Shown here piece after piece: positions 1-64,000 of a DNA stretch of 64,000 nucleotides; the stretch's first letter is position 1; each line of letters starts with the position of its first letter. The position numbers and the translations under genes were made by a program. The stretch covers positions 62,001 through 126,000 of the forward strand of contig NZ_AGFF01000024.1 of the NCBI RefSeq assembly GCF_000226215.1, written 5' to 3'. The notes below the pieces were generated by a model that had not been told where the DNA came from, did no database searches, and saw only the letters and a program-made list of their open reading frames with translations. The DNA comes from Dietzia alimentaria 72. Lineage in GTDB: Bacteria > Actinomycetota > Actinomycetes > Mycobacteriales > Mycobacteriaceae.

Positions 1-1
1 C

Positions 2-337
2 GCGGCCGATCCCACGACGCCAGGCGGAGTGAGCCCGCCCTGCCCGACCAAGAGCCTGCTCGGGATCGTCTGTCCCGGTTGCGGGTCTGCGAGGATGATC
101 TATTCGCTCCTCCATGGCGATCTTCGTTCGGCGCTGAGCTACAACGCCGTCGGGGTCGCGTTGCTCGTACTGCTGGCATGGTCCTACATTGCGTGGTCGA
201 TGCGCCGGATCACCGGGCGTCGGGTCCCTCGGTGGGAGACCCTGCGCTGGGCCCCGGTGGCTCTTGGGGGGCTGTCCGCCGTGTGGTTGGTCGTACGCAA
301 TCTGCCCTTCGCCCCGTTCAACGCCCTTGCCGTCTGA
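2..337 (+). CDS. DUF2752 family membrane protein (5' end outside window)
   Basis: The reading frame is open from base 2, so the true start lies upstream of the window. The GTG at 29 is probably an internal Val codon, because residues before it (DPTTPGG) fit the family's usual sequence ahead of the cysteines. The visible part has the DUF2752 signature: a Pro-Cys pair, then CPGCGSAR, a short helix, LLHGDLRSAL and an Asn. Two hydrophobic segments follow, around GVALLVLLAWSYIAW and VALGGLSAVWLVV. The family consists of small membrane proteins of unknown function with a conserved CPxCG motif. It lies 73 bp upstream of dinG on the same strand. No function can be assigned from the sequence. Confidence 0.75.
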   Translation, partial: AADPTTPGGVSPPCPTKSLLGIVCPGCGSARMIYSLLHGDLRSALSYNAVGVALLVLLAWSYIAWSMRRITGRRVPRWETLRWAPVALGGLSAVWLVVRNLPFAPFNALAV

Positions 338-410
338 GCGACTCGCCCACGTCGCCGGTGCGACTCCGGTGCGTGACAGGGTTGTCCGACCGGCCCGCTA
401 GGGTTGCCGC

Positions 411-2519
411 GTGACTGACTCGCTCCCTTCCGTCTCAGAACTCCTCGCCACCGCGGTCGAGAGTCTGGGCGGAAGCGAGCGCTCCGGGCAGGTGGCGATG
501 GCAGAAGCGGTCAGTAACGCTCTGTCAACAGGCGAACATCTTGCCGTTCAGGCCGGAACCGGTACCGGGAAGTCCCTGGCGTACCTGGTTCCTTCCCTTC
601 GCCACGCAGTGGAAACCGGCGGCACCGTTGTCGTGTCCACTGCCACCATCGCACTGCAGAATCAGCTCGTAGACCGTGATCTGCCGCGACTGTCCGCCGC
701 CCTCCGGCCGGAACTGGGTGTCAGCCCCTCCCACGCGATCCTCAAGGGTCGCGGGAATTACCTCTGCTTACACCGAGTGAGTTCCGGTCCCGTCGACGAA
801 GCGGATCCCGACGAGGTCATGGCAGAGGAGTTGTTCGACCTTCCTATCGGCGGAGAGTCCACCTCCGGCAGGATTCCGCGGGAGTCCGCACCCCGGGACA
901 CCGGCCCGAACTCCTGGCTGGGGCGTGAGATTGCGCGCCTGCATGATTGGGCGCAGGACACGGAAACCGGCGATCGCGACGACCTTCCGAAGGGTGTCTC
1001 CGATGCCGCGTGGAGGCAGGTTTCGGTGACCAGCCGCGAGTGTCTGGGGCAGCTGTGCCCGGAGTTTTCCGAATGTTTTGCCGAGCTCGCCCGGCAGGAA
1101 GCCGGGCGGGCGGACGTGGTGGTGACCAATCACGCGCTACTCGCAATCGACGCCATGACAGACGTCTCGGTACTGCCCGAACACGACGCGGTCGTGATCG
1201 ACGAGGCTCACGAACTGTCTGACCGGGTGACGGGTGTGACCACAGCCGAGCTCACCGGTGCCGCTGTGATCCAGGCGGCGCGCCGTGCGGCGAAGCTGAT
1301 CGACCAACAGACAGTCGACCGCATGGTCGCAGCAGGAGAAGGCTTCGCCGCCCTACTCGAACTCTGTCCCGAAGGGCGGTGGGACCTGATGCCTGAGGGT
1401 GCGGACCTCGGCCTGGCTGCGGTAAGGCACACCGCCGAGAACTGCCGCACCGCAGTACCCGGCCCCAAGCCCGGCGAAGCCGCGGGTGACCCGCAGGGGG
1501 CTTCAGACCGGCAGAAAACTCTCGCAGCGCTTGACGAGATCGCCGACGCGGCCGACCGTATGCTTTCCTCCTTCGAGAAGGGGGTCACCGAGCGTGTCGA
1601 GATCGTCTGGATGAGCGTGGAGGAGCGGCGAGGACGCATCCTGCGGGTCGCACCGCTCTCTGTGGCCGGCCTGTTGCGGACACGCCTTTTCGCGGAGTCC
1701 ACCGTGATCCTGACCTCCGCCACACTGACCACGGGTGGCAAATTCGACGGCCTCGCCGCCACGTGGGGCCTCCCACCGGCCTCCTCCGCACGGCCCGATT
1801 CATCAACCGCCGTGGCACTCGAACCGCCCTCCGACGACGACATGAGCACACTCAGGTGGACGGGGCTGGATGCGGGATCGCCTTTCGACTACCGCCGAAA
1901 CGGCATTCTCTACGTGGCCAAACATCTGCCGTCCCCAGGGCGGGAAGGCCCCTCTCCACAGGCGGAGGAAGAACTGGTTGACCTGATCACGGCGGCCGGA
2001 GGACGGACGCTGGGGCTTTTCTCGTCGATGCGTGGGGCCAAGGCCGCGGCCGAACTGCTCCGAGGGACACTGGACACCCCCGTGCTGTGCCAGGGTGAAG
2101 ACTCCACGGCGAATCTGGTGGCACAGTTCGCCGCGGACGAGGAAACCACCCTCGTGGGAACTCTTTCCCTATGGCAGGGCGTCGACGTACCAGGCCGGTC
2201 GCTGTCACTCGTGGTGATCGACCGTATCCCCTTCCCGCGGCCCGACGATCCTCTACTCTCGGCCCGTCAACGGGCGGTCGCGGCCCGTGGCGGAAACGGA
2301 TTCCTTTCCGTCGCGGGCAACCATGCCGCCCTGCTGCTCGCCCAGGGGGTGGGTCGCCTGTTGCGCCGCACGGAGGACCGAGGTGTCGTGGCCGTGCTCG
2401 ATTCCCGCTTGGTCACGGCGCGCTATGGCGGATACCTGCGCGCCTCGCTGCCGCCGTTCTGGCAGACCACCGACCGCGATGTGGTACTCGGTGCACTCGA
2501 GCGTCTGCGCGACACCTGA
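411..2519 (+). CDS. dinG: DinG-type ATP-dependent DNA helicase with Fe-S cluster cysteines
   Basis: This is a superfamily 2, XPD/DinG-type 5'-to-3' DNA helicase of 702 aa that resolves damaged or structured DNA. Visible motifs are Walker A GTGTGKS near residues 49-55, a DEAH box at 264-267, and four cysteines (119, 211, 216, 222) spaced as in the Fe-S domain between motifs Ia and II. The C-terminal half has the second RecA lobe, with motif VI around QGVGRLLRR. The GTG start at 411 has no Shine-Dalgarno sequence. Instead a -10 like hexamer TAGGGT (399-404) ends 6 nt before it, which suggests a leaderless mRNA. The gene is convergent with the peptidyl-tRNA hydrolase gene, 20 bp away. Confidence 0.93.
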   Translation: MTDSLPSVSELLATAVESLGGSERSGQVAMAEAVSNALSTGEHLAVQAGTGTGKSLAYLVPSLRHAVETGGTVVVSTATIALQNQLVDRDLPRLSAALRPELGVSPSHAILKGRGNYLCLHRVSSGPVDEADPDEVMAEELFDLPIGGESTSGRIPRESAPRDTGPNSWLGREIARLHDWAQDTETGDRDDLPKGVSDAAWRQVSVTSRECLGQLCPEFSECFAELARQEAGRADVVVTNHALLAIDAMTDVSVLPEHDAVVIDEAHELSDRVTGVTTAELTGAAVIQAARRAAKLIDQQTVDRMVAAGEGFAALLELCPEGRWDLMPEGADLGLAAVRHTAENCRTAVPGPKPGEAAGDPQGASDRQKTLAALDEIADAADRMLSSFEKGVTERVEIVWMSVEERRGRILRVAPLSVAGLLRTRLFAESTVILTSATLTTGGKFDGLAATWGLPPASSARPDSSTAVALEPPSDDDMSTLRWTGLDAGSPFDYRRNGILYVAKHLPSPGREGPSPQAEEELVDLITAAGGRTLGLFSSMRGAKAAAELLRGTLDTPVLCQGEDSTANLVAQFAADEETTLVGTLSLWQGVDVPGRSLSLVVIDRIPFPRPDDPLLSARQRAVAARGGNGFLSVAGNHAALLLAQGVGRLLRRTEDRGVVAVLDSRLVTARYGGYLRASLPPFWQTTDRDVVLGALERLRDT

Positions 2520-2539
2520 GGGTCGAGACACAACGCGCT

Positions 2540-3310
2540 TCAGCGTCGGTCCACTGCGATGACGGTCATCGACCCCGGCTCCACCTCGGTATAGCCCGCG
2601 TCCACCACCGCTGCGATCCCGGCCACCCCGGCTTCCGCGCACTCCGACAATCGTCTCCATTGCACGGCGTCGGCTTCCCGCACGGCCACAGGCAGACCTT
2701 GGGCGATCCATTCATCCAGCCGGTCGCGTCCCATCGCGGCAAGGAGCGCCATGACCCCGTGCCCGACCTGGGCGGCAGCCTTCCCCATCGATATGCCCAG
2801 TGCACGGTCAATCCACAGCACGGGCACGCCGGGGGGAGGTGGTCCGGGCTCGTCACGATCCAGGTCTGTGCCTCCGATCTGCAACCTGCCCAGACGGGGG
2901 TCCACTTCATCGACCGGCCCGGGTACGAACGCCCGGGCAGCGCTCCCGTCGATCTCCCGGGTCACGCCAGGGACCTCGAGTGCTGTTCGCCACTGTGCTC
3001 CCCTGGCCCGGCGGGCGATCTTGCGCATCCGGGCGTCCAACCATGCGGCATACGGTTCGTGCCACAGCCCGCCCGGCGCGACCCGGGCATCCAGGCACAA
3101 CTCAATGACCGCGCCGGCCACGGACTCGAGCAAAGGTGTGCGAGACGGTGGATCTGCCTTGGGCAGGTGCAGAACTATGGGCATCGAGCGAACGGTTCCC
3201 CGGCGTTCCGGATCCTCCGTGCCCGCCGACCCCGCCCGCAGCCTGGCGTGGCACCAGTCCAGTGCCTCGCCGGTGGCGATCCCGGAGTCGGTCTCTTTCG
3301 GGACGTTCAC
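2540..3310 (-). CDS. Peptidyl-tRNA hydrolase, PTH2 family, with N-terminal extension
   Basis: The C-terminal ~95 residues (from about 163) match the PTH2 fold, which in archaea and eukaryotes recycles peptidyl-tRNA. The hallmark is LGISMGKAAAQVGHGVM at 171-187, equivalent to the K-x2-AQxxHA active-site segment. The N-terminal 160 residues are a separate, actinobacterial-type domain with no motif I recognise. The start is a GTG whose bases overlap the serB stop (GTGA, 3307-3310), so the two genes are translationally coupled. Hydrolysis of peptidyl-tRNA is inferred from the family. Canonical Pth1 probably exists elsewhere in such genomes, so this would be a second enzyme. Confidence 0.8.
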   Translation of the reverse strand: MNVPKETDSGIATGEALDWCHARLRAGSAGTEDPERRGTVRSMPIVLHLPKADPPSRTPLLESVAGAVIELCLDARVAPGGLWHEPYAAWLDARMRKIARRARGAQWRTALEVPGVTREIDGSAARAFVPGPVDEVDPRLGRLQIGGTDLDRDEPGPPPPGVPVLWIDRALGISMGKAAAQVGHGVMALLAAMGRDRLDEWIAQGLPVAVREADAVQWRRLSECAEAGVAGIAAVVDAGYTEVEPGSMTVIAVDRR

Positions 3311-4536
3311 GCCAGGGGTACGCGACGGTACGTGCCGGCGGCAGTGTCCGCCGCTTCGATCTCATCGCGGGTGATCCCGAGAATGTACAAGACGGTATCG
3401 AGGAAGGGCTTCGATAGGGTCGCGTCCGCAACCTCCCGCAGGGCGGGCTTCGCGCAGAACGCGATACCGAGCCCGGCCGTGGTGAGCATGTCGATGTCAT
3501 TGGCACCGTCGCCCACAGCAACGGTCTGACTCAACGTGATGCCGAGTTCGTCGGCGAACTGCCGCAGGTACTCTGCCTTGGCTTCGCGATCGACGACCTC
3601 GCCGATCACCCGGCCGGTGAGTTTGCCCTCAGCGATCTCCAGGGTGTTCGCGCGCGCGAAGTCGAGACCCAATTCCTCGACGAGACCGGCGATGACCTGG
3701 ATGAAGCCACCGGACACCACACCACACCGGATCCCCAGCCGCTTGAGAGTACGAATGGTGGTGCGGGCGCCGGGCGTGAGAACGATGCTCGAGGCGACTT
3801 CGTCCAGCACGGTCGCGGGCAGTCCTGCCAGGGTCGCCACCCGCTCGTGGAGTGATTGCGCGAAGTCGAGCTCACCGCGCATCGCGCGTTCGGTGACCGC
3901 ACGAACCTCATCTTCCTTGCCCGCGTGGGCGGCCAGCATCTCGATTACCTCGCCCTGGACGAGCGTGGAGTCGACATCGAACACGACGAGGCGTTTGGAC
4001 CGGCGCCCCAGTCCCGCCTGATCGATCGCGATATCGACACCGTGGGCGTCGGATAGCGGAGCGAGGGTCTCACGGAGCCGAGAATCATCGGCCGCGTCGC
4101 GACCGGCGGTGGACACAAGCAGTTCAAGTCCGGTCACCGGGTAGTCGGCGATACCCCGGATTACATCAATGTTTGCGCCGATCGTCGCGAGGGATCCGGC
4201 AACAGCCGAGAACGCGGAAGCGGTGACGGGACTGCCCAGAATCACCACCGCGTGGGTCGAGGGCGAGGGCGGTGGGGCGATGTCATCGAATTGGACCTCG
4301 AGGTGCATGCCCAGATTGCTTGCCGTCTCGGTCAGTTCGCGCACAACTCTCACGATGTCGGCCCCGGCATCCACGCGGACCATGAGTCCGAGCGAGAGGT
4401 GTCCATTAACTACGACCTGCTCGACGTCGACCAGGTGGGCGTGGTGCGCGGCGAGGACGGACATAATCGCCGCTGTGACGCCGGGACGGTCTGGACCGGT
4501 GACGGTGAGAAGTGCCGGGGTACCGGGGGTGCTCAC
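3307..4536 (-). CDS. serB: Phosphoserine phosphatase with tandem N-terminal ACT domains
   Basis: SerB removes phosphate from O-phospho-L-serine in the last step of serine synthesis. It is a HAD-superfamily enzyme. The catalytic loop DVDST lies at 187-191, with Asp187 the predicted nucleophile. Motif II is near SGGF (275-278) and motif III is GDGAND (342-347). Residues about 1-170 contain two ACT-type repeats, as in mycobacterial SerB2, where they bind serine and control activity. The GTG start at 4536 follows an AGGAG sequence 7 nt upstream. The stop overlaps the start of the PTH2 gene by 4 bases. At 409 aa the length matches SerB2. The gene lies next to ctaD, as in M. tuberculosis. Confidence 0.95.
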   Translation of the reverse strand: MSTPGTPALLTVTGPDRPGVTAAIMSVLAAHHAHLVDVEQVVVNGHLSLGLMVRVDAGADIVRVVRELTETASNLGMHLEVQFDDIAPPPSPSTHAVVILGSPVTASAFSAVAGSLATIGANIDVIRGIADYPVTGLELLVSTAGRDAADDSRLRETLAPLSDAHGVDIAIDQAGLGRRSKRLVVFDVDSTLVQGEVIEMLAAHAGKEDEVRAVTERAMRGELDFAQSLHERVATLAGLPATVLDEVASSIVLTPGARTTIRTLKRLGIRCGVVSGGFIQVIAGLVEELGLDFARANTLEIAEGKLTGRVIGEVVDREAKAEYLRQFADELGITLSQTVAVGDGANDIDMLTTAGLGIAFCAKPALREVADATLSKPFLDTVLYILGITRDEIEAADTAAGTYRRVPLA

Positions 4537-4599
4537 GTGTGCTCCTGACAGGTGATGGGGGTGACTACTGACCGCGAAGCGTTGAAGCCGCTGACACGC

Positions 4600-4639
4600 G
4601 GAAACCCCGCCGGAGGACGAGCCTACCGACGGGGTTTCC
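4600..4639 (-). terminator. Predicted terminator downstream of ctaD
   Basis: A perfect 10-bp inverted repeat (arms 4600-4609 and 4630-4639, GGAAACCCCG/CGGGGTTTCC) with a 20-nt loop lies just past the ctaD stop. There is no U-tract, which is common for actinobacterial terminators. Confidence 0.6.
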
Positions 4640-4676
4640 TCAGACCGAAGCCCGCGGGTGAGTACGGGCGTGCGGA

Positions 4677-6437
4677 TCAGCCCCTCTGGGGCGAGATTCC
4701 GCGGTCGGCCACGTCCTTTGCGGAGTCTGGGTCGTGAGCCTTAGCGCGTCCGCCGACATGGGCCTCGGCCCGCATCCGCTCACTCATATGCGGGTAGTGC
4801 AGTTCGAACGCGGGACGCTCCGAACGAATCCGCGGCAGCGTCACGAAGTTGTGGCGCGGCGGCGGGCAGGAGGTGGCCCATTCGAGCGAGTTGCCTCCGC
4901 CCCACGGGTCGTCGACGGTGACAATCTCGCCGTAACGCCAGCTCTTGATGACGTTCCAGATGAACGGCAGCATCGCGATACCGAGGATGAAGGAACCGAT
5001 GGTCGAGATCTGGTTGAGGACGACGAAGTTGTCCGTGGCCAGGTAGTCGGCGTACCGACGCGGCATTCCCTGGTTACCCAGCCAGTGCTGAACCAGGAAC
5101 GTCATGTGGAAGCCGATGAACATCAGCCAGAAGTGCAGCTTGCCGAGACGCTCGTCGTACATCCGTCCCGTCATCTTGGGGAACCAGAAGTACACGCCGG
5201 AGAACGTGGCGAACACGATCGTGCCGAAGAGCGTGTAGTGGAAGTGCGCCACGATGAAGTAGGTGTCCGAGATGTGGAAGTCGATCGGAGCCGAGGCCAT
5301 CATGATGCCGGTAAGACCACCGAAGAGGAAGGTGACGATGAAACCGAGCGCGAAGACCATCGGCGTCTCGAACGTCATCTTTCCCTTCCACATGGTTCCG
5401 ATCCAGTTGAAGAATTTCACACCGGTCGGAACTGCGATGAGGAACGTCATGAAGGAGAAGAACGGCAGCAGGACCGCGCCGGTGACGAACATATGGTGCG
5501 CCCACACCGCCATCGACAAGGCCGCGATCGCCAGGGTCGCGAAGACCAGGCCGGCGTAGCCGAACAGCGGCTTGCGGGAGAAGACCGGGAAGACCTCGGA
5601 GACGATGCCGAAGAACGGCAGCGCGAGGACGTAGACCTCAGGGTGACCGAAGAACCAGAACAGGTGCTGCCAGAGGATCGCGCCACCGTTGGACGGATCG
5701 TAGATGCGGCCGCCGAACGTGCGGTCGTAGAACACACCCATCGCGGCCGCGGTGAGCAGCGGGAAGATCAGCAGGATCAGGATCGACGCCACGAGGATGT
5801 TCCACGTGAAGATCGGCATCCGGAACATGGTCATCCCCGGCGCGCGGAGGCAGATGATCGTGGTGACGAAGTTGACCGCACCCAGGATCGTGCCGATGCC
5901 ACCGATTCCGACGCCGAGGATCCACAGATCCGCGCCGACGTACGGCGAGTGGATCTTGTCCGCCAGCGGCATGTACATGGTCCAACCGAAGGACGCTGCA
6001 CCACCCGGGGTCAGGAAGCCCGAGAGCATGATCACGCCACCGGCGGAGAACAGCCAGAAACCGAACGCGTTCAGACGCGGGAAGGCAACGTCGGGGGCAC
6101 CGATCTGCAGCGGCATGACGTAGTTAGCGAACCCGACCACGATCGGGGTGCCGAAGAGCAGCAGCATCACTGTGCCGTGCATGGTGAACATCTGGTTGAA
6201 CTGCTCGTTCGACAGGAACTGCATTCCCGGGAAGAACAGTTCGGCACGGATGAGCAGGGCCATGAGCCCGCCGATGAAGAAGAAGATGAAGCACGAGACG
6301 ATGTACATGATGCCGAGCATCTTGTGGTCAGTCGTCGTCAGCATTTTCCATACGAACGATCCCGGCCGGGAGTTTCCCGTGGGTTCGCCCGGTGGATGGT
6401 CGAGCTCGTGGACCGGCTTGGGGGCCACTGCGGTCAT
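4677..6437 (-). CDS. ctaD: Cytochrome c oxidase subunit I (aa3 type)
   Basis: This is the catalytic subunit of the aa3 terminal oxidase in the cytoplasmic membrane. It carries heme a and the heme a3-CuB centre and reduces O2 to water while pumping protons. The 586 aa hold twelve hydrophobic segments. Recognisable ligand motifs are FTMHGTVM (heme a His), [11 protein letters not shown] (CuB His and the cross-linked Tyr), the HHMF pair (CuB) and [11 protein letters not shown] (heme a3 and a). The frame is open further upstream, but the ATG at 6437 is chosen. It has AGGAGGA 7 nt before it, and the protein then begins MTAVAPKP like relatives. Subunits II and III are not in this window, which is normal for actinobacteria. 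Confidence 0.96.
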
Positions 6438-6689
6438 AAGGGTCCTCCTGAACGCCTCACCCGACATCGCGGGCCGAACCACCGACCCGACGTCGAACGC
6501 AAAGGAATAGTGCGTGAGCACAATCCTAACCCCCGCCTGAGAGCACGCACCAATCACCCCGGGGAACGACTCATCAGAGGTCATATGGGTGATTCGCACC
6601 ACTATGCGACACGCACGGTTCGACCGACGACACCGCTCGAAAGCTGCACTGAACAACGCGTCCGGGTCGATCTCCTAGGCTGTGTTCTC

Positions 6690-7814
6690 ATGACCGCTAA
6701 CGTGCCGCTCCCTCGCCGACGCTCCACGCGGGGGGGCGCGCGCCTCACCGCCCGCGTCGGGACGTCACTGGCTGCCGGATTGGTGCTCGCTGCGTGCGGG
6801 CCGTCACCTGTCGATATGGTCGAGCACCCCGTCACGACCACCCCCTCCAGGATGGCCGGCGAAGAATTGCAGCGATCGGCGGACCCCGAAGAATCGTGTG
6901 CCGCGAAACCCGTACCCACCGAATTCGCCGGTGTGGGCGACCGCGGGGTCGCATCCGAGGAGCCCGGGAAGGCGACCGTCCGCGTTCCGCGAGCACCGGA
7001 GCGGATCCTGGCACTAGGTGCGGGCGCTGTAGACGTGGCTTGCGGCCTGGGACTGCAGGACCTCGTCGTCGGGACCTCCGGCCTCTCCTTTGACGCCGAT
7101 GTCTTCCTTCCCGACTCCTTGGTCAACCTTCCCGTCATCGACGTGGAAAGCTCGGCTGCCGTTGACGCCACGGCCTCCGCGCGCGAACTCAAACCCGACC
7201 TCATCGTCCTCGCGGGGTCCGCCCACCTGGATCCCGACGTCGTCGAAGCTCTGGAGGACGTGGCGCCGACAGTTATTTATGACGCTGACATCCTGAAGTG
7301 GACTGACGCAACCGAGGCGATCTCGGATGCCTACGGTCGACCCCGCGCAGGAGGGGACCTCCTCCTGCAGGTGATCGACGTGGCACAGTCCACCGAGAGC
7401 GCGGCCACCCCGTCGGACACGCAGGTCTCGCTCGTCTCGGTCAACGGAGACGACGTGATCTTGCAGTATCCGGACACCCTCGGCTCGCTGATGCTGGAAG
7501 CCGTGAACGCCGGACGCCCGCCCGCGCAACGGACAAGGGACGGGGAGCGGATCCCGCCGCTCCCCCAGTCGCCTCATCTCGGCGATGAACTAGACGGCGA
7601 CGTGATCTTCGCTGTCGTCGGAGGTGGCCCGGATTCGGAGGACGCGGCCCGCCAGGTGTTCACCACGACGCGGTGGACAGATCTCGACGCGGTGGGCGCC
7701 CGCCGTATGTTCGTGGTGGACCGCGCCGTGTGGGAGGGAGCCGGCCCAGTGGCTGCAAAGGCCGTGCTGACAGACATCAGGAAGTCGATCAATGGGATCG
7801 CACCCGACGGATAG
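6690..7814 (+). CDS. FecB-like periplasmic binding lipoprotein (iron-siderophore type)
   Basis: This 374-aa exported lipoprotein has a basic N-terminus, a hydrophobic stretch and a lipobox LAAC with the lipidated Cys at residue 36. The rest matches the two-lobed TroA/FecB-type substrate-binding fold used in ferric-siderophore or vitamin B12 uptake. The segment PERILALGAGAVDVACGLGL and the later ELKPDLIVL are typical. The M. tuberculosis relative beside ctaD is named FecB. No permease or ATPase gene lies nearby, so the protein may act alone or with a distant transporter. The ATG at 6690 lacks a Shine-Dalgarno sequence. TAGGCT at 6676-6681 ends 8 nt before it, which suggests leaderless expression. 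I see no IdeR/DtxR box in the 252-bp divergent region shared with ctaD. Confidence 0.85.
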   Translation: MTANVPLPRRRSTRGGARLTARVGTSLAAGLVLAACGPSPVDMVEHPVTTTPSRMAGEELQRSADPEESCAAKPVPTEFAGVGDRGVASEEPGKATVRVPRAPERILALGAGAVDVACGLGLQDLVVGTSGLSFDADVFLPDSLVNLPVIDVESSAAVDATASARELKPDLIVLAGSAHLDPDVVEALEDVAPTVIYDADILKWTDATEAISDAYGRPRAGGDLLLQVIDVAQSTESAATPSDTQVSLVSVNGDDVILQYPDTLGSLMLEAVNAGRPPAQRTRDGERIPPLPQSPHLGDELDGDVIFAVVGGGPDSEDAARQVFTTTRWTDLDAVGARRMFVVDRAVWEGAGPVAAKAVLTDIRKSINGIAPDG

Positions 7815-7859
7815 CTTCGCGCCCGCACCCGACGGGCTGTCGCCAGCCCATACGACGAC

Positions 7860-7902
7860 AACGACGCCCCTGCGACCGGTTACCGGTCGCAGGGGCGTCG
7901 TT
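7860..7902. terminator. Bidirectional terminator, 21-bp perfect inverted repeat
   Basis: Arms 7860-7880 and 7882-7902 are exact reverse complements with one base between them. The site lies between the convergent ends of the fecB-like gene (+) and nrdF (-) and can form the same hairpin from either strand. There is no U-tract. Confidence 0.85.
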
Positions 7903-7917
7903 GGTCAGCGGGGCGGG

Positions 7918-11136
<3,219 letters not shown>

Positions 11137-11140
<4 letters not shown>

Positions 11141-11583
11141 TGTTGGTGCTGCCAAAACTCTTCCAATCCCTCTCGGACGCGGATTACGTCCTCCTGTGTG
11201 CCCATCAACTCGAACCGATAGAGATACGGGATCTCCAGCTTTGTGGAGATCACGTTTCCTGAGCGTCCGAAATCGGCTCCGAAGTTGGTGTTACCGCCGG
11301 CGATGACTCCCCGGCAGAGATTTCTGTTGTGCGTGTTGTTCAGAAACGCGACCACCTGACGCGGGACCGCGGCTCCGTTCTTCCCGGTGATCTCGAGGCT
11401 TCCCCCGTAGGTCGGGACGATCAGAACATATGGGTCCGACACGACGGGCATCGATTCGGTCTTCCGCACCGGTATACGCACCGCGGGAAGGCCGAGCCGA
11501 TCAACGAATTTCTTCGTGTACTCGGACACGTTGGAGAAGTAGACGATCCTCACCGGCTCGTCGGCCGGCATCGGAGCCGCCAT
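11137..11583 (-). CDS. nrdI: Flavodoxin-like NrdI, activator of class Ib ribonucleotide reductase
   Basis: NrdI is an FMN protein that supplies the oxidant needed to assemble the Mn(III)2-tyrosyl radical cofactor in NrdF. The 148-aa protein begins, after a short tail, with the flavodoxin strand [11 protein letters not shown], where the FMN phosphate loop sits. It continues with VPTYGG and [11 protein letters not shown], both typical of NrdI. The ATG at 11583 follows AGGGGG. The stop overlaps the nrdE start. Its presence implies a manganese-dependent class Ib enzyme. Confidence 0.95.
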
Positions 11584-11633
11584 GGCTGCCCCCTAGTCGC
11601 TATGAACTCTGGTGAATCTGTGTCTTTCTACGA

Positions 11634-11864
11634 TCAGGCCGCGACCGACGCGAGCGCCTTGATGCGGTCGGGACGGAATCCGGACCAGTGGTCCGAACCG
11701 GCCACGACAACCGGCGCCTGGAGGTAGCCGAGCGCCATGACGTACTCGCGAGCCTCGTCCTCCACCGAGATGTCGACGATCTCGTACTCGATGCCCTGCT
11801 TGTCGAGCGCCTTGTAGGTGGCATTGCACTGGACGCAGGCGGGCTTGGTGTAGACGGTGACCAT
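11634..11864 (-). CDS. nrdH: Glutaredoxin-like electron donor NrdH
   Basis: NrdH is a small redoxin (76 aa) that reduces the C-terminal disulfide of NrdE and is itself reduced by thioredoxin reductase. The active-site motif CVQC (Cys10, Cys13) and the conserved WSGFRPD segment near the C-terminus identify it. The ATG at 11864 follows AAAGAGGT. It is the first gene of the nrd operon. A leader of roughly 160 nt separates it from the NrdR-boxed promoter. Confidence 0.96.
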   Translation of the reverse strand: MVTVYTKPACVQCNATYKALDKQGIEYEIVDISVEDEAREYVMALGYLQAPVVVAGSDHWSGFRPDRIKALASVAA

Positions 11865-12033
11865 GAGTACTCGGGACCTCTTTCAGCACGTGCGCCGGAT
11901 GGCGCGGAGGGGCTCTTCTGTGTTCGGGTATCGCGACCGAGGATTGCTCCCCGCCTGTGGACGACCACGGTGTCTGTCGGGGTTCGCGGACCGAATCCCA
12001 CTGATGGCATTCGTTGGTGCCGCAATGCTCTAG

Positions 12034-12081
12034 ACACTACCCCTAGTGGCCAACGAGTCAATCAACCACAACATTTTGGTC
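12034..12081 (-). promoter_or_regulatory. nrdHIEF promoter with two NrdR-like boxes
   Basis: On the minus strand a -35 TTGACT (12056-12061) and a -10 TAGTGT (12034-12039) are 16 nt apart. A near-perfect 16-bp palindrome, ACACTA-N4-TAGTGG (12034-12049), covers the -10. A second, weaker one, CCACAA-N4-TTGGTC (12066-12081), lies just upstream of the -35. The 16-bp gap between boxes puts them about three helical turns apart, the arrangement described for the repressor NrdR, whose consensus is close to acaCwA-N4-TwGtgt. Binding by NrdR is inferred. The nrdR gene is not in the window. Confidence 0.75.
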
Positions 12082-12466
12082 TTACAACGCTGGAATTCCC
12101 AGGTCGCGATCCCGCCTTGTGGGACACCGTGTGCCCCTGTTCGGGACGCCGCGCCGGATCACGACGCGATGTCCTCCCGCCACTACTCTGCCCTCTCCAG
12201 AGCGCCCCTGGCGACCACTTCCGGCAACACACAAGTCGCCCCCAGACGCCTCACAAGTTGTCCCCATAAGCTCCACAGAATTTGCCTGCTAATGGCTGCC
12301 CGGCCCACCCCACCCGGGGTAGGGCCCGACACCATCCGGTGCTCGCCCACACTGGCCAGGTGGCTGCCCGGGGAGGCGCTGACCGAACCGACCGGCCGCC
12401 GTAACGGGGGGATGAGCTTGATCGCGCGGCAGCCCCGGTGATCCGCCTCAAAAACGCCCACAAATG

Positions 12467-12506
12467 ACGAGGGCCCGCCGCCGGCGAACCGGTAGCGGGC
12501 CCTCGT
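12467..12506 (-). terminator. Terminator of rpmJ
   Basis: A 12-bp perfect stem (12467-12478 with 12495-12506, ACGAGGGCCCGC) and a 16-nt loop lie 29 bp past the rpmJ stop on the minus strand. Confidence 0.75.
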
Positions 12507-12535
12507 GGGTGCGTGAGAACTCACGCGGACACTGA

Positions 12536-12658
12536 TCAGCCCTGGCGGGCCTTGAACCTGGGGTCCTTGCGGTTGATCACGTAGACCTTGCCGCGGCGGC
12601 GGACAACCTGGGCGCCCGGCTTGTTCTTCAGCGACCGAAGGGACTTGCGGACCTTCAT
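12536..12658 (-). CDS. rpmJ: 50S ribosomal protein bL36, cysteine-free (C-minus) type
   Basis: The 40 codons encode a basic protein beginning [15 protein letters not shown] and ending RFKARQG, which is the B-type bL36. The zinc-binding Cys/His positions of the usual 37-aa bL36 are replaced (for example LKNKPG and VVRRRG). The ATG at 12658 follows AAGGAG 7 nt upstream. It is a single gene with its own terminator. C-minus paralogues are often induced during zinc shortage, but I see no AT-rich Zur palindrome upstream. It may be expressed constitutively or be the only bL36. Confidence 0.93.
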
Positions 12659-12859
12659 GTGGCGCTCCTTAGGCTCTCGGGGCGGCCGCTACGGCCGCCG
12701 ACACGACTGGGATTCACTGTGCGACACGTCCGACTCTAGAGACGGATGCACGACACACAACTGGTCAATCGTAGCGGAATGCCCGGCCGGAACTCCAACC
12801 GGCGCCCGGCCGCACCCCGTCCCCCCTGAGATGCTTCGCAGACATCACATGAGGTTCCT

Positions 12860-13738
12860 ATGCTGGGCGCCATGACCGAGACCCCGGCAGACCACGGCCA
12901 CCTCCGCGCCGCCATCATCGCCGAACTCGGCGTCCGTCCCGAGATCGACCCTCTGAAGGAGATCGACTCAAGGGTCAGGTTTCTCGTCGACTATCTACGT
13001 TCAACGCCTGCCACGGGCTTCGTCCTCGGCATCAGCGGTGGGCAGGACTCCACCCTCGCGGGCAAGCTATGCCAGCTCGCAGCACAGCGCCTACGCGAGG
13101 AAGGAATGTCACAGGCCCGGTTTGTGGCCATGCGTCTGCCGTACGGTGAGCAGGCGGACGAGGCTGATGCACGGACGGCCCTGGACTTCATTCGCCCTGA
13201 CGCGTGCCTCACGGTGGATGTCCGTCCAGCCTCAGACGCCTCCTCCGCAGCGGCCGCTACGGCACTCTCCGAGATCCCCCAACACAGTGGCCCGCTCCGC
13301 GACTTCGTGCGAGGCAACGTGAAGGCGCGGGAGCGCATGATCGCGCAGTATGCCGTGGCGGGACAGTTGGGCTTACTCGTCGTGGGAACCGACCACGCAG
13401 CCGAGGCTGTCACAGGGTTTTACACCAAGTATGGCGACGGCGGTGCCGATCTGACTCCGCTGGCCGGCCTGAGTAAACGACAGGGCGCCGCACTACTGCG
13501 CGACCTCGAGGCACCGGAGTCCACATGGCGGAAGATCCCCACGGCCGACCTCGAGGATGATCGGCCCGGCATTCCCGACGAAGTAGCGCTCGGTGTGACT
13601 TATTCCCAGATCGACGACTACCTGGAGGGATGCGACGGACTTGAGGACGCGGCTATAGCTCGGATCGAGCAGCTTTATCTCAATTCGCGCCACAAGCGCG
13701 CGATGCCGACGGCGCCACACGACACGTGGTGGCGGTGA
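12860..13738 (+). CDS. nadE: NH3-dependent NAD(+) synthetase
   Basis: NadE adenylates nicotinic acid adenine dinucleotide and amidates it to NAD+ with ammonia, the last step of NAD synthesis. The ATP-pyrophosphatase P-loop SGGQDS lies at 59-64. The segments [24 protein letters not shown] and LSKRQ are typical of the family. At 292 aa it is the short, glutaminase-free form, so it needs free ammonia or a partner. The first ATG (12860) is chosen because GAGG lies 6 nt upstream. A second ATG 12 bp later would be badly spaced. It is convergent with the broken beta-lactamase-family gene, 7 bp away. Confidence 0.94.
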
Positions 13739-13745
13739 GCAGGAG

Positions 13746-14838
13746 TCAACGTAGAAGTGTCCAGACCTGCTCGAGAGCATCGGTCGTGCCGGGCACGTCA
13801 ACAGACTGCGGGACGAACACTGCTGCGGAGCGACCGGTGCGTCTGTTCACGTAGCCGATAGTCCCAAGGCCTCCCGCCCATCCCACTACCTCGTGTGAAC
13901 GGACCTCGACCTGGTAGCCGTAACCATTACCTGGCTCGACGAAGCCGGCGGAGAGAGCGACCTGTTCGGACGTCAGGTGGTCGGTGCACATCTGTTGAGC
14001 GGTGTCAGCGGAGAGGACCGGGCTTCCCACGACCAGGACATCCAGGAAACGCAGGTAGCCCTCGATCGTCGAGGTCAAGCCGCACGCTAGCGAGGCAAAG
14101 GTAGGCGGCGCGCTGAATCTCGTCACGGTATCAAGGGCGCGAATCCCGCCGTTCGGATCGGCCGCATAAGAAATCGGCAGTCGCCCCGGGGCGGCGGTGA
14201 AGCCGATGTCCTGGAGCCCGAGAGGGTCGCAAACGTGCTCCTCTAAGAGTTCGGACAGGGAACGACCGGTGGCCCGCGCCAGCAGCACTCCGAGGACATC
14301 ACTGCAGTTGTGGTAATTCCACCCACGGCCGGGTTGGTTCGACAGCGGAAGTGACCCCAGTCGCCCCATATAGTCGTCTGCGAACATCTGTGGGGCGAAC
14401 GGGCCCGGCGCTATCTGCTGCGCGGCCATCGCCTCGGCGAGCGGAGTTCCCTGTCCGGCCCATCCGAAACCCGCGGTCATCGTCAGTAGATGCCGCAAGG
14501 TGATGGCGCGTTCGGCGGGGCCGAACTGGTCAAGTGGACCGTCCGGGCGGGTGAGGACCCGTGGCTCGGACAATTCTGGGAGATATTCCGCGACTGGATC
14601 GTCGAGCCTGAGGATCCCGAGTTCCACCATCAGCAGTGTGAGCACCCCACCGATCGGCTTACTGTTGGAAGACAGGGGAATATCGCGTCGGCGAGTAACG
14701 GTGGCCCCTCAAGCGCGGACGCACCCCCGTCACGATCCGGGTCCTGCCGTTCTCGTGGATCCCAGCCGCGAAACCGACCAATCTCCCGGTGGCGACAATC
14801 TGGTCCAGTGCGTCTACCACCTTGTCTACGGCGTCCAT
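13746..14838 (-). pseudogene. Beta-lactamase-family (class C-like) serine hydrolase, two frameshifts
   Basis: The intact gene would encode about 364 aa of the class C beta-lactamase/penicillin-binding family. The ATG at 14838 has an excellent ribosome site (GGAGGAG). The N-terminus reads MDAVDKVVDALDQIVATGRL, then the frame is lost at a run of five C (plus strand 14724-14728). A second frame carries the middle and is lost again at four G (14675-14678). The third frame then gives the catalytic SNSK (S-x-x-K), the YHN motif in the middle and an intact C-terminus. Adding one base at each run restores one open frame of exactly 365 codons. The downstream frame alone lacks an in-frame start before SNSK. 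Either the gene is recently inactivated or there are two homopolymer sequencing errors. Confidence 0.8.
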
Positions 14839-15076
14839 GTCTCCTCCGGTCAGGCTCCGATTTCCAGCTTCTCAGCTGACCGCCCTTAGTAGGACCGCAA
14901 TCGGTCGTTCTCGGGAACACGCATACGCCGTCGACTTGCACGGTCTACGGGCTACCGGATCGCAGGCTGGGAGACAGTCTCGGATCGGGACCATTCTGAG
15001 GACGTGTCCGCCACCGACCACTCGGTTCGCGTCCGTTGGACACCCGTGCGGCGTCTTACAGTACGCCTCAAGAGGT

Positions 15077-15108
15077 GCAGCCCGTCCGGTATCTACCGGA
15101 CGGGCTGC
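15077..15108 (-). terminator. Terminator of tRNA-Ala
   Basis: A 14-bp perfect stem (15077-15090 with 15095-15108) and a 4-nt loop lie 11 bp past the tRNA 3' end on the minus strand. No U-tract follows on that strand. Confidence 0.8.
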
Positions 15109-15119
15109 CATTTATTCGG

Positions 15120-15192
15120 TGGAGCTAAGGGGACTCGAACCCCTGACCCCCACACTGCCAGTGTGGTGCGCTACCAGCTGCGCCATAGCCCC
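15120..15192 (-). tRNA. tRNA-Ala (GGC)
   Basis: The minus strand folds as a standard cloverleaf: acceptor GGGGCTA/TAGCTCC with one G-U pair, anticodon stem CCACA/TGTGG, loop CTGGCAG with anticodon GGC, and T-arm GGTTCGAGTCC. The 3' CCA is not encoded. It reads GCC and GCU alanine codons. Confidence 0.95.
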
Positions 15193-15335
15193 GTATGCAT
15201 TTCTCTCCGCTCACCCTTGGGTGACCGGCCCGACCTAAGTTACACCACCGCGGCAGCGGCCTCCAAATCGACTCCGCCCCACCCGTCGACGGCGGGCACG
15301 GAGAAGCGGTCTCTCGGCGCAACCCCCGAAATGCA

Positions 15336-15370
15336 CCGCGCCCCCAGTCTGTTATCGACTGGGGGCGCGG
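15336..15370 (-). terminator. Terminator of tmRNA
   Basis: A 14-bp perfect stem (15336-15349 with 15357-15370) and a 7-nt loop lie 9 bp past the 3' end of ssrA on the minus strand. Confidence 0.8.
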
Positions 15371-15379
15371 CCCGAGTTG

Positions 15380-15750
15380 TGGAGCTGCCGGGAATTGAAC
15401 CCGGGTCCTCCGCAGCATCGGCAGGGCTTCTCCGTGCGCAGTCCGCTGTGGTCTCTACTTGGATCTCGCCCTGGCGCGGACACCTCGGCGATGACGATCC
15501 CAGTCACTGTTTGTTGTCCCGACCCATCCCGTGACCGGATGAGCCGGTGATCCCTCTAGATGATGCCGGTGACCGGGGCGAGGGCTACCCCGGGCCGACA
15601 GACTACGAGCTCGCTATCAGGCAGCGAGGGCGTAGTCGCGCTGATTAGTATCGGCGCGTAATTGGTTGCCGCGACGCTTACGGTGGTCTCTGGCCTGCAC
15701 CGGCACGCTTCCCCTGCGTCAACTCACGTAGTCGAAACCACATCAGCCCC
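15380..15750 (-). ncRNA. ssrA: Transfer-messenger RNA (tmRNA)
   Basis: tmRNA frees ribosomes stalled on broken mRNA and tags the peptide for degradation. The 5' end GGGGCTGATGTGGTTTCGAC and the 3' end CCCGGGTTCAATTCCCGGCAG form the tRNA-Ala-like domain. The tag reading frame encodes ADTNQRDYALAA followed by TGA, close to other Mycobacteriales tags, which I recall as variants on QRDYALAA. The hydrophobic YALAA end is what ClpXP-type proteases recognise. The 3' CCA is not encoded. Its protein partner gene smpB lies about 930 bp upstream on the same strand, with the EamA gene in between. Confidence 0.95.
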
Positions 15751-15834
15751 GTCAGGTTCCGCCGACTCTCGACGACGGACTGCTAACCATACCCCGGAAG
15801 CACCGCTGCGGCCAGGGTGACCTTCGTCTCGTGC

Positions 15835-16683
15835 TCAGCCGAGGGCGAGCAGGGCAATCGCGACCAACGCCAGCATCAGGCCGACCACCTGGACAGGGCG
15901 CATACGCTCACCGCCGTGGGAGACGGCGAGTGCCACGGTGAAGGCCGGGTAGAGGGCTGCGATCACACTGACCAGGGAGAGCATGCCGGCCTGCGAAGCG
16001 AAGTAGAAAGCCCCATTGGCGACGGCATCGAAGATCGCGATCGCCACACCGATCGCGATGAGCCGCCCGGAGAATCGGAACGATTCCCGTGCCAGCACCG
16101 CCACGGTCACCAGGATCGCGGTGGCACCGATCCGTGATGCGGCGACCGGCCAGAGTCCCTCGCCAGCAGGCACCCGGGACAGGAGAACGAAGAACGCGGC
16201 GAACGCCAGCCCGGAGAACACGCTGAGCCCCAGCAGTCTTCCGGTCAGACGACCGTGCTGCACTGACGAGCCCGCCTCTCCCTCCAGAGACACCAGCATG
16301 GTGGCCACCAGCGCCACGAGCATCCCCACAGCCACCCCGACCGAGGGCCTCTCCCCCGCGGCGAGCCCGAAAGCCAGCGGTCCCGCCGCAGCGAGGATCG
16401 CCGTGATCGGCGAGATCACGCTCATCGGGCCCCTGGAGAGGGCGCCGTAGAACGTCCAAACGGCGACACCAGAGGCCAGGCCAGACGCGAGGCCCCACGC
16501 GATTCCGACCGAAGTGGGGGAACCTCCCGCCACGAAGGCCGCGATACCCACCAAGAGAATCGACGCCGGGTAGGAGATGCTGACCACGCGGAGCACGCGG
16601 GCGCGGCGGGAGGCGACCCCACCGAGGTAGTCACTGATGCCGTACGCCACCGCCGAAGTCGACGCCAGCGCAACCGGCATCAT
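15835..16683 (-). CDS. EamA/DMT-superfamily transporter
   Basis: The 282-aa protein has about ten evenly spaced hydrophobic segments forming two EamA repeats, typical of drug/metabolite transporters in the cytoplasmic membrane. Small-residue-rich helices such as GLASGLASGVAVWTFYGALSRGP and FASQAGMLSLVSVIAALYPAFTVALA mark equivalent parts of the two repeats. The substrate is unknown. The start ATG overlaps the smpB stop (ATGA, 16680-16683), so it is translationally coupled to smpB. This is probably an incidental operon, as the family has no known link to ribosome rescue. Confidence 0.85.
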   Translation of the reverse strand: MMPVALASTSAVAYGISDYLGGVASRRARVLRVVSISYPASILLVGIAAFVAGGSPTSVGIAWGLASGLASGVAVWTFYGALSRGPMSVISPITAILAAAGPLAFGLAAGERPSVGVAVGMLVALVATMLVSLEGEAGSSVQHGRLTGRLLGLSVFSGLAFAAFFVLLSRVPAGEGLWPVAASRIGATAILVTVAVLARESFRFSGRLIAIGVAIAIFDAVANGAFYFASQAGMLSLVSVIAALYPAFTVALAVSHGGERMRPVQVVGLMLALVAIALLALG

Positions 16684-17189
16684 GCCTTCATGCCCTTGAT
16701 CTTCCTGCCCAGTTCGCGAATCGCTTCGCGCTCGGCTGTCCGGCGGGCTATGTCCTGACGCTTATCGTGCGCCTGCTTGCCGCGCGCGACTGCCAACTCG
16801 ACTTTCACCCGCCCGTTGACGAAGTACAGGGACAACGGGACGAGGGTCGCGTTTCCCTCCCGCACCTTGCCGATGAGTGAATCGATCTCGCGGCGGTGGA
16901 GAAGTAGTTTTCGCGCACGCTTCGGAGCATGGTTGGTCCAGCTCCCGTGTGAATACTCTGGGATGTGGAGCCCGCGGAGCCATACTTCGCCGTCGTCAAC
17001 CGTGGCAAACGCGTCGACCAACGAGGCCTTTCCCTCGCGCATGCTCTTGATCTCGGTCCCCACCAAGGCGATGCCCGCCTCGTGAGTGTCGAGGATCTGG
17101 TATTCGTGCCTGGCCTTACGGTTGCTGGCGACTACGCTCCCGTCGGTACCGAGGGACGACGCACCTTTTTTCTTATTCTTCTTGGCCAC
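16680..17189 (-). CDS. smpB: SsrA-binding protein SmpB
   Basis: SmpB binds tmRNA and carries it into stalled ribosomes. The 169-aa protein has the OB-fold core (NRKARHEYQILDTHEAGIAL, GTEIKSMREG, GEVWLRGLHI) and the basic C-terminal tail KRQDIARRTAEREAIRELGR, which reads the empty decoding site. The GTG start at 17189 follows GGAGGTG. Its target RNA gene ssrA is about 930 bp downstream on the same strand. The N-terminus is rich in Lys (MAKKNKKKGA). It follows ftsE-ftsX as in M. tuberculosis. Confidence 0.96.
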   Translation of the reverse strand: MAKKNKKKGASSLGTDGSVVASNRKARHEYQILDTHEAGIALVGTEIKSMREGKASLVDAFATVDDGEVWLRGLHIPEYSHGSWTNHAPKRARKLLLHRREIDSLIGKVREGNATLVPLSLYFVNGRVKVELAVARGKQAHDKRQDIARRTAEREAIRELGRKIKGMKA

Positions 17190-17248
17190 GTCGATTCACC
17201 TCCTGGTTTCGTGGTCGGGCAGACCCCTGAGTGTAGATCAGGAGCCGG

Positions 17249-18151
17249 TCAGTACCGAACCCGAAGGCGCAGAGTGGCCCACGCGGTCAGCGCCGACACC
17301 ACCCCGCCGGCCACCACGAGAACCGGGGCAAGGACCAGTACGTCCACGGTGGTGATCCTCTCGACGATGTTCGCCCGATACGCCTCTTCGAGCACGCGGT
17401 CGAGAAAGAGTGCCTTAGCGCCGAGCAAACCGCCCACCGCGAGCACGGCCCCGGTGACCGCAGTGATCACCGCCTCCAGGACGAACGGCATCTCGGTGTA
17501 CCGGCGGCTCGCACCGACCAGCCGCATGATCCCCACCGCCGTCCGCCGGGTGAACGCCGCGATCTGGGTCATGTTCGCGATAAGCAGGACAGTCGCCACG
17601 AGTTGAACGGCCGCGATCGCAAAGGCGGCGTTTCGGACGCCGTCCAGCACGGAGAACACCCGCGCTACCAGCTCGTCCTGCCCCTCCACCATCTCGATTC
17701 CCTCGACATCCTCGAGTTCCCCCGCCACGGCCTCAGCCTGGGTGGGATCGGTGAGCACCAGGGTGAACCTCGACCCGAAGGCGTCCTCGGAGGTCTCCTC
17801 CACCAGCACCGGATCAGTCGAGGCGAACAGATCCACGAACTCCTCGTAGACCTCGTCCGGGTTCTTGTATTCGACGGCCTCGACACCATCGGTGCCCTCG
17901 AGCCGCTCGCGGATCGTCGCGCACTCCGCGGAGCAGTCCGGGTCGGCTTCCGAGATCGACAGGTCCACGAAGACGCGCATCTCGTTGAGGAAGTCGTACT
18001 TGTCCTGACTTGCCGACGCGGTCATCGCCACGAGCAGCCCGGCCCCGAGCATCCCCAGTGCGACGGCGGTGGTGATGATCATGGCCACCGTCATGGACAG
18101 ATTGCGACGCAGCCCCTGCGAAACCTCTGAGGCGATGAATGACGCGGACAT
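17249..18151 (-). CDS. ftsX: Cell division protein FtsX
   Basis: FtsX is the membrane half of the FtsEX complex, which couples ATP hydrolysis to activation of peptidoglycan hydrolases at the septum. The 300-aa protein has a cytoplasmic N-terminus, TM1 near residues 20-45 (MTVAMIITTAVALGMLGAGLLVAM), a large extracytoplasmic loop with two Cys (DCSAEC) and three C-terminal TM segments. The ATG start shares one base with the ftsE stop (TGATG). The extracytoplasmic loop is where FtsX binds RipC-type hydrolases in mycobacteria, so this is probably its role here. Confidence 0.95.
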   Translation of the reverse strand: MSASFIASEVSQGLRRNLSMTVAMIITTAVALGMLGAGLLVAMTASASQDKYDFLNEMRVFVDLSISEADPDCSAECATIRERLEGTDGVEAVEYKNPDEVYEEFVDLFASTDPVLVEETSEDAFGSRFTLVLTDPTQAEAVAGELEDVEGIEMVEGQDELVARVFSVLDGVRNAAFAIAAVQLVATVLLIANMTQIAAFTRRTAVGIMRLVGASRRYTEMPFVLEAVITAVTGAVLAVGGLLGAKALFLDRVLEEAYRANIVERITTVDVLVLAPVLVVAGGVVSALTAWATLRLRVRY

Positions 18152-18840
18152 CAGCGATCAACCCCGTAGGTGCCGCGGGCGTCGTCCCGCACGACCGAGC
18201 CGTCGACCAGTTCCACCACTCGCCGCCGGGACCGGTCCACGATATGGCGGTCGTGCGTGGCCATGAGCACCGTGGTGCCCGTCCGATTGATCCTGTCCAA
18301 CAGGAGCATGATGTCCTCGCTGGTCTCGGGATCGAGATTGCCTGTGGGTTCGTCGGCGAGCAACAGAACCGGGCGGTTGACGAATGCGCGCGCGATCGCG
18401 ACACGCTGCTGCTCCCCGCCGGAGAGTTCATGCGGACGGCGGTTGGCCTTGTTCCCGAGACCCACCATGTCGAGCGTCTCCGGGACCACCTTGTCGATAG
18501 CTCGTCGGGACCTACCGATCACGCGTAGCGCGAACGCCACGTTCTCCGCGACGGTCTTCTCCTGCAGGAGCCGGAAGTCCTGGAACACGCAGCCGAGGGT
18601 GCGCCTGAGCGCTGGAACGTCACCGCGCTTCATCCGCGTCAGGTCGTGCCCCGCCACCGTGAGGGTGCCTGAGTCCGGCCTCTCCTCTCGCAGGAGCAAC
18701 CGGAGGAACGTGGACTTGCCCGAACCGGACGCTCCGATCAGGAAGGCGAACTCGCCCTCCTCGATCTTTACGCTTACGTCGGACAGAGCCGGGCGCGTGC
18801 CTGACGCGTACGACTTGGTCACATGGGAGGCACTGATCAC
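18151..18840 (-). CDS. ftsE: Cell division ATP-binding protein FtsE
   Basis: FtsE is the ABC-type ATPase of FtsEX. In its 229 aa the Walker [10 protein letters not shown] is at 36-44, the ABC signature is [15 protein letters not shown], Walker B is [12 protein letters not shown], and the switch His follows in MATHDR. The GTG start at 18840 has no Shine-Dalgarno sequence. TAACCT (18847-18852, minus strand) ends 6 nt upstream, which suggests a leaderless transcript. It is the first gene of ftsE-ftsX-smpB-EamA. Confidence 0.95.
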
Positions 18841-18889
18841 TCCGACAGGTTAACCGCAGCCACGCCCGACACAGGACGGTCGGGGTCCT

Positions 18890-20431
18890 TCACACCACCT
18901 TCCGGACCTCGCGCTTGAGTATTTTCCCGGACGCGTTGCGGGGGATCTCGTCGAGGATCACGAGATCGTGCGGAAGTTTGTAGTGGGCTATCCGCTCCCC
19001 GCAGAACTCGCGCAAATCGTCGATGCTGAGCTCTGCTCCGTCGTTGAGAGTGACGACGGCGACGATCGATTCACCGAAATCAGGATGCGGACGGGCCACT
19101 ACCGCGCAATCCAGGACCGCGGGGTGTGCAGCTACCGCACCCTCGACCTCGACCGAGTACACATTGCGACCGCCGGTGATGATCATGTCCTTGAGTCTGT
19201 CCACGACGGTCATGTATCCATCGGCGTCGAGAAGGGTCAGGTCACCGGTGTGCAACCAACCGTCGACGATCGTCTCCGCCGTCTGCTCTGGCTTGTTCCA
19301 ATACCCCTTCATGACACTGAGCCCCCGCAGAACCATCTCACCGACCTCCCCGGGGGCCACGTCCTCGCCATCCTCGCCGACCACCCTGACCTCAAGATTG
19401 ATCAACGCACTGCGTCCGGACGCGTCGGGGCGCGCCACAACCTCGTCGTGGCTGGCAAAAATGCCGCCGGGTCCGGCCTCGGTCTGCCCGCACAGCTGCA
19501 TGAACTCCACGCCGGGGAAAGTCGCGACAAGCTTCTCCACCGCTGTCGCGGCCATGGGCGCGGCCCCGAACATGCCCGTACGCCAGGCGGACACGTCACG
19601 GTTCTCGACTCCGGGGACGCGCAAGAGGAACTGGAACATCGTGGGCACGCCGAACATCATGGTGACGCGCTCGTTCTCCAGTGTGTCCAGGACCGCCGAA
19701 GGGTCGAAGCCGTCGTGGACTATATGGGTGGCACCGCAGAACGTGCCCGGTAGCAGCATCAGGTTCAGTTCCGCGGAGTGGTACAGGGGCGCCACGTGCA
19801 ACAGGCGGTCGCGATCCTTCAACCCCACGCAGGCGATGAACGCCGCCGTGTGCCACATGAGTTGTTATTGGTCGAAGAGGGCACCCTTCGGCTTGCCCGT
19901 GGTGCCCGACGTGTAGAGGATCTCCGCGTCGTCGTCCGCGGCCACACCCACATCGACCGGCGTCGAGGGCGCCTCGTCGGCCAGCGCGATCAGGTCGGGG
20001 TGATTCTCGTCATCTCCCAGACACATGATCGCCAATTCATCCGGAAGCCCCGACCCGGTCGCATCTCGTACCGCGGCGGCGACCTTAGGTGCGAACAGGA
20101 GGACGGACGCACCAGAGTCCCGCACCAGGTAGTCGATCTCCGGCCCCGCCGACGCCGGGTTCACGGGTACCACCACCGCGCCGACGCGTTGCGCCGCGTA
20201 GAACGCGATCACGAACCAGTCGGTATTGGTGGACATCAACGCCAGGCGATCCCCTTTGCGCATCCCCCGGTCTCGCAGCACGTGCGCCGCGCGATCGACA
20301 GCGCGGTTCAACTCGGCGTAGGTGTACCGCCGCTCGTTATACACCAGCGCTTCTCGCTCCGGTACCCGCATGGCCGTGGAGCGCAGCGCGCTCTCGATGG
20401 TGGGTGTGCGTGTTGTTCCTTGAAGGGGCAC
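18890..20431 (-). pseudogene. Fatty-acyl-CoA synthetase (FadD-type) interrupted by an in-frame stop
   Basis: Two consecutive open stretches in the same frame make one complete ANL-superfamily acyl-CoA ligase of about 512 codons. The first (from the GTG at 20431, with GGAGG upstream) carries the AMP-binding P-loop YTSGTTGKPKGA and stops at TAA (19865-19867). The frame continues at once with QLMWHTAAFIACVGLKDRDR and all later motifs: LCGQTE, the adenylate-binding LHTGDLT, DRLKDMIITGGRNVYSVEVE and the catalytic Lys in NASGKILKR. The second part has no ribosome site before its first ATG (19858). A full-length product needs stop-codon readthrough. Otherwise this is a recently inactivated gene or a base-call error. 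Confidence 0.85.
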
Positions 20432-20555
20432 GACGAAACCTCCGTGATCGCAAACTCTGTTGCCTACGTCACATCATGCTCTCACTCATTCGTCAAGGTG
20501 CGCACTCGCGTGTGATGGTGCCCGCCCATCCAGCCTGCCCGCGAGGCCCTGGGCG

Positions 20556-21164
20556 CTACGGGGAGCCCGTCCCCGCAGGGGCCTCGGCGGGGGCTACCTG
20601 CTGTTGCTGCTGCGCTGGCGCCTGCTGCTGCGCCGGCGCCTGCTGCTGCCCGGCATCGCCCGGCGTCGGGACAACGGTGGCAGTCTGCCCGCCCTGCGGC
20701 GTCGCCGACGAGGCAGTTGTGTCATCCGTGGCATCGGACTGCGTGGGCTCGTCAAAGTCCTCCTCGCTCGATGCCGAGACGGACGTCTCCTCGGTCGGCG
20801 TCTGGCCCGCTCCGGACGGGGTGGCAGATGTGGTCCCTGTCGACTCGCTCGTCGACGGGCCGGACGGGGCCCGCACCTGGAGGACCGGATTCTCGCGTAC
20901 CACCAGGTATAACGCGCCCACCAAGACAAACGCGATGAGGAGGATCGCCGTGGTTCGGGACATCCGAAAGAACTCACCGAGAAGCGCCACGATCTTCGGC
21001 CGGGCTTTTCGGGAGGGCGCGTCCGGTGGCGGTACCTTGCCCGGCCCAAGAGGATCGCCGGTGATCCGTGGCTCTTCGCCGGTCACCGCAGAAGGGGATG
21101 ACTGCTCGTCACCGGCGGGGTCCACCTCAAAGCGGGCGGTGTCGTCGTCCTGTGATCCAGCCAT
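20556..21164 (-). CDS. Pro/Gln-rich single-pass membrane protein
   Basis: This 202-aa protein has an acidic cytoplasmic N-terminus, one TM segment (about residues 72-90, TTAILLIAFVLVGALYLVV) and an exported tail rich in Thr, Ser and Pro that ends in QQQAPAQQQAPAQQQQQ. The ATG at 21164 shares one base with the mscS stop and follows AGGAG 8 nt upstream, so it is coupled to the channel gene. I recall a similar low-complexity membrane protein at this place in M. tuberculosis, between ftsE and the mscS-like gene. A role with the channel or in the cell wall is only inferred from position. Confidence 0.75.
   Translation of the reverse strand: MAGSQDDDTARFEVDPAGDEQSSPSAVTGEEPRITGDPLGPGKVPPPDAPSRKARPKIVALLGEFFRMSRTTAILLIAFVLVGALYLVVRENPVLQVRAPSGPSTSESTGTTSATPSGAGQTPTEETSVSASSEEDFDEPTQSDATDDTTASSATPQGGQTATVVPTPGDAGQQQAPAQQQAPAQQQQQVAPAEAPAGTGSP
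20605..20650 (-). repeat. 18-bp tandem repeat in the Gln/Pro tail gene
   Basis: Two and a half copies of an 18-bp unit (units at 20605-20622 and 20623-20640, differing by one base, then a partial copy) encode the repeating AQQQAP. Slippage here would change tail length in frame. Confidence 0.7.
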
Positions 21165-22060
21165 CAGATGTTCTCCTCTCCGGGCTCCGGCCGCACCATG
21201 CCCGCACGGATCGCCGCGAGTGCCTCCGGCTCGAGCACAATTCCCTCGGCACGGAAGCGCCGCAGGATCACGGCGCGCATCCGGCGACCGACCTGCCATT
21301 GCATCCCGGGCTTGGTCCGGGCGAGCAACCGCATGACCGTCTGCTCGAGGCGAATCGACTGCACGCCCATCACAGAGGGCTCGTCGAGGATGTAGGTGCC
21401 CACATACTCGTCATCGACGATGTCCCGGCAGACGCCGAGCAGCACCTCGTTGGCCTTGTCCATGTCCGCGTTGTTCGGCACCGGGACATCAATGATCGCC
21501 CGCGCCCAGTCCTGCGACTGGTTGATCGCGGTGATGATCTGACCGTTGGGGACGATCACGGCCTCGCCGTCGAGGGTCCGGAGACGGGTGACGCGCAACG
21601 TGACGTCCTCGATGGTGCCTCCGCTGACACCGGTAGAGGTCGTCAGTTCGACGATGTCGCCGTAGCCGTACTGCCGCTCGGCGAGGATGAAGAACCCGGC
21701 GAGAAAATCCTGGACGATCTTCTGGGCGCCAAAACCCAGCGCGGCACCGAGCACGGTCGCGGGGGCAACCAGCGTGACGAGATTGACCCCGAAGCGCAGT
21801 AGCACCTGGATACCGAAAATTATGTACACGATCCCGATCACGACGTACGAGATCACCTGGATCAATGAATGGAGGTGCTTGGACTCCTCCGACCAGAACT
21901 CGTCCTCACTGTGCCTCGCATCGATCCGACCGGTCCACATGCGGCTGATCTTGCCGATCGCCCGGGTGATCAACGCGGCGCCGAGAATGAGGAGGACGAC
22001 CTCCAGCCCATCATTTCTAAGCCAGGCCAGAATGGGTCCGAAATCTCCGTGCAGGGTCAC
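21164..22060 (-). CDS. MscS-family small-conductance mechanosensitive channel
   Basis: The 298-aa protein has N-terminal hydrophobic segments ([16 protein letters not shown] and [20 protein letters not shown]), then the pore-lining TM3 with small residues ([26 protein letters not shown]) and the beta domain ([24 protein letters not shown]). The channel opens under membrane tension to release solutes during osmotic downshock. The GTG at 22060 is chosen because it overlaps the prfB stop by four bases (GTGA). The frame continues upstream without a better start. It is coupled to prfB and to the Pro-rich membrane protein. Confidence 0.9.
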
Positions 22061-23166
22061 TCCGCGTCGGCCCCTTCCCTCATCCGCCAACGGATGCCAG
22101 CTTCGATGAAGCCGCTGATGTCACCGTCAAGGACCGCGGAGGGGTTGTTTACCTCGTAGTCCGTCCGCAGGTCCTTGACCATCTGGTACGGATGCAGCAC
22201 ATAGGAGCGCATCTGATTACCCCAGGAGGCGTTGCCGCCGGCGCCTAGCGCGTCCATCGCAGCGCGCTCCTCCTGACGCTTGCGCTCCAGGAGTTTGGCC
22301 TGCAGCACCTTCATGGCCGCGACTTTGTTCTGCAGCTGCGACTTCTCGTTCTGACAGGTCACAACGATTCCAGTGGGAACGTGCGTCAACCGCACCGCCG
22401 AGTCGGTCGTGTTAACCGACTGACCACCGGGCCCGGAGGACCGGTAAACGTCCACACGGACGTCGTTCTCTGGAATGTCGATCGAGTCCACCGTCTCCAC
22501 AACGGGCAGCACTTCGACCTCGGCGAACGAGGTCTGGCGACGGCCCTGGTTATCGAACGGGGAGATACGGACGAGGCGGTGGGTCCCCTGCTCCACCGAG
22601 AGGGTCCCGTACATGTACGGATCCCTGACGACGAACGTGGCGGACTTGATCCCCGCCTCCTCCGCGTACGAGGTGTCGTAGACCTCGACCTTGTGGCCGG
22701 CCTTCTCCGCCCAGCGGATGTACATCCGCATGAGCATGTCGGCAAAGTCCGCGGCATCGATACCGCCGGCACCAGCGCGGATATTGACCACGGCCTCACG
22801 TTGGTCATACTCACCGCTGAGCATCGTCTTGACCTCCATGGCCTCGACGTCCTCACGCAGGTTCGCCCGCTCCAGGTCGGCCTCGGCGACGGCATCCTCG
22901 CCTTCCTCTTCCGCCAGTTCATACATCAGCGGGAGGTCTTCGACCCGTTGGCGGAGGGCACGACAACGCCGGAGGTCCGCCTGGACGTAGGAGAGCTCGC
23001 TGGTGACCTTCTGCGCCCGTTCCTGGTCGTTCCACAGATCCGGGTCGGCGGCCATCTGCTCGAGTTCGTCGACGCGGCGGGCGAGTTCCTCGATGTCAAG
23101 GACCTTCTCGACCGTGGTCATGGTGGCGTCGAGGGCTGCGATGTCGGCGGATACGTCAGGGTGCAC
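22057..23166 (-). CDS. prfB: Peptide chain release factor 2
   Basis: RF2 ends translation at UGA and UAA codons. In its 369 aa the stop-codon-reading tripeptide SPF is at 202-204 and the catalytic GGQ at 247-249, within [20 protein letters not shown]. The GTG start at 23166 lacks a Shine-Dalgarno sequence, but TAGAGT (minus strand, 23175-23180) ends 8 nt before it, suggesting a leaderless mRNA. There is no in-frame early UGA, so the programmed +1 frameshift known from E. coli prfB is absent. It is first in a run prfB-mscS-(Pro-rich) with overlapping ends. Confidence 0.95.
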
Positions 23167-23329
23167 AGAATCCAACTCTACGCGGGTTGGGCGTCTTCTC
23201 GCGTTTGCACACCCTTCTTCCGCGCGTGGCCGATCGCTTCTCCGCCGGCCACCCGCCAGAGGTAGCGTCACGGTCACGGACCGTCCACCACCGAAGGTGA
23301 GCGGGCCCCCGGCGCCTGGGAGGAACTGC

Positions 23330-24136
23330 ATGTCGATCGACACCCGCCAAGCGGGGCTGCGCGGCGGGGCCGCGGCGGAGATGAATGACGCCGATCTCGC
23401 TGCCCATCTCGTCGTCGACGCCGGAAACCTCGCTCGCCGACTGCGCGAGGACGGACTGTCAGTTCGCCACAAAACCTCGGTTTCCGACGTTGTCACCCAG
23501 GCCGACAAGGCAGCCGAGCGGCACATCACCTCCGTCCTGGCCGCGCACCGGCCCGCCGACGGGGTACTAGGCGAGGAAGGCACCCTGGTCAACGGCGACC
23601 GCGAACGTCGATGGGTCGTGGACCCGGTCGACGGCACCTACAACTTCGTCTCCGGTTCCGACTACTGGTGCTCGGCGGTCGCCCTGGCCGGCCCGGACGA
23701 CCGCCTCGTGGGCGCCGTCCATCGACCGGTGACAGGGGAGACCTTCGTGGGCGGCTCAGGGGTACCAACCCGCAGGAATGGCGTCCCTGTGCCCCGTCTC
23801 GAACCCGGGGATCTCGCCGACGGGAGCCTGGCCACCTACCTGCACCCGCCCTTCTTCGACGACCCGGACCTCGCCGACCCCTTCCACCGCGTGAGTCGGG
23901 GCGCCGCGACCATCCGGATGTTCGGCTCGGGTTCGGTGGACCTGGCGTCGGTGGCGTGTGGAATTCACACTGTCTGGTGCCAGCACTCTTGCCCGGAGTG
24001 GGATTGGCTGCCCGGACGTGCGCTCGTCGAGGGCGCCGGCGGGGTGTGCGCGACGGTCGAGGTCAACGGCTACGACTGGTTCGTCGCAGGCCGCCCCGGC
24101 GCAGTGGAACAGGCCGTCGGTCTCCTGCTGGGTTGA
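23330..24136 (+). CDS. hisN: Inositol-monophosphatase-family histidinol-phosphatase
   Basis: This Mg2+/Li+-sensitive phosphatase of the IMPase family has 268 aa. Metal-binding motifs are GEE (81-83) and DPVDGTYN (98-105), followed by the late motif [18 protein letters not shown]. In Mycobacteriales the enzyme beside prfB or fadE24 is reported to be the histidinol-phosphate phosphatase HisN, so that call is by position and family. Plain inositol monophosphatase is the alternative. The ATG at 23330 follows GGGAGGA at ideal spacing. Two acyl-CoA dehydrogenase genes follow on the same strand after an operator-like palindrome, as in M. tuberculosis hisN-(pflA)-fadE24-fadE23. Confidence 0.82.
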
Positions 24137-24196
24137 TTCAGCACCCCTTGCCACCTGCGGCGCGTCCGCGTTCTGGGAAAGGCCTGGCGCTCGGAA

Positions 24197-24212
24197 CTTA
24201 CTCCGAAGTAAG
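24197..24212. promoter_or_regulatory. 16-bp palindrome upstream of the acyl-CoA dehydrogenase pair
   Basis: CTTACT-CCGA-AGTAAG is an inverted repeat of two 6-bp half-sites 4 bp apart, placed about 45 bp before the fadE start. Size and symmetry are typical of TetR-family operators. The sequence TAATGG just downstream (24214-24219) could be a -10. The regulator is unknown. Confidence 0.5.
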
Positions 24213-24257
24213 GTAATGGGGACCACATCGTCCACTCCGTTACGAGAACAGCTGGTG

Positions 24258-25664
24258 ATGATGAGCAAGAATCCCACGACCCCGTCCACAACCGGACGCG
24301 CGGAAACCTCCACACCGGGCAAAAATCCCACGCGGATCGACGCGATCGGTGCCGCCATGCGCGCCCTCACGACCATCACAGGGTCCGAGTTCGCCGAGCG
24401 TTTCAACCTCCGGCAGAAGGTCGACCGAGTGACCTACGAGGCCACCAAGACCGGCTTCAAGACACTGGGTGCCGCCACAGAGTCCTTCAAGAAGGTTTCC
24501 GGAGGGGGCACCCCCAAGCGGCTGCCCGACGCCGATGCCGAGGTCAGGTCGGACGCGTTCGACCTGACCCTCGACGACGAGCAGAAGATGATCGTCGAGA
24601 CGGTACGCGACTTCGCCACGGAGGTCATCCGCCCGGCAGCCCACGACGCGGACGCCGCTGCGAAGGCACCCGCGTCGCTGCTAGAGAGATCCGCCGAAAT
24701 CGGCGCGACCATGCTCAACGTGCCCGAGGAATTCGAGGGCATCGCCTCCGAACGCGGCGTCGTCACCAACTCTCTCGTCGCCGAGGCGCTCGCTTACGGT
24801 GACATGGGACTGGCCCTGCCGATCCTCGCACCGTCCGGCGTGGCCACCACCCTCACCCAGTTCGGCTCGGACGCGCAGCAGAAGTCCTACCTCCCCGCGT
24901 TCGCGACGGAGAGCGTCCCAGCCGCTGCCGTGGTGGTGACGGAGCCACGCCCGCTGTTCGATCCCTTCGAGCTCAAGACCACCGCCACTCGCGGCCCCGG
25001 AGGCTTCACGCTCAACGGTGTCAAGTCAATGGTTCCGACCGCTGGCAGCGCCGAGCTCTTTGTGGTGGCCGCCAGCCTCGACGGCAAGCCCACCTTCTTC
25101 GTCGTGGAGTCCGACACCGAGGGACTCGTGGTGGAGGCCGACCCGTCCATGGGGCTACGCGCCGCGGGCCTCGGCCGGATCCTGCTCAACAATGTCTCCG
25201 TGCCGGCTGATGCCGTTCTCGGTGGCCCGGAGGCCTCCGAAGAGGACCGCGCCACCTCGTACGCCGACATCATCCGGCTCGCCCGCCTCGGCTGGGCCTC
25301 GCTGGCAGTGGGCACCTCGCACGCGGTTCTGGACTACGTGATCCCCTATGTCAAGGAGCGTCAAGCGTTCGGCGAGCCCATCGCCCACCGTCAGGCCGTG
25401 GCGTTCATGGTTGCCGACATCGCCACCGAGCTAGACGGTCTGCGCCTGGTGACCTGGCGTGGCGCCGCTCGCGCCGAGCAGGGCCTGTCCTTCGCCCGCG
25501 AGGCCGCCCTGGCGCGAAAGCTCGCGGCGGACAAGGGCATGAAAATCGGCCTTGACGGTGTGCAGCTGCTCGGTGGCCACGGCTTCACCAAGGAGCACCC
25601 GGTCGAGCGCTGGTACCGCGATCTCCGCGCCGTCGGAGTGGCCGAGGGTGTGGTGGTCCTGTGA
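24258..25664 (+). CDS. Acyl-CoA dehydrogenase, FadE24-like (probable alpha/beta partner)
   Basis: This is a flavoprotein of the acyl-CoA dehydrogenase family, 468 aa. Residues 1-95 are an extra N-terminal region. The dehydrogenase fold then runs from about FDLTLDDEQKMIVETVRDFA to the end, including the domain with VKERQAFGEPIAHRQAV and LLGGHGFTKEHPVERWYRDLR. The C-terminus stops at VAEGVVVL, where the catalytic Glu segment usually reads YEGT and is followed by a further helix. This subunit may therefore not be catalytic. The start is uncertain: ATG at 24258 or 24261, GTG at 24255, or an earlier ATG at 24215. It is followed 52 bp later by a second dehydrogenase, suggesting a heterotetramer. 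Named by similarity to M. tuberculosis fadE24-fadE23. Confidence 0.82.
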   Translation: MMSKNPTTPSTTGRAETSTPGKNPTRIDAIGAAMRALTTITGSEFAERFNLRQKVDRVTYEATKTGFKTLGAATESFKKVSGGGTPKRLPDADAEVRSDAFDLTLDDEQKMIVETVRDFATEVIRPAAHDADAAAKAPASLLERSAEIGATMLNVPEEFEGIASERGVVTNSLVAEALAYGDMGLALPILAPSGVATTLTQFGSDAQQKSYLPAFATESVPAAAVVVTEPRPLFDPFELKTTATRGPGGFTLNGVKSMVPTAGSAELFVVAASLDGKPTFFVVESDTEGLVVEADPSMGLRAAGLGRILLNNVSVPADAVLGGPEASEEDRATSYADIIRLARLGWASLAVGTSHAVLDYVIPYVKERQAFGEPIAHRQAVAFMVADIATELDGLRLVTWRGAARAEQGLSFAREAALARKLAADKGMKIGLDGVQLLGGHGFTKEHPVERWYRDLRAVGVAEGVVVL

Positions 25665-25716
25665 TCGACATCCACCGAGCCAGCCACGCCGCCTTCGGAT
25701 CAAAGGACCACTGACC

Positions 25717-26922
25717 ATGATCAATCTCGAACTTCCCAAGCGACTGCAGGCGGGCGCCAACCAGGCCCGTCAGGTCGCCACCCAGATCTTCCGCCCAGTC
25801 TCCCGAAAGTACGACCTCGCGGAGCACGAGTATCCCGTCGAGTTGGACACGCTCAAGGCCATGATCGAGGCCATGGAGGACGCGGGCCAGGCGGCCTCCG
25901 GAGCCACCACGGGCCGCGGTAAGGATTCCAAGCACCAGGGCATCCAGAACGGCGGCAACATGAAGTCGCTGCTCAACATCATCGAGACCTGCTGGGGCGA
26001 CGTCGGCCTGACCCTCTCGATCCCCCGTCAGGGCCTGGGCAACTCGGCGATCGCCGCCGTGGCAAACGACGAGCAGATGGAGCGGTTCAGTCGGGTGTGG
26101 GCCTCGATGGCCATCACCGAGCCGGAGTTCGGTTCCGACTCTGCGGCCGTGTCGACCACCGCTCGTCTCGACGGCGACGAGTACGTGCTCAATGGCACCA
26201 AGATCTACGTCACCTCCGGTCAGCGCGCCGACCACATCGTCGTGTGGGCCACCCTCGACAAGAGCCAGGGACGGGCGGCCATCAAGTCATTCGTCGTACC
26301 GCGGGACCACCCCGGAGTCTCGGTGGACCGGCTCGAGCACAAGCTCGGCATCCGCGCGTCTGACACAGCACAGATCACGTTTGACGACTGCCGCGTACCC
26401 AAGGAGAACCTTCTGGGTGATCCGGAGATCCGCGTGGACAAGGGCTTCGCCGGCGCCATGCAGACCTTCGACAACACGCGTCCGCTCGTGGCGGGTATGG
26501 CCGTGGGCGTGGCCCGGGCCGCGCTCGAAGAGATCCGGGCACTCCTCGAAGAGGCAGGTTTGGAGATCGACTACGATCGTCCCGCGACCGCTCAGTCAGC
26601 CGCGGTGGCCAAATACCTCGAGCTCGAGGCCGACTGGGAGTCCGCCTACCTGCTGACCCTCCAGGCCGCCTGGATGGCGGACAACAAGATGCCCAACACC
26701 AAGGAGGCGTCGATGTGTAAGGCCAAGGCCGGTCGTTCCGGTTCGGCCATCACCCTCGGCGCCGTCGAGCTCGCGGGCTCGCTCGGCTACTCGGAGCGCA
26801 GCTTCCTCGAGAAGTGGTCGCGCGACTCCAAGATCCTCGACATTTTCGAGGGCACCCAGCAGATCCAGCAGCTGGTGATCGCCCGTCGCGTACTGGACCT
26901 GTCGAGCGCGGAGCTCAAGTGA
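25717..26922 (+). CDS. Acyl-CoA dehydrogenase, FadE23-like (catalytic partner)
   Basis: The 401-aa flavoprotein has the full acyl-CoA dehydrogenase architecture: SMAITEPEFGSD (FAD and substrate loop), GTKIYVTSGQRADH, and the C-terminal DIFEGTQQIQQLVIARRVL with the predicted catalytic Glu. It oxidises acyl-CoA to trans-2-enoyl-CoA. The substrate is unknown, with fatty acyl or steroid side-chain CoA possible. The ATG at 25717 follows AAAGGA with somewhat long spacing. With the preceding gene it probably forms one enzyme. The unit ends at the 40-bp palindromic terminator. Confidence 0.9.
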   Translation: MINLELPKRLQAGANQARQVATQIFRPVSRKYDLAEHEYPVELDTLKAMIEAMEDAGQAASGATTGRGKDSKHQGIQNGGNMKSLLNIIETCWGDVGLTLSIPRQGLGNSAIAAVANDEQMERFSRVWASMAITEPEFGSDSAAVSTTARLDGDEYVLNGTKIYVTSGQRADHIVVWATLDKSQGRAAIKSFVVPRDHPGVSVDRLEHKLGIRASDTAQITFDDCRVPKENLLGDPEIRVDKGFAGAMQTFDNTRPLVAGMAVGVARAALEEIRALLEEAGLEIDYDRPATAQSAAVAKYLELEADWESAYLLTLQAAWMADNKMPNTKEASMCKAKAGRSGSAITLGAVELAGSLGYSERSFLEKWSRDSKILDIFEGTQQIQQLVIARRVLDLSSAELK

Positions 26923-26940
26923 GCTGACTCCGCCCACAGC

Positions 26941-26980
26941 AGAAGGGGCCCGGTACCGAATTCGGTACCGGGCCCCTTCT
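26941..26980. terminator. Bidirectional terminator, 40-bp perfect palindrome
   Basis: All 40 bases read identically on both strands (arms 26941-26960 and 26961-26980). The site lies between the convergent fadE23-like and serine protease genes. On the plus strand it is followed by TCC, without a long U-run. Confidence 0.85.
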
Positions 26981-27003
26981 TCCACTGAGGACGTATGGGA
27001 CGG

Positions 27004-27714
27004 TCAGGCCATCTGGAAACCGCGTCCGGGCCAGTTTCGCGCCGTGGCGTCGTCCACGATCGAGTCGAACGAGTAGCTGACCGCGGGCAGGAACACCGGC
27101 GCCTGTGCGGGGTGGACGCAGGACGGCAGTACCGTCCCGAGGCTTCCGGCGGGGCCCGCGGCGGGCGGCATGTGACCTCCGGAGAGCAGCCCCACCAGGC
27201 GGCCGTCGCGGGTCACGGGACCACCGGAGTCGCCGTAGCCAGCGCATGCGTGGATCCAGAACCGAGGACCTTCGCGCTGCCAGGTGACGCCGCAGGTGTG
27301 TCCGGTCGAGAGCCCGTCTTTGCAGGCGACGTCTCCGAACTGCGGAGCGGGTCCGGTGCCGGTGACGCCGGCCTGACGGACCGGCACGGCGACACGCGGG
27401 TCCAAGCGGATGACCGAATAGTCGAGGATCTCGTTGCGGGTGGCGATGGTGCCGATCACGCCAGCGCGCTCGTTGCCGCGCAGAACGACCGGGGCGTTTA
27501 CGGCTTCACTACAGTGAGCCGCGGTGAACGCGACAGGAGCGCCGGACGAGTCGTGACCAGCGGCCGTGATGGTGCATCCCGCCACTCCCGCCACGAGGAC
27601 TCCAGTCCCCCCTCCGACGGGTACTGCAGCCTGGGCCGCTGCGGGTGCCACGAGTGCTGTGGCACCGGCCATGATGGCCGCTGCCACGATCCTCGCCGAA
27701 CGGGTGAACCTCAT
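27004..27714 (-). CDS. Secreted chymotrypsin-fold serine protease
   Basis: This 236-aa exported S1-type protease has a signal peptide at residues 1-30 (MRFTRSARI, a hydrophobic core and AAAQAA). The catalytic triad is His67 in FTAAHC, Asp98 in LDYSVIRLD and Ser163 in GDSGGP. Six Cys make the expected pairs around 47/68, 131/141 and 157/C-terminal. There is no long pro-region, so activation may need only signal removal. The ATG at 27714 follows GGAAGGA. The longer open frame upstream would hide the signal peptide. Streptogrisin-like or MarP-like substrate roles cannot be told from sequence. Confidence 0.87.
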   Translation of the reverse strand: MRFTRSARIVAAAIMAGATALVAPAAAQAAVPVGGGTGVLVAGVAGCTITAAGHDSSGAPVAFTAAHCSEAVNAPVVLRGNERAGVIGTIATRNEILDYSVIRLDPRVAVPVRQAGVTGTGPAPQFGDVACKDGLSTGHTCGVTWQREGPRFWIHACAGYGDSGGPVTRDGRLVGLLSGGHMPPAAGPAGSLGTVLPSCVHPAQAPVFLPAVSYSFDSIVDDATARNWPGRGFQMA

Positions 27715-27828
27715 GCGCGTCCTTCCCACCCGGACGGCGGTGCCCGAGTTTACGCACCGCCAGCGTAGCGGTAGGGCCCGATACGCACCACTCACCACGT
27801 GCGGGCCCGGTGAGTCCTACACGGGGTT

Positions 27829-28443
27829 TCAGCGACTCTCCACCGAGATCCGGATGATGGGACGCTGTTCGGGATCGCCGTCGACCTTTGCCCAGATGGC
27901 CGAGACGACCGGTTCGAGAAACAGCTCCCCCACCTGCCCCATGAGTGTGCGGACCACCTGGACCTTCTCCGAAGTACGCGTGGAGGCCAGCCCCTCTGTG
28001 CGCAGCCCCTCCACCACGCGGGCGGTGAGATCCACGATGGCGTCGAGTAGCGGGCCACCTCTGCCGTCCGGTTCGATCAGGGAACGGTTGAGGTAGCGCA
28101 CGATCACGGGATTCTCACCGAGCATCCGGCGTACGGCGGCGTCACGAGCCGCCACCACCTCGGCGGGGCTCCCTTCGTGGCCGACGGTGGCCAGGGCTGC
28201 CACCACCTGCTCCACGACTATGGCGTCAACGGCGCGACGCAGTCCCTCCTTGGTGCCGAAGTGGTGCTGGATGAGTCCGACGGTCACCCCGACCTCGGCC
28301 GCCACGCGCCGCATGGAGACCCTGGCCTCGCCGTCTTCGGCATACAGCCGCAATGCGGCGCGGCGAATCCTCTCGCGGGCCGTGAGATCGATCTCGGCAG
28401 GACGGAGTTCAGCCTCGTCCGACCCTGCTTCTGATCCATCCAC
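27829..28443 (-). CDS. TetR-family regulator divergent from an acyl-CoA dehydrogenase
   Basis: This is a one-domain transcription repressor type of 204 aa. The N-terminal helix-turn-helix is visible in RIRRAALRLYAEDGEARVSMRRVAAEVGVTVGLIQHHFGTKEGL. The rest is an all-helical ligand-binding domain. The GTG at 28443 is chosen because AAGGAG lies 8 nt upstream. An in-frame TTG at 28500 falls inside the operator-promoter. The gene faces an acyl-CoA dehydrogenase gene across the inverted repeat at 28491-28525, so it probably controls that gene and itself in response to an acyl-CoA or fatty acid. The ligand is inferred from context only. Confidence 0.88.
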   Translation of the reverse strand: MDGSEAGSDEAELRPAEIDLTARERIRRAALRLYAEDGEARVSMRRVAAEVGVTVGLIQHHFGTKEGLRRAVDAIVVEQVVAALATVGHEGSPAEVVAARDAAVRRMLGENPVIVRYLNRSLIEPDGRGGPLLDAIVDLTARVVEGLRTEGLASTRTSEKVQVVRTLMGQVGELFLEPVVSAIWAKVDGDPEQRPIIRISVESR

Positions 28444-28490
28444 CGGCACCACTCCTTCGTTAGACGCCTGACAGCCACCGTTTACACACG

Positions 28491-28525
28491 CACTATACAA
28501 CCGTATGCCATGCAGTTGTATAGTG
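28491..28525. promoter_or_regulatory. Symmetric operator/divergent promoter of tetR and acyl-CoA dehydrogenase
   Basis: Two perfect 11-bp inverted arms (CACTATACAAC 28491-28501 and GTTGTATAGTG 28515-28525) flank 13 bp. Each arm contains TATAGT reading outward, at 28519-28524 on plus and at the mirrored place on minus. Both divergent -10 elements therefore lie inside the repeat, and a bound regulator would block both promoters. Confidence 0.75.
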
Positions 28526-28575
28526 GCGGAGTCAAGGCCTCACCGGCCCCGAATCCCTTTCATTGGAGTCGCCAC

Positions 28576-29736
28576 GTGTTCGACACCGCACCCTTCCGGT
28601 CACCCTGGATGACCGAAGATCTCGACTCGCTCCGCGAGCACAGCCGCGCGTTCATGACCAAGGAGCTCGAGCCCAACCTTGAGAAGTGGGCCGAGCAGGG
28701 CGCCGTGGACCGCGAGTTCTGGAACAAGGCGGGCGACGCCGGCCTGCTGTGCATCTCGATCCCCGAGGAGTACGGCGGCGGTGGCGGAACGTTCGCCCAC
28801 GAGGCCGTGATCGCAGAGGAGCAAACCCGCGCGATGGACGACGGCTGGGGCAACTCCGTGCACAGCACGATCGTGGCGCACTACATCCTGCAGTACGGGA
28901 CAGAAGAGCAGAAGCAGCGCTGGCTGCCCAAACTGGCCAGCGGCGCGATGGTCGGCGCGATCGCCATGACCGAGCCGGGTGCCGGTTCCGACCTGCAGGC
29001 CCTGCGGACCACCGCGGCCCGCGACGGCGACGACTTCGTGGTCAACGGCGCCAAAACCTTCATCTCCAATGGCATGCACGCCGACCTGCTCGTCATCGTG
29101 GCCCGCACGGGCGGCGAGGGTGCGGCCGGCCTGTCGCTGCTGGTCGCCGAGACCGCCGACCTGCCGGGCTTCGACCGCGGGCGCAAACTCGACAAGATCG
29201 GTCTGAAGTACCAGGACACGATGGAGCTGTTCTTCGACGACATGCGCGTACCCGCCGCCAACATCCTCGGCGGCGCCGAAGGCGAGAACCAGGGCTTCAT
29301 CCAGCTCATGCAGCAACTCCCCCAGGAGCGGCTCATCATCGCGGTGACCGCCGTGGCCGCCGCCGAGACCGCTGTCCAGCTGGCGATCGACTACGCCAAG
29401 GAGCGCGAGGCGTTCGGCAAGCCGATCCTCAAGTTCCAGAACCTGCGATTCGAGATGGCCGAGTGCAAGACCGAGACGCTGGCAGCCCGCACCCTGCTCG
29501 ATCACTGCATCGGCCTGCACCTCGAGGGCGAGCTGGATCCCGCCACCGCATCGATGGCCAAGTACTACTGCACCGACAAGCAGTGCGAGATCATCGACCG
29601 CTGCCTGCAGGTCTTCGGTGGTTACGGCTTCATGACCGAATACCCGATCGCCCGCATGTACGCCTCAGCGCGGGTGCAGAAAATCTACGGCGGCACCAAC
29701 GAGATCATGAAGGAACTGATCTCGCGCACCCTCTGA
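28576..29736 (+). CDS. Acyl-CoA dehydrogenase
   Basis: This 386-aa acyl-CoA dehydrogenase shows AMTEPGAGSDLQALRTTA (FAD and substrate loop), KTFISNGMHADL, KEREAFGKPILKFQNLRFEMAE, and a C-terminus with QVFGGYGFMTEYPIARMYASARVQKIYGGTNEIMKELI. The usual catalytic position (YEGT) reads YGGT, so the base may lie on another helix, as in long-chain or isovaleryl-type enzymes where a Glu earlier in the chain serves. The GTG at 28576 has GGAG 7 nt upstream and gives MFDTAPF. A more upstream ATG (28510) lies inside the operator and is rejected. It is probably repressed by the divergent TetR protein. Confidence 0.88.
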   Translation: MFDTAPFRSPWMTEDLDSLREHSRAFMTKELEPNLEKWAEQGAVDREFWNKAGDAGLLCISIPEEYGGGGGTFAHEAVIAEEQTRAMDDGWGNSVHSTIVAHYILQYGTEEQKQRWLPKLASGAMVGAIAMTEPGAGSDLQALRTTAARDGDDFVVNGAKTFISNGMHADLLVIVARTGGEGAAGLSLLVAETADLPGFDRGRKLDKIGLKYQDTMELFFDDMRVPAANILGGAEGENQGFIQLMQQLPQERLIIAVTAVAAAETAVQLAIDYAKEREAFGKPILKFQNLRFEMAECKTETLAARTLLDHCIGLHLEGELDPATASMAKYYCTDKQCEIIDRCLQVFGGYGFMTEYPIARMYASARVQKIYGGTNEIMKELISRTL

Positions 29737-29766
29737 GCCTGACCGCTGCTCCGGGCAATGACGTTG

Positions 29767-29805
29767 TCGTCGTCGACCTCTAACTCTTCTTGAGGTCGGC
29801 GACGA
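29767..29805 (+). terminator. Possible terminator overlapping convergent gene ends
   Basis: Arms 29767-29780 and 29792-29805 pair over 14 bp with one wobble around an 11-nt loop. The downstream arm lies inside the 3' end of the flavin monooxygenase gene. Confidence 0.45.
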
Positions 29806-30994
29806 TCGCGATCACGGCGGCACGGCCGGCCCGGTTTGCCCCGATTGTCGACTGGGACGGACCGTAGCCGATCAGGAACAACCTCGGCTCGTCGAGCGCC
29901 CGCCCCTCGTCAACCCGGATCCCGCCCTCGGGCGTGCGCAGACCGAGCGGCGCGAGGTGGGCGACGGCGGGCCGGAAGCCGGTCGCCCACACGATCACGT
30001 CGGCGGGTTCAAACCGCCCATCGGGCATGCGGACGCCACCCGGTTCGATGCTGCTGAACATGGGGTGGCGCACCAGAACTCCACGCGCGTCAGCCCGTTC
30101 GATCCAGGGCCCGCGGAACTGCCCGGTCACGCTGATGACGCTCGCCGGCGGCAACCCCTGCCGGGTCCGCTCGGCCACGCGGTCGATCGCAGCGGAGAAG
30201 TTGGCCGGCGCCGGCCCCGTCCGCCATCTGATCTCACGCCGGGTCACCCAGAATGTGTCGGCCACGAGTGAGATCTCCTCGAGCAACTGGGTCGCAGAAA
30301 TGCCGGCGCCCACGATCACCACCCGCTGTCCCGCGAAGTCCTCCGCGCGGACGTAGTCGTGCACGTGGAGCTGCCTGCCCCGGAACGTCTCCTGCCCCGG
30401 GTAATACGGCCAGAACGGCCTGGTCCAGGTTCCGGTGGCGTTGATGACGTGCCCGGCCTCCCACGTTGTCGTCGCGGTCTCGCCGCGTTCGCCCCCGTCG
30501 GTGTCGGCGTCCCCGCCCGTAGCGGCCCCGGGCCGGGAATCGGCGACGACGACGAGGGGCTCCCGCACCGATCCGGCCCGCCCGTGCCCGGCGTGGCTGA
30601 CCGATCTCACCCGCACCGGCCTGTGGACGTCGAGGTCGAAGTGGTCCTCGTAGCTGGCAAAGTAGTTCGGCAGTGCCTCACGGCTGGGCGCGGTGCGGTC
30701 GACGTCCGGGACCTCCATCCCGGGGAGTTCGAAGATCCCGTTGACGGTGGCCATGGTGAGCGACTCCCAGCGGTGCCTCCACGCACCGCCGGGCCCATCC
30801 TCGCCGTCGAGTACCACGAAGGTCCGCTCCCCCGCCTCAGCTCGGTCAACGGGAACGAAGCCACGCCGTTGCAGGTGGTAGGCCGCCGACAATCCCGCCT
30901 GGCCCGCGCCGATCACCAGCACGTCGACCTGGCGGACGGGGGTGCGGGCGCGGTCTGCGTCGTTCACCTCGCGGCTTTCGGAACGATCGGTCAC
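29780..30994 (-). CDS. Flavin-dependent monooxygenase / NAD(P)-binding oxidoreductase
   Basis: The 404-aa protein has two Rossmann motifs: an N-terminal FAD site VIGAGQAGLSAAYHL near residues 25-39 and a central NAD(P) site VIVGAGISATQLLEE. It also has the C-terminal ATGFRPAV, which matches the ATG motif of flavin monooxygenases and CzcO-like enzymes. The catalysed oxygenation is unknown. An insertion with many Gly/Glu/Thr residues (about 150-175) separates the two sites. The GTG at 30994 is chosen because GAGGAG lies 6 nt upstream. The frame extends further but without a ribosome site. No neighbour suggests a substrate. Confidence 0.8.
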   Translation of the reverse strand: MTDRSESREVNDADRARTPVRQVDVLVIGAGQAGLSAAYHLQRRGFVPVDRAEAGERTFVVLDGEDGPGGAWRHRWESLTMATVNGIFELPGMEVPDVDRTAPSREALPNYFASYEDHFDLDVHRPVRVRSVSHAGHGRAGSVREPLVVVADSRPGAATGGDADTDGGERGETATTTWEAGHVINATGTWTRPFWPYYPGQETFRGRQLHVHDYVRAEDFAGQRVVIVGAGISATQLLEEISLVADTFWVTRREIRWRTGPAPANFSAAIDRVAERTRQGLPPASVISVTGQFRGPWIERADARGVLVRHPMFSSIEPGGVRMPDGRFEPADVIVWATGFRPAVAHLAPLGLRTPEGGIRVDEGRALDEPRLFLIGYGPSQSTIGANRAGRAAVIAIVADLKKS

Positions 30995-31410
30995 TGCGGG
31001 CTCCTCAGCTGTCAGCGCCCGCGGCGGGCTCTTGGGGGCATACGGACCGTGTGCGATGCACTGATCCACACGTCCGGGCTGAACTCGCGACCCACACCCG
31101 GGGCCATGAATTCACCGACCGGTGCCGCGCAGTCCGCAGAGTACGTGTCTACCGCGTAGTTGCCCGTTTCGCAGGCCCCTCGTGCCGCGCAGCCGCACCG
31201 CCCCCGCAGCGGCCCGCTTCCGCAGCCGCGCCCCCCAAAGTCATTCGGCCGGCATATATCGATGCAGGATGATTCCAGGCGGCGCGGATGGGGTGGCAGC
31301 TGCGGGGGTCGTCTGCGGGGCGGGGGCAGCAGGCTATAGCCGTGGTGGCGGGCGCGCTCTGAATAACCTCAGGCCCGACTCCCTCTCGGGAACCGGGCCT
31401 GGGTGCGTAG
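30995..31410. other. Intergenic region between monooxygenase and tRNA-fMet
   Basis: These 416 bp are GC-rich with a short AT-rich patch (GCATATATCGATGC, about 31253-31266). Apart from the tRNA terminator near the right end I see no gene or clear promoter. A frame starting at the ATG at 31267 runs through that terminator and antisense to the tRNA, and is not credible. Confidence 0.6.
31370..31401 (-). terminator. Terminator of first tRNA-fMet
   Basis: CAGGCCCG (31370-31377) pairs with CGGGCCTG (31394-31401) around a 16-nt loop, 9 bp past the tRNA 3' end. It is a diverged copy of the terminator at 31667-31698. Confidence 0.7.
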
Positions 31411-31484
31411 TAGCGGGGACAGGATTTGAACCTGCGACCTCTGGGTTATGAGCCCAGCGAGCTACCGAGCTGCTCCACCCCGCG
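31411..31484 (-). tRNA. Initiator tRNA-fMet (CAT), copy 1
   Basis: The 74-nt minus-strand gene begins CGCGGGG and ends CCCCGCTA without encoded CCA. Anticodon loop CTCATAA gives anticodon CAT. The three G-C pairs at the bottom of the anticodon stem (GGG/CCC) and the mismatched first acceptor pair are the initiator marks. It is identical to copy 2 at 31708-31781. Confidence 0.95.
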
Positions 31485-31666
31485 TCGCCTGACCGTCGCA
31501 ATACGACAATCATCCCAAGAACCACCGGACGCCAGCAGAATTAACCACTTTCGCAATCGCCCTTGGGATTACGAGGTTACCAAAGCCTGCGACGCATCAC
31601 TAATCGACCACCTGCGGATCGTGGCACCCGGCAGCGATGGACGAATCAGGTCGGACAAAAACAACT

Positions 31667-31698
31667 CAGGCTCGATCCCCCTGCGGGAACCGAGCCTG
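31667..31698 (-). terminator. Terminator of second tRNA-fMet
   Basis: CAGGCTCG (31667-31674) pairs with CGAGCCTG (31691-31698). On the minus strand the stem is followed by AGTTGTTTTTG, a real U-run, so this is a classical intrinsic terminator. Confidence 0.85.
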
Positions 31699-31707
31699 GT
31701 TGCGTGG

Positions 31708-31781
31708 TAGCGGGGACAGGATTTGAACCTGCGACCTCTGGGTTATGAGCCCAGCGAGCTACCGAGCTGCTCCACCCCGCG
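31708..31781 (-). tRNA. Initiator tRNA-fMet (CAT), copy 2
   Basis: Same 74-nt sequence as copy 1, 297 bp away in the same orientation, with the initiator features listed there. The two genes have separate terminators, so they are probably separate transcription units or a processed pair. Confidence 0.95.
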
Positions 31782-31937
31782 TCGATTGCGTCTATGACAC
31801 TACGGCCCGCACGCCGGGCGATGCAAATCGGTGGACGCCACACACTCGATATGTGATCCCGGACACCCAGCAAGACGAAATGCCCCAGTTGAACCCAGTT
31901 AAATCGAAGCAAAAACCTCGGGTCCGCAACGACGAAA

Positions 31938-31972
31938 CCCGGGCCGGCCCACTTGAGGAGGGCAGACCCGGG
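31938..31972 (-). terminator. Terminator of the UPF0182 gene
   Basis: A 13-bp stem with one wobble and one mismatch (31938-31950 with 31960-31972) lies 18 bp past the stop. It is followed on the minus strand by TTTCGT. Confidence 0.65.
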
Positions 31973-31989
31973 CTAGCCGTTACGCGACG

Positions 31990-34900
31990 TCAGTTGCCGT
32001 CGCCGAGGGCCTGGTACGCGTCGACCGCGGACTGCAGGTCCTCGAGTGCCTTTCCGAGTTGGCCCAGATCCCCGGACTGGGCAGACCGAACCGCGTTCAG
32101 CGCAGAATTGATGTCGTCAATGGCTGCACCACGCTCCGCCTCGCTCCTGCCGCCTCCGCCGGTTACGGGCGTGGACGGCCGGGGGGAACTCCCCTGGGAA
32201 CTCGGTCGATCCACCCCCTGCTTGGCCTTGGTCTCGGCCTCGCCGCTTTCGTCGATGCGGACGAGGTCGGGATCAGTCTCGATGCCCACCTGTTGCAGCG
32301 CCTCGTACAGGGTCGGGGCGTAGCCGACAGCGCGGTCGTAGCTCACCATGACCCGCAGCAGCCTGGGGTACGCCGACTCGTTGTCCTTTCGCTGGGTATA
32401 GATGGGCTCCACGTAAAGCACCGAATCATCGGCCAATGGCAGGGCGAGCAGGTTGCCCTCGGTGATCTCCGCTGTTTCACCCCAGAGTCGGCGGTCCTCG
32501 GCGATCGCCGGGGAGGCAATCATGACGTCCTGCGCCTGGTTCGGCCCCTGTGAGAGCGGCTCTGTCGGCCGCTGGACACGGACCGTGATGTCGCCGTAGG
32601 AATCCGGGTCCGAGCTCGCCGACATGTGCGCCGACAGGAACTCCCGCTCGTACCCGCGGAACGCAGAGATGAGCTGGAACGTCGGGGTGTCCGACTCCGG
32701 ATCAGTCGGGTCCGAAGCGATCACGTAGTAGGGCGGTTGGCTGGGGCCGTCCACCGGAGCACGGTTCGCAGTCTGCGGTCCTGCGGGACCCCCGGCCGGC
32801 CCACCAGCCGGTCCACCCGCGGGCGGAGCCTGCCGGGTCTGGATCGGCGAGGTGACGGTGGGGTCGGACGGCACCGACCAGAACGCGTCGTTGGTGAAGA
32901 ACTGGCCAGGATCGTCGACCTGGTACTTGGCAAGCAACTCACGCTGCACCTTGAACAAGTCCTCCGGGTACCGCAGGTGCTCCTCGAGCTCTTCCGAGAT
33001 CGCGTCACGCGGCTGCACGATGCCTGGCAGGGCCTTCATCCACGTCTGCAACACAGGGTCCGACTCGTCGAAGGCGTAGAGGTCCACTGTGCCGTCGTAG
33101 GCATCCACGGTCGCCTTGACGGAGTTACGGATGTACGAGACCTCCTCATCCACCTGCACTCGGCCGCCGAGCTCGTCCGTCGAGTCCGCGGTGGTGGCCT
33201 CCAGAGAGCTGAGCTCGGCGTACGGGTAGGTCTTCAGCGTGGTGTAGCCGTCCACGATCCATTTGATACGCCCGTCGATCACGGCCGGGTACGTGGTGGT
33301 GTCCGTGGTCAGCCACGGCGCTACCTTCTGCACGCGGTCACGCGGGTCGCGGTCGTAGAGGATCTTGGAGTCGTCACCGATCAATCCCGAGAGCAGGATG
33401 TTGCGCTCGGCAAATTTGAGCGCATAGGCAGTGCGGTTGACCCACCCACCGATAGGCACACCTCCATCGCCCGCGTACGTGTACTGGGTCGTGTCGGTGT
33501 CGTACTCGCGCGGCCCGTCGCCGTTCTCCCCGACGATCGCGTAGTCAGGGTCCGACTGTGCGATGAGCTCACCGAAGTACACGCGCGGCTCGGTAACCGG
33601 AATCATCATCTCCTGGTCGGTCTTGATCGCCTCTAGATCCGACACCTGGAAATTAGGCAGACCGCCACGGTCCGAGCCCGCGTCGTCGGCGATCTCGTTG
33701 ACCCGGTTGGCCGGTGCCGCCACGAAACCGTTTCCGTGCGTGTAGACGGTGTGACGGTTGATCCAGTCACGCTGATTGGCCTGCAATGACTGCGGGTTGA
33801 GTTCGCGGGCAGCGACCAGGAAGTCCTGCATCTCGCCGTCGATCGTGTAGCGGTCGAGGCTCAGTGTCTCGGGGAACCCGTAGAAGTTGCGCAGCTGTTG
33901 CAGCTGCGTGAACGTGGGCGACAGGACGTTGGGGTCCAGGATCCGGACGTTCGACAACGTTGTGGTGTCGGTCGCGGCTTCCTTGGGTGTAGGGCTGGCG
34001 GCGCCCCAGTTGTCGATATAGGTCACCCTGTCGTCGCCGATGTCGTACGCAGCACGCGTCGCCTCGATATTGCGGGCGATGTACTCGCGCTCTTTCTCCG
34101 CACGGTTGGGCTTGACCGAGAACTGCTCCACGGCGAGTGGCCACGCCGAGCCCACCACAAGGGCCGAGAACAGCAGCAGCACGGTGGCCAGGGCGGGAAT
34201 CCGCAGGTCCTTGATGACGATCGCGGAGAAGAACGCCACCGCGCACACCAGGGCCACCGAGAACATGAAAATCTTGGCGGGGATGACCGCATTGACATCG
34301 GTGTAGCTAGCGCCCGTGAACGTGGCGTTCTCCCGAAAGAGGAGCTCGTATCGATCCAGCCAGTAGGCGGCGGCCTTGGCCAGCACGAACAGCCCGGCGA
34401 GGCTGACCAGCTGAATCCTTGCGGCGCGCGTCAGCGCACCCTCCCGCGCACCGGGGCGCAGCCCGCCGAACAGGTAGTGGGTGACCAGGTTGGCAATGAA
34501 CGCCAGCACAATCGCCACCATCGTCCAGGTGACGACGGAGCGCCACAGTGGCAGGTCGAACGCGTAGAAGGAGATATCCAGACCGAACTGCGGATCTGAT
34601 TGTCCGAACGGAGTGGAGTTGAAGAAGGCCAGGACCTGCCGCCAGCCGGTCTGGGCGATCGATCCGGCGAGGATACCCAGCACGATAGGTATCCAGATCA
34701 CGGTTCGGATCGGAGAGGAACCCATCGCGGCCCGGTAACGGGCGAGAGCGTCCGATACCCCCGGTTGAGTCAGGAAGACCGGTCGATAGCGGTAGGCGAG
34801 CAGGACACCGGCGGCTACCGCCAGTCCTACAAGGACCGCTACCAAGAAGAAGAGGCCGAGGCGCGTCAACACCTCCGTCCGGAACACGCTGGATGCATCG

Positions 34901-35058
34901 ACGCTTCGGAACCACAACCAGTCCGTGTAGGCCGAATTCAGCCTCGGCACGACCTGGATGAGAACGATGAGGATGACGACGACGGCGGCGACGGCACGAC
35001 CGCGACGCGAGATCGCGATCGGCGAACCGGGGGGATTGCCGGGTGGGCGGACGGACAC
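31990..35058 (-). CDS. UPF0182 family large membrane protein
   Basis: This 1022-aa protein matches the UPF0182 family of actinobacteria and some cyanobacteria. The N-terminal ~300 residues hold about seven TM segments, starting at AVAAVVVILIVLIQVV. A long extracytoplasmic domain follows. Near residue 770 is a Gly-Pro-Ala repeat (GGPAGGPAGGPAGP), and the C-terminus is a short coiled-coil-like helix (ALEDLQSAVDAYQALG). The function is unknown. The GTG at 35058 follows AGGAG 8 nt upstream. It lies next to the PDZ-Lon protease gene, as in M. tuberculosis, which suggests a shared envelope role. Confidence 0.88.
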   Translation of the reverse strand: MSVRPPGNPPGSPIAISRRGRAVAAVVVILIVLIQVVPRLNSAYTDWLWFRSVDASSVFRTEVLTRLGLFFLVAVLVGLAVAAGVLLAYRYRPVFLTQPGVSDALARYRAAMGSSPIRTVIWIPIVLGILAGSIAQTGWRQVLAFFNSTPFGQSDPQFGLDISFYAFDLPLWRSVVTWTMVAIVLAFIANLVTHYLFGGLRPGAREGALTRAARIQLVSLAGLFVLAKAAAYWLDRYELLFRENATFTGASYTDVNAVIPAKIFMFSVALVCAVAFFSAIVIKDLRIPALATVLLLFSALVVGSAWPLAVEQFSVKPNRAEKEREYIARNIEATRAAYDIGDDRVTYIDNWGAASPTPKEAATDTTTLSNVRILDPNVLSPTFTQLQQLRNFYGFPETLSLDRYTIDGEMQDFLVAARELNPQSLQANQRDWINRHTVYTHGNGFVAAPANRVNEIADDAGSDRGGLPNFQVSDLEAIKTDQEMMIPVTEPRVYFGELIAQSDPDYAIVGENGDGPREYDTDTTQYTYAGDGGVPIGGWVNRTAYALKFAERNILLSGLIGDDSKILYDRDPRDRVQKVAPWLTTDTTTYPAVIDGRIKWIVDGYTTLKTYPYAELSSLEATTADSTDELGGRVQVDEEVSYIRNSVKATVDAYDGTVDLYAFDESDPVLQTWMKALPGIVQPRDAISEELEEHLRYPEDLFKVQRELLAKYQVDDPGQFFTNDAFWSVPSDPTVTSPIQTRQAPPAGGPAGGPAGGPAGPQTANRAPVDGPSQPPYYVIASDPTDPESDTPTFQLISAFRGYEREFLSAHMSASSDPDSYGDITVRVQRPTEPLSQGPNQAQDVMIASPAIAEDRRLWGETAEITEGNLLALPLADDSVLYVEPIYTQRKDNESAYPRLLRVMVSYDRAVGYAPTLYEALQQVGIETDPDLVRIDESGEAETKAKQGVDRPSSQGSSPRPSTPVTGGGGRSEAERGAAIDDINSALNAVRSAQSGDLGQLGKALEDLQSAVDAYQALGDGN

Positions 35059-35124
35059 CGGGGAAGCTCCTGCACTGCTGGGGCGGACATGCTCGTGGGC
35101 TCCACCTTACGGAAAAGCTCCGTC

Positions 35125-36186
35125 TCAGCCGCAGGTCGGTGGCTCGCCCCCTGAAGCGACCGTTTCCAGGGACTCCAGCGCGTCGTCCAGTGTGGAGACC
35201 TCGATGAGCCTGAGACCCTCCGGAGGATCCTGCACAGCCTCCGCACAGTTCGCCGACGGGACCAGAAACTCCGCGGCCCCCACCTCTCCGGCAGCCCGTA
35301 TCTTGTGACGAATCCCACCGATGGGGCCGACCGTACCGTCCGCGCTGATCGTGCCGGAACCGGCCACGTCCGCCCCTCCCGTCACCTCGCCCGGCGAGAG
35401 TGTGTCGACGATCGCGATGGCAAGGACGAGTCCGGCGGAGGGACCACCCACATCGGGGTCGACGTGAATTTCAACGTCGGTGCCGTCCGCTGGGGTGTCG
35501 CCGACCAGGATGCCCAGTCGACCTTGCTCAGGATCGCCGTCCGGTCCCGCGGAGCGCAACGTCGCGGTCGCCGTCTCCTCGCGGCCGTCCCGGGTGAATC
35601 CGATCCGGACCTCGTCGCCGGGCCGATGCTCGCCCACCTGCTCTACGACCCCGGTGGAATCAGCCACCGCCGTACCGTCAATGGAGTTCAGGATGTCGCC
35701 GACGCGCAGCAGACCCGCCGCGGCCCCGTCGCGGTCCACACCTTCAACGCGGGCGTGCATGGGAATTCCCAGATGGCGGTAGGCCGCGGCTTCCGCCGAG
35801 TTCTCCGACCCCACCATCTGGGCGGCATTGGATTCCTGCACCTCGTCGCGGGAGCGATCCGGTGGGAACACCTGGTCTCGGGGGATCACCACCTGCGCTG
35901 GATCCAGCCAGAACCGCATGGCGTCGAGCAAGGTCAACCGATCGCGGACGGCCACCGTGGTCATCCGCAGCGAACCCGTGGTCTCGCCGGCTTCCCTGCC
36001 GGTCACTTCGATCACTGGAACGATCTCCGGGATCCCCTCCTCCGACTCGACCTCCACCTCGCCGAGGGTGTCGTACGTCGGCCCGGGGCCCATCGCCACC
36101 AGCGGGACGGTGGCCGCTGTCGTCAGGACGAGCAGCAGCACGGCCGGGACCAATGCGGCGATGAGGGTGACCAGGCGACGACTCAC
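35125..36186 (-). CDS. Membrane-anchored PDZ-Lon (YlbL-type) serine protease
   Basis: This 353-aa protein has one N-terminal TM segment (about residues 7-31), a PDZ domain at about 135-215 (ARVEGVDRDGAAAGLLRVGDILNSIDG) and a C-terminal Lon-type protease domain. The Ser-Lys dyad is visible as Ser250 in GGPSAGL and Lys295 in GIRHKIRAAG. The catalytic domain should face outside the cell. YlbL-type proteases cleave cell-division or envelope substrates in other Gram-positives. Substrates here are unknown. The GTG at 36186 has no Shine-Dalgarno sequence, but TACCCT (minus strand, 36194-36199) ends 7 nt before it. It is divergent from the DUF2342 metalloprotease gene 79 bp away. Confidence 0.9.
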   Translation of the reverse strand: MSRRLVTLIAALVPAVLLLVLTTAATVPLVAMGPGPTYDTLGEVEVESEEGIPEIVPVIEVTGREAGETTGSLRMTTVAVRDRLTLLDAMRFWLDPAQVVIPRDQVFPPDRSRDEVQESNAAQMVGSENSAEAAAYRHLGIPMHARVEGVDRDGAAAGLLRVGDILNSIDGTAVADSTGVVEQVGEHRPGDEVRIGFTRDGREETATATLRSAGPDGDPEQGRLGILVGDTPADGTDVEIHVDPDVGGPSAGLVLAIAIVDTLSPGEVTGGADVAGSGTISADGTVGPIGGIRHKIRAAGEVGAAEFLVPSANCAEAVQDPPEGLRLIEVSTLDDALESLETVASGGEPPTCG

Positions 36187-36265
36187 GCAGGCAAGGGTAG
36201 TCGCCGCACCCGAGGCACGAGATCACGGCCGGACCCCACACCCCGGCACGCTGTACCGTTGTGGC

Positions 36266-37648
36266 ATGAACCAGCCCTTCGGTTTCTCCGCATCCGACGA
36301 CGACGGGCGCGATGACGACCGGGACCGTGGCCAGGGCGGCCCGGGTGGTCCCGGCGGCTTCGGCGGCGCCGGCGGCTTCGACCCCTCGCAGTTCGGCGAG
36401 ATGCTCTCCCAGTTCGGCCAGATGATCGGATCGATGGGGTCCGCCATGTCCGGCCCGGGCGCCTCGGGTCCCGTCAATTATCAGTTGGCCAAGACCATCG
36501 CACTGCGGTCACTCGGCCGGACCCCAGTGATCACCGACTCTTCGCGCACCGCCGCCGTCGAGTCCGTTCGGCTCGCCGAACTCTGGCTTGACGAGACCAC
36601 CGTGTTCCCCAGTGGCGTCCACCGGACCGAGGTCTGGACGCCCCAGCAGTGGGTCGAGCAATCGCTGCCCACCTGGGAGAAGCTCTGCAACCCGGTGGCC
36701 GAGCAGATGAACTCGGCCACGATGGACGCCATGCCCGACGAGGCCCGTCAGCTCGCCGGGCCACTACTGGGCATGCTCGGCCAGATGGGCGGCATGGGTT
36801 TTGGCCTGCAGCTCGGGCAGGGCCTCGCCAAACTCGCACCAGCCGTCTTGTTCTCCTCCGAGGTCGGACTGCCGTTCGGCGACGACGGCGTGGCCGCCCT
36901 GTCCCCGGCCGCGGTCGACGAATTCGCCGACGAGCTGGAGCTACCCCGTCAGGAGGTGGTGGTGTTCCTCGCTGCACGCGAGGCCGCTCACCTACGACTC
37001 TTCGCTGGCGCTCCGTGGCTGCGGGCACGGTTCCTGGCCACCGTCGACGAGTACGCACGCGGCATTCGCGTGGACACGTCGGGACTGGACGAGTTCGCCG
37101 TTGGGATCGATCCGTCGGTGCTGCAGGATCCCGCCAAACTCCAGGAGATGCTCTCCGGCGGAGCCGGCGCGATCGGCCCCAAGGTCACCAACGTCAACGA
37201 GGCCGCACTCGGCCGCCTCGAAACCCTGCTGGCACTGGTCGAGGGCTGGGTCGACTGCGTGGTCACCGCTGCCGTCGGGGACCGACTTCCCAGCGCCGAC
37301 AAACTCCGCGAGACGTGGCTCCGACGCCGCGCCGCAGGTGGTGCCGCCGAGCAGGCCTTCGCATCACTGGTCGGACTCGAGCTACGTCCGCGCCTCGCCC
37401 GCGAAGCCTCCGAGCTCTGGCGCCGTGTCGGCGAAGCCGTGGGTGCAGAGGGCCGCGACGGCCTGTGGCAGCACCCGGACCTCCTCCCCGTGGGAGAGGA
37501 CCTCGAGAACCCCGCAGCCGTGATCGACCGACTGCTGGACGAATCGACCGGCGACTCCAGCGGCGTTGACGAGATCGAGAAGTTCCTCCGCGAATCCGGA
37601 GGAGACAGTGACACAGGCGGATCCGGGACCCCGAGCAACGACGCCTGA
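36266..37648 (+). CDS. Zinc-dependent metalloprotease, DUF2342 family
   Basis: This 460-aa protein starts with a Gly/Asp-rich tail (residues 1-40) and continues as a mostly helical domain typical of DUF2342, often labelled zinc-dependent metalloprotease or coenzyme F420 biosynthesis-associated. The putative metal site is REAAHLRLF, a degenerate HExxH in which the first His is Arg. Activity has not been shown by the sequence. The ATG at 36266 lacks a ribosome site and has TACCGT (36254-36259) six bases before it, so a leaderless transcript is likely. It is convergent with the YgjP-type gene, 29 bp apart. Confidence 0.8.
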   Translation: MNQPFGFSASDDDGRDDDRDRGQGGPGGPGGFGGAGGFDPSQFGEMLSQFGQMIGSMGSAMSGPGASGPVNYQLAKTIALRSLGRTPVITDSSRTAAVESVRLAELWLDETTVFPSGVHRTEVWTPQQWVEQSLPTWEKLCNPVAEQMNSATMDAMPDEARQLAGPLLGMLGQMGGMGFGLQLGQGLAKLAPAVLFSSEVGLPFGDDGVAALSPAAVDEFADELELPRQEVVVFLAAREAAHLRLFAGAPWLRARFLATVDEYARGIRVDTSGLDEFAVGIDPSVLQDPAKLQEMLSGGAGAIGPKVTNVNEAALGRLETLLALVEGWVDCVVTAAVGDRLPSADKLRETWLRRRAAGGAAEQAFASLVGLELRPRLAREASELWRRVGEAVGAEGRDGLWQHPDLLPVGEDLENPAAVIDRLLDESTGDSSGVDEIEKFLRESGGDSDTGGSGTPSNDA

Positions 37649-37677
37649 TCCGCTATACCCCGCGACGGCGGGCCCGA

Positions 37678-38346
37678 CTATTGCTGAGCGGGCTCGTCGT
37701 CGTTGTCGTCGTAACCCGGAACCAGGTCCCCGAGCCCCTCGCCACCACCAGTCTGCTCACCGGCACCATTTCGCAGCACGCGTGAGTACGCCTCCAGGTA
37801 GCCCACTGCGCGCTCGGTCCGCGGATAGCGGCGCACAACGTCCCAGAACTCGGGGGGATGCCCGCCCGGTACCATCAGGTGCGCCAACTCGTGCACCAGC
37901 ACGTAGTTCAGCACGTAGGCAGGAACCTCCTGCAGCGTCTCGCTGATCCGGATTTCCCCCGAGCCGGGCGAGCACGAGGCCCAACGGGTGGTCATAGCTG
38001 GCACCCACCGCACTGACGACGGTCGGGGCCGACCCTCCAACCACCGCCTCGACAACTGGTCGGCCAAACGCATCAGGTCGTCGTCGGAGGCCCCCCGCTT
38101 CGTCCGACGACCCGAGCGCGCCAGACGGGTGAGCATGTCGCCGATGAGGCGGCGCTCCTCGGCCCGCGGCAGCCCCGCCGGCATGAGCACCACTACGGTC
38201 TCCCCCTCCAGACGCGCGGACACTGTGCGCTTACGGCGTCGGGAACGGCGCACCTCGATCCGTGGATCGTCAGGACTCGAGGGCAGGTCGGAGACGGTAT
38301 CGGGCCCCGATCCGGCAGCATCGGAAGGTCGCGGAGAAGACGGCAC
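37678..38346 (-). CDS. YgjP/SprT-like zinc metallopeptidase (DUF45)
   Basis: The 222-aa protein has the gluzincin site HELAH at 152-156 with a further His163 in GGHPPEFW, the pattern of YgjP/DUF45 metal-dependent hydrolases. An earlier segment, MTTRWASCSPGSGEIRISETLQEVP, is also typical. It has no signal peptide, so it should act in the cytoplasm. The GTG at 38346 is chosen because TACGGT ends 7 nt upstream. A GTG at 38355 is the alternative. It is divergent from the leader-binding protein gene, and two DnaA-like boxes lie between them. Confidence 0.82.
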   Translation of the reverse strand: MPSSPRPSDAAGSGPDTVSDLPSSPDDPRIEVRRSRRRKRTVSARLEGETVVVLMPAGLPRAEERRLIGDMLTRLARSGRRTKRGASDDDLMRLADQLSRRWLEGRPRPSSVRWVPAMTTRWASCSPGSGEIRISETLQEVPAYVLNYVLVHELAHLMVPGGHPPEFWDVVRRYPRTERAVGYLEAYSRVLRNGAGEQTGGGEGLGDLVPGYDDNDDEPAQQ

Positions 38347-38379
38347 GTCGACCACCGTAGACGACCGCGACGACAGTGG

Positions 38380-38419
38380 TTTTCCACAGGACCCGCGCGG
38401 CTCGACCGCCTGTGGATAA
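38380..38419. promoter_or_regulatory. Inverted pair of DnaA-box-like sequences
   Basis: TTTTCCACAGG (38380-38390) and CCTGTGGATAA (38409-38419) are inverted copies 18 bp apart. The second is a perfect match to the R1-type box TTATCCACA, and the first differs from it by one base. They sit between two divergent genes. Regulation or titration by DnaA is inferred. Confidence 0.55.
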
Positions 38420-38460
38420 CCCGCATTACGGGGCAGATCCAGTACATTCCGCATGTCAAT

Positions 38461-39438
38461 ATGAGCATCGTGAATCCAGTCACCACGACGCCCGCCGTCC
38501 CACAACCCCGTATCGCCGTCGCCGCGCAGGCACCGTCGGTTCGCGCGGCGCTTCGCCCGGGCACCGTGGTGGTGGTCCGCGACCGCCGATCGGTGCAGGT
38601 GGGACTTGCACCGGACCGCGCCGTAGTGGTTACTGCTCCAGCAGCGTGCGGTCCGCATCGTCTGGCCGCGCTTCTCAGCGGACTCGAAGGGGGCGCCGTC
38701 CTCGACCGGGCCGCAGCGCGCGCTGGCGTCAGCACCGGTGAATTGGCGCAGGTGGCGCGGATCCTCATCCGACTGGCCGACCTCGGCCACATTGAACTCG
38801 ACACACCGGGCTCCGACATCGCCGACACCGCACCGACGCCGAGTCTTGACCCCGTACGCCGCGTCTATGTCCTCGGGTCCGGACAGATTTCCGATGTGCT
38901 CCGCGGACCGCTCACCGTCAACGGGTGCAGGGTCACCACCGGACCCCACCGCGGCCTGACCCTCGATCCGGACCGCCCACCCTGGCACCGGAATGGCCCC
39001 GCCAACGACCTGGTGATCCTCGCCGGAACGGTGGCGGTCGACCCTGTGGTCACCGCAGCGTTAACACGTACCAGACAGGCCCACCTCCACGTGCACTCTC
39101 GCGACGGCCGCGTAGTGGTGGGCCCCACCGTGGTCCCGGGAGTCACGCCATGCCTTCGCTGCACTGACCTCTTCCGCGCCAGACGTGATCCTCGGTGGCC
39201 GTTCGTCGCCGCTCAACTCATCGACCGCGCACCAGACGCCGGCGTCCCCGCCCTCACCGCGGGTGCCGCCCTGGTGCTCGCCGAAATCGCGGCTACCCGC
39301 GTCCACGGGGGCACTCTCCAGACGATCGGCGCCACCGTCGAAATCAATCCGGCCGAGGGTCTGTGGCGCCGGCTCGAATGGCCGGCTGTTCCCGATTGCA
39401 ATTGCGGGGCCGCGGCAAAACGCCGACCTCTGTCATGA
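38461..39438 (+). CDS. TOMM-type leader-peptide-binding / cyclodehydratase N-terminal-like protein
   Basis: The 325-aa protein resembles the E1-like/leader-binding component of thiazole/oxazole-modified microcin (TOMM) cyclodehydratases. Residues about 35-115 look like a winged-helix recognition element. Residues 230-255 carry the family signature CLRC-TDLFRARRDPRWPFVAAQL. The cysteines (231, 234, 313, 315) could bind zinc. No YcaO ATPase, precursor peptide or dehydrogenase gene is near. I recall its M. tuberculosis counterpart (Rv3196) as conserved with unknown function. The ATG at 38461 lacks a ribosome site. The stop overlaps the ABC1 kinase start by four bases, so the two are coupled. Confidence 0.75.
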   Translation: MSIVNPVTTTPAVPQPRIAVAAQAPSVRAALRPGTVVVVRDRRSVQVGLAPDRAVVVTAPAACGPHRLAALLSGLEGGAVLDRAAARAGVSTGELAQVARILIRLADLGHIELDTPGSDIADTAPTPSLDPVRRVYVLGSGQISDVLRGPLTVNGCRVTTGPHRGLTLDPDRPPWHRNGPANDLVILAGTVAVDPVVTAALTRTRQAHLHVHSRDGRVVVGPTVVPGVTPCLRCTDLFRARRDPRWPFVAAQLIDRAPDAGVPALTAGAALVLAEIAATRVHGGTLQTIGATVEINPAEGLWRRLEWPAVPDCNCGAAAKRRPLS

Positions 39439-40763
39439 TTGGTGGCGTGTCCGATCTCCCCCGCACCTCTTCCAGCCGCGCCGCACGCCTCGCGGGACTC
39501 CCACTGGGCATTGCCGGCCGCGCCGCTGGGTCGCTCGGGCGTCGCGCACTCGGCCGCGGGGAGGGCGACCTAACGGAAGAACTCGCCGACCAGGCCGCGG
39601 AGCAGGTGTTCGCCGTCCTCGGCGAACTCAAAGGCGGCGCGATGAAGGTGGGCCAGGCGCTCAGCGTGTTCGAGGCCGGCATGCCCGACAAGTACGCCGA
39701 GCCGTTTCGTGAAGCCCTCACCAAGTTGCAGTCCGAGGCCCCTCCCCTGCCGCCGGCCGACGTCGAGAAAGTCCTCGATGCCCAACTCGGCCTGCGTTGG
39801 CGGGAACGCTTCGCCGACTTTGACAGCAATGCGGCCGCCGCCGCGTCGATCGGTCAGGTCCACCGTGCGGTCTGGTCGGACGGACGGGAGGTCGCCGTCA
39901 AGGTGCAGTACCCGGGCGCGGACGAGGCCCTACGCTCCGACCTGCGGCAACTCCGACGGCTCGCACCGCTCTTCAAGCCTCTGAGCCCCGGCACCAACGT
40001 CAAGGGCGTGATCGACGAACTTTACGAGAGTGCGGTCGGAGAACTCGACTACAGAGCTGAGGCCGACACCCAACGCGTCTTCGCTGCCGCGTATCGCGAC
40101 GACCCGCTGATCCGGGTGCCGGGGGTGCTCGCGTCCTCCCCCAAGGTGCTCGTCACTGAATGGGCCGACGGCCGCGCTCTGTCCAAGATCTCGACCGGCG
40201 GCACGCAGGATGAACGCAACCTGGCCGGCGAACTGCTCACCGAATTCCAGTTCAGTTCCCCGATCCGCGCTCGGATGATGCACGGGGACCCGCACCCCGG
40301 AAACTTCCTGCTGACCGACGATGGGCGGATGGTCGTCCTCGACTTCGGTGCGTCTGTCCAGCTCCCTAACGGCATCCCCGAGGTGTTGACCTCGATGATG
40401 CGGCTGGCACTGGCGGGAAGAGCCGACGAGTTGCTGGCTGTGATGACGCGCGCCGGATATGTGGGCCGCAGTGGAATGACAAGCGCCGATGCGATGGCAT
40501 TCCTTGGGCCGTTCATCGAGCCGATGCGCGAGCCGGTCTTCCACTTCAGCCGCGCCTGGATGCAGGAAATCGTGACCGTCTACGGGGACGTGTCGAGCCG
40601 GGAGTTCCGGACTTCGCGCTCGTTCACGCTCCCGCGGGAGTATGCCCTCATTCATCGTGTGCTGTCGGCTTCGGTCGGAATGCTCTGCCAGCTACAGTCT
40701 TCGGCGCCGTACCGGGGAATCGTCCACAAGTGGATCCCGGAGATATTCGACGAGCAGGACTAA
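39435..40763 (+). CDS. ABC1/UbiB-family atypical kinase
   Basis: The 442-aa protein has the ABC1 family hallmarks: KVGQ at 71-74, the Ala-rich loop AAAASIGQVH near 135-143 in place of a glycine loop, Lys156 in EVAVKVQYP, HGDPHPGN, and the metal-binding DFG in VLDFGAS. In bacteria such proteins support quinone synthesis or lipid homeostasis by ATPase activity. Actinobacteria use menaquinone, and the role there is unknown. The start ATG at 39435 overlaps the preceding stop (ATGA). The end is 13 bp from the convergent uvrD2 end, with no visible terminator. Confidence 0.88.
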   Translation: MIGGVSDLPRTSSSRAARLAGLPLGIAGRAAGSLGRRALGRGEGDLTEELADQAAEQVFAVLGELKGGAMKVGQALSVFEAGMPDKYAEPFREALTKLQSEAPPLPPADVEKVLDAQLGLRWRERFADFDSNAAAAASIGQVHRAVWSDGREVAVKVQYPGADEALRSDLRQLRRLAPLFKPLSPGTNVKGVIDELYESAVGELDYRAEADTQRVFAAAYRDDPLIRVPGVLASSPKVLVTEWADGRALSKISTGGTQDERNLAGELLTEFQFSSPIRARMMHGDPHPGNFLLTDDGRMVVLDFGASVQLPNGIPEVLTSMMRLALAGRADELLAVMTRAGYVGRSGMTSADAMAFLGPFIEPMREPVFHFSRAWMQEIVTVYGDVSSREFRTSRSFTLPREYALIHRVLSASVGMLCQLQSSAPYRGIVHKWIPEIFDEQD

Positions 40764-40776
40764 CCAAGCCCAGCGC

Positions 40777-42957
40777 TCAGCTCGTGCGCACCAGCCTCAA
40801 CACGTCGTCTCCGTACTCGTCCAACTTGTGTGCACCGATTCCGCCGATCCGACTGAGCGCTCTGGTGTCGGTGGGTCGCTCGCGTGCGATCTGGGCGAGC
40901 GTGTCGTTGGTGAACACCGTGTACGCGGGTTTCCCGATCCGTTCCGACGTCTCCTTGCGCCAGTCACGTAGCCGTTCGAACAGGCCCGTGTCGACTTCTA
41001 TAGAACACTCAGGGCACAGACCGAGGGCGCGATGCATGGGCCCGGCCAGCTTTTCACCGCACCCGCGACAGTGACCTTTGTCGGTCTGGTCGCGCGTGAC
41101 GCGAGGACTCGCCGGTACCTGCGCCGGCCTGACGGGGTCGAGGAACCGGCTCGGTCGGCGGGTCGCACGTCCACCGGCCCGACGACTACGACTCCACGTG
41201 AGCGATAAGTGTTCACGGGCGCGTGTGATGCCCACGTACAACAGGCGTCGTTCCTCCTCGATGGCGTCGGGGCCGGAGTTGATGGCGTGACTGATGGGCA
41301 GGCTGCCCTCGTGCACTCCGACGAGGAAAACAGCGTCCCACTCGAGTCCCTTGGCAGCGTGGAACGACGCGAGCGTGACACCACGTTCGTCCGGAGCGTG
41401 GCGTGCCGCGGCTCGCGCTCGCAGCCCGGCGACCACGGGTAGAAGGCCGGGGGTGGTCTCAGTGGTGGCGATCTCTTCCGCCAGCCCGACGAGAGCGGTC
41501 AGCGAGTCCCAACTCTCCCTCGCCTGCGTGCCGGACGGTTCTGCGGCGGTCAATCCCAGTGGTTCGAGCGTCTGACGGATGACGCTCACCGCGTCCGTCG
41601 GATCGGTCAGCGCGGCGTGTGCCTGCGTCTGCGCCTCGTCAGACCCGTCGACCAGGCGATCGATCGCCGACATCGCGCGGCGTACAACTGACCTCTCGAA
41701 GAAGCCCTCGCCACCCTTGAGTCGATACCCGATCCCCACCTCGTCTAGTGCGGACTCGATGCGTTCGGATTGCGCGTTGATCCGATAGAGGACGGCCACC
41801 TCGGACGGGTCGAGACCCCCGTGGACCAGGTCGGCGATCGCCGCAGCCACGGCCTCTGCCTCCGCGTCCTCGTCCGGGTGCTCGGTGAGCACCGGCTCGG
41901 GGCCCGGCGCTCTCATCCCCTTGAGCGTGAGGCCGGCGCCGCGGAACTTCCCGACTCCACCCCCGATGACGGCATTGGCCAGCTCAACCACCTGCGGGGT
42001 CGAGCGATAGTCGGACTCCAGGCGTACAACGGTGGCCTCCGGATACCTGTCGGCAAATCCGAGGAGAAAGTCCGGTTCGGCGCCTGCGAACGAGTAGATG
42101 GTCTGATTGACGTCCCCCACCACGGTGAGGTCGTCGCGGTTCCCCAACCATGCGGACAGGAGTCGCTGTTGGGCCGGGGTGACGTCCTGAAACTCGTCGA
42201 CGACGAAGCAGCGGTAGCGGTCCCTGAACTCCTCCGCGATGGCCGGGACCTCCTCCACGAGGTCCGCCATGTGCCCCAGCAGGTCATCGAAGTCGAGCAT
42301 CCGGACCGGGCCGGAGACCTTGAGATCCTCGTATGCACGGAACGCGCGTGCGACGTCGGGCCCCGGTACCGGCAGGTCCCGCCCGAGCGCAATCGCCTTC
42401 TCGACGTAGGTGTCCGGGGTGAGCAGACTCGACTTGGCCCAACCGATCTCTGACAACACGTCTCGGATCGTCTCAGTGGACGGGTCCAACCCGACTCGTC
42501 GGACGGCTTGCGCGACAGCCCGGAACTGCCCGTCGAGAAGCTGCCATGGCTCCTCGCCGTACACACGGGGCCAAAAGTAGGACAGGTTGCGCAACGCCGC
42601 GGAGTGGAAGGTCCGTGCCTGGACGGGTCCGGTTCCTGCGTCCGCGACGCCGAGGCTCGCGAGGCGCATACGGAGCTCTCCGGCCGCGCGGGCCGTGAAG
42701 GTCACCGCGAGGACCTGGTCCCCGCGAACGTGACCTGTGTTCACGAGGTGCGCGATCCGCCTGGTGATCGTCCTAGTTTTTCCGGTGCCGGCTCCGGCGA
42801 GAATACAGACGGGGCCCCGCGGGGCCAGCACGGCGCGACGTTGCTGCGGATCCAGCCCCGTGAGCGCAGAGTCGCTAGTTGCTCGCTTGCCGCCGTGCCC
42901 GTCGACGAACCGGCCGCTCTCTACGCCTTCCTGCCCACCACGCCGAATGTCAGTCAC
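40777..42957 (-). CDS. uvrD2: UvrD2 helicase (SF1A) with HRDC and tetracysteine motif
   Basis: UvrD2 is a 3'-to-5' DNA helicase. In its 726 aa the Walker A GAGTGKT is at 55-61. The DEFQD box sits in CFVVDEFQDV and motif VI is VGITRAREHLSL. The C-terminal part has four Cys, CRGC...CPEC, followed by an HRDC-like domain, the layout known for mycobacterial UvrD2. The GTG at 42957 has no Shine-Dalgarno sequence. CACGAT ends 6 nt upstream, so it may be leaderless. It is divergent from mrx1. In M. tuberculosis whiB7 lies between the ABC1 gene and uvrD2, but here it is absent. Confidence 0.94.
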   Translation of the reverse strand: MTDIRRGGQEGVESGRFVDGHGGKRATSDSALTGLDPQQRRAVLAPRGPVCILAGAGTGKTRTITRRIAHLVNTGHVRGDQVLAVTFTARAAGELRMRLASLGVADAGTGPVQARTFHSAALRNLSYFWPRVYGEEPWQLLDGQFRAVAQAVRRVGLDPSTETIRDVLSEIGWAKSSLLTPDTYVEKAIALGRDLPVPGPDVARAFRAYEDLKVSGPVRMLDFDDLLGHMADLVEEVPAIAEEFRDRYRCFVVDEFQDVTPAQQRLLSAWLGNRDDLTVVGDVNQTIYSFAGAEPDFLLGFADRYPEATVVRLESDYRSTPQVVELANAVIGGGVGKFRGAGLTLKGMRAPGPEPVLTEHPDEDAEAEAVAAAIADLVHGGLDPSEVAVLYRINAQSERIESALDEVGIGYRLKGGEGFFERSVVRRAMSAIDRLVDGSDEAQTQAHAALTDPTDAVSVIRQTLEPLGLTAAEPSGTQARESWDSLTALVGLAEEIATTETTPGLLPVVAGLRARAAARHAPDERGVTLASFHAAKGLEWDAVFLVGVHEGSLPISHAINSGPDAIEEERRLLYVGITRAREHLSLTWSRSRRAGGRATRRPSRFLDPVRPAQVPASPRVTRDQTDKGHCRGCGEKLAGPMHRALGLCPECSIEVDTGLFERLRDWRKETSERIGKPAYTVFTNDTLAQIARERPTDTRALSRIGGIGAHKLDEYGDDVLRLVRTS

Positions 42958-43043
42958 GTCCCCATCGTGGCATCCGGGTCTGACATCCCGCCGCGGGCCT
43001 CCCCCGGGGATGATTAAGGGCCTCGCATGCGTTGCATCTCGTC

Positions 43044-43319
43044 ATGAGTGAACTGACGAATGACGATGCCGCGGCTCTGACTCTTTACACGACCACGTGG
43101 TGCCCGTATTGCTCGCGACTGAAGAAGCTGCTGGACGAAAAGGAGATTGGTTACACCGAGGTCGACGTGGAGGCGGACGCCGAGGCCGCCGCGTTTGTCG
43201 AGAGTGTCAACAACGGCAACCGGGTCGTACCCACCGCGCTGTACTCAGACGGCACCACGGCCACCAACCCGCCGGCGTCCGATGTGCGGAAAAAGCTCGG
43301 AGAGCTCGCAGGGGCCTGA
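43044..43319 (+). CDS. mrx1: Mycoredoxin
   Basis: Mycoredoxin is a glutaredoxin-like protein (91 aa) that reduces mycothiol mixed disulfides in actinobacteria. The active site is WCPYC (Cys20, Cys23). The segment NGNRVVPTALYSDG is typical of the family and binds mycothiol. The ATG at 43044 is preferred. An in-frame TTG 12 bp upstream is the alternative. It is divergent from uvrD2, and an imperfect SigH-like -35/-10 pair lies in the region between them. The sigma factor that usually controls such genes is encoded at 62865-63542. Confidence 0.93.
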   Translation: MSELTNDDAAALTLYTTTWCPYCSRLKKLLDEKEIGYTEVDVEADAEAAAFVESVNNGNRVVPTALYSDGTTATNPPASDVRKKLGELAGA

Positions 43320-43328
43320 CAGGGGCGG

Positions 43329-44255
43329 TCAGTCAGCGCCGCCGCGATCAACCGCCGCGACCCATGAGCGCAGCATCACGTGTGCGATGGAGACCGGTGG
43401 CGCCACGATCAGCTCCCCGCGGTGGTCGAGGGCTGCACGGACCTCATCGACGTCGAACCATGCGGCTTCACTGATCTCGTCGTCCTCGAGGATGATCGGC
43501 GCGTCCGGATCACCGATGGCGTGGAAACCGACCATCAGTGAGCGCGGGAACGGCCAGGGTTGGCTACCGAGGTAGCGGATGCGGTCGACCTCGACCCCGA
43601 CCTCCTCGGCTACCTCACGCCTGACGCAGCCCTCGAGGGATTCACCCGCCTCGACGAACCCGGCCACGTGCGAGTACATCCCGGCGGGCCAGATCGGCTG
43701 GTGTGCGAGGAGCACACGGCGTCCGCCGTCGTGCACGAGGCAGATCACCGCCGGGTCCGTGCGCGGGTATTCGGGGCCACCGTGGAAGGGGTCTTCGATC
43801 GCCCACCCGGCGTCCGTCCGGCGGGGGTGATACTCGGGGTCCCGCCCGCGGACGTTGTCGCGGTGCCATCCGAGTAGCGCGATGGCCTGCGACGCGAGTG
43901 ATCCGTCCCCCTCGACGAGTTCAGCGCCGCATTGTCGAAGGTTGGAGACCGCCGGGTCATCGGACAACTCGTCGACCGGCACGGCCCAGATGTGGCGCTC
44001 ATCCTCGGCCCGGCCGAGGAACACCGCGTCATCGGGTAACCGGTCGGCGAAACCGGTGGCCTGCTCGAGTCTGATCCGTCGTCGACCGAACGGGCTGGCT
44101 TCGGTGGCGAACCGGTTGCGGCGATCCACTCGCATCACCCGCGCCTCGGCCCACCCCTCCGCGAGTCCGTCGACGTCCTGTCGTAGCGGTGCGGCCCGGT
44201 CAGGCGCAGCGACTGAGAGAACCGGGTCTGAGTCCAGGGTGAAGTCCAGCGGCAA
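43329..44255 (-). CDS. nudC: NAD(+) diphosphatase NudC
   Basis: NudC is a Nudix hydrolase that cleaves NADH to NMNH and AMP and removes NAD caps from RNA. In its 308 aa the Nudix box is GFVEAGESLEGCVRREVAEEVGV, and the NADH-specific SQPWPFPRS motif follows. The zinc-ribbon with four Cys seen in E. coli NudC is missing, with only an isolated Cys in RQCGAEL. The TTG start at 44255 is supported by AAAGGA 8 nt upstream. It is convergent with mrx1, 9 bp apart, and downstream of the K+ channel gene. Confidence 0.92.
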   Translation of the reverse strand: MPLDFTLDSDPVLSVAAPDRAAPLRQDVDGLAEGWAEARVMRVDRRNRFATEASPFGRRRIRLEQATGFADRLPDDAVFLGRAEDERHIWAVPVDELSDDPAVSNLRQCGAELVEGDGSLASQAIALLGWHRDNVRGRDPEYHPRRTDAGWAIEDPFHGGPEYPRTDPAVICLVHDGGRRVLLAHQPIWPAGMYSHVAGFVEAGESLEGCVRREVAEEVGVEVDRIRYLGSQPWPFPRSLMVGFHAIGDPDAPIILEDDEISEAAWFDVDEVRAALDHRGELIVAPPVSIAHVMLRSWVAAVDRGGAD

Positions 44256-44339
44256 GATGGGGTCCTTTGAGGCGGGTCGTCCGGGTAGTGGGCCAGCGTA
44301 GGCCCGGGTGATCCGGGCAGTTTTGGCGAATTCCGTGAC

Positions 44340-45419
44340 TCAGCTGGCGACCATTCGGATGTACAGCAGACGGTCCCCCGATTCGAGCGCGTCGGCGTGG
44401 GGCTCGTTGACCTTGATGAGTTGGCCCTTGCGGACCACCCCCAGGACCAGTTCGGACATATGACGGGGTGACCCGCCGACCTCGCTCTCCTCGACGCGAC
44501 GCTCGGCGATCGAGAATCCCTCGTCCGGGGTGAGCAGGTCCTCCATCATCCCTACGACTGTGGGGGTGATGGTGGCCAGGCCGAGCAGTCGACCCGCAGT
44601 CTCGGCGGACACCACCACGGAGTCAGCACCGGATTGTTTGAGCAGGTGTTTGTTGTCGCTCTCACGCACAGTGGCGACGATCTTGGCATTGGGTGCGAGC
44701 TCTCTCGCCGTGAGCGTGACCAGTACTGCTGTGTCGTCGGAGTTCGTGGCCACGACGACCGCGGCGGCGCGGGTGACGCCCGCCAGTTTGAGAACGTCTG
44801 ATCGGGTCGCGGACCCGTGGACGGTGACGAGACCGCGAGTGGCGGCGGACTTGAGCGCCTGGGGATCGGTGTCCACGACGACGATGTCGTCCGGGGCGAT
44901 GTCGTCGGCGAGCATCGCCGCGACGGCGGACCTGCCCTTGGTGCCGTAGCCGACGACGACGGTGTGATTGCGCACGAGACTCCTCCAGCGCTGGATCTTC
45001 AGCGCTTGTCGGGATTGTTCGGTCAGCACCGCCAGGGTGGTGCCGACCAGCAGGATCAGGAACACCACGCGGAGCGGGGTGACGACGAGCGTATTGATCA
45101 GTCGCGCCTGCTGGGTGATCGGCGTGACATCGCCGTAACCGGTGGTGGAGAGCGAAACCGTGGCGTAGTAGAAACAATCGATCAGCGTCATCTCGCCGGC
45201 TGGTCCACCACCGCCGGTGTATCCCCCGCGGTCGAACCACACCACGATCACGGCCATCAGCAACGCCGTCACAGCCATCGCTACGCGCTTACCGATCAGC
45301 CACCACGGGCTTTCGGAGCTCTCGGGGATGCTCACCACGCCCACGAGAACGTGATCGGGGCTCTCGTCCAACGGGTCACTGCCGCGGAACCTGGACGCTA
45401 GTGCGCGTTTTTTCGCCAT
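44340..45419 (-). CDS. Two-TM potassium channel with RCK (TrkA-N) domains
   Basis: The 359-aa protein has TM1 (about 47-61), a pore helix and the selectivity filter STTGYGD at 91-97, and TM2 (about 113-132). A cytoplasmic Rossmann RCK domain with nucleotide loop GYGTKG (157-162) and a C-terminal TrkA-C-like domain follow. It should conduct K+ and be gated by a ligand such as nucleotide or Ca2+. The N-terminal Lys/Arg-rich tail is cytoplasmic. The ATG at 45419 follows GGAG 6 nt upstream, and the open frame beyond it is not used. Confidence 0.9.
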   Translation of the reverse strand: MAKKRALASRFRGSDPLDESPDHVLVGVVSIPESSESPWWLIGKRVAMAVTALLMAVIVVWFDRGGYTGGGGPAGEMTLIDCFYYATVSLSTTGYGDVTPITQQARLINTLVVTPLRVVFLILLVGTTLAVLTEQSRQALKIQRWRSLVRNHTVVVGYGTKGRSAVAAMLADDIAPDDIVVVDTDPQALKSAATRGLVTVHGSATRSDVLKLAGVTRAAAVVVATNSDDTAVLVTLTARELAPNAKIVATVRESDNKHLLKQSGADSVVVSAETAGRLLGLATITPTVVGMMEDLLTPDEGFSIAERRVEESEVGGSPRHMSELVLGVVRKGQLIKVNEPHADALESGDRLLYIRMVAS

Positions 45420-45526
45420 TGTCCACTCCGTTCCGCGGGGACGGGGCCGGTGGCGGCCCAGTGTCGTCGTAGAGAAGTCATCGTCGCCTATCGGCCGTCC
45501 CCGTACAACAACCGCCCCCGGCCGGG

Positions 45527-48500
45527 TCAGCCACCGAGCATCTGCTGCAGGTCCTCGGCATCCGGCAGATCGTCGGGCTCGATGGTTCTGTTGGGCCTGA
45601 CGTAGTGGAATACCGCCCTGACGCTGTCGAGGGGCACAGGTCTGCCGACGCGGCTGGACACAATCTTCGCCCATGCGTACCGGTAGACGGCGAGTTGGAG
45701 GGCCACCGCGGACATGTCGCGGGCGGCGGGCACCCGACCGGTCTTCCAGTCCACGACGATCCAGCGGTCCCCGTCAGCGAAGACCGCGTCCATTCGGCCC
45801 CGGAGGAGGTGCGCGCCCAACCCCACTTCGAACGGAACCTCAACCGCCTCGGGGGTCTTCGTGGCCCACCTGGATGCTTCGAACGCCTCCTGCAGTGCGA
45901 CGAGATCCGCCTCGGACAAGCCGTCGATCGCGCCCTGGTCACCCGCGCCAGGCAGGTCGTCGATGTCCAGTAGGTGAGTCGCGCCGAACCTGTGCTCCAA
46001 CCAGGCGTGGAACCGGGTCCCTCTCCGGGCGAACCTGTCGGGCCTGTAGGGCACCGGCCTGCGCAGGCGATCGGCAAATTCCTGCGGATCGGATGCCATC
46101 GCCACGATCTCGCCGGCGGTGAGTCTGCGCGGCAGGATGACCTCGTTGTGCCGTTCTGCGGCACGGCGGGCATCGGCGAGCAACGGTGCCGCGGCGAGGT
46201 GCCATCGCCTCGCCGCACCCGTGATCGGGGCCGCGTCCGTCTCCGCGTCTATCGGCACCGCTGACTCCACGGCGCGCGCGCTCGCATACCGTTCCGGGGC
46301 CGCGGACCTGGGCCAGGTCGCCTCCGTGACGGTGTCGGTCGCCGGATTCGTCGGTGACGGAGTGATGTCGAGGTGGTCGATCACACCGATGGGATGCTCG
46401 CCCGAACACGCCTCGATCACCTCGTCGAGGAATTCGGACGGCCCACGGGCCTTGGAGCCCGTCCCGATCCAGTGCGACGCCGACAACAGGAGGGACCGTT
46501 CAGCACGGGTGACAGCCACATAGAAAAGTCGCCGGTCCTCGTCCAGTGATCGCCGGCCGACACGCATGATGTGAGCCTGCAATGCGGCCTCGAGAAGTTT
46601 GCGATCGGTAACCTCCTCCAGACGCGGCACCGGGACCCCTCCGGGGTTGTTGTCGGATTCACGGTCTCCGCGGAGCTGTTCCGGGAGCTGCGTGGCAGTT
46701 CGTATGGAGGTCTGCGGTGCCTGACCGGATGGGAACACCCCGGCGCACAGATGCGGAACAGCCACGATCTCCCATTCCAGCCCTTTTGCGGAATGCACGG
46801 TCAGAATCTGCACGCGCCCCGGGGTAGAGGCGACCTCACCGCGTGCGAGTCCGCTGTCGACCGATCGTGCGAGGTCGAGGTAGGCCAGGAATGCGTCGAG
46901 CCCCGTCCCCCTGTCCGGGCGGAACCCGGCTGCGACCTCCTGCAGGGTGTCCAGCTGCTCGCGGGCATGTCCACCGCCTGTGCGCTGCCGTAACCTCACT
47001 TCCGCGTCGAGTCCGAGCGCCTGTTCGGCCGCGGCGACGAGACGGCCCGGGGGTGCGGACGCTCGGGCACGCAGACCAGAGATGATCCCGGCGAGTTCGG
47101 TGATCCGGGCCGAGCCGGCGGGGCTGTAGTCCCGAGCCGGGCCGGGGTCCGCGAGGGCATCCGCCAGACCCGCCGAATCTACCTCCTCTCCCCTGGCGAT
47201 CTCGTCGAGCACCACGTCGAGTTGGACGATGTCCGTGATGGCCCCGGTCGTCGACCCGCTTCGGTGGAGCGAAAGCCTGGCTGCACGCCGCGAGAGCACC
47301 GCGAGATCGGATGCCCCGAGCATGAAGCGCGAGCCACTGAGGAGTCTCAGGAGCGCCGCGCCGGCACCGGGTCGAGCGACCACGGTCAGTAGCGCCACCA
47401 CGTCGGCGACCTCCGGGACATCGAGCAGCCCACCGACCCCTACGATCTCGACGGGCAGACCTCGGGCCTCAAGTGCCTCGGCGATGGGCGCGGAGTCCCC
47501 ATTTCGGCGGACCAGTACCGCGGCGGTGGGCACGCGCCCGGCGGCCTCGGCGGCCCGATACCTCTCGGTGAGGGAGTCTGCGAGCCAATCGCGCTCGTCA
47601 TCGGCGGTATCGAAGACCGCGACCCGCAGATCGGCCGCGTCCGCTCCCGTTCTTGCATTGAGTTCGGGGACCGGGACGGAGCCCGGACGATCACGCAGAG
47701 GTTCGGTGATCTGGTTGGCCAACGAGAGGACCTCGGGCGGGTTCCGCCAGGAAGTGGTGAGTTCCCGTTGGTGGGCTTCGCTCCCGTCCTCCAGTGGGAA
47801 GTCATCGCCGAACCTGTCGAGATTGGATGCGGATGCCCCGCGCCATCCGTAGATGGACTGCATCGGATCGCCGACGGCGGTGACCGCCGGCACGGGTCCC
47901 GCGCCCCCGCCGAACAACGACGAGAGCAGCACACGCTGGGAGTGTCCGGTGTCCTGGTACTCGTCGAGCAAGACCACCCGGGACGACCGACGCTCGGACT
48001 GGCCGACCTGAGGATGATCTCGGGCGACGGTGGCCGCCAACGCCATCTGTGAGCTGTGGTCGAGTGCGGACTCGGCGCGCATCCGCTCGGCGACGGCATC
48101 CACCAGGTCGGCGAGTTCATCGCGGTGCCCCTGCACGTCGGCCGTCGACTCGAGCCAGGCGGTGGGCGTGTCCTTCTGTCGCGGGCCGGGGGGAAGCGTC
48201 GCGATGAGTGTGGTGAGCAGGTCCGGGTGGGATCGCAAGTCGTCTGTAGTGACGAGATGGTCCGACAGCTGTCCTGCCAGCGCGAGGACGTCCCGCGTTA
48301 CCCTTCCCGGATTGGAACCGGTCGTCAGGGGGCTCTCCCATCGCGAGACGACGTCGTGAGCGAGCTGGAACGCAGCCGTCGGGGTGAGCAGCCGGGAGTC
48401 CGGCTCGACCGGCACCAGTAGTCCGTAAGTCCCGAGCATCGTTCCTGCGAACGCGTGGTAGGTCGAGATCTGCGGGTCCTCTGTTCGGATCGCCTCGCCG

Positions 48501-48814
48501 ATAGCCGGATCCGCGCCGGGCCCGGTGCACACCTCACTTCTGGCCAGTGCGTCGAGACGCCGGCGGATCCGCCTCGACAATTGTTGTGCTGCCTTGCGCG
48601 TAAAGGTCAGCCCGAGAATTTCTCCGGGGCGAGCGTAGCCGTTGGCGACCAGCCAGACCACGCGGGCCGCCATGGTCTCGGTCTTGCCCGCGCCGGCTCC
48701 GGCGAGTACCAGTGTCGGCTCGGTCGGACCGGCGATGACCTCCGCCTGTTCGGGCGTGGGTCGATGGATACCGAGAGCGTCGGCAATGGCGCCGGGGTCG
48801 ATGCTCCCCTTCAC
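45527..48814 (-). CDS. adnB: AdnB, helicase-nuclease subunit of the DNA-end resection complex
   Basis: AdnAB is the mycobacterial-type RecBCD/AddAB functional counterpart that resects double-strand breaks. This 1095-aa subunit has a UvrD-like motor: Walker A GAGAGKT (39-45), DEYQD in VVLLDEYQDT, and motif VI VTRAERSLLL. At the C-terminus is a RecB-family nuclease with RMDAVF and VVDWKTG, whose Asp and Lys are predicted catalytic. Order and identity follow M. tuberculosis, where AdnB is the downstream gene and the lead motor. The GTG at 48814 overlaps the adnA stop (GTGA). Confidence 0.92.
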   Translation of the reverse strand: MKGSIDPGAIADALGIHRPTPEQAEVIAGPTEPTLVLAGAGAGKTETMAARVVWLVANGYARPGEILGLTFTRKAAQQLSRRIRRRLDALARSEVCTGPGADPAIGEAIRTEDPQISTYHAFAGTMLGTYGLLVPVEPDSRLLTPTAAFQLAHDVVSRWESPLTTGSNPGRVTRDVLALAGQLSDHLVTTDDLRSHPDLLTTLIATLPPGPRQKDTPTAWLESTADVQGHRDELADLVDAVAERMRAESALDHSSQMALAATVARDHPQVGQSERRSSRVVLLDEYQDTGHSQRVLLSSLFGGGAGPVPAVTAVGDPMQSIYGWRGASASNLDRFGDDFPLEDGSEAHQRELTTSWRNPPEVLSLANQITEPLRDRPGSVPVPELNARTGADAADLRVAVFDTADDERDWLADSLTERYRAAEAAGRVPTAAVLVRRNGDSAPIAEALEARGLPVEIVGVGGLLDVPEVADVVALLTVVARPGAGAALLRLLSGSRFMLGASDLAVLSRRAARLSLHRSGSTTGAITDIVQLDVVLDEIARGEEVDSAGLADALADPGPARDYSPAGSARITELAGIISGLRARASAPPGRLVAAAEQALGLDAEVRLRQRTGGGHAREQLDTLQEVAAGFRPDRGTGLDAFLAYLDLARSVDSGLARGEVASTPGRVQILTVHSAKGLEWEIVAVPHLCAGVFPSGQAPQTSIRTATQLPEQLRGDRESDNNPGGVPVPRLEEVTDRKLLEAALQAHIMRVGRRSLDEDRRLFYVAVTRAERSLLLSASHWIGTGSKARGPSEFLDEVIEACSGEHPIGVIDHLDITPSPTNPATDTVTEATWPRSAAPERYASARAVESAVPIDAETDAAPITGAARRWHLAAAPLLADARRAAERHNEVILPRRLTAGEIVAMASDPQEFADRLRRPVPYRPDRFARRGTRFHAWLEHRFGATHLLDIDDLPGAGDQGAIDGLSEADLVALQEAFEASRWATKTPEAVEVPFEVGLGAHLLRGRMDAVFADGDRWIVVDWKTGRVPAARDMSAVALQLAVYRYAWAKIVSSRVGRPVPLDSVRAVFHYVRPNRTIEPDDLPDAEDLQQMLGG

Positions 48815-51800
48815 TCGATCACCTGCTGTCCTTCGGGCTGCGCGGGGCAACTCGACCGCACGTCGCAGTGGGAGCACCAGGGGCCCACACGAGCGGTGTA
48901 CCGCGGTCCGACGGTCGCCGCTCCGGCGCCGACGATGCGATCCGTCAGTGCTTCGGCAGACTGCTCGCCGAGCGGGTCCTGGGCGCGGTCGATCGGCAGT
49001 TTCCCCTCCCGGCCCGCCAGGTACAGCAAGAGCCCACCCCCCGGCTCCCGGTTCACCGCGGATTCCACCGCGTCGCGGGACACGGCCAATTGGTACAGCG
49101 CCAACTGGGGGTGTGCGGCCGCAACTGCACGGCTGACGGGCGCAGAGGAGGTTTTCAGGTCCACAGGCACGACGTGCCCTGCCTCGGTGGCCTCGAGCCT
49201 GTCGATACGGCCCCTCACGCGCACATTGCCCGGCACGTCGAACTCGAATGACTCCTCGACGCCCACGGTGGTGTACTCCGCCCGAGTGGCGCTACGCCAC
49301 GTACGAAAGGTCTCGGCCATCCCGACCATCGATTCGACTCCACGTTGGGCGAACCAGCCGCGGGCGACGGTTAATGCCTCCGCTCGACGCTGCACCGCCC
49401 CCCGAAGCTCGTCCTCGGTTACTCCTCCCTCGACAGCCTGGGCGAGTGCGTGGACGGTGGATCCGCGCAGGAGCGGCGCAGCCGACCCGGAGTCGGAGGA
49501 GTCCCCTCGGATCTTCTGGAGGAACCATCTGAGCGGACACTCCTCGAGTGCACCGAACCCGGACGGCGAGAGGACCGCGATCGGCTCCCCCGGTCCCGGG
49601 GTGAAGGCGGGCTCCGCCGTCGAGGGCTGAGCCGCACCGAACCAGGTATTCGGATCGGCTTCCTGAACGCCAGCGTCGCGGAGTCCGGCAAGTAATCCCG
49701 CGGCGTAGGCGACATCGCCAGGATCGGTCGTCGGATCGAGCAGCGCCGCGCGCAGGTCCACAGCCAGGTGTTGCAGCGTGAACACGGTCGGCGCGTAGCG
49801 GACCGAGCCGAGGGACGGGCTGGCAGAGGCCGGGACGGTGGCCAGTTCGGCGACCTCGTCAACGAACCTGGAGGCGGCCACGTCACCGTCCTCCGCGGAT
49901 TCGACGGCAGTCACGAGGAGGTGTTCGCGCGCACGAGAGCAGGCCACGTAGAACAGTCGGCGTTCCTCGGCCGAGCGGGCCATAGCGGACGAGACCGCGC
50001 GCTCCGACTCCGAGGGCAACGGTCCGTCGCCGGTCGATTCGGTGATGTCGACGAGTTCGTCCACGCCGAGAAGTCCGGACCTTCGGCGGGGTGCGGGCCA
50101 GACACCATCCTGGACCCCGCACACCGCCACCGCCCTCCACTCGCGACCGACCGAGGCGTGGGCGGACAACAGGCTGACCGCACCTCCCCTGGCGCGCATG
50201 TCCGCGCGACGGGGCGCTGGCAGGTCCTCGCCGGAGACCACTCCGCAGAAAAGCGCAACCGACCCGCCCGGGACGCGGTCGACGTAGTCCGCCGCATGAT
50301 CGAACAACGACACCACTGCATCCAGCGAGCGATCCGCGGACCGGGACCACGGATCCGCGGCCACCGCCTGGCGCACGAGTCGTCGCTCCAGTCTCGAGGC
50401 CGACCACGCGGCCCAGAGAACCTCTTCGACGGTGCCTCCGTGACGCAGCGAGTCCAGGACGGCCGCGCGAGCCCGACGGATCCGCGTGACCGGGGCCAGT
50501 TCAACCGCGGTGAGCCCCTGCGGGATTTGATCCTCGTCCGCTAACACGAGTCTGCGAAGCGTTTCCGCACTGGTGTCCGTCCCTCCGATTCCGGAGCGGC
50601 GCAGTCCTCGCCGCAACCGGCGCATGGCGACGGCGTCTGCGCGCCCCACCGGCCCGGACAACATCGTCAGGACGCGTTCCGCGTCGGTGGCGTCCTCTCG
50701 TTCGACCACCGACCTCAGGAGCAACAGAAGCGCCGCTGCCACCGGATCCCGTGCGGGTGGCAATTCCGCGCCCGCGTCCACCACGGGGATACCTGCGGCG
50801 TCGAGGGCCGCCAACAGTGAGTCCGCCACTCTCGGCAGGGACCGGGTCACTACGGCCATCTCGCCGTAGTCGATTCCGTCCAGGACGTGTCGACGCCGGA
50901 GGAAATCGGCGACGACGGCTGCTTCACCGGAGGGAGTACCCGCCACGACGACCCCCACCGAGCCGTTTGCCATCCGACCGTCCGCCACCGAGGATCGCGA
51001 TGCCCCGTCCGCAGTCCCTGATTCGCGCGGCCGGTGAAGTGCGGCGCCGGGGAGTCTATAGCCGACCCGCGCGGCTACAGCGGCGATCTCGGGAGCCATC
51101 CGGTGGCCGACCTGCAGGTCGACGGCTCGTCCGCCCTGGTCGATCACGGCCCTGGCGAGCCCGCCGTCGGCGCCGCGGAAACGAAACACCGACTGATCAC
51201 CGTCTTCGACCACCAGGAGGACGTCGGCACCGCCGCCGATGGTGGCCACGAACTCGGCCGACAACGGGTCGAGATGCTGGGCGTCGTCGACCGCGACCAG
51301 TCGCCGCGACCGGAAGGTCTCACGCAGCTCGGGATCAGCGGTGAGCGCGTCCAATGCCGCACCGACCAGTTCCGCGGCGTTGAGCGCCTCGGGGACGTCG
51401 GTTTCGCCGCCGCGGATACCCGAGCGCAACGCCATCTGTTCCTCGTGGCGGCGGAAGAACCCCGCGGCTGCCACCCACGCCGGTCTGCCCGCCGAACGGC
51501 CCAGCCGGGCGAGCTCGCGCGGACCTATCCCCCGTTCGAGCGACCGCAACAGCAGGTCGCGTAGCTCGCGCGCGAATCCGACCGTCGACAACGCAGGCCG
51601 CATAGATTCCGGCCACAGAGGTGCGCCGTCCGCCAACTCACCGAGCAGGGTCTCGCGAACCACGGCGTCGTGCTCCGCACCCGTGCGGAGTCGCGGTGGT
51701 GGGGCGTCAGCTCTGGCCGCTGCCAACCGCACCACAGCGTGTGCTAACGAGTGGACCGTGCGAACCGGCGCGTCGGTACCGACCACGAGCTCGGGGGCCA

Positions 51801-52170
51801 GCCCGCAGGTGATCTCCTCGACCAACGCCGCAGCAGCCGTCGCGGACCCTGTGAGCACGAGCACGCCGTCCAGTCCGACGCCACGCAGAATCGCGGACCG
51901 AACCGCGTCAACGACCAGTGACGTCTTGCCGCTACCTGGGCCGCCGCGCACGACCCAGCGCTCCTGCCCGCCCAGCCGGGTGGTACTCCAGTCGCGGCCG
52001 AGGAGATCGGTGAGGTCCGCCGGCCACGAACGCGTGCCGTCCGCGGCGGGAGCGCCACCGTCCGCGGGGGCGGACCGGCCAGCGCCCAGTGACGTACTCG
52101 GCGGCGGGCTCAGTTGCGTGCTGGGTGGCGTGCTGGGTGGCGTGTTCGGGGTGGCGGCGGGCTCTGTCAC
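48811..52170 (-). CDS. adnA: AdnA, partner subunit of AdnAB
   Basis: This 1119-aa protein has a Pro-rich N-terminal tail (1-45), Walker A GGPGSGKT (76-83), a UvrD-like motor and a C-terminal RecB-type nuclease with RGRIDRLE and VDLKTS. Cysteines in CSHCDVRSSC and an earlier ECPLRWF probably bind an Fe-S cluster. The second motor motif reads AVDDAQHLD instead of DExxQ, so ATP hydrolysis may be weak. This fits AdnB acting as lead motor. The GTG at 52170 has no clear ribosome site, and the long frame upstream is not used. It is coupled to adnB. Confidence 0.9.
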   Translation of the reverse strand: MTEPAATPNTPPSTPPSTQLSPPPSTSLGAGRSAPADGGAPAADGTRSWPADLTDLLGRDWSTTRLGGQERWVVRGGPGSGKTSLVVDAVRSAILRGVGLDGVLVLTGSATAAAALVEEITCGLAPELVVGTDAPVRTVHSLAHAVVRLAAARADAPPPRLRTGAEHDAVVRETLLGELADGAPLWPESMRPALSTVGFARELRDLLLRSLERGIGPRELARLGRSAGRPAWVAAAGFFRRHEEQMALRSGIRGGETDVPEALNAAELVGAALDALTADPELRETFRSRRLVAVDDAQHLDPLSAEFVATIGGGADVLLVVEDGDQSVFRFRGADGGLARAVIDQGGRAVDLQVGHRMAPEIAAVAARVGYRLPGAALHRPRESGTADGASRSSVADGRMANGSVGVVVAGTPSGEAAVVADFLRRRHVLDGIDYGEMAVVTRSLPRVADSLLAALDAAGIPVVDAGAELPPARDPVAAALLLLLRSVVEREDATDAERVLTMLSGPVGRADAVAMRRLRRGLRRSGIGGTDTSAETLRRLVLADEDQIPQGLTAVELAPVTRIRRARAAVLDSLRHGGTVEEVLWAAWSASRLERRLVRQAVAADPWSRSADRSLDAVVSLFDHAADYVDRVPGGSVALFCGVVSGEDLPAPRRADMRARGGAVSLLSAHASVGREWRAVAVCGVQDGVWPAPRRRSGLLGVDELVDITESTGDGPLPSESERAVSSAMARSAEERRLFYVACSRAREHLLVTAVESAEDGDVAASRFVDEVAELATVPASASPSLGSVRYAPTVFTLQHLAVDLRAALLDPTTDPGDVAYAAGLLAGLRDAGVQEADPNTWFGAAQPSTAEPAFTPGPGEPIAVLSPSGFGALEECPLRWFLQKIRGDSSDSGSAAPLLRGSTVHALAQAVEGGVTEDELRGAVQRRAEALTVARGWFAQRGVESMVGMAETFRTWRSATRAEYTTVGVEESFEFDVPGNVRVRGRIDRLEATEAGHVVPVDLKTSSAPVSRAVAAAHPQLALYQLAVSRDAVESAVNREPGGGLLLYLAGREGKLPIDRAQDPLGEQSAEALTDRIVGAGAATVGPRYTARVGPWCSHCDVRSSCPAQPEGQQVIE

Positions 52171-52216
52171 GGCTCGATCAGACCACACGACTCCGACATC
52201 CCTCCGGCCACCGTCG

Positions 52217-53452
52217 TCAGCGCAGGGTGTCCTCGAGCATGACCGGTCGACACGCGGTTCGCGCCACAACCATCATCACCGCGAGCACCGCCGTGAGGAA
52301 TCCGATCCCCGCGGCCAGGCCGGGGCCGTCCAACAGGATGCCGAACACGATCGGGCCCAAGGATGCCGCCGTGTAACCGACGCCCTGTGCAAAGCCCGAT
52401 AGTGCCGCCGAACCCGCCTGCGTGCGGGTGCGGAGGTTGATCAGGGTCAGACATAGCGGGAACGTACTGGGCCCGACGCCGAGCAGACAGATCCACACCC
52501 ACGGTGCGATCTCCGGGGCCCAGAGCAGGCCGGCGAACCCGGCCAGGTAGGCCAGGACGGAGATGACGACGACTGGGTACGGATCCTCGAATCGACCCGC
52601 GGCCCAGGGCACGACCAATGCGGCGACGAGTCCGATCGCCGAGTAGACCGCGAGTGCCAGACCGCCTTCCGCGCGGGTCATCCCGATGGACTCGGCGACG
52701 GCCGGGAGCCAGGTGAAAAATGCGTACGTACACAGGGAGTTCGTTCCGAAGAACAGGGCCAGTGCCACGCCGACGGGCGAACGCCACGGGCGGATCTTCT
52801 GGGCCGGGGTCCGGGTGTCCGTGGGTCCAGCTTCGGCGTCGGGCGTCCCCGTCGGCACTCCCGGGCGCAGGATCTGAACTACCCACGGCATGGCGGCGAT
52901 CACGGCAAGCACCGCCCACCAGCCTATGGACACCCGCCACCCCGCGGCCTCCTCCACGGGCACGGCCACCAGTGCTGGCACGACCGTGCCCAATTGCAGG
53001 CCGGTGATGTAAACCATGCTGACGGCGGCCACGTGCCGGGGAAAGTATTTCTTGACCAGCGGCGGGGCGACCACATTGCCGATCCCCATCCCCGCGAGAG
53101 CGATGAGCGAACCCCCGACCATGACCCCGGGCTCGTTGGCGAGCGCCCGGACCACCTGTCCGGCGGCGGCTGCGCCCATGGCGGCAACGGTGACCGTCTC
53201 CAGGCTCCATCTGCGCACCACGAGCGGGGTGAGAACACCCCACGCGGCGAACATGACGGTGGGGACCATTCCCAACAGCCCCATGCCTGCGGTGCCGAGC
53301 CCGACCTCGGCGTCGATCACCCCGAGCAGCGGGCTCAGTGAAGTGACGGCGGTGCGGAGGTTGAGCGAGACGAGGATAACGCCGACCAGCGCCACAACGG
53401 GAAAAGAGACGGCCCCCCTAGAGGAATCCGTGCGCTCGGCACGGGGGGTCAT
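52217..53452 (-). CDS. MFS transporter of the CynX/NimT type
   Basis: This 411-aa membrane protein has about twelve TM segments (from FPVVALVGVILVSLNLRTAVTS to FLTAVLAVMMVVARTA). The NLRTAVTSLSPLL and GPSTFPLCLTLINLRTRT repeats are typical of the CynX/NimT branch of the major facilitator superfamily. Substrates in that branch include cyanate and 2-nitroimidazole. Here the substrate is unknown. The ATG at 53452 overlaps the preceding stop (ATGA). In M. tuberculosis this place holds lipV and an alkyltransferase-like gene, so the transporter is a lineage-specific replacement. Confidence 0.82.
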   Translation of the reverse strand: MTPRAERTDSSRGAVSFPVVALVGVILVSLNLRTAVTSLSPLLGVIDAEVGLGTAGMGLLGMVPTVMFAAWGVLTPLVVRRWSLETVTVAAMGAAAAGQVVRALANEPGVMVGGSLIALAGMGIGNVVAPPLVKKYFPRHVAAVSMVYITGLQLGTVVPALVAVPVEEAAGWRVSIGWWAVLAVIAAMPWVVQILRPGVPTGTPDAEAGPTDTRTPAQKIRPWRSPVGVALALFFGTNSLCTYAFFTWLPAVAESIGMTRAEGGLALAVYSAIGLVAALVVPWAAGRFEDPYPVVVISVLAYLAGFAGLLWAPEIAPWVWICLLGVGPSTFPLCLTLINLRTRTQAGSAALSGFAQGVGYTAASLGPIVFGILLDGPGLAAGIGFLTAVLAVMMVVARTACRPVMLEDTLR

Positions 53453-54330
53453 GCGTCCGGTTCTCCGACGAAGTCGCCGACCTGCCTCGCCATGGACTGA
53501 AGTCCGTCCATGGCCGCCGGACGCGACCCTGAATGTAGTGCGTGGACGGCCAGACGGAACACCGCTGCTCGCAGGACCATCTGCGGCCAGTCGTCGAGAT
53601 GGCGCCAGCGGTACAGGACACCTGAGTCGACGGTGCCCCACGAGAGGTGATCGACTGCGACGACGGCCGCCGACCACGATGCGGGGCGGAGGTACGGGAC
53701 GACCTCGGTCAGAGCGGGCTCGGACGAGGAGTCGAACAGCAGACCGCGGGCGAGATCCCCGTGGACCACCCCGCTCACCGGGGCCTCCACCGGCCGCCGA
53801 TGCCGGATGAGTCCCTTGGCACCGAGCAGGGCGGCCGCGCGGTGCGTGGCGAACGACGTGCCATGGTCCTCCATTCCCGGCGCCAGGTCACGTTCGGGAT
53901 CGCCGTCCCACGCTGCAGATTCAGCAAAAGCGAAGAGGTCGGTCTCCGACCATGGCCGCGCTGCGGGGCGCCGCACGTACCGCGGGCGTTCGACAGCGGC
54001 GAGGGAGGCGTTGATCCTGCCCGACCACGCGATGGTCTCGTCCGCGCGCGCCTCGGGACGTCCGGAGACCGCCCGGTCGGCGCGCCATCCGCTGACCACA
54101 TGCCGGCCGTCGTGGGATCGAACGGGCGTCGCCACACGCAACCCGGTGACATTCAGTTCCTCGCGCACGCGGGCGGACCAGTTGGCCAGCCCCGTGTCGG
54201 CCACAGGTCGCAACACCACCGGCGATCCGGACGCGGTCACGAGCCACCCGGAGCCGGAGCCGGCACCCACGGGCACAGCCGGGCCGTCGGCCGCGCCGAA
54301 TGCGCCGCGGACGTGGTCGGGGACCGTCAT
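53449..54330 (-). CDS. TIGR02569-like, phosphotransferase-fold protein
   Basis: This 293-aa protein is related to an actinobacterial family named TIGR02569. It looks like a degenerate aminoglycoside-phosphotransferase fold, with VVHGDLARGLLFD in the place of the catalytic HGD-x4-N and an N-lobe that ends in GSPVVLRPVAD. The catalytic Asn seems to be replaced. Function is unknown. The ATG at 54330 is chosen by likeness to related starts. A TTG overlapping the moeZ stop (54369) or a GTG at 54339 are possible. It sits in an operon of DUF3152-moeZ-this-MFS with overlapping or near-overlapping ends. Confidence 0.72.
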   Translation of the reverse strand: MTVPDHVRGAFGAADGPAVPVGAGSGSGWLVTASGSPVVLRPVADTGLANWSARVREELNVTGLRVATPVRSHDGRHVVSGWRADRAVSGRPEARADETIAWSGRINASLAAVERPRYVRRPAARPWSETDLFAFAESAAWDGDPERDLAPGMEDHGTSFATHRAAALLGAKGLIRHRRPVEAPVSGVVHGDLARGLLFDSSSEPALTEVVPYLRPASWSAAVVAVDHLSWGTVDSGVLYRWRHLDDWPQMVLRAAVFRLAVHALHSGSRPAAMDGLQSMARQVGDFVGEPDA

Positions 54331-54365
54331 GTCGTTCACGCCGACCACCGTACCCACACCATCTG

Positions 54366-55589
54366 TCAATACCCCGGCAGGGACGGATCGACATCACGGG
54401 TCCACGCTTCGATCCCGCCCTCCAGCGAGCGCACACCGGCGAGCCCCGCCGCGGACATCGTCTCCACCGCGCGGGCCGAACGCACCCCGGACTTGCAGTA
54501 GACGACCAGGGGGCCTCGTGCCGCTGCGCGGCCCAGAACACCCGTCGGGTCGGCGGCGTCGTCCGCGACCGAATCCAACGGCACCCACACCGAGGGTTCG
54601 ATCGACGCGATCGACCGCTCGCCGGCGCCGCGGACGTCCACCAGCACCGGCACCACGGAAGGACCTGCCATCTCCAACTCCGCAGCCAGGACCGTCGCGG
54701 GGACGGTCGGCACATCGGTCGCCTCCGCCCCCGGGACATCGCACGAGACGTCGTCGGCCCCGTCCGGCAGGTCGGTGACGGGCACCCTCGAGGGATCGGG
54801 ACGGATCGATACCGTCCGATTGGTGGACTCGAGCAAGTCCATCAGCACCAGTCTGCCGAGCAGAGGTCGACCGGCCCCGGTGATCAACTTGACCGCCTCC
54901 ATGGCCATCATCGAGCCGACCGTGCCGCATAATGCACCGACCACGCCCGCTTCGGCACAGCTCGGGACAGAGCCGGCCGGCGGCGGCGCCGGGTACAGAT
55001 CACGCAGGCCGACCGGCTCGACCGGAGCCGGCGGCCGCGACCAGAACACGGCTAGCTGTGCCCGGGAGCGGTCGATGGTGCCCCAGATCAGCGGAATCCC
55101 CGCGATCTCGCAGGCGTCGGAGACCAGGTAGCGGGTGGCGAAGTTGTCGCTACCGTCCACCACCAGGTGATGCCCCTCGAGCAAAGACATGATGTTCAGC
55201 GCATCGAGGCGGCAATGGAGCGCGTCGACCCTGACCCCGGGCGCCAACCCGGCCAACCTGTCGCGGGCCGAGTCCACTTTCGGTCTGCCCACCGCCTCGA
55301 CGGAGTGGATCACCTGCCGGTGGAGATTGCCGAGGTCGACGTCGTCGTCGTCGATCACCGTGATCCGTCCGACCCCCGCGGCGGCGAGATACATCAGGAC
55401 CGGTGCACCCAGGCCTCCCGCACCCACCACGAACACTGACGCGCCGCGCAGGCGGCGCTGCCCCTCGTCGCCGATCGCGCCCAACAACAGGTGTCGCGAG
55501 TAGGTGGCCCGCTCGCGCGCGGTCAGCTCCGGGACCGGATCCACCAGCGGTGGTAATCCCCGATCTGCCTGGCCGTCCACGACACTCAC
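54366..55589 (-). CDS. moeZ: Sulfur-carrier adenylyltransferase/sulfurtransferase MoeZ (MoeB-rhodanese)
   Basis: This 407-aa fusion has an E1-like adenylyltransferase (nucleotide loop GAGGLG at 56-61, DDDDVDLGNLHRQ, active Cys in SVPSCAEAG) and a C-terminal rhodanese domain with the catalytic loop VYCKSGVRSA. It activates and sulfurates ThiS/MoaD-like carrier proteins for molybdopterin, thiamine, or CysO-dependent cysteine synthesis. The GTG at 55589 overlaps the DUF3152 stop (GTGA). The CxxC zinc pairs of E. coli MoeB are not obvious. It is in the same place as in M. tuberculosis (moeZ/moeB1). Confidence 0.9.
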   Translation of the reverse strand: MSVVDGQADRGLPPLVDPVPELTARERATYSRHLLLGAIGDEGQRRLRGASVFVVGAGGLGAPVLMYLAAAGVGRITVIDDDDVDLGNLHRQVIHSVEAVGRPKVDSARDRLAGLAPGVRVDALHCRLDALNIMSLLEGHHLVVDGSDNFATRYLVSDACEIAGIPLIWGTIDRSRAQLAVFWSRPPAPVEPVGLRDLYPAPPPAGSVPSCAEAGVVGALCGTVGSMMAMEAVKLITGAGRPLLGRLVLMDLLESTNRTVSIRPDPSRVPVTDLPDGADDVSCDVPGAEATDVPTVPATVLAAELEMAGPSVVPVLVDVRGAGERSIASIEPSVWVPLDSVADDAADPTGVLGRAAARGPLVVYCKSGVRSARAVETMSAAGLAGVRSLEGGIEAWTRDVDPSLPGY

Positions 55590-56659
55590 CTTTGCGCCTG
55601 CGGGCCGTCCGGAAACGGCCAGGCGTTGTACCGGCACGTGTCCCGATTGTCCGGCACCACGCCCTCGGGATCCAACCGGAAGATGTCCCCGTTGGTTACA
55701 CCGAAGGTCTGCTGCATCATGATCGGCGCCAACACCCCGTTCTCCGGGCACGGCGCGTGCGCGGGATATCCGACCGCGTGGCCCACCTCGTGGTTGACAA
55801 GGTACTGCCGATACGAACCGATGTCGCCCTGGAAGGACCGGGCACCACGCACCCACCGCGCCAGGTTGAGATAGACCCGACCGGTGGACGAGTTGTAGCA
55901 GCTCGACTCGAGCTGGATGTCGTACCCGCAGTTCTCGCGGACCGTCATCGGGCTGGCAAGCGAGACCCTGAAGGTCGGTTCGCCCTGCTCGATCCGCTCG
56001 AACGCCACTGCTCCGTCGGCGGTCCAGCTCCTGGGGTCGGATAAGGTCGCGTCGACCATTCGTGCCACCGAGTCGTCTCCGCCGAACTCGACCGCGTCCA
56101 CTCCGTCCTCGATCTCGACGGTGTAACTGAAACGCTCCGCGGTCGACCCACCGACGAGGTCGGTCCCCCCGGGCACGGTCCGGAACGTCCCGGCGCCTGC
56201 GTCGGTGAACGACCCGCCCTCCGGCAGCTTCCCGCTCGGTGGCATCTTCCCCGCAGACGGCGCACCCACGATCACCTGCGTCTCCTCCGGCTCCACCGCG
56301 ACCTCGTCCGACAGGCCGGGCGAGGCGACCGCATCGGCGATCACCAGACCGGTGACCACCACGAGCACGGGGATCGCGTACGCGCGCCAGCCCCACGTGG
56401 AAAAGAACCGACCCACGGGAGTCTGCTTGGGCAGGTGGTCGCGCGCACCCGGAACCGACCGCCGGCGCCCCGGGCCTGTCTCTTCCGGGTCCCACGGAGC
56501 ACGCAGTGGTTCGCTCTGCGGTGGGTAGTACGGCGACCGCTCCGGCTCCCGATGATCACTCTTGGGGCGGGGGCGCTCCGCACGACCACCTCGCGCGACA
56601 TCTCCCATGGCGGGACCATTGTCCTCGCCATCCGATGTCCGGCGACGGCCGTCGCTCAT
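55586..56659 (-). CDS. DUF3152 membrane-anchored metalloprotease-like protein
   Basis: The 357-aa protein has a Pro/Arg-rich cytoplasmic N-terminus (1-90), a single TM segment (about 93-112) and an exported domain. The exported domain contains NHEVGHAVGYPAH, a HExxH-type zinc site with a third His, and two Cys pairs (CGYDIQLESSC, CPENG...TCRYN). The usual DUF3152 layout matches. It may be an extracytoplasmic metalloprotease, but no activity is known. The ATG at 56659 follows GGAGGTG. It heads an operon into moeZ. Confidence 0.85.
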   Translation of the reverse strand: MSDGRRRTSDGEDNGPAMGDVARGGRAERPRPKSDHREPERSPYYPPQSEPLRAPWDPEETGPGRRRSVPGARDHLPKQTPVGRFFSTWGWRAYAIPVLVVVTGLVIADAVASPGLSDEVAVEPEETQVIVGAPSAGKMPPSGKLPEGGSFTDAGAGTFRTVPGGTDLVGGSTAERFSYTVEIEDGVDAVEFGGDDSVARMVDATLSDPRSWTADGAVAFERIEQGEPTFRVSLASPMTVRENCGYDIQLESSCYNSSTGRVYLNLARWVRGARSFQGDIGSYRQYLVNHEVGHAVGYPAHAPCPENGVLAPIMMQQTFGVTNGDIFRLDPEGVVPDNRDTCRYNAWPFPDGPQAQR

Positions 56660-56805
56660 CCGCGCACCTCCACGTCTGCTCTGATCAAGACGTCCACGAT
56701 CCCACACACGGGATGACCGCCCGCCCCGGCACTCCGCCGGTGCGGGTATTGTCCGTCTCGCCCGGGCGTCTGTCGACTCCCGCCCGGGTGGACAGGAGCA
56801 AGTTG

Positions 56806-57480
56806 ATGATAAGCCCGGACGGACCGTCCCCGGCGGCGCCGGGTCGAGCCAGGGCGACCCGGCTCCCACGCGGCGCGCGCCGTCGACAACTGATCGACGC
56901 GGCCGGAACAGTGTTCGTGGACCAGGGGTTCCACGCGTCCGGAATGGACGACATCGCCGTGCTGGCGGGGGTCTCAAAACCCGTTCTGTACCAACACTTC
57001 GACTCGAAACGCGACCTGTACATCGAGGTGCTCCGGCACCACGTGGACGAACTGCTCGCCCGTATCCGCGCTGCCCTCGACTCCACCTCGGACAACCGAC
57101 GCAGGGTCGAAGCGGCCGTCGACACGTTCTTCGCCTACGCCGACTCTGACATTCGCGGTTTTCGTCTGGTCTTCGCCTCGGAGTCCGGCGACGAGGACAT
57201 CCGTCGCGAACTCGACAGGGCTACCAACGGCTGCATCGAGGCCGTCCACGACCTCGTACGCGGCGACTCGGGACTCGACGCCCACCGCTCGCGACTGCTT
57301 GCTGTAGGCCTGGTCGGTGCGAGCCGCGTCAGCGCTGGCCACTGGCTCGACGCTGGACGGCCGATCCCGCGAGCCGACGCCGTCTCCACGACTGTCACGC
57401 TCTGCTGGGGTGGACTATCGAAGATTCCGCGTCAGGCGGGCGACCGTCCGGATTCCGGCAGTCGGGTCTGCGGGGTCTAG
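56806..57480 (+). CDS. TetR-family regulator (Rv3208-like)
   Basis: This 224-aa repressor type has the helix-turn-helix in RRQLIDAAGTVFVDQGFHASGMDDIAVLAGVSKPVLYQHFDSKRDLYIEVL, followed by a helical ligand-binding domain. The ATG at 56806 follows GGAG 7 nt upstream. It is convergent with the DUF3107 gene and lies in the same context as M. tuberculosis Rv3208. Its TAG stop codon is part of a 30-bp palindrome. Ligand and targets are unknown. Confidence 0.87.
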   Translation: MISPDGPSPAAPGRARATRLPRGARRRQLIDAAGTVFVDQGFHASGMDDIAVLAGVSKPVLYQHFDSKRDLYIEVLRHHVDELLARIRAALDSTSDNRRRVEAAVDTFFAYADSDIRGFRLVFASESGDEDIRRELDRATNGCIEAVHDLVRGDSGLDAHRSRLLAVGLVGASRVSAGHWLDAGRPIPRADAVSTTVTLCWGGLSKIPRQAGDRPDSGSRVCGV

Positions 57481-57494
57481 ACCCCGCAGACCCC
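57465..57494. terminator. 30-bp perfect palindrome terminator containing a stop codon
   Basis: The 30 bases are self-complementary on both strands and include the TetR gene's stop codon (57478-57480). The site lies between convergent TetR and DUF3107 genes. Confidence 0.75.
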
Positions 57495-57508
57495 AGGATT
57501 TCAGGCCC

Positions 57509-57736
57509 TCAGGAGAGGAAACCGACGGGACGACGCGCAGACTCCCCGATCTCCACGTAGGCCACACGATCGGTGGACACCAGGTAAGTGCGCCCCTTCT
57601 CGTCCTCGAGCTCCAGTACCGCCTTGGTCTCGGCGGTGAGAGCCGCCTCGACGCGACCCCGCACGTCCTCGGGGGTCATCCCGGTCTTGAACACGAGCTC
57701 ACGATTGCTGTCGGCGATGCCGATCTTGACCTCCAC
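57509..57736 (-). CDS. DUF3107 family small protein
   Basis: This 75-aa protein starts MEVKIGIADSNRELVF and has the DUF3107 pattern, a small alpha/beta protein conserved in actinobacteria (the M. tuberculosis counterpart is the TB9.4-type antigen). There is no membrane or signal segment. Function is unknown. It faces the RhlE helicase gene across 205 bp, in which an AT-rich TATAGAGGTAT may be its -10 region. Confidence 0.85.
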   Translation of the reverse strand: MEVKIGIADSNRELVFKTGMTPEDVRGRVEAALTAETKAVLELEDEKGRTYLVSTDRVAYVEIGESARRPVGFLS

Positions 57737-57941
57737 AGTGCTTGCCCTCTCGTCGTCGACGCATCCACGTCGTCATCAGTGATACCTCTATACCCCAGGC
57801 TAGCCCGGCGCCCGTGTCCGGCAGCGTGACGGGATAGGATGACAGGACGTGGATCACAACGCGTCCCCGGGTACCCCGCGGACGCGGAACTCATAGATCC
57901 GCGTGGAAATGTGCGCGCGCCCCTCTCGCCGAGGCCGTCCC

Positions 57942-59561
57942 ATGACAGCCCGATTCCTCCGCGCGCGAGACGAGAAAGGCACCGCCCTGTCCACCACAGA
58001 TGTGACCACCAGTGAAGTAGACGGCATGGCCACGACGACTGCCGTCGTCGACGCCCCGTCCTCCGACTCCTCCCCCAGCTTCGCCGAACTCGGCGTACGT
58101 CCCGAGATCGTCACCGCCCTCGCCGAGCGCGGCATCACCCACACCTTCGCGATCCAGGAGCTCACGCTCCCGCTGGCTCTGGCCGGGTCAGACCTCATTG
58201 GCCAGGCGCGTACCGGCATGGGCAAGACCTACGGCTTCGGCGTCCCCCTGCTGCATCGAATAGCGACCGGCGAAGCTACCCGGTCCCTCGACGGAACCCC
58301 ACGGGCGCTCGTGATCGTCCCCACCCGCGAACTCTGCGTGCAGGTCACCCAGGACCTCAAGATCGCCGCCACCGGCCTCACCGCCTCCACAGAGAACCGC
58401 ACCCGACCGCTGAAGGTCCTGTCGATCTACGGGGGCACCCCTTACGAGCAGCAGGTCGACGCCCTCGAGAAGGGCGTCGACGTGGTGGTGGGAACCCCCG
58501 GACGACTGCTCGACCTGGCAAACCAGTCCAAGCTGGTTCTCGGCAAGGTCGAGGTTCTGGTCCTGGACGAGGCCGACGAGATGCTCGACCTCGGCTTTCT
58601 GCCGGACATCGAGAAGATCCTGCGAATGGTCCCCGAGAAGCGGCAGACGATGCTGTTCTCCGCCACCATGCCGGGGCCGATCATCACCCTGGCCCGCACG
58701 TTCCTCACCAAGCCCACTCATATCCGGGCAGAGGCCGCCGATTCCGGCGCGACCCACGAGAACACCACCCAGTATGTTTACCGGGCCCACTCGATGGACA
58801 AGCCCGAGGTCGTATCCCGCATCCTGCAGGCCGACGGTCGCGGCGCCACGATGATCTTCACGCGGACCAAGCGGACCGCCCAGAAGTTGGCTGATGACCT
58901 GGCCGAGCGCGGCTACAGTGTGGGCGCCATCCACGGCGACCTCGGTCAGGGTGCCAGGGAGAAGTCTCTCAAGGCTTTCCGGACCGGCGAGGTGGACGTT
59001 CTGGTCGCCACCGACGTCGCGGCCCGCGGCATCGACGTGGACGATGTGACCCACGTGATCAACTACCAGTGCCCTGAGGACGAGAAGACCTACGTCCACC
59101 GCATCGGTCGCACCGGCCGCGCTGGCCGCAAAGGCGTGGCTGTGACCCTCGTCGACTGGGACGATCTCCCCCGGTGGGGGCTGATCGACAAGGCCCTCGG
59201 ACTGAACGCCGGAGAGCCCGCCGAGACCTACTCCACTTCTCCACACCTGCGCAGTGACCTCGGAATCCCCGAGAGCGCCGGCGGACGCATCGGCGCCGCT
59301 ACCGGCACCGGATCCGGCCGCCAACCGCAGACCCGCAACTCCCGGGGTTCCGGACAGGATTCGGGCTCGGGCTCGGGCTCGCGACAGCGCCGCCATCGCA
59401 CCCGCAGCGGTAGCGGAGATGGCTCATCGTCGCCCGACACCTCGACGGAACGCGCTTCCACGTCCGGCTCCGACGAGGGCCCCGCCGCGACCGGAGATGC
59501 CCCGGCACGGCGTCGTCGTCGCCGTCGGCCCTCCTCTTCGGATCAGGCTGGTCGAGACTGA
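57942..59561 (+). CDS. rhlE: DEAD-box RNA helicase (RhlE/Rv3211-like)
   Basis: This ATP-dependent RNA helicase has 539 aa. The Q motif is around 46-72. Walker A is ARTGMGKT (89-96), with Met where Ser is usual. The DEAD box is at 209-212 in VLDEADEMLDLGF, SAT at 240-242, and the C-lobe has ARGIDVDD and HRIGRTGRAGRKG. The tail is Gly/Ser/Arg-rich. The start is uncertain. The ATG at 57942 has GAGG 7 nt upstream. GTG 57903 and ATG 58026 are alternatives. Upstream lies a 15-codon leader frame with its own -10 like hexamer. It probably acts in ribosome assembly or RNA decay. Confidence 0.9.
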   Translation: MTARFLRARDEKGTALSTTDVTTSEVDGMATTTAVVDAPSSDSSPSFAELGVRPEIVTALAERGITHTFAIQELTLPLALAGSDLIGQARTGMGKTYGFGVPLLHRIATGEATRSLDGTPRALVIVPTRELCVQVTQDLKIAATGLTASTENRTRPLKVLSIYGGTPYEQQVDALEKGVDVVVGTPGRLLDLANQSKLVLGKVEVLVLDEADEMLDLGFLPDIEKILRMVPEKRQTMLFSATMPGPIITLARTFLTKPTHIRAEAADSGATHENTTQYVYRAHSMDKPEVVSRILQADGRGATMIFTRTKRTAQKLADDLAERGYSVGAIHGDLGQGAREKSLKAFRTGEVDVLVATDVAARGIDVDDVTHVINYQCPEDEKTYVHRIGRTGRAGRKGVAVTLVDWDDLPRWGLIDKALGLNAGEPAETYSTSPHLRSDLGIPESAGGRIGAATGTGSGRQPQTRNSRGSGQDSGSGSGSRQRRHRTRSGSGDGSSSPDTSTERASTSGSDEGPAATGDAPARRRRRRRPSSSDQAGRD

Positions 59562-59590
59562 CGGTCTCGCCTCGTCCCAGGGAAGGGCAC

Positions 59591-60886
59591 GTGCGCACAC
59601 AAACGAGCGGCTCCGGCGGGCGGGCCCGCCGCTTCCTCGGCGGCCCGCCAGAGCGCAGAACCCGACGCGATCTGCTGACCGTCGCAATCATCACCACCGT
59701 GATGGCGGTGGCGGCCGCTGCGGTGCTGCTCTCCGGTAGCGCCGCACGGTCCGATTTTCGGTCCGCCGATGTCGAACAGCCCGTCTACGGCCCGGCAGTC
59801 GAGGTCCCGACCGCGCTGGAACCCCTGTGGTCCCACGAGTCTTCGGGAACCGGTGCTCCGCTGACCACCAAGGGCAACCTCGTCACGGTGGACTCCGACG
59901 GGGCATTCGTGGGCCGCGATGCCGGCTCCGGGGAGCAGCGGTGGTCTTACTCGCATGCCGGTCACCCCTGCGCGGCCACGTTCTACTCCGACGTCCTAGC
60001 GGTCGCGTTCGACGGCGCCTCAGGGTGCAGTGATGTCACCTCGATCGACACCACCACCCAGCAGTACGCCAGCACCCGTCAGAGTGCGTTCCCCGACCAG
60101 ATGCAGCTGACCAGCACGTGGCGGCACGCCCTCGCCTTCAGCCCCGAGCGAATGGAGATCTGGCGTGACGATCTGGTCCGCACGGTCGAGTACGGGGCCG
60201 TACCGGCCCCCCAGGAGGCCGAGATGCAACCGCGCACCGCCTGCGTGCTCGGCACCGCCGACCTCACCGACGAGCGCTTCGCCGTCTCCGAACGGTGCGC
60301 CGACGACGACTCGGCGCGACTGACGCTCTCCAAGACCGTCCCCGAGGACAACAGAAAGCCAGAGGAGATCGCCTCCGCGCCCACCGGCGCCGACGAACTC
60401 TGGATCATCGACGTCCATGACGAGGGCGTGCTGGCACTGGCGGAACGCCGTGGCACCTGGGCCGTGGAGTGGTTCACCGGACCGACAGAGCACACCGTGG
60501 TGATGCCCATCGACGGCGAGCCCGAATTCAAGCCCGAGTCGGCGGCCCTGTCCGGCGACAACGAGCAGTCGCGCTGGTTCGACGGCCGAAGCACCCACGC
60601 TTTCGACAGTAAAACCGGGCGCTACAAGTGGACGATCAACGGGACCAGTGGGCCCGGCCTGTCCGGCGGATGGTCGCCAGACCCCGAAGCACGCGCCGCG
60701 CGCGACTGGGTGATGGTGCCCTACCCCGGGGGCTTCGCCACCGTCGACCCCGACAATGGTCAGGAGATCTCCCGGTTCGACGCCACCTCCGTAGAGGGGG
60801 ACGGCGTGACCGGACTCGCCCAGATCGGCGACATCCTCTACGAGGGCCGAGCGGGCGCTGTTCACGCGTACAAGATCAAGAACTGA
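59591..60886 (+). CDS. Membrane-anchored PQQ-like beta-propeller protein (Rv3212-like)
   Basis: This 431-aa protein has a basic N-terminus, one TM anchor (about 28-50, LLTVAIITTVMAVAAAAVLL) and an exported domain. The repeats (VTVDSDGAFVGRDAGSGEQRW, FATVDPDNGQEISRF) resemble PQQ/WD-like beta-propeller blades. Two Cys pairs (HPC...GC and RTACVLG...ERC) could form disulfides. No enzyme activity is evident. The GTG at 59591 follows GGAAGG. It is 29 bp downstream of the helicase and probably cotranscribed. I recall M. tuberculosis Rv3212 beside rhlE, where it was linked to SigA-dependent or cell-wall roles only loosely. Confidence 0.8.
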   Translation: MRTQTSGSGGRARRFLGGPPERRTRRDLLTVAIITTVMAVAAAAVLLSGSAARSDFRSADVEQPVYGPAVEVPTALEPLWSHESSGTGAPLTTKGNLVTVDSDGAFVGRDAGSGEQRWSYSHAGHPCAATFYSDVLAVAFDGASGCSDVTSIDTTTQQYASTRQSAFPDQMQLTSTWRHALAFSPERMEIWRDDLVRTVEYGAVPAPQEAEMQPRTACVLGTADLTDERFAVSERCADDDSARLTLSKTVPEDNRKPEEIASAPTGADELWIIDVHDEGVLALAERRGTWAVEWFTGPTEHTVVMPIDGEPEFKPESAALSGDNEQSRWFDGRSTHAFDSKTGRYKWTINGTSGPGLSGGWSPDPEARAARDWVMVPYPGGFATVDPDNGQEISRFDATSVEGDGVTGLAQIGDILYEGRAGAVHAYKIKN

Positions 60887-60908
60887 TCCGCCCGCGGGCA
60901 TCACACCG

Positions 60909-61337
60909 CTAGGCCGCGTACCACTCGATCGCCTCGCGACGGAACAGCGAGACCAACGCGAGTAGGCACGCCGCGGCCAGAGCGACGCCAGCGAGGACGC
61001 GGCCGGAGCCGACGGCCGCGTACCAGGCCACGAACAGCAACAGCAGTTCAGCGATGACCACCAGACCGCGCCCCCACCGCTTGCCGCGCAGCAGCCCCAC
61101 ACCGGCAGCGAGGAGACCACCGCCGAGGATTGCGAACCACACCGCCGTCCCGTAGCCACTGATGACCACTGTCTGCTCGTGATGGCCGCCCACGGCACGG
61201 ATAAAAAGCACTACCGCGGCGCCCACTCCGCACAGTCCCTGTATCGAGGAGATCCACCCGGCGATACGCACCGGAGTGGGAATGGCGACCCGGGGATTCG
61301 CTGGCGGTCGATGATCTTCTGGTCGGCTCGCGTTCAC
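60909..61337 (-). CDS. Four-TM integral membrane protein (Rv3217c-like)
   Basis: The 142-aa protein has four hydrophobic helices (GWISSIQGLCGVGAAVVLFIRAV, VWFAILGGGLLAAGVGLL, GRGLVVIAELLLLFVAWYAAV and VLAGVALAAACLLALVSLF) and a short charged N-terminus. No family motif is recognised. It is probably the counterpart of a conserved membrane protein near whiB1 in M. tuberculosis. The GTG at 61337 follows GGAGAG at short spacing. It is convergent with the propeller gene, 22 bp apart, and divergent from whiB1. Confidence 0.7.
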   Translation of the reverse strand: MNASRPEDHRPPANPRVAIPTPVRIAGWISSIQGLCGVGAAVVLFIRAVGGHHEQTVVISGYGTAVWFAILGGGLLAAGVGLLRGKRWGRGLVVIAELLLLFVAWYAAVGSGRVLAGVALAAACLLALVSLFRREAIEWYAA

Positions 61338-61717
61338 CTCTCCAGCCTATGTCGCGGCACCTCGCGGACTCGAACCAGCCGGATGGAGTCCGATCCGTTT
61401 TGTGCGCTATAGCCGCTGCGGTGCGCTTTCTTCCCGATTTGACAAGTGAGGTGACCTTTGCCACATCGGCGCTCAAGAGGGTTGACTTGCCAGCAAATCG
61501 TGGCACGATCGTTTTTAACAGCGCAGACACGAAGTGTTTGCCTTGCCTTAACCGGGAGCCGTTCCCTCGGGAGCGAGTCCGCGGTGCGGGTACCCCAGCA
61601 ACCGCCGAGTCTTCATGATTACGCCCGCCTTTCTCGTAGATCTTACCGTCTGCGCAATTGACGGCTGTCTTTGTGCTGCCCGGCGCACCCGATCACGGTC
61701 TCAACAAAGGAGTTCCC
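61338..61717 (+). other. Intergenic region upstream of whiB1
   Basis: These 380 bp between divergent genes contain the predicted whiB1 promoter (61482-61510), a CRP-like site (61450-61465) and an untranslated leader of about 200 nt. A tRNA-like TTCGAGTCC motif near 61370 does not fold as a tRNA. I see no other gene. Confidence 0.6.
61450..61510 (+). promoter_or_regulatory. whiB1 promoter with CRP-like site
   Basis: GGTGA-N6-CCACA (61450-61465) matches the mycobacterial CRP consensus TGTGA-N6-TCACA at 8 of 10 positions. A -35 TTGACT (61482-61487) and a weak -10 CACGAT or ACGATC (61504-61510) follow. M. tuberculosis whiB1 is known to be controlled by the cAMP receptor protein, so this is likely the corresponding region. 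A leader of about 200 nt precedes the ATG. Confidence 0.55.
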
Positions 61718-61966
61718 ATGGACTGGCGCCATAAGGCCATCTGTCGCGACGAGGATCCCGAGCTGTTCTTCCCCGTCGGCAATTCCGGCCCCGCACTCGC
61801 CCAGATCGCAGAGGCGAAGATCGTCTGCAACCGCTGCCCTGTCACGGCCGAGTGCCTCGCCTGGGCTCTCGAGTCCGGCCAGGATGCCGGTGTGTGGGGC
61901 GGCATGAGCGAGGACGAGCGTCGCGCACTCAAGCGTCGTCGTACCCGCACGCGCACCACTGTCTGA
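61718..61966 (+). CDS. whiB1: WhiB1-type iron-sulfur transcription factor
   Basis: This 82-aa regulator binds a 4Fe-4S cluster through Cys9, Cys37, Cys40 and Cys46 (C-x27-C-x2-C-x5-C). The GVWGG turn (58-62) and the basic C-terminus RRALKRRRTRTRT bind DNA or the SigA factor. WhiB1 of M. tuberculosis is essential and reacts with nitric oxide. The same role is inferred here. The ATG at 61718 follows AAAGGAG at 6 nt. It lies beside the terminator at 61990-62030. Confidence 0.95.
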   Translation: MDWRHKAICRDEDPELFFPVGNSGPALAQIAEAKIVCNRCPVTAECLAWALESGQDAGVWGGMSEDERRALKRRRTRTRTTV

Positions 61967-61989
61967 TATCTGACCCCGGATACACGACC

Positions 61990-62030
61990 GAGGCCGGTCC
62001 ACTCTCCCCCGGCGGGAGTGGACCGGCCTC
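61990..62030. terminator. Terminator between whiB1 and the biotinyl-domain gene
   Basis: A 15-bp perfect stem (61990-62004 with 62016-62030, GAGGCCGGTCCACTC) and an 11-nt loop separate convergent genes. There is no U-tract. Confidence 0.8.
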
Positions 62031-62053
62031 ACTCGTGTCTGGTGTGGATTGCG

Positions 62054-62269
62054 TCAGCTGATGACGGCGATGAGGTCGCCGGCCTGGATCACGTCCCCAG
62101 GGGCCACGGCCACCTCGGTGATGGTGCCCGCGGTCTCGCAGAGCACTGGGATCTCCATTTTCATCGATTCCAGGAGCACGATCGTGTCGCCCTCGGCGAC
62201 CTCGGCGCCGACTGCCGCGACAACTTCCATGACGTTCGCAACCATCTCGGCACGGACCTGTTCAGCCAT
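62054..62269 (-). CDS. Biotinyl/lipoyl-domain protein (TB7.3-like)
   Basis: This 71-aa protein is a free-standing biotin/lipoyl attachment domain with LLESMKMEIPV, in which Lys37 is the predicted biotinylated residue. A paired Gly-Asp turn (APGDVIQAGD) ends the fold. It resembles the biotinylated TB7.3 protein of mycobacteria. It has no enzyme domain, so it needs a partner carboxylase, perhaps acyl-CoA carboxylase. The ATG at 62269 follows GGAGGA 8 nt upstream. It is convergent with whiB1. Confidence 0.9.
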   Translation of the reverse strand: MAEQVRAEMVANVMEVVAAVGAEVAEGDTIVLLESMKMEIPVLCETAGTITEVAVAPGDVIQAGDLIAVIS

Positions 62270-62373
62270 ACGGATGTTCCTCCACTTTCCTTCACGACAG
62301 CCCCCGGACACCTCCAATGCAACCACATGAACACTCTCATGGGAGACTTGTACCTCGACGAAAGGAGGCGACC

Positions 62374-62448
62374 ATGAGCAAGCGTGGCCGCAAGAGGCGG
62401 GATCGCCGCAAGAAGAAGGCAAACCACGGCAAGCGTCCGAACGCCTGA
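62374..62448 (+). CDS. Ribosomal protein bL37 (24 aa)
   Basis: The 24 codons encode MSKRGRKRRDRR followed by KKKANHGKRPNA, matching the tiny 50S protein bL37 described in mycobacterial ribosomes. AAAGGAGG 5 nt before the ATG is a perfect ribosome site. The gene ends at a 24-bp stem terminator. It is single and divergent from the biotinyl-domain gene. It is easily missed because of its length. Confidence 0.88.
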   Translation: MSKRGRKRRDRRKKKANHGKRPNA

Positions 62449-62465
62449 GTTCGGACCTGCCCACC

Positions 62466-62518
62466 GGAAACGGCGTAGGGGCGGGCACCTGACCGGTGCC
62501 CGCCCCTACGCCGTTTCC
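62466..62518. terminator. Terminator with 24-bp perfect stem
   Basis: Arms 62466-62489 and 62495-62518 are exact reverse complements around TGACC. The site lies between convergent bL37 and the anti-sigma gene. Confidence 0.9.
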
Positions 62519-62541
62519 AACCCCCGGTGGGGGCACACGTG

Positions 62542-62868
62542 TCAGTGGACGTCGCGTCGCTCGACCGTGGTCCGCTGATGCACAACGGTCGTGCCATCGA
62601 CGTCCGTCGTGGTGACCGTGGTCCGACGGATCTCGACCATCAGCCGCTCGCGAAGGCCCGACGGGGCCTTCTCGCAACACGAGCTGGAAAGCTTGGCCTT
62701 GAGCCGCCGCTCCGACAGGAAGAGTTCGCGGCAGTCCGGGCACCCAGCGAGGTGGTGCTCGAGCCGCGAACGGCAGGCGTCGTCGCACTCCAGGTCAACG
62801 AGGAGCGACAGGTCACGCTTAGCCGCCTGACAGTCGATCTCGTGGAGGCGTGGATCGTGTTCCCTCAC
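62542..62868 (-). CDS. rshA: Zinc-associated anti-sigma factor RshA/RsrA
   Basis: RshA holds SigH inactive until thiol oxidation. The 108-aa protein has the ZAS motif H39-x3-C43-x2-C46 (HHLAGCPDC), plus Cys13 and Cys32, and a late CC pair. Oxidation of the two motif Cys to a disulfide should release zinc and the sigma factor. The GTG start at 62868 overlaps the SigH stop by four bases (GTGA). It forms the sigH-rshA operon. Confidence 0.93.
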
Positions 62869-63542
62869 TTCGATCCCTCCTGACGGTCCCGGCCGTAACC
62901 GCGCTCGGTGGCCACATCACGGAGCAGCTCGCGCAGTTGCTTACGGCCGCGGTGTAGCCGCGACATCACGGTCCCCAGCGGGGTATCCATGATCTCGGCG
63001 ATCTCCTTGTACGGGAGATCCTGGACGTCGGCGTAGTACACCGCCATCCGGAACTCCTCCGGCAACTGTGCGAGTGCCGAACGGATCTCGTCGTCCGGCA
63101 GCAGTTCCATCGCCTCGACCTCAGCCGAGCGCAGGCCCGTGGACGTGTGCTCGGCAGCAGCGGCCAGCTGCCAGTCCATGATCTCGTCGGTCGGGTACTG
63201 CGCAGGCTGCCGCTGCCGCTTCCGATAATGGTTGATGTAGGCGTTCGTGAGGATCCGGTGTATCCAGGCCCGGAAATTGGTGCCCGGCTTGAACGAATGG
63301 AAGCCGGCGTACGCCTTGGCGTAGGCCTCTTGGACCAGGTCTTCCGCGTCCGCCGGATTCCGTGTCATCCGTAGCGCGGCACCGTACAACTGGTCGAGGA
63401 GTGGCATAGCCAGCTCCTCGAACTGCTCGGCGCGCTGGTCAGCCTCGCCGGACTGCAACTCGGTCGGCAACCGGAACTCCTCACCTGTCGATGTCCCGAA
63501 GTCTAACCGCATGCCGGGTGCGTCAAGGACCGCGGTCCGCAT
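62865..63542 (-). CDS. sigH: ECF sigma factor SigH (SigR-type)
   Basis: SigH directs the thiol-oxidative and heat-stress regulon. The 225-aa ECF factor has region 2 with [19 protein letters not shown] and [20 protein letters not shown], and region 4 with [44 protein letters not shown]. The ATG at 63542 is preferred over the GTG just upstream because of AAAGGAG spacing. Its own promoter at 63593-63618 is a perfect match to the SigH consensus. The rshA gene overlaps its end. Confidence 0.95.
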
Positions 63543-63592
63543 CACACGCTCCTTTCGGTCCCGGGCTCCGCCCCGGGATCTCGTTCATAGAC

Positions 63593-63618
63593 AACGCATC
63601 CCCTACGCGCGGTATTCC
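63593..63618 (-). promoter_or_regulatory. SigH-dependent autoregulatory promoter
   Basis: On the minus strand GGAAT (63614-63618) and GTT (63593-63595) lie 18 nt apart, an exact SigH/SigR consensus. The site is about 50 bp upstream of sigH, so SigH should activate its own gene and rshA. Confidence 0.85.
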
Positions 63619-63646
63619 GTCGCCCCGTCGAACTAAGCTCGACCCT

Positions 63647-64000
63647 GTGGCTAATCACAAACGCGCCCGAGCCGGCAAAGGTGGTCGTGGCGCCGCCGCG
63701 ACCCCCGCTATAGCCGCACTAGGGGCAGCCGGGATCGAGCACACGGTGCACACCTACAACGCCTCGGGTCGCGATTTCGGAGACGAGGCGGCACGGATCA
63801 TGGGTGAGCGTCTGGGCGTGGACGCCGCCCGCGTCTTCAAGACACTGGTCCTGGCTACCGCCCGACCGCCGGCCGGGTCGAGGGCGGATTTGGCGGTAGC
63901 AGTCCTTCCCGTCACGTCGACCCTGGATCTCAAGGCCGCAGCCGCCGCACTCGACTGCGGCAAAGTCACGCTCGCCCCGGTGGACGTGGCTGAGAAAACC
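63647..64000 (+). CDS. ybaK: YbaK/ProX-type aminoacyl-tRNA deacylase (Cys-tRNA(Pro) deacylase), 3' end outside window
   Basis: The frame is open from the GTG at 63647 to the end of the window (118 codons). It encodes ANHKRARAGKGGRGAAATPA and then the YbaK fold: LGAAGIEHTVHTYNA, DEAARIMGERLGVDAARVFKTLVL and AVAVLPVTSTLDLKAAAAAL. YbaK removes misacylated Cys from tRNA-Pro. The Lys in FKTLV is the conserved catalytic residue. There is no ribosome site, and TAAGCT (63634-63639) ends 7 nt before the start, which suggests a leaderless mRNA. It is divergent from sigH. Confidence 0.85.
   Translation, partial: MANHKRARAGKGGRGAAATPAIAALGAAGIEHTVHTYNASGRDFGDEAARIMGERLGVDAARVFKTLVLATARPPAGSRADLAVAVLPVTSTLDLKAAAAALDCGKVTLAPVDVAEKT

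Follow-up and report, generated by a model that had tools for sequence, protein, structure and literature searches.

To our knowledge, RREs are known almost exclusively from peptide natural-product and cofactor clusters. The described proteins closest to the one considered here, hereafter F, are the TOMM cyclodehydratase C domain (TIGR03882; the N-terminal part of TruD), the Ocin-ThiF-like TOMM F protein (PbtF; TIGR03693) and the microcin C7 synthetase MccB, which uses ATP to activate its peptide. F shares with the first an RRE-like domain, an E1-like fold and similarity to TIGR03882, but differs in being a stand-alone and syntenic chromosomal gene rather than a cluster gene, in having no YcaO and in scoring below the family cut-off. 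With MccB it shares an N-terminal winged helix and a ThiF fold, but the Arg and the Lys of the nucleotide site are missing from it, as is part of the lobe. Like PbtF it is a stand-alone RRE and ThiF-like protein, whose N-terminal domain finds its best structural match in 8t19 (PbtF); however, TIGR03693 is not among its NCBIfam matches and it sits in no thiopeptide/HCA cluster. TIGR03693 is named for the TOMM F protein (PMC7470986), and only two cases of TOMM F proteins outside such clusters are given (PMC4603692); the survey in the latter began from YcaO genes and so would miss the present gene.

Next to F lies a gene for an ABC1/UbiB-type protein resembling MABP-1 (Rv3197, MSMEG_1954), with a score of 533 bits against NF050082 that is nevertheless under the 800-bit exception cut-off of that family. 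MABP-1 is reported to have ATPase activity and a role in inducible macrolide resistance, kinase activity not having been identified (PMC6208485, PMC8696161), and co-operating transmembrane partners are described as still sought (PMC8696161). The abstract, introduction and discussion of PMC8696161 propose no F-like partner, and Rv3196 does not appear in the text of PMC6208485. In the open-access PMC literature Rv3196 was found in a SNP table only, and no functional study of F was found.

Our computations show the predicted fold of F, the loss of its nucleotide-site residues, its Cys4 site, its class-wide retention, the lack of a link to YcaO and the recurrent overlap with ABC1. The window is a 64,000-nucleotide stretch of the Dietzia alimentaria 72 genome (contig NZ_AGFF01000024.1, positions 62,001 to 126,000), in which the relevant features are:

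31990-35058, minus strand: UPF0182 membrane protein (PF03699, 900 bits); flank
35125-36186, minus strand: PDZ/Lon-S16 membrane protease, SepM-like (PF05362, PF13180; NF041438 below cut-off); neighbour
36266-37648, plus strand: Zincin_2/DUF2342 protein (TIGR03624), probable pseudo-peptidase (PF10103, 386 bits); neighbour
37678 to about 38370 (start uncertain), minus strand: YgjP-like metallopeptidase with HELAH (PF01863, 60 bits); neighbour
38461-39438, plus strand: F, stand-alone RRE-like and pseudo-E1 (ThiF-fold) protein, 325 aa (ORF; TIGR03882, 31.6 bits)
38530-38814, plus strand: RRE-like winged helix of F, N-terminal, residues 24-118
38848-39435, plus strand: degenerate E1/ThiF-like domain of F with shortened nucleotide lobe, residues 130-325 (alignments including the window's MoeZ)
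39151-39162, plus strand: CxxC half of the Cys4 site of F, C231 and C234 (alignment of 88 copies)
39397-39405, plus strand: CxC half of the Cys4 site of F, C313 and C315 (alignment of 88 copies)
39435-39438, plus strand: ATGA overlap of F stop and ABC1 start, 4 bases (sequence)
39435-40763, plus strand: ABC1/UbiB-type atypical kinase, MABP-1-like ATPase (PF03109, 194 bits; NF050082, 533 bits)
40777-42957, minus strand: UvrD2-type helicase (PF00580, PF00570); flank and control neighbour

Open reading frames and family searches find the six families where the initial annotation had placed them, and the 4-base overlap that it reported between F and ABC1 is real. A promoter and terminator scan of positions 37600-41000 found nothing.

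Predicted fold of F and its Cys4 site

F has no Pfam match at E ≤ 0.05, a PDB sequence search with it returned nothing credible (best E 0.076), and a plasmid search returned two records, neither covering 80 percent. The initial annotation had named it a TOMM-type leader-binding protein; all 22 aligned F members match TIGR03882 at E ≤ 0.01, but the window's F falls under the curated cut-off of 36.9 bits. The AF2 model (pLDDT 83, pTM 0.60) pairs an RRE-like winged helix with an E1/ThiF-like fold, and its best structural matches are TruD, MccB and McbBCD (Foldseek/VIA). The modelled N-terminal domain has the antiparallel strands and three helices of an RRE, and so supplies the winged-helix recognition element on which the initial annotation had made its reading depend.

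F is probably a pseudo-E1. Pfam ThiF is still matched at E ≤ 0.1 by 12 of the 22 members, and the F profile can be aligned to the window's own MoeZ (54366-55589), through which the E1 residues were located; no alignment was obtained for the catalytic DN column. We take the ribose Asp, the Arg of NLxRQ and a Lys to be the motif of the E1 nucleotide site. In this remote alignment the Arg and the Lys are absent from all 12 full-length F relatives and the Asp from 11 of them, L006 retaining it. With these residues lost and the window's segment shortened, F probably does not have the makings of an active E1/ThiF adenylyltransferase. The segment after the glycine motif measures 9-37 residues in 23 of 88 F copies, that of the window included, and at least 50 in the other 65; by family the short-lobe copies number nine in f1, four in f21, three in f22, two each in f20 and f100, and one each in f4, f14 and f104, the f104 locus containing unreadable bases. 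The four cysteines are nearly invariant across the 88 copies (C231 in 88, C234 and C313 in 87 each, C315 in 84). The missing C234 and C313 belong to one copy cut by a contig end, and C315 is also absent from L086, L087 and L127.

A pseudo-E1 with so constant a Cys4 site would also fit a relic, or a structural or metal-binding E1-fold protein with no peptide role, whose winged helix has nucleic acid or some other protein as its ligand. The likeness of the N-terminal domain does extend to winged helices other than RREs, and the neighbouring UvrD2, joined by WhiB7 in relatives, also fits such a role. However, the entries of the structural list that cover both domains of F are RiPP enzymes (TruD type, MccB), and the strand 3 and helix 3 positions of F are conserved in the alignment. 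We regard this reading as rather unlikely.

Distribution of F and the YcaO question

F is a widespread chromosomal gene of the class Actinomycetes, matched in 184 of 200 genomes of the order (E ≤ 1e-3) and in 208 of 246 genomes of the class (E ≤ 1e-12). Phylum-wide, 42 of 246 genomes match at E ≤ 1e-6, 23 inside the class and 19 outside it; the outside matches cover part of the E1 core only (E 2.8e-8 to 9.5e-7) and are taken for MoeB/ThiF. The genomes considered as lacking a match number 36 (all 16 of the order survey and 20 of the 38 of the class survey), and Zincin_2 is present in 34 of them. Among the 28 of their loci that were fetched, seven hold a diverged F and 21 hold none, 19 of these 21 reaching UvrD2.

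No YcaO was visible to the initial annotation, and this holds across the 99.99 percent complete genome of D. alimentaria 72: none exceeds the cut-off (best PF02624 score 11.8 bits against 25.7), whether fused, adjacent or elsewhere as in a TOMM/LAP system. The initial annotation had further called for a search for distant YcaO genes and short precursors. Within the order YcaO does occur, in 84 of 200 genomes, but it is not linked to F: it is found in 79 of 184 genomes with F and 5 of 16 without, so its presence does not track that of F. Within the window's own family it is found in 4 of 30 genomes, the window's not among them. Comparison by eye of YcaO positions with the F places listed, which are a part of the whole, disclosed one pair on the same contig within 100 kb (G144, about 28 kb apart). 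No convincing precursor emerged either. Among the conserved short-ORF families listed within 6 kb of F in 81 loci (the best 25 families of at least four loci, with antisense shadows set aside by eye) none has a leader-core look, and a weakly conserved precursor could escape such a scan. Those listed and judged real are WhiB7, DUF5679, a zinc-ribbon protein and a small membrane protein, the last lying about 4.7 kb upstream in 16 loci.

With no YcaO above the cut-off in the own genome and no tie between YcaO and F across the order, the locus does not resemble a RiPP cluster, and we reject that assignment. There is still the case in which F serves a RiPP pathway as its leader-binding protein, the cyclodehydratase and the precursor being encoded at other places in the genome. 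The architecture shared with TruD, PbtF and McbBCD, the similarity to TIGR03882 and the YcaO genes somewhere in those 79 F-bearing genomes would allow it; but with the best YcaO score in the own genome at 11.8 bits, 26 of 30 own-family genomes devoid of YcaO and no leader-core candidate among the listed families, poorly conserved precursors aside, it appears improbable. As a prediction, based on modelling, it is well supported that F is a widespread stand-alone RRE-like/pseudo-E1 protein outside RiPP clusters.

Conserved gene order around F

The gene-order comparison drew on the F matches listed and took one to eight loci per family, 80 F loci in 40 families altogether. UPF0182 is a neighbour in 67, PDZ-Lon in 73, Zincin_2 in 77, YgjP in 57, ABC1 in 68, UvrD2 in 72, Mrx1 in 56 and NudC in 51, always on the same side of F and in all but a few cases in the same orientation, some absences being contig ends. 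Because the same genes recur in the same order in 80 loci of 40 families, the arrangement is not due to chance, and the break-up outside the order that the initial annotation had set against its own reading did not occur. The likeness that it claimed to the M. tuberculosis order appears partial: the order recurs, but comparison with own-family loci reveals differences at YgjP and WhiB7. In all eight fetched loci of the window's family YgjP was not found and a WhiB7-type gene is present, which is absent between ABC1 and UvrD2 in the window. In 83 of 98 loci the interval from Zincin_2 to UvrD2 includes a WhiB whose tail resembles an AT-hook, and none of the five WhiB proteins of the D. alimentaria 72 genome has an AT-hook. 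In the literature MSMEG_1953 is whiB7 and MAB_3509c is the whiB7 uORF. Beside DUF5679, a second small zinc protein, a zinc ribbon between ABC1 and WhiB7, occurs in 34 of 88 F loci and 1 of 21 F-less loci, a difference that phylogeny may explain.

The initial annotation had suggested that the proteases, F and the kinase could form one peptide-handling system; in such a system F would recognise a tag and, with the kinase in control, pass clients to PDZ-Lon, YgjP and the DUF2342 protein. The deep conservation of the order across 40 families speaks for it, as do the Ser at the catalytic column in 101 of 101 PDZ-Lon proteins and the HExxH in 84 of 84 YgjP proteins. The DUF2342 protein departs from this pattern. 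Its description as metalloprotease-like is upheld as to family (PF10103) but not as to the motif: REAAH replaces the zincin HExxH in the window, 105 of 106 Zincin_2 proteins carry Arg in place of the first His, and 36 of 106 have no last His. It is probably a pseudo-enzyme, and the three proteases are thus two and a probable pseudo-enzyme. The 21 F-less loci retain Zincin_2 in 21, PDZ-Lon and UPF0182 in 20 each, YgjP and UvrD2 in 19 each, NudC in 14, ABC1 in 11 and Mrx1 in 10, so that the proteases outlast F in 19 to 21 cases, and UvrD2, at 72 of 80, is as conserved beside F as they are. Where they are present, UPF0182 (67 of 67 loci), PDZ-Lon (73 of 73) and YgjP (56 of 57) run in the direction opposite to F, which does not agree with a co-directional six-gene operon, and YgjP was not found in the eight own-family loci. 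In the 98 of 109 loci spanning Zincin_2 to UvrD2, a chosen sample uncorrected for phylogeny, Fisher p values are 0.066 for F/ABC1, 0.066 in the opposite sense for F/YgjP, 0.48 for F/WhiB, 0.57 for ABC1/YgjP, 0.006 for ABC1/WhiB and 0.016 for YgjP/WhiB. As the conservation extends in large part to the helicase, the redoxin and NudC, the block is a conserved chromosome stretch rather than a demonstrated module. From the loss patterns across F and F-less loci we reject the six-gene module, and a single system of this kind is very improbable.

That the small zinc protein DUF5679 is a substrate or partner of F is more doubtful still: it lies a few hundred bases upstream and mostly co-oriented in 58 of 88 F loci, but it is also present in 13 of 21 F-less loci and in none of nine loci of the window's family, and a search of the own genome, run with no positive control, did not find it; lacking any dependency, it is rejected as a dedicated substrate.

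The ABC1 neighbour and a possible role for F

The best-supported specific link of F is that with the ABC1/MABP-1-like ATPase, though each exists alone. The ABC1 proteins of the locus have the marks of UbiB/ABC1 proteins, with KxGQ in 83 of 83 and an Ala-rich loop, counted over its six commonest forms, in 78 of 83. Of the 72 loci with a readable junction, 22, belonging to 16 families, have an overlap of exactly 4 bases between the two genes, bearing out apparent translational coupling in many lineages; the genes overlap to any extent in 32 of 72, lie no more than 30 nt apart in 50 and are further apart in 22. The ABC1 start was in each case assigned to whichever in-frame start codon lay closest to the end of F, a choice biased towards short distances, and the recurrence of tight junctions argues for shared translation. 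ABC1 is absent from 15 of 79 F loci and kept in 11 of 19 F-less loci, counts that are not frequencies given that the F-less loci were picked on purpose. As both ABC1 without F and F without ABC1 occur, the pair is not obligate. That the ABC1 ATPase is the most likely partner of F where it is present is a tentative proposal.

Our preferred reading, somewhat short of an even call, is that F is a non-catalytic peptide- or tail-binding adaptor that brings a client to, or regulates, the coupled ABC1/MABP-1-type ATPase. F would be composed of two parts, as RiPP leader-binding proteins are, but would not be catalytic. Its RRE-like winged helix should accept a peptide as an additional beta strand, and its degenerate E1 fold would be held by the Cys4 site, presumably through zinc. 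The peptide may be a leader or tail on a cellular client. In loci that have the kinase, F and ABC1 would be made together, with F delivering the client to the ATPase or regulating it, and the neighbouring proteases would be syntenic background rather than obligatory partners.

A widespread chromosomal RRE-type protein without a cluster would put the peptide-clamp fold in basic cell biology, and genes of this sort should not be assigned to RiPP biosynthesis because they carry the NCBIfam label 'TOMM precursor leader peptide-binding protein'. The MABP-1/UbiB-like ATPase has been solved but is poorly explained, and F would offer it a natural partner to test. More speculatively, and on present evidence unlikely, Actinomycetes may possess a housekeeping tag- or tail-recognition pathway in which an RRE/pseudo-E1 protein gives a client peptide to a coupled UbiB-type ATPase of the MABP-1 family. 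If so, the macrolide role reported for MABP-1 would be only one aspect of an ATPase that handles clients.

Genes flanking the F locus

The interval between the gene for the DUF2342 protein (Zincin_2) and the helicase gene uvrD2, within which F (the RRE-like winged-helix protein with a degenerate E1/ThiF-like domain) is encoded, contains a WhiB7-type gene in 83 of 98 loci, whereas none is present at window positions 40763-40777. The genome of the window encodes five WhiB proteins, two of them on the same contig, and the RGRP AT-hook was seen in none of the five.

Small conserved proteins near F

Examples from two relative loci are:
L043:8771-9001, DUF5679 protein, also encoded in 70 further loci
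L046:6133-6351, strand opposite to F, short membrane protein

DUF5679 (PF18930) is a small two-knuckle protein whose gene lies upstream of F in 58 of the 88 F loci. It is retained in 13 of 21 loci that lack F, and it is found in none of the nine loci of the window's family. A phage record obtained from faecal samples, MT835831.1, carries no annotation but also encodes a DUF5679 protein, at 14729-14875, which shares 71 percent identity with actinobacterial DUF5679.

Between the ABC1 kinase-like gene and the WhiB7-type gene, some loci, such as L056, carry a gene for a small zinc-ribbon protein, present in 34/88 F loci compared with 1/21 F-less loci and in most cases on the strand opposite to F. 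The protein has a conserved IE-x2-L...WW-like tail, and the single copy searched gave no Pfam match over cut-off. The short conserved membrane-protein ORF occurs in 16 loci, approximately 4.7 kb upstream of F and on the opposite strand.

The DUF2342 neighbour

In 105 of the 106 DUF2342 proteins at the F locus, including that of the window (36266-37648, +), arginine replaces the first histidine of HExxH. As the zincin motif is lost, the name 'metallopeptidase' is doubtful for these proteins.

Unusual placements of F

A 416 kb Tsukamurella 'plasmid' record (NZ_LR134451.1) contains an F match at 166327-166776, with 39.5 percent identity across half of the query; this 'plasmid' may be a piece of chromosome. 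Locus L187, whose record bears the title Rhodococcus rhodnii NRRL B-16535, encodes a full-length F with 46 percent identity to an Amycolatopsis F, in contrast to the short F, with its cut-down nucleotide lobe, of the window's family, which presumably includes Rhodococcus. The genome may be misnamed, or its F may have been transferred.
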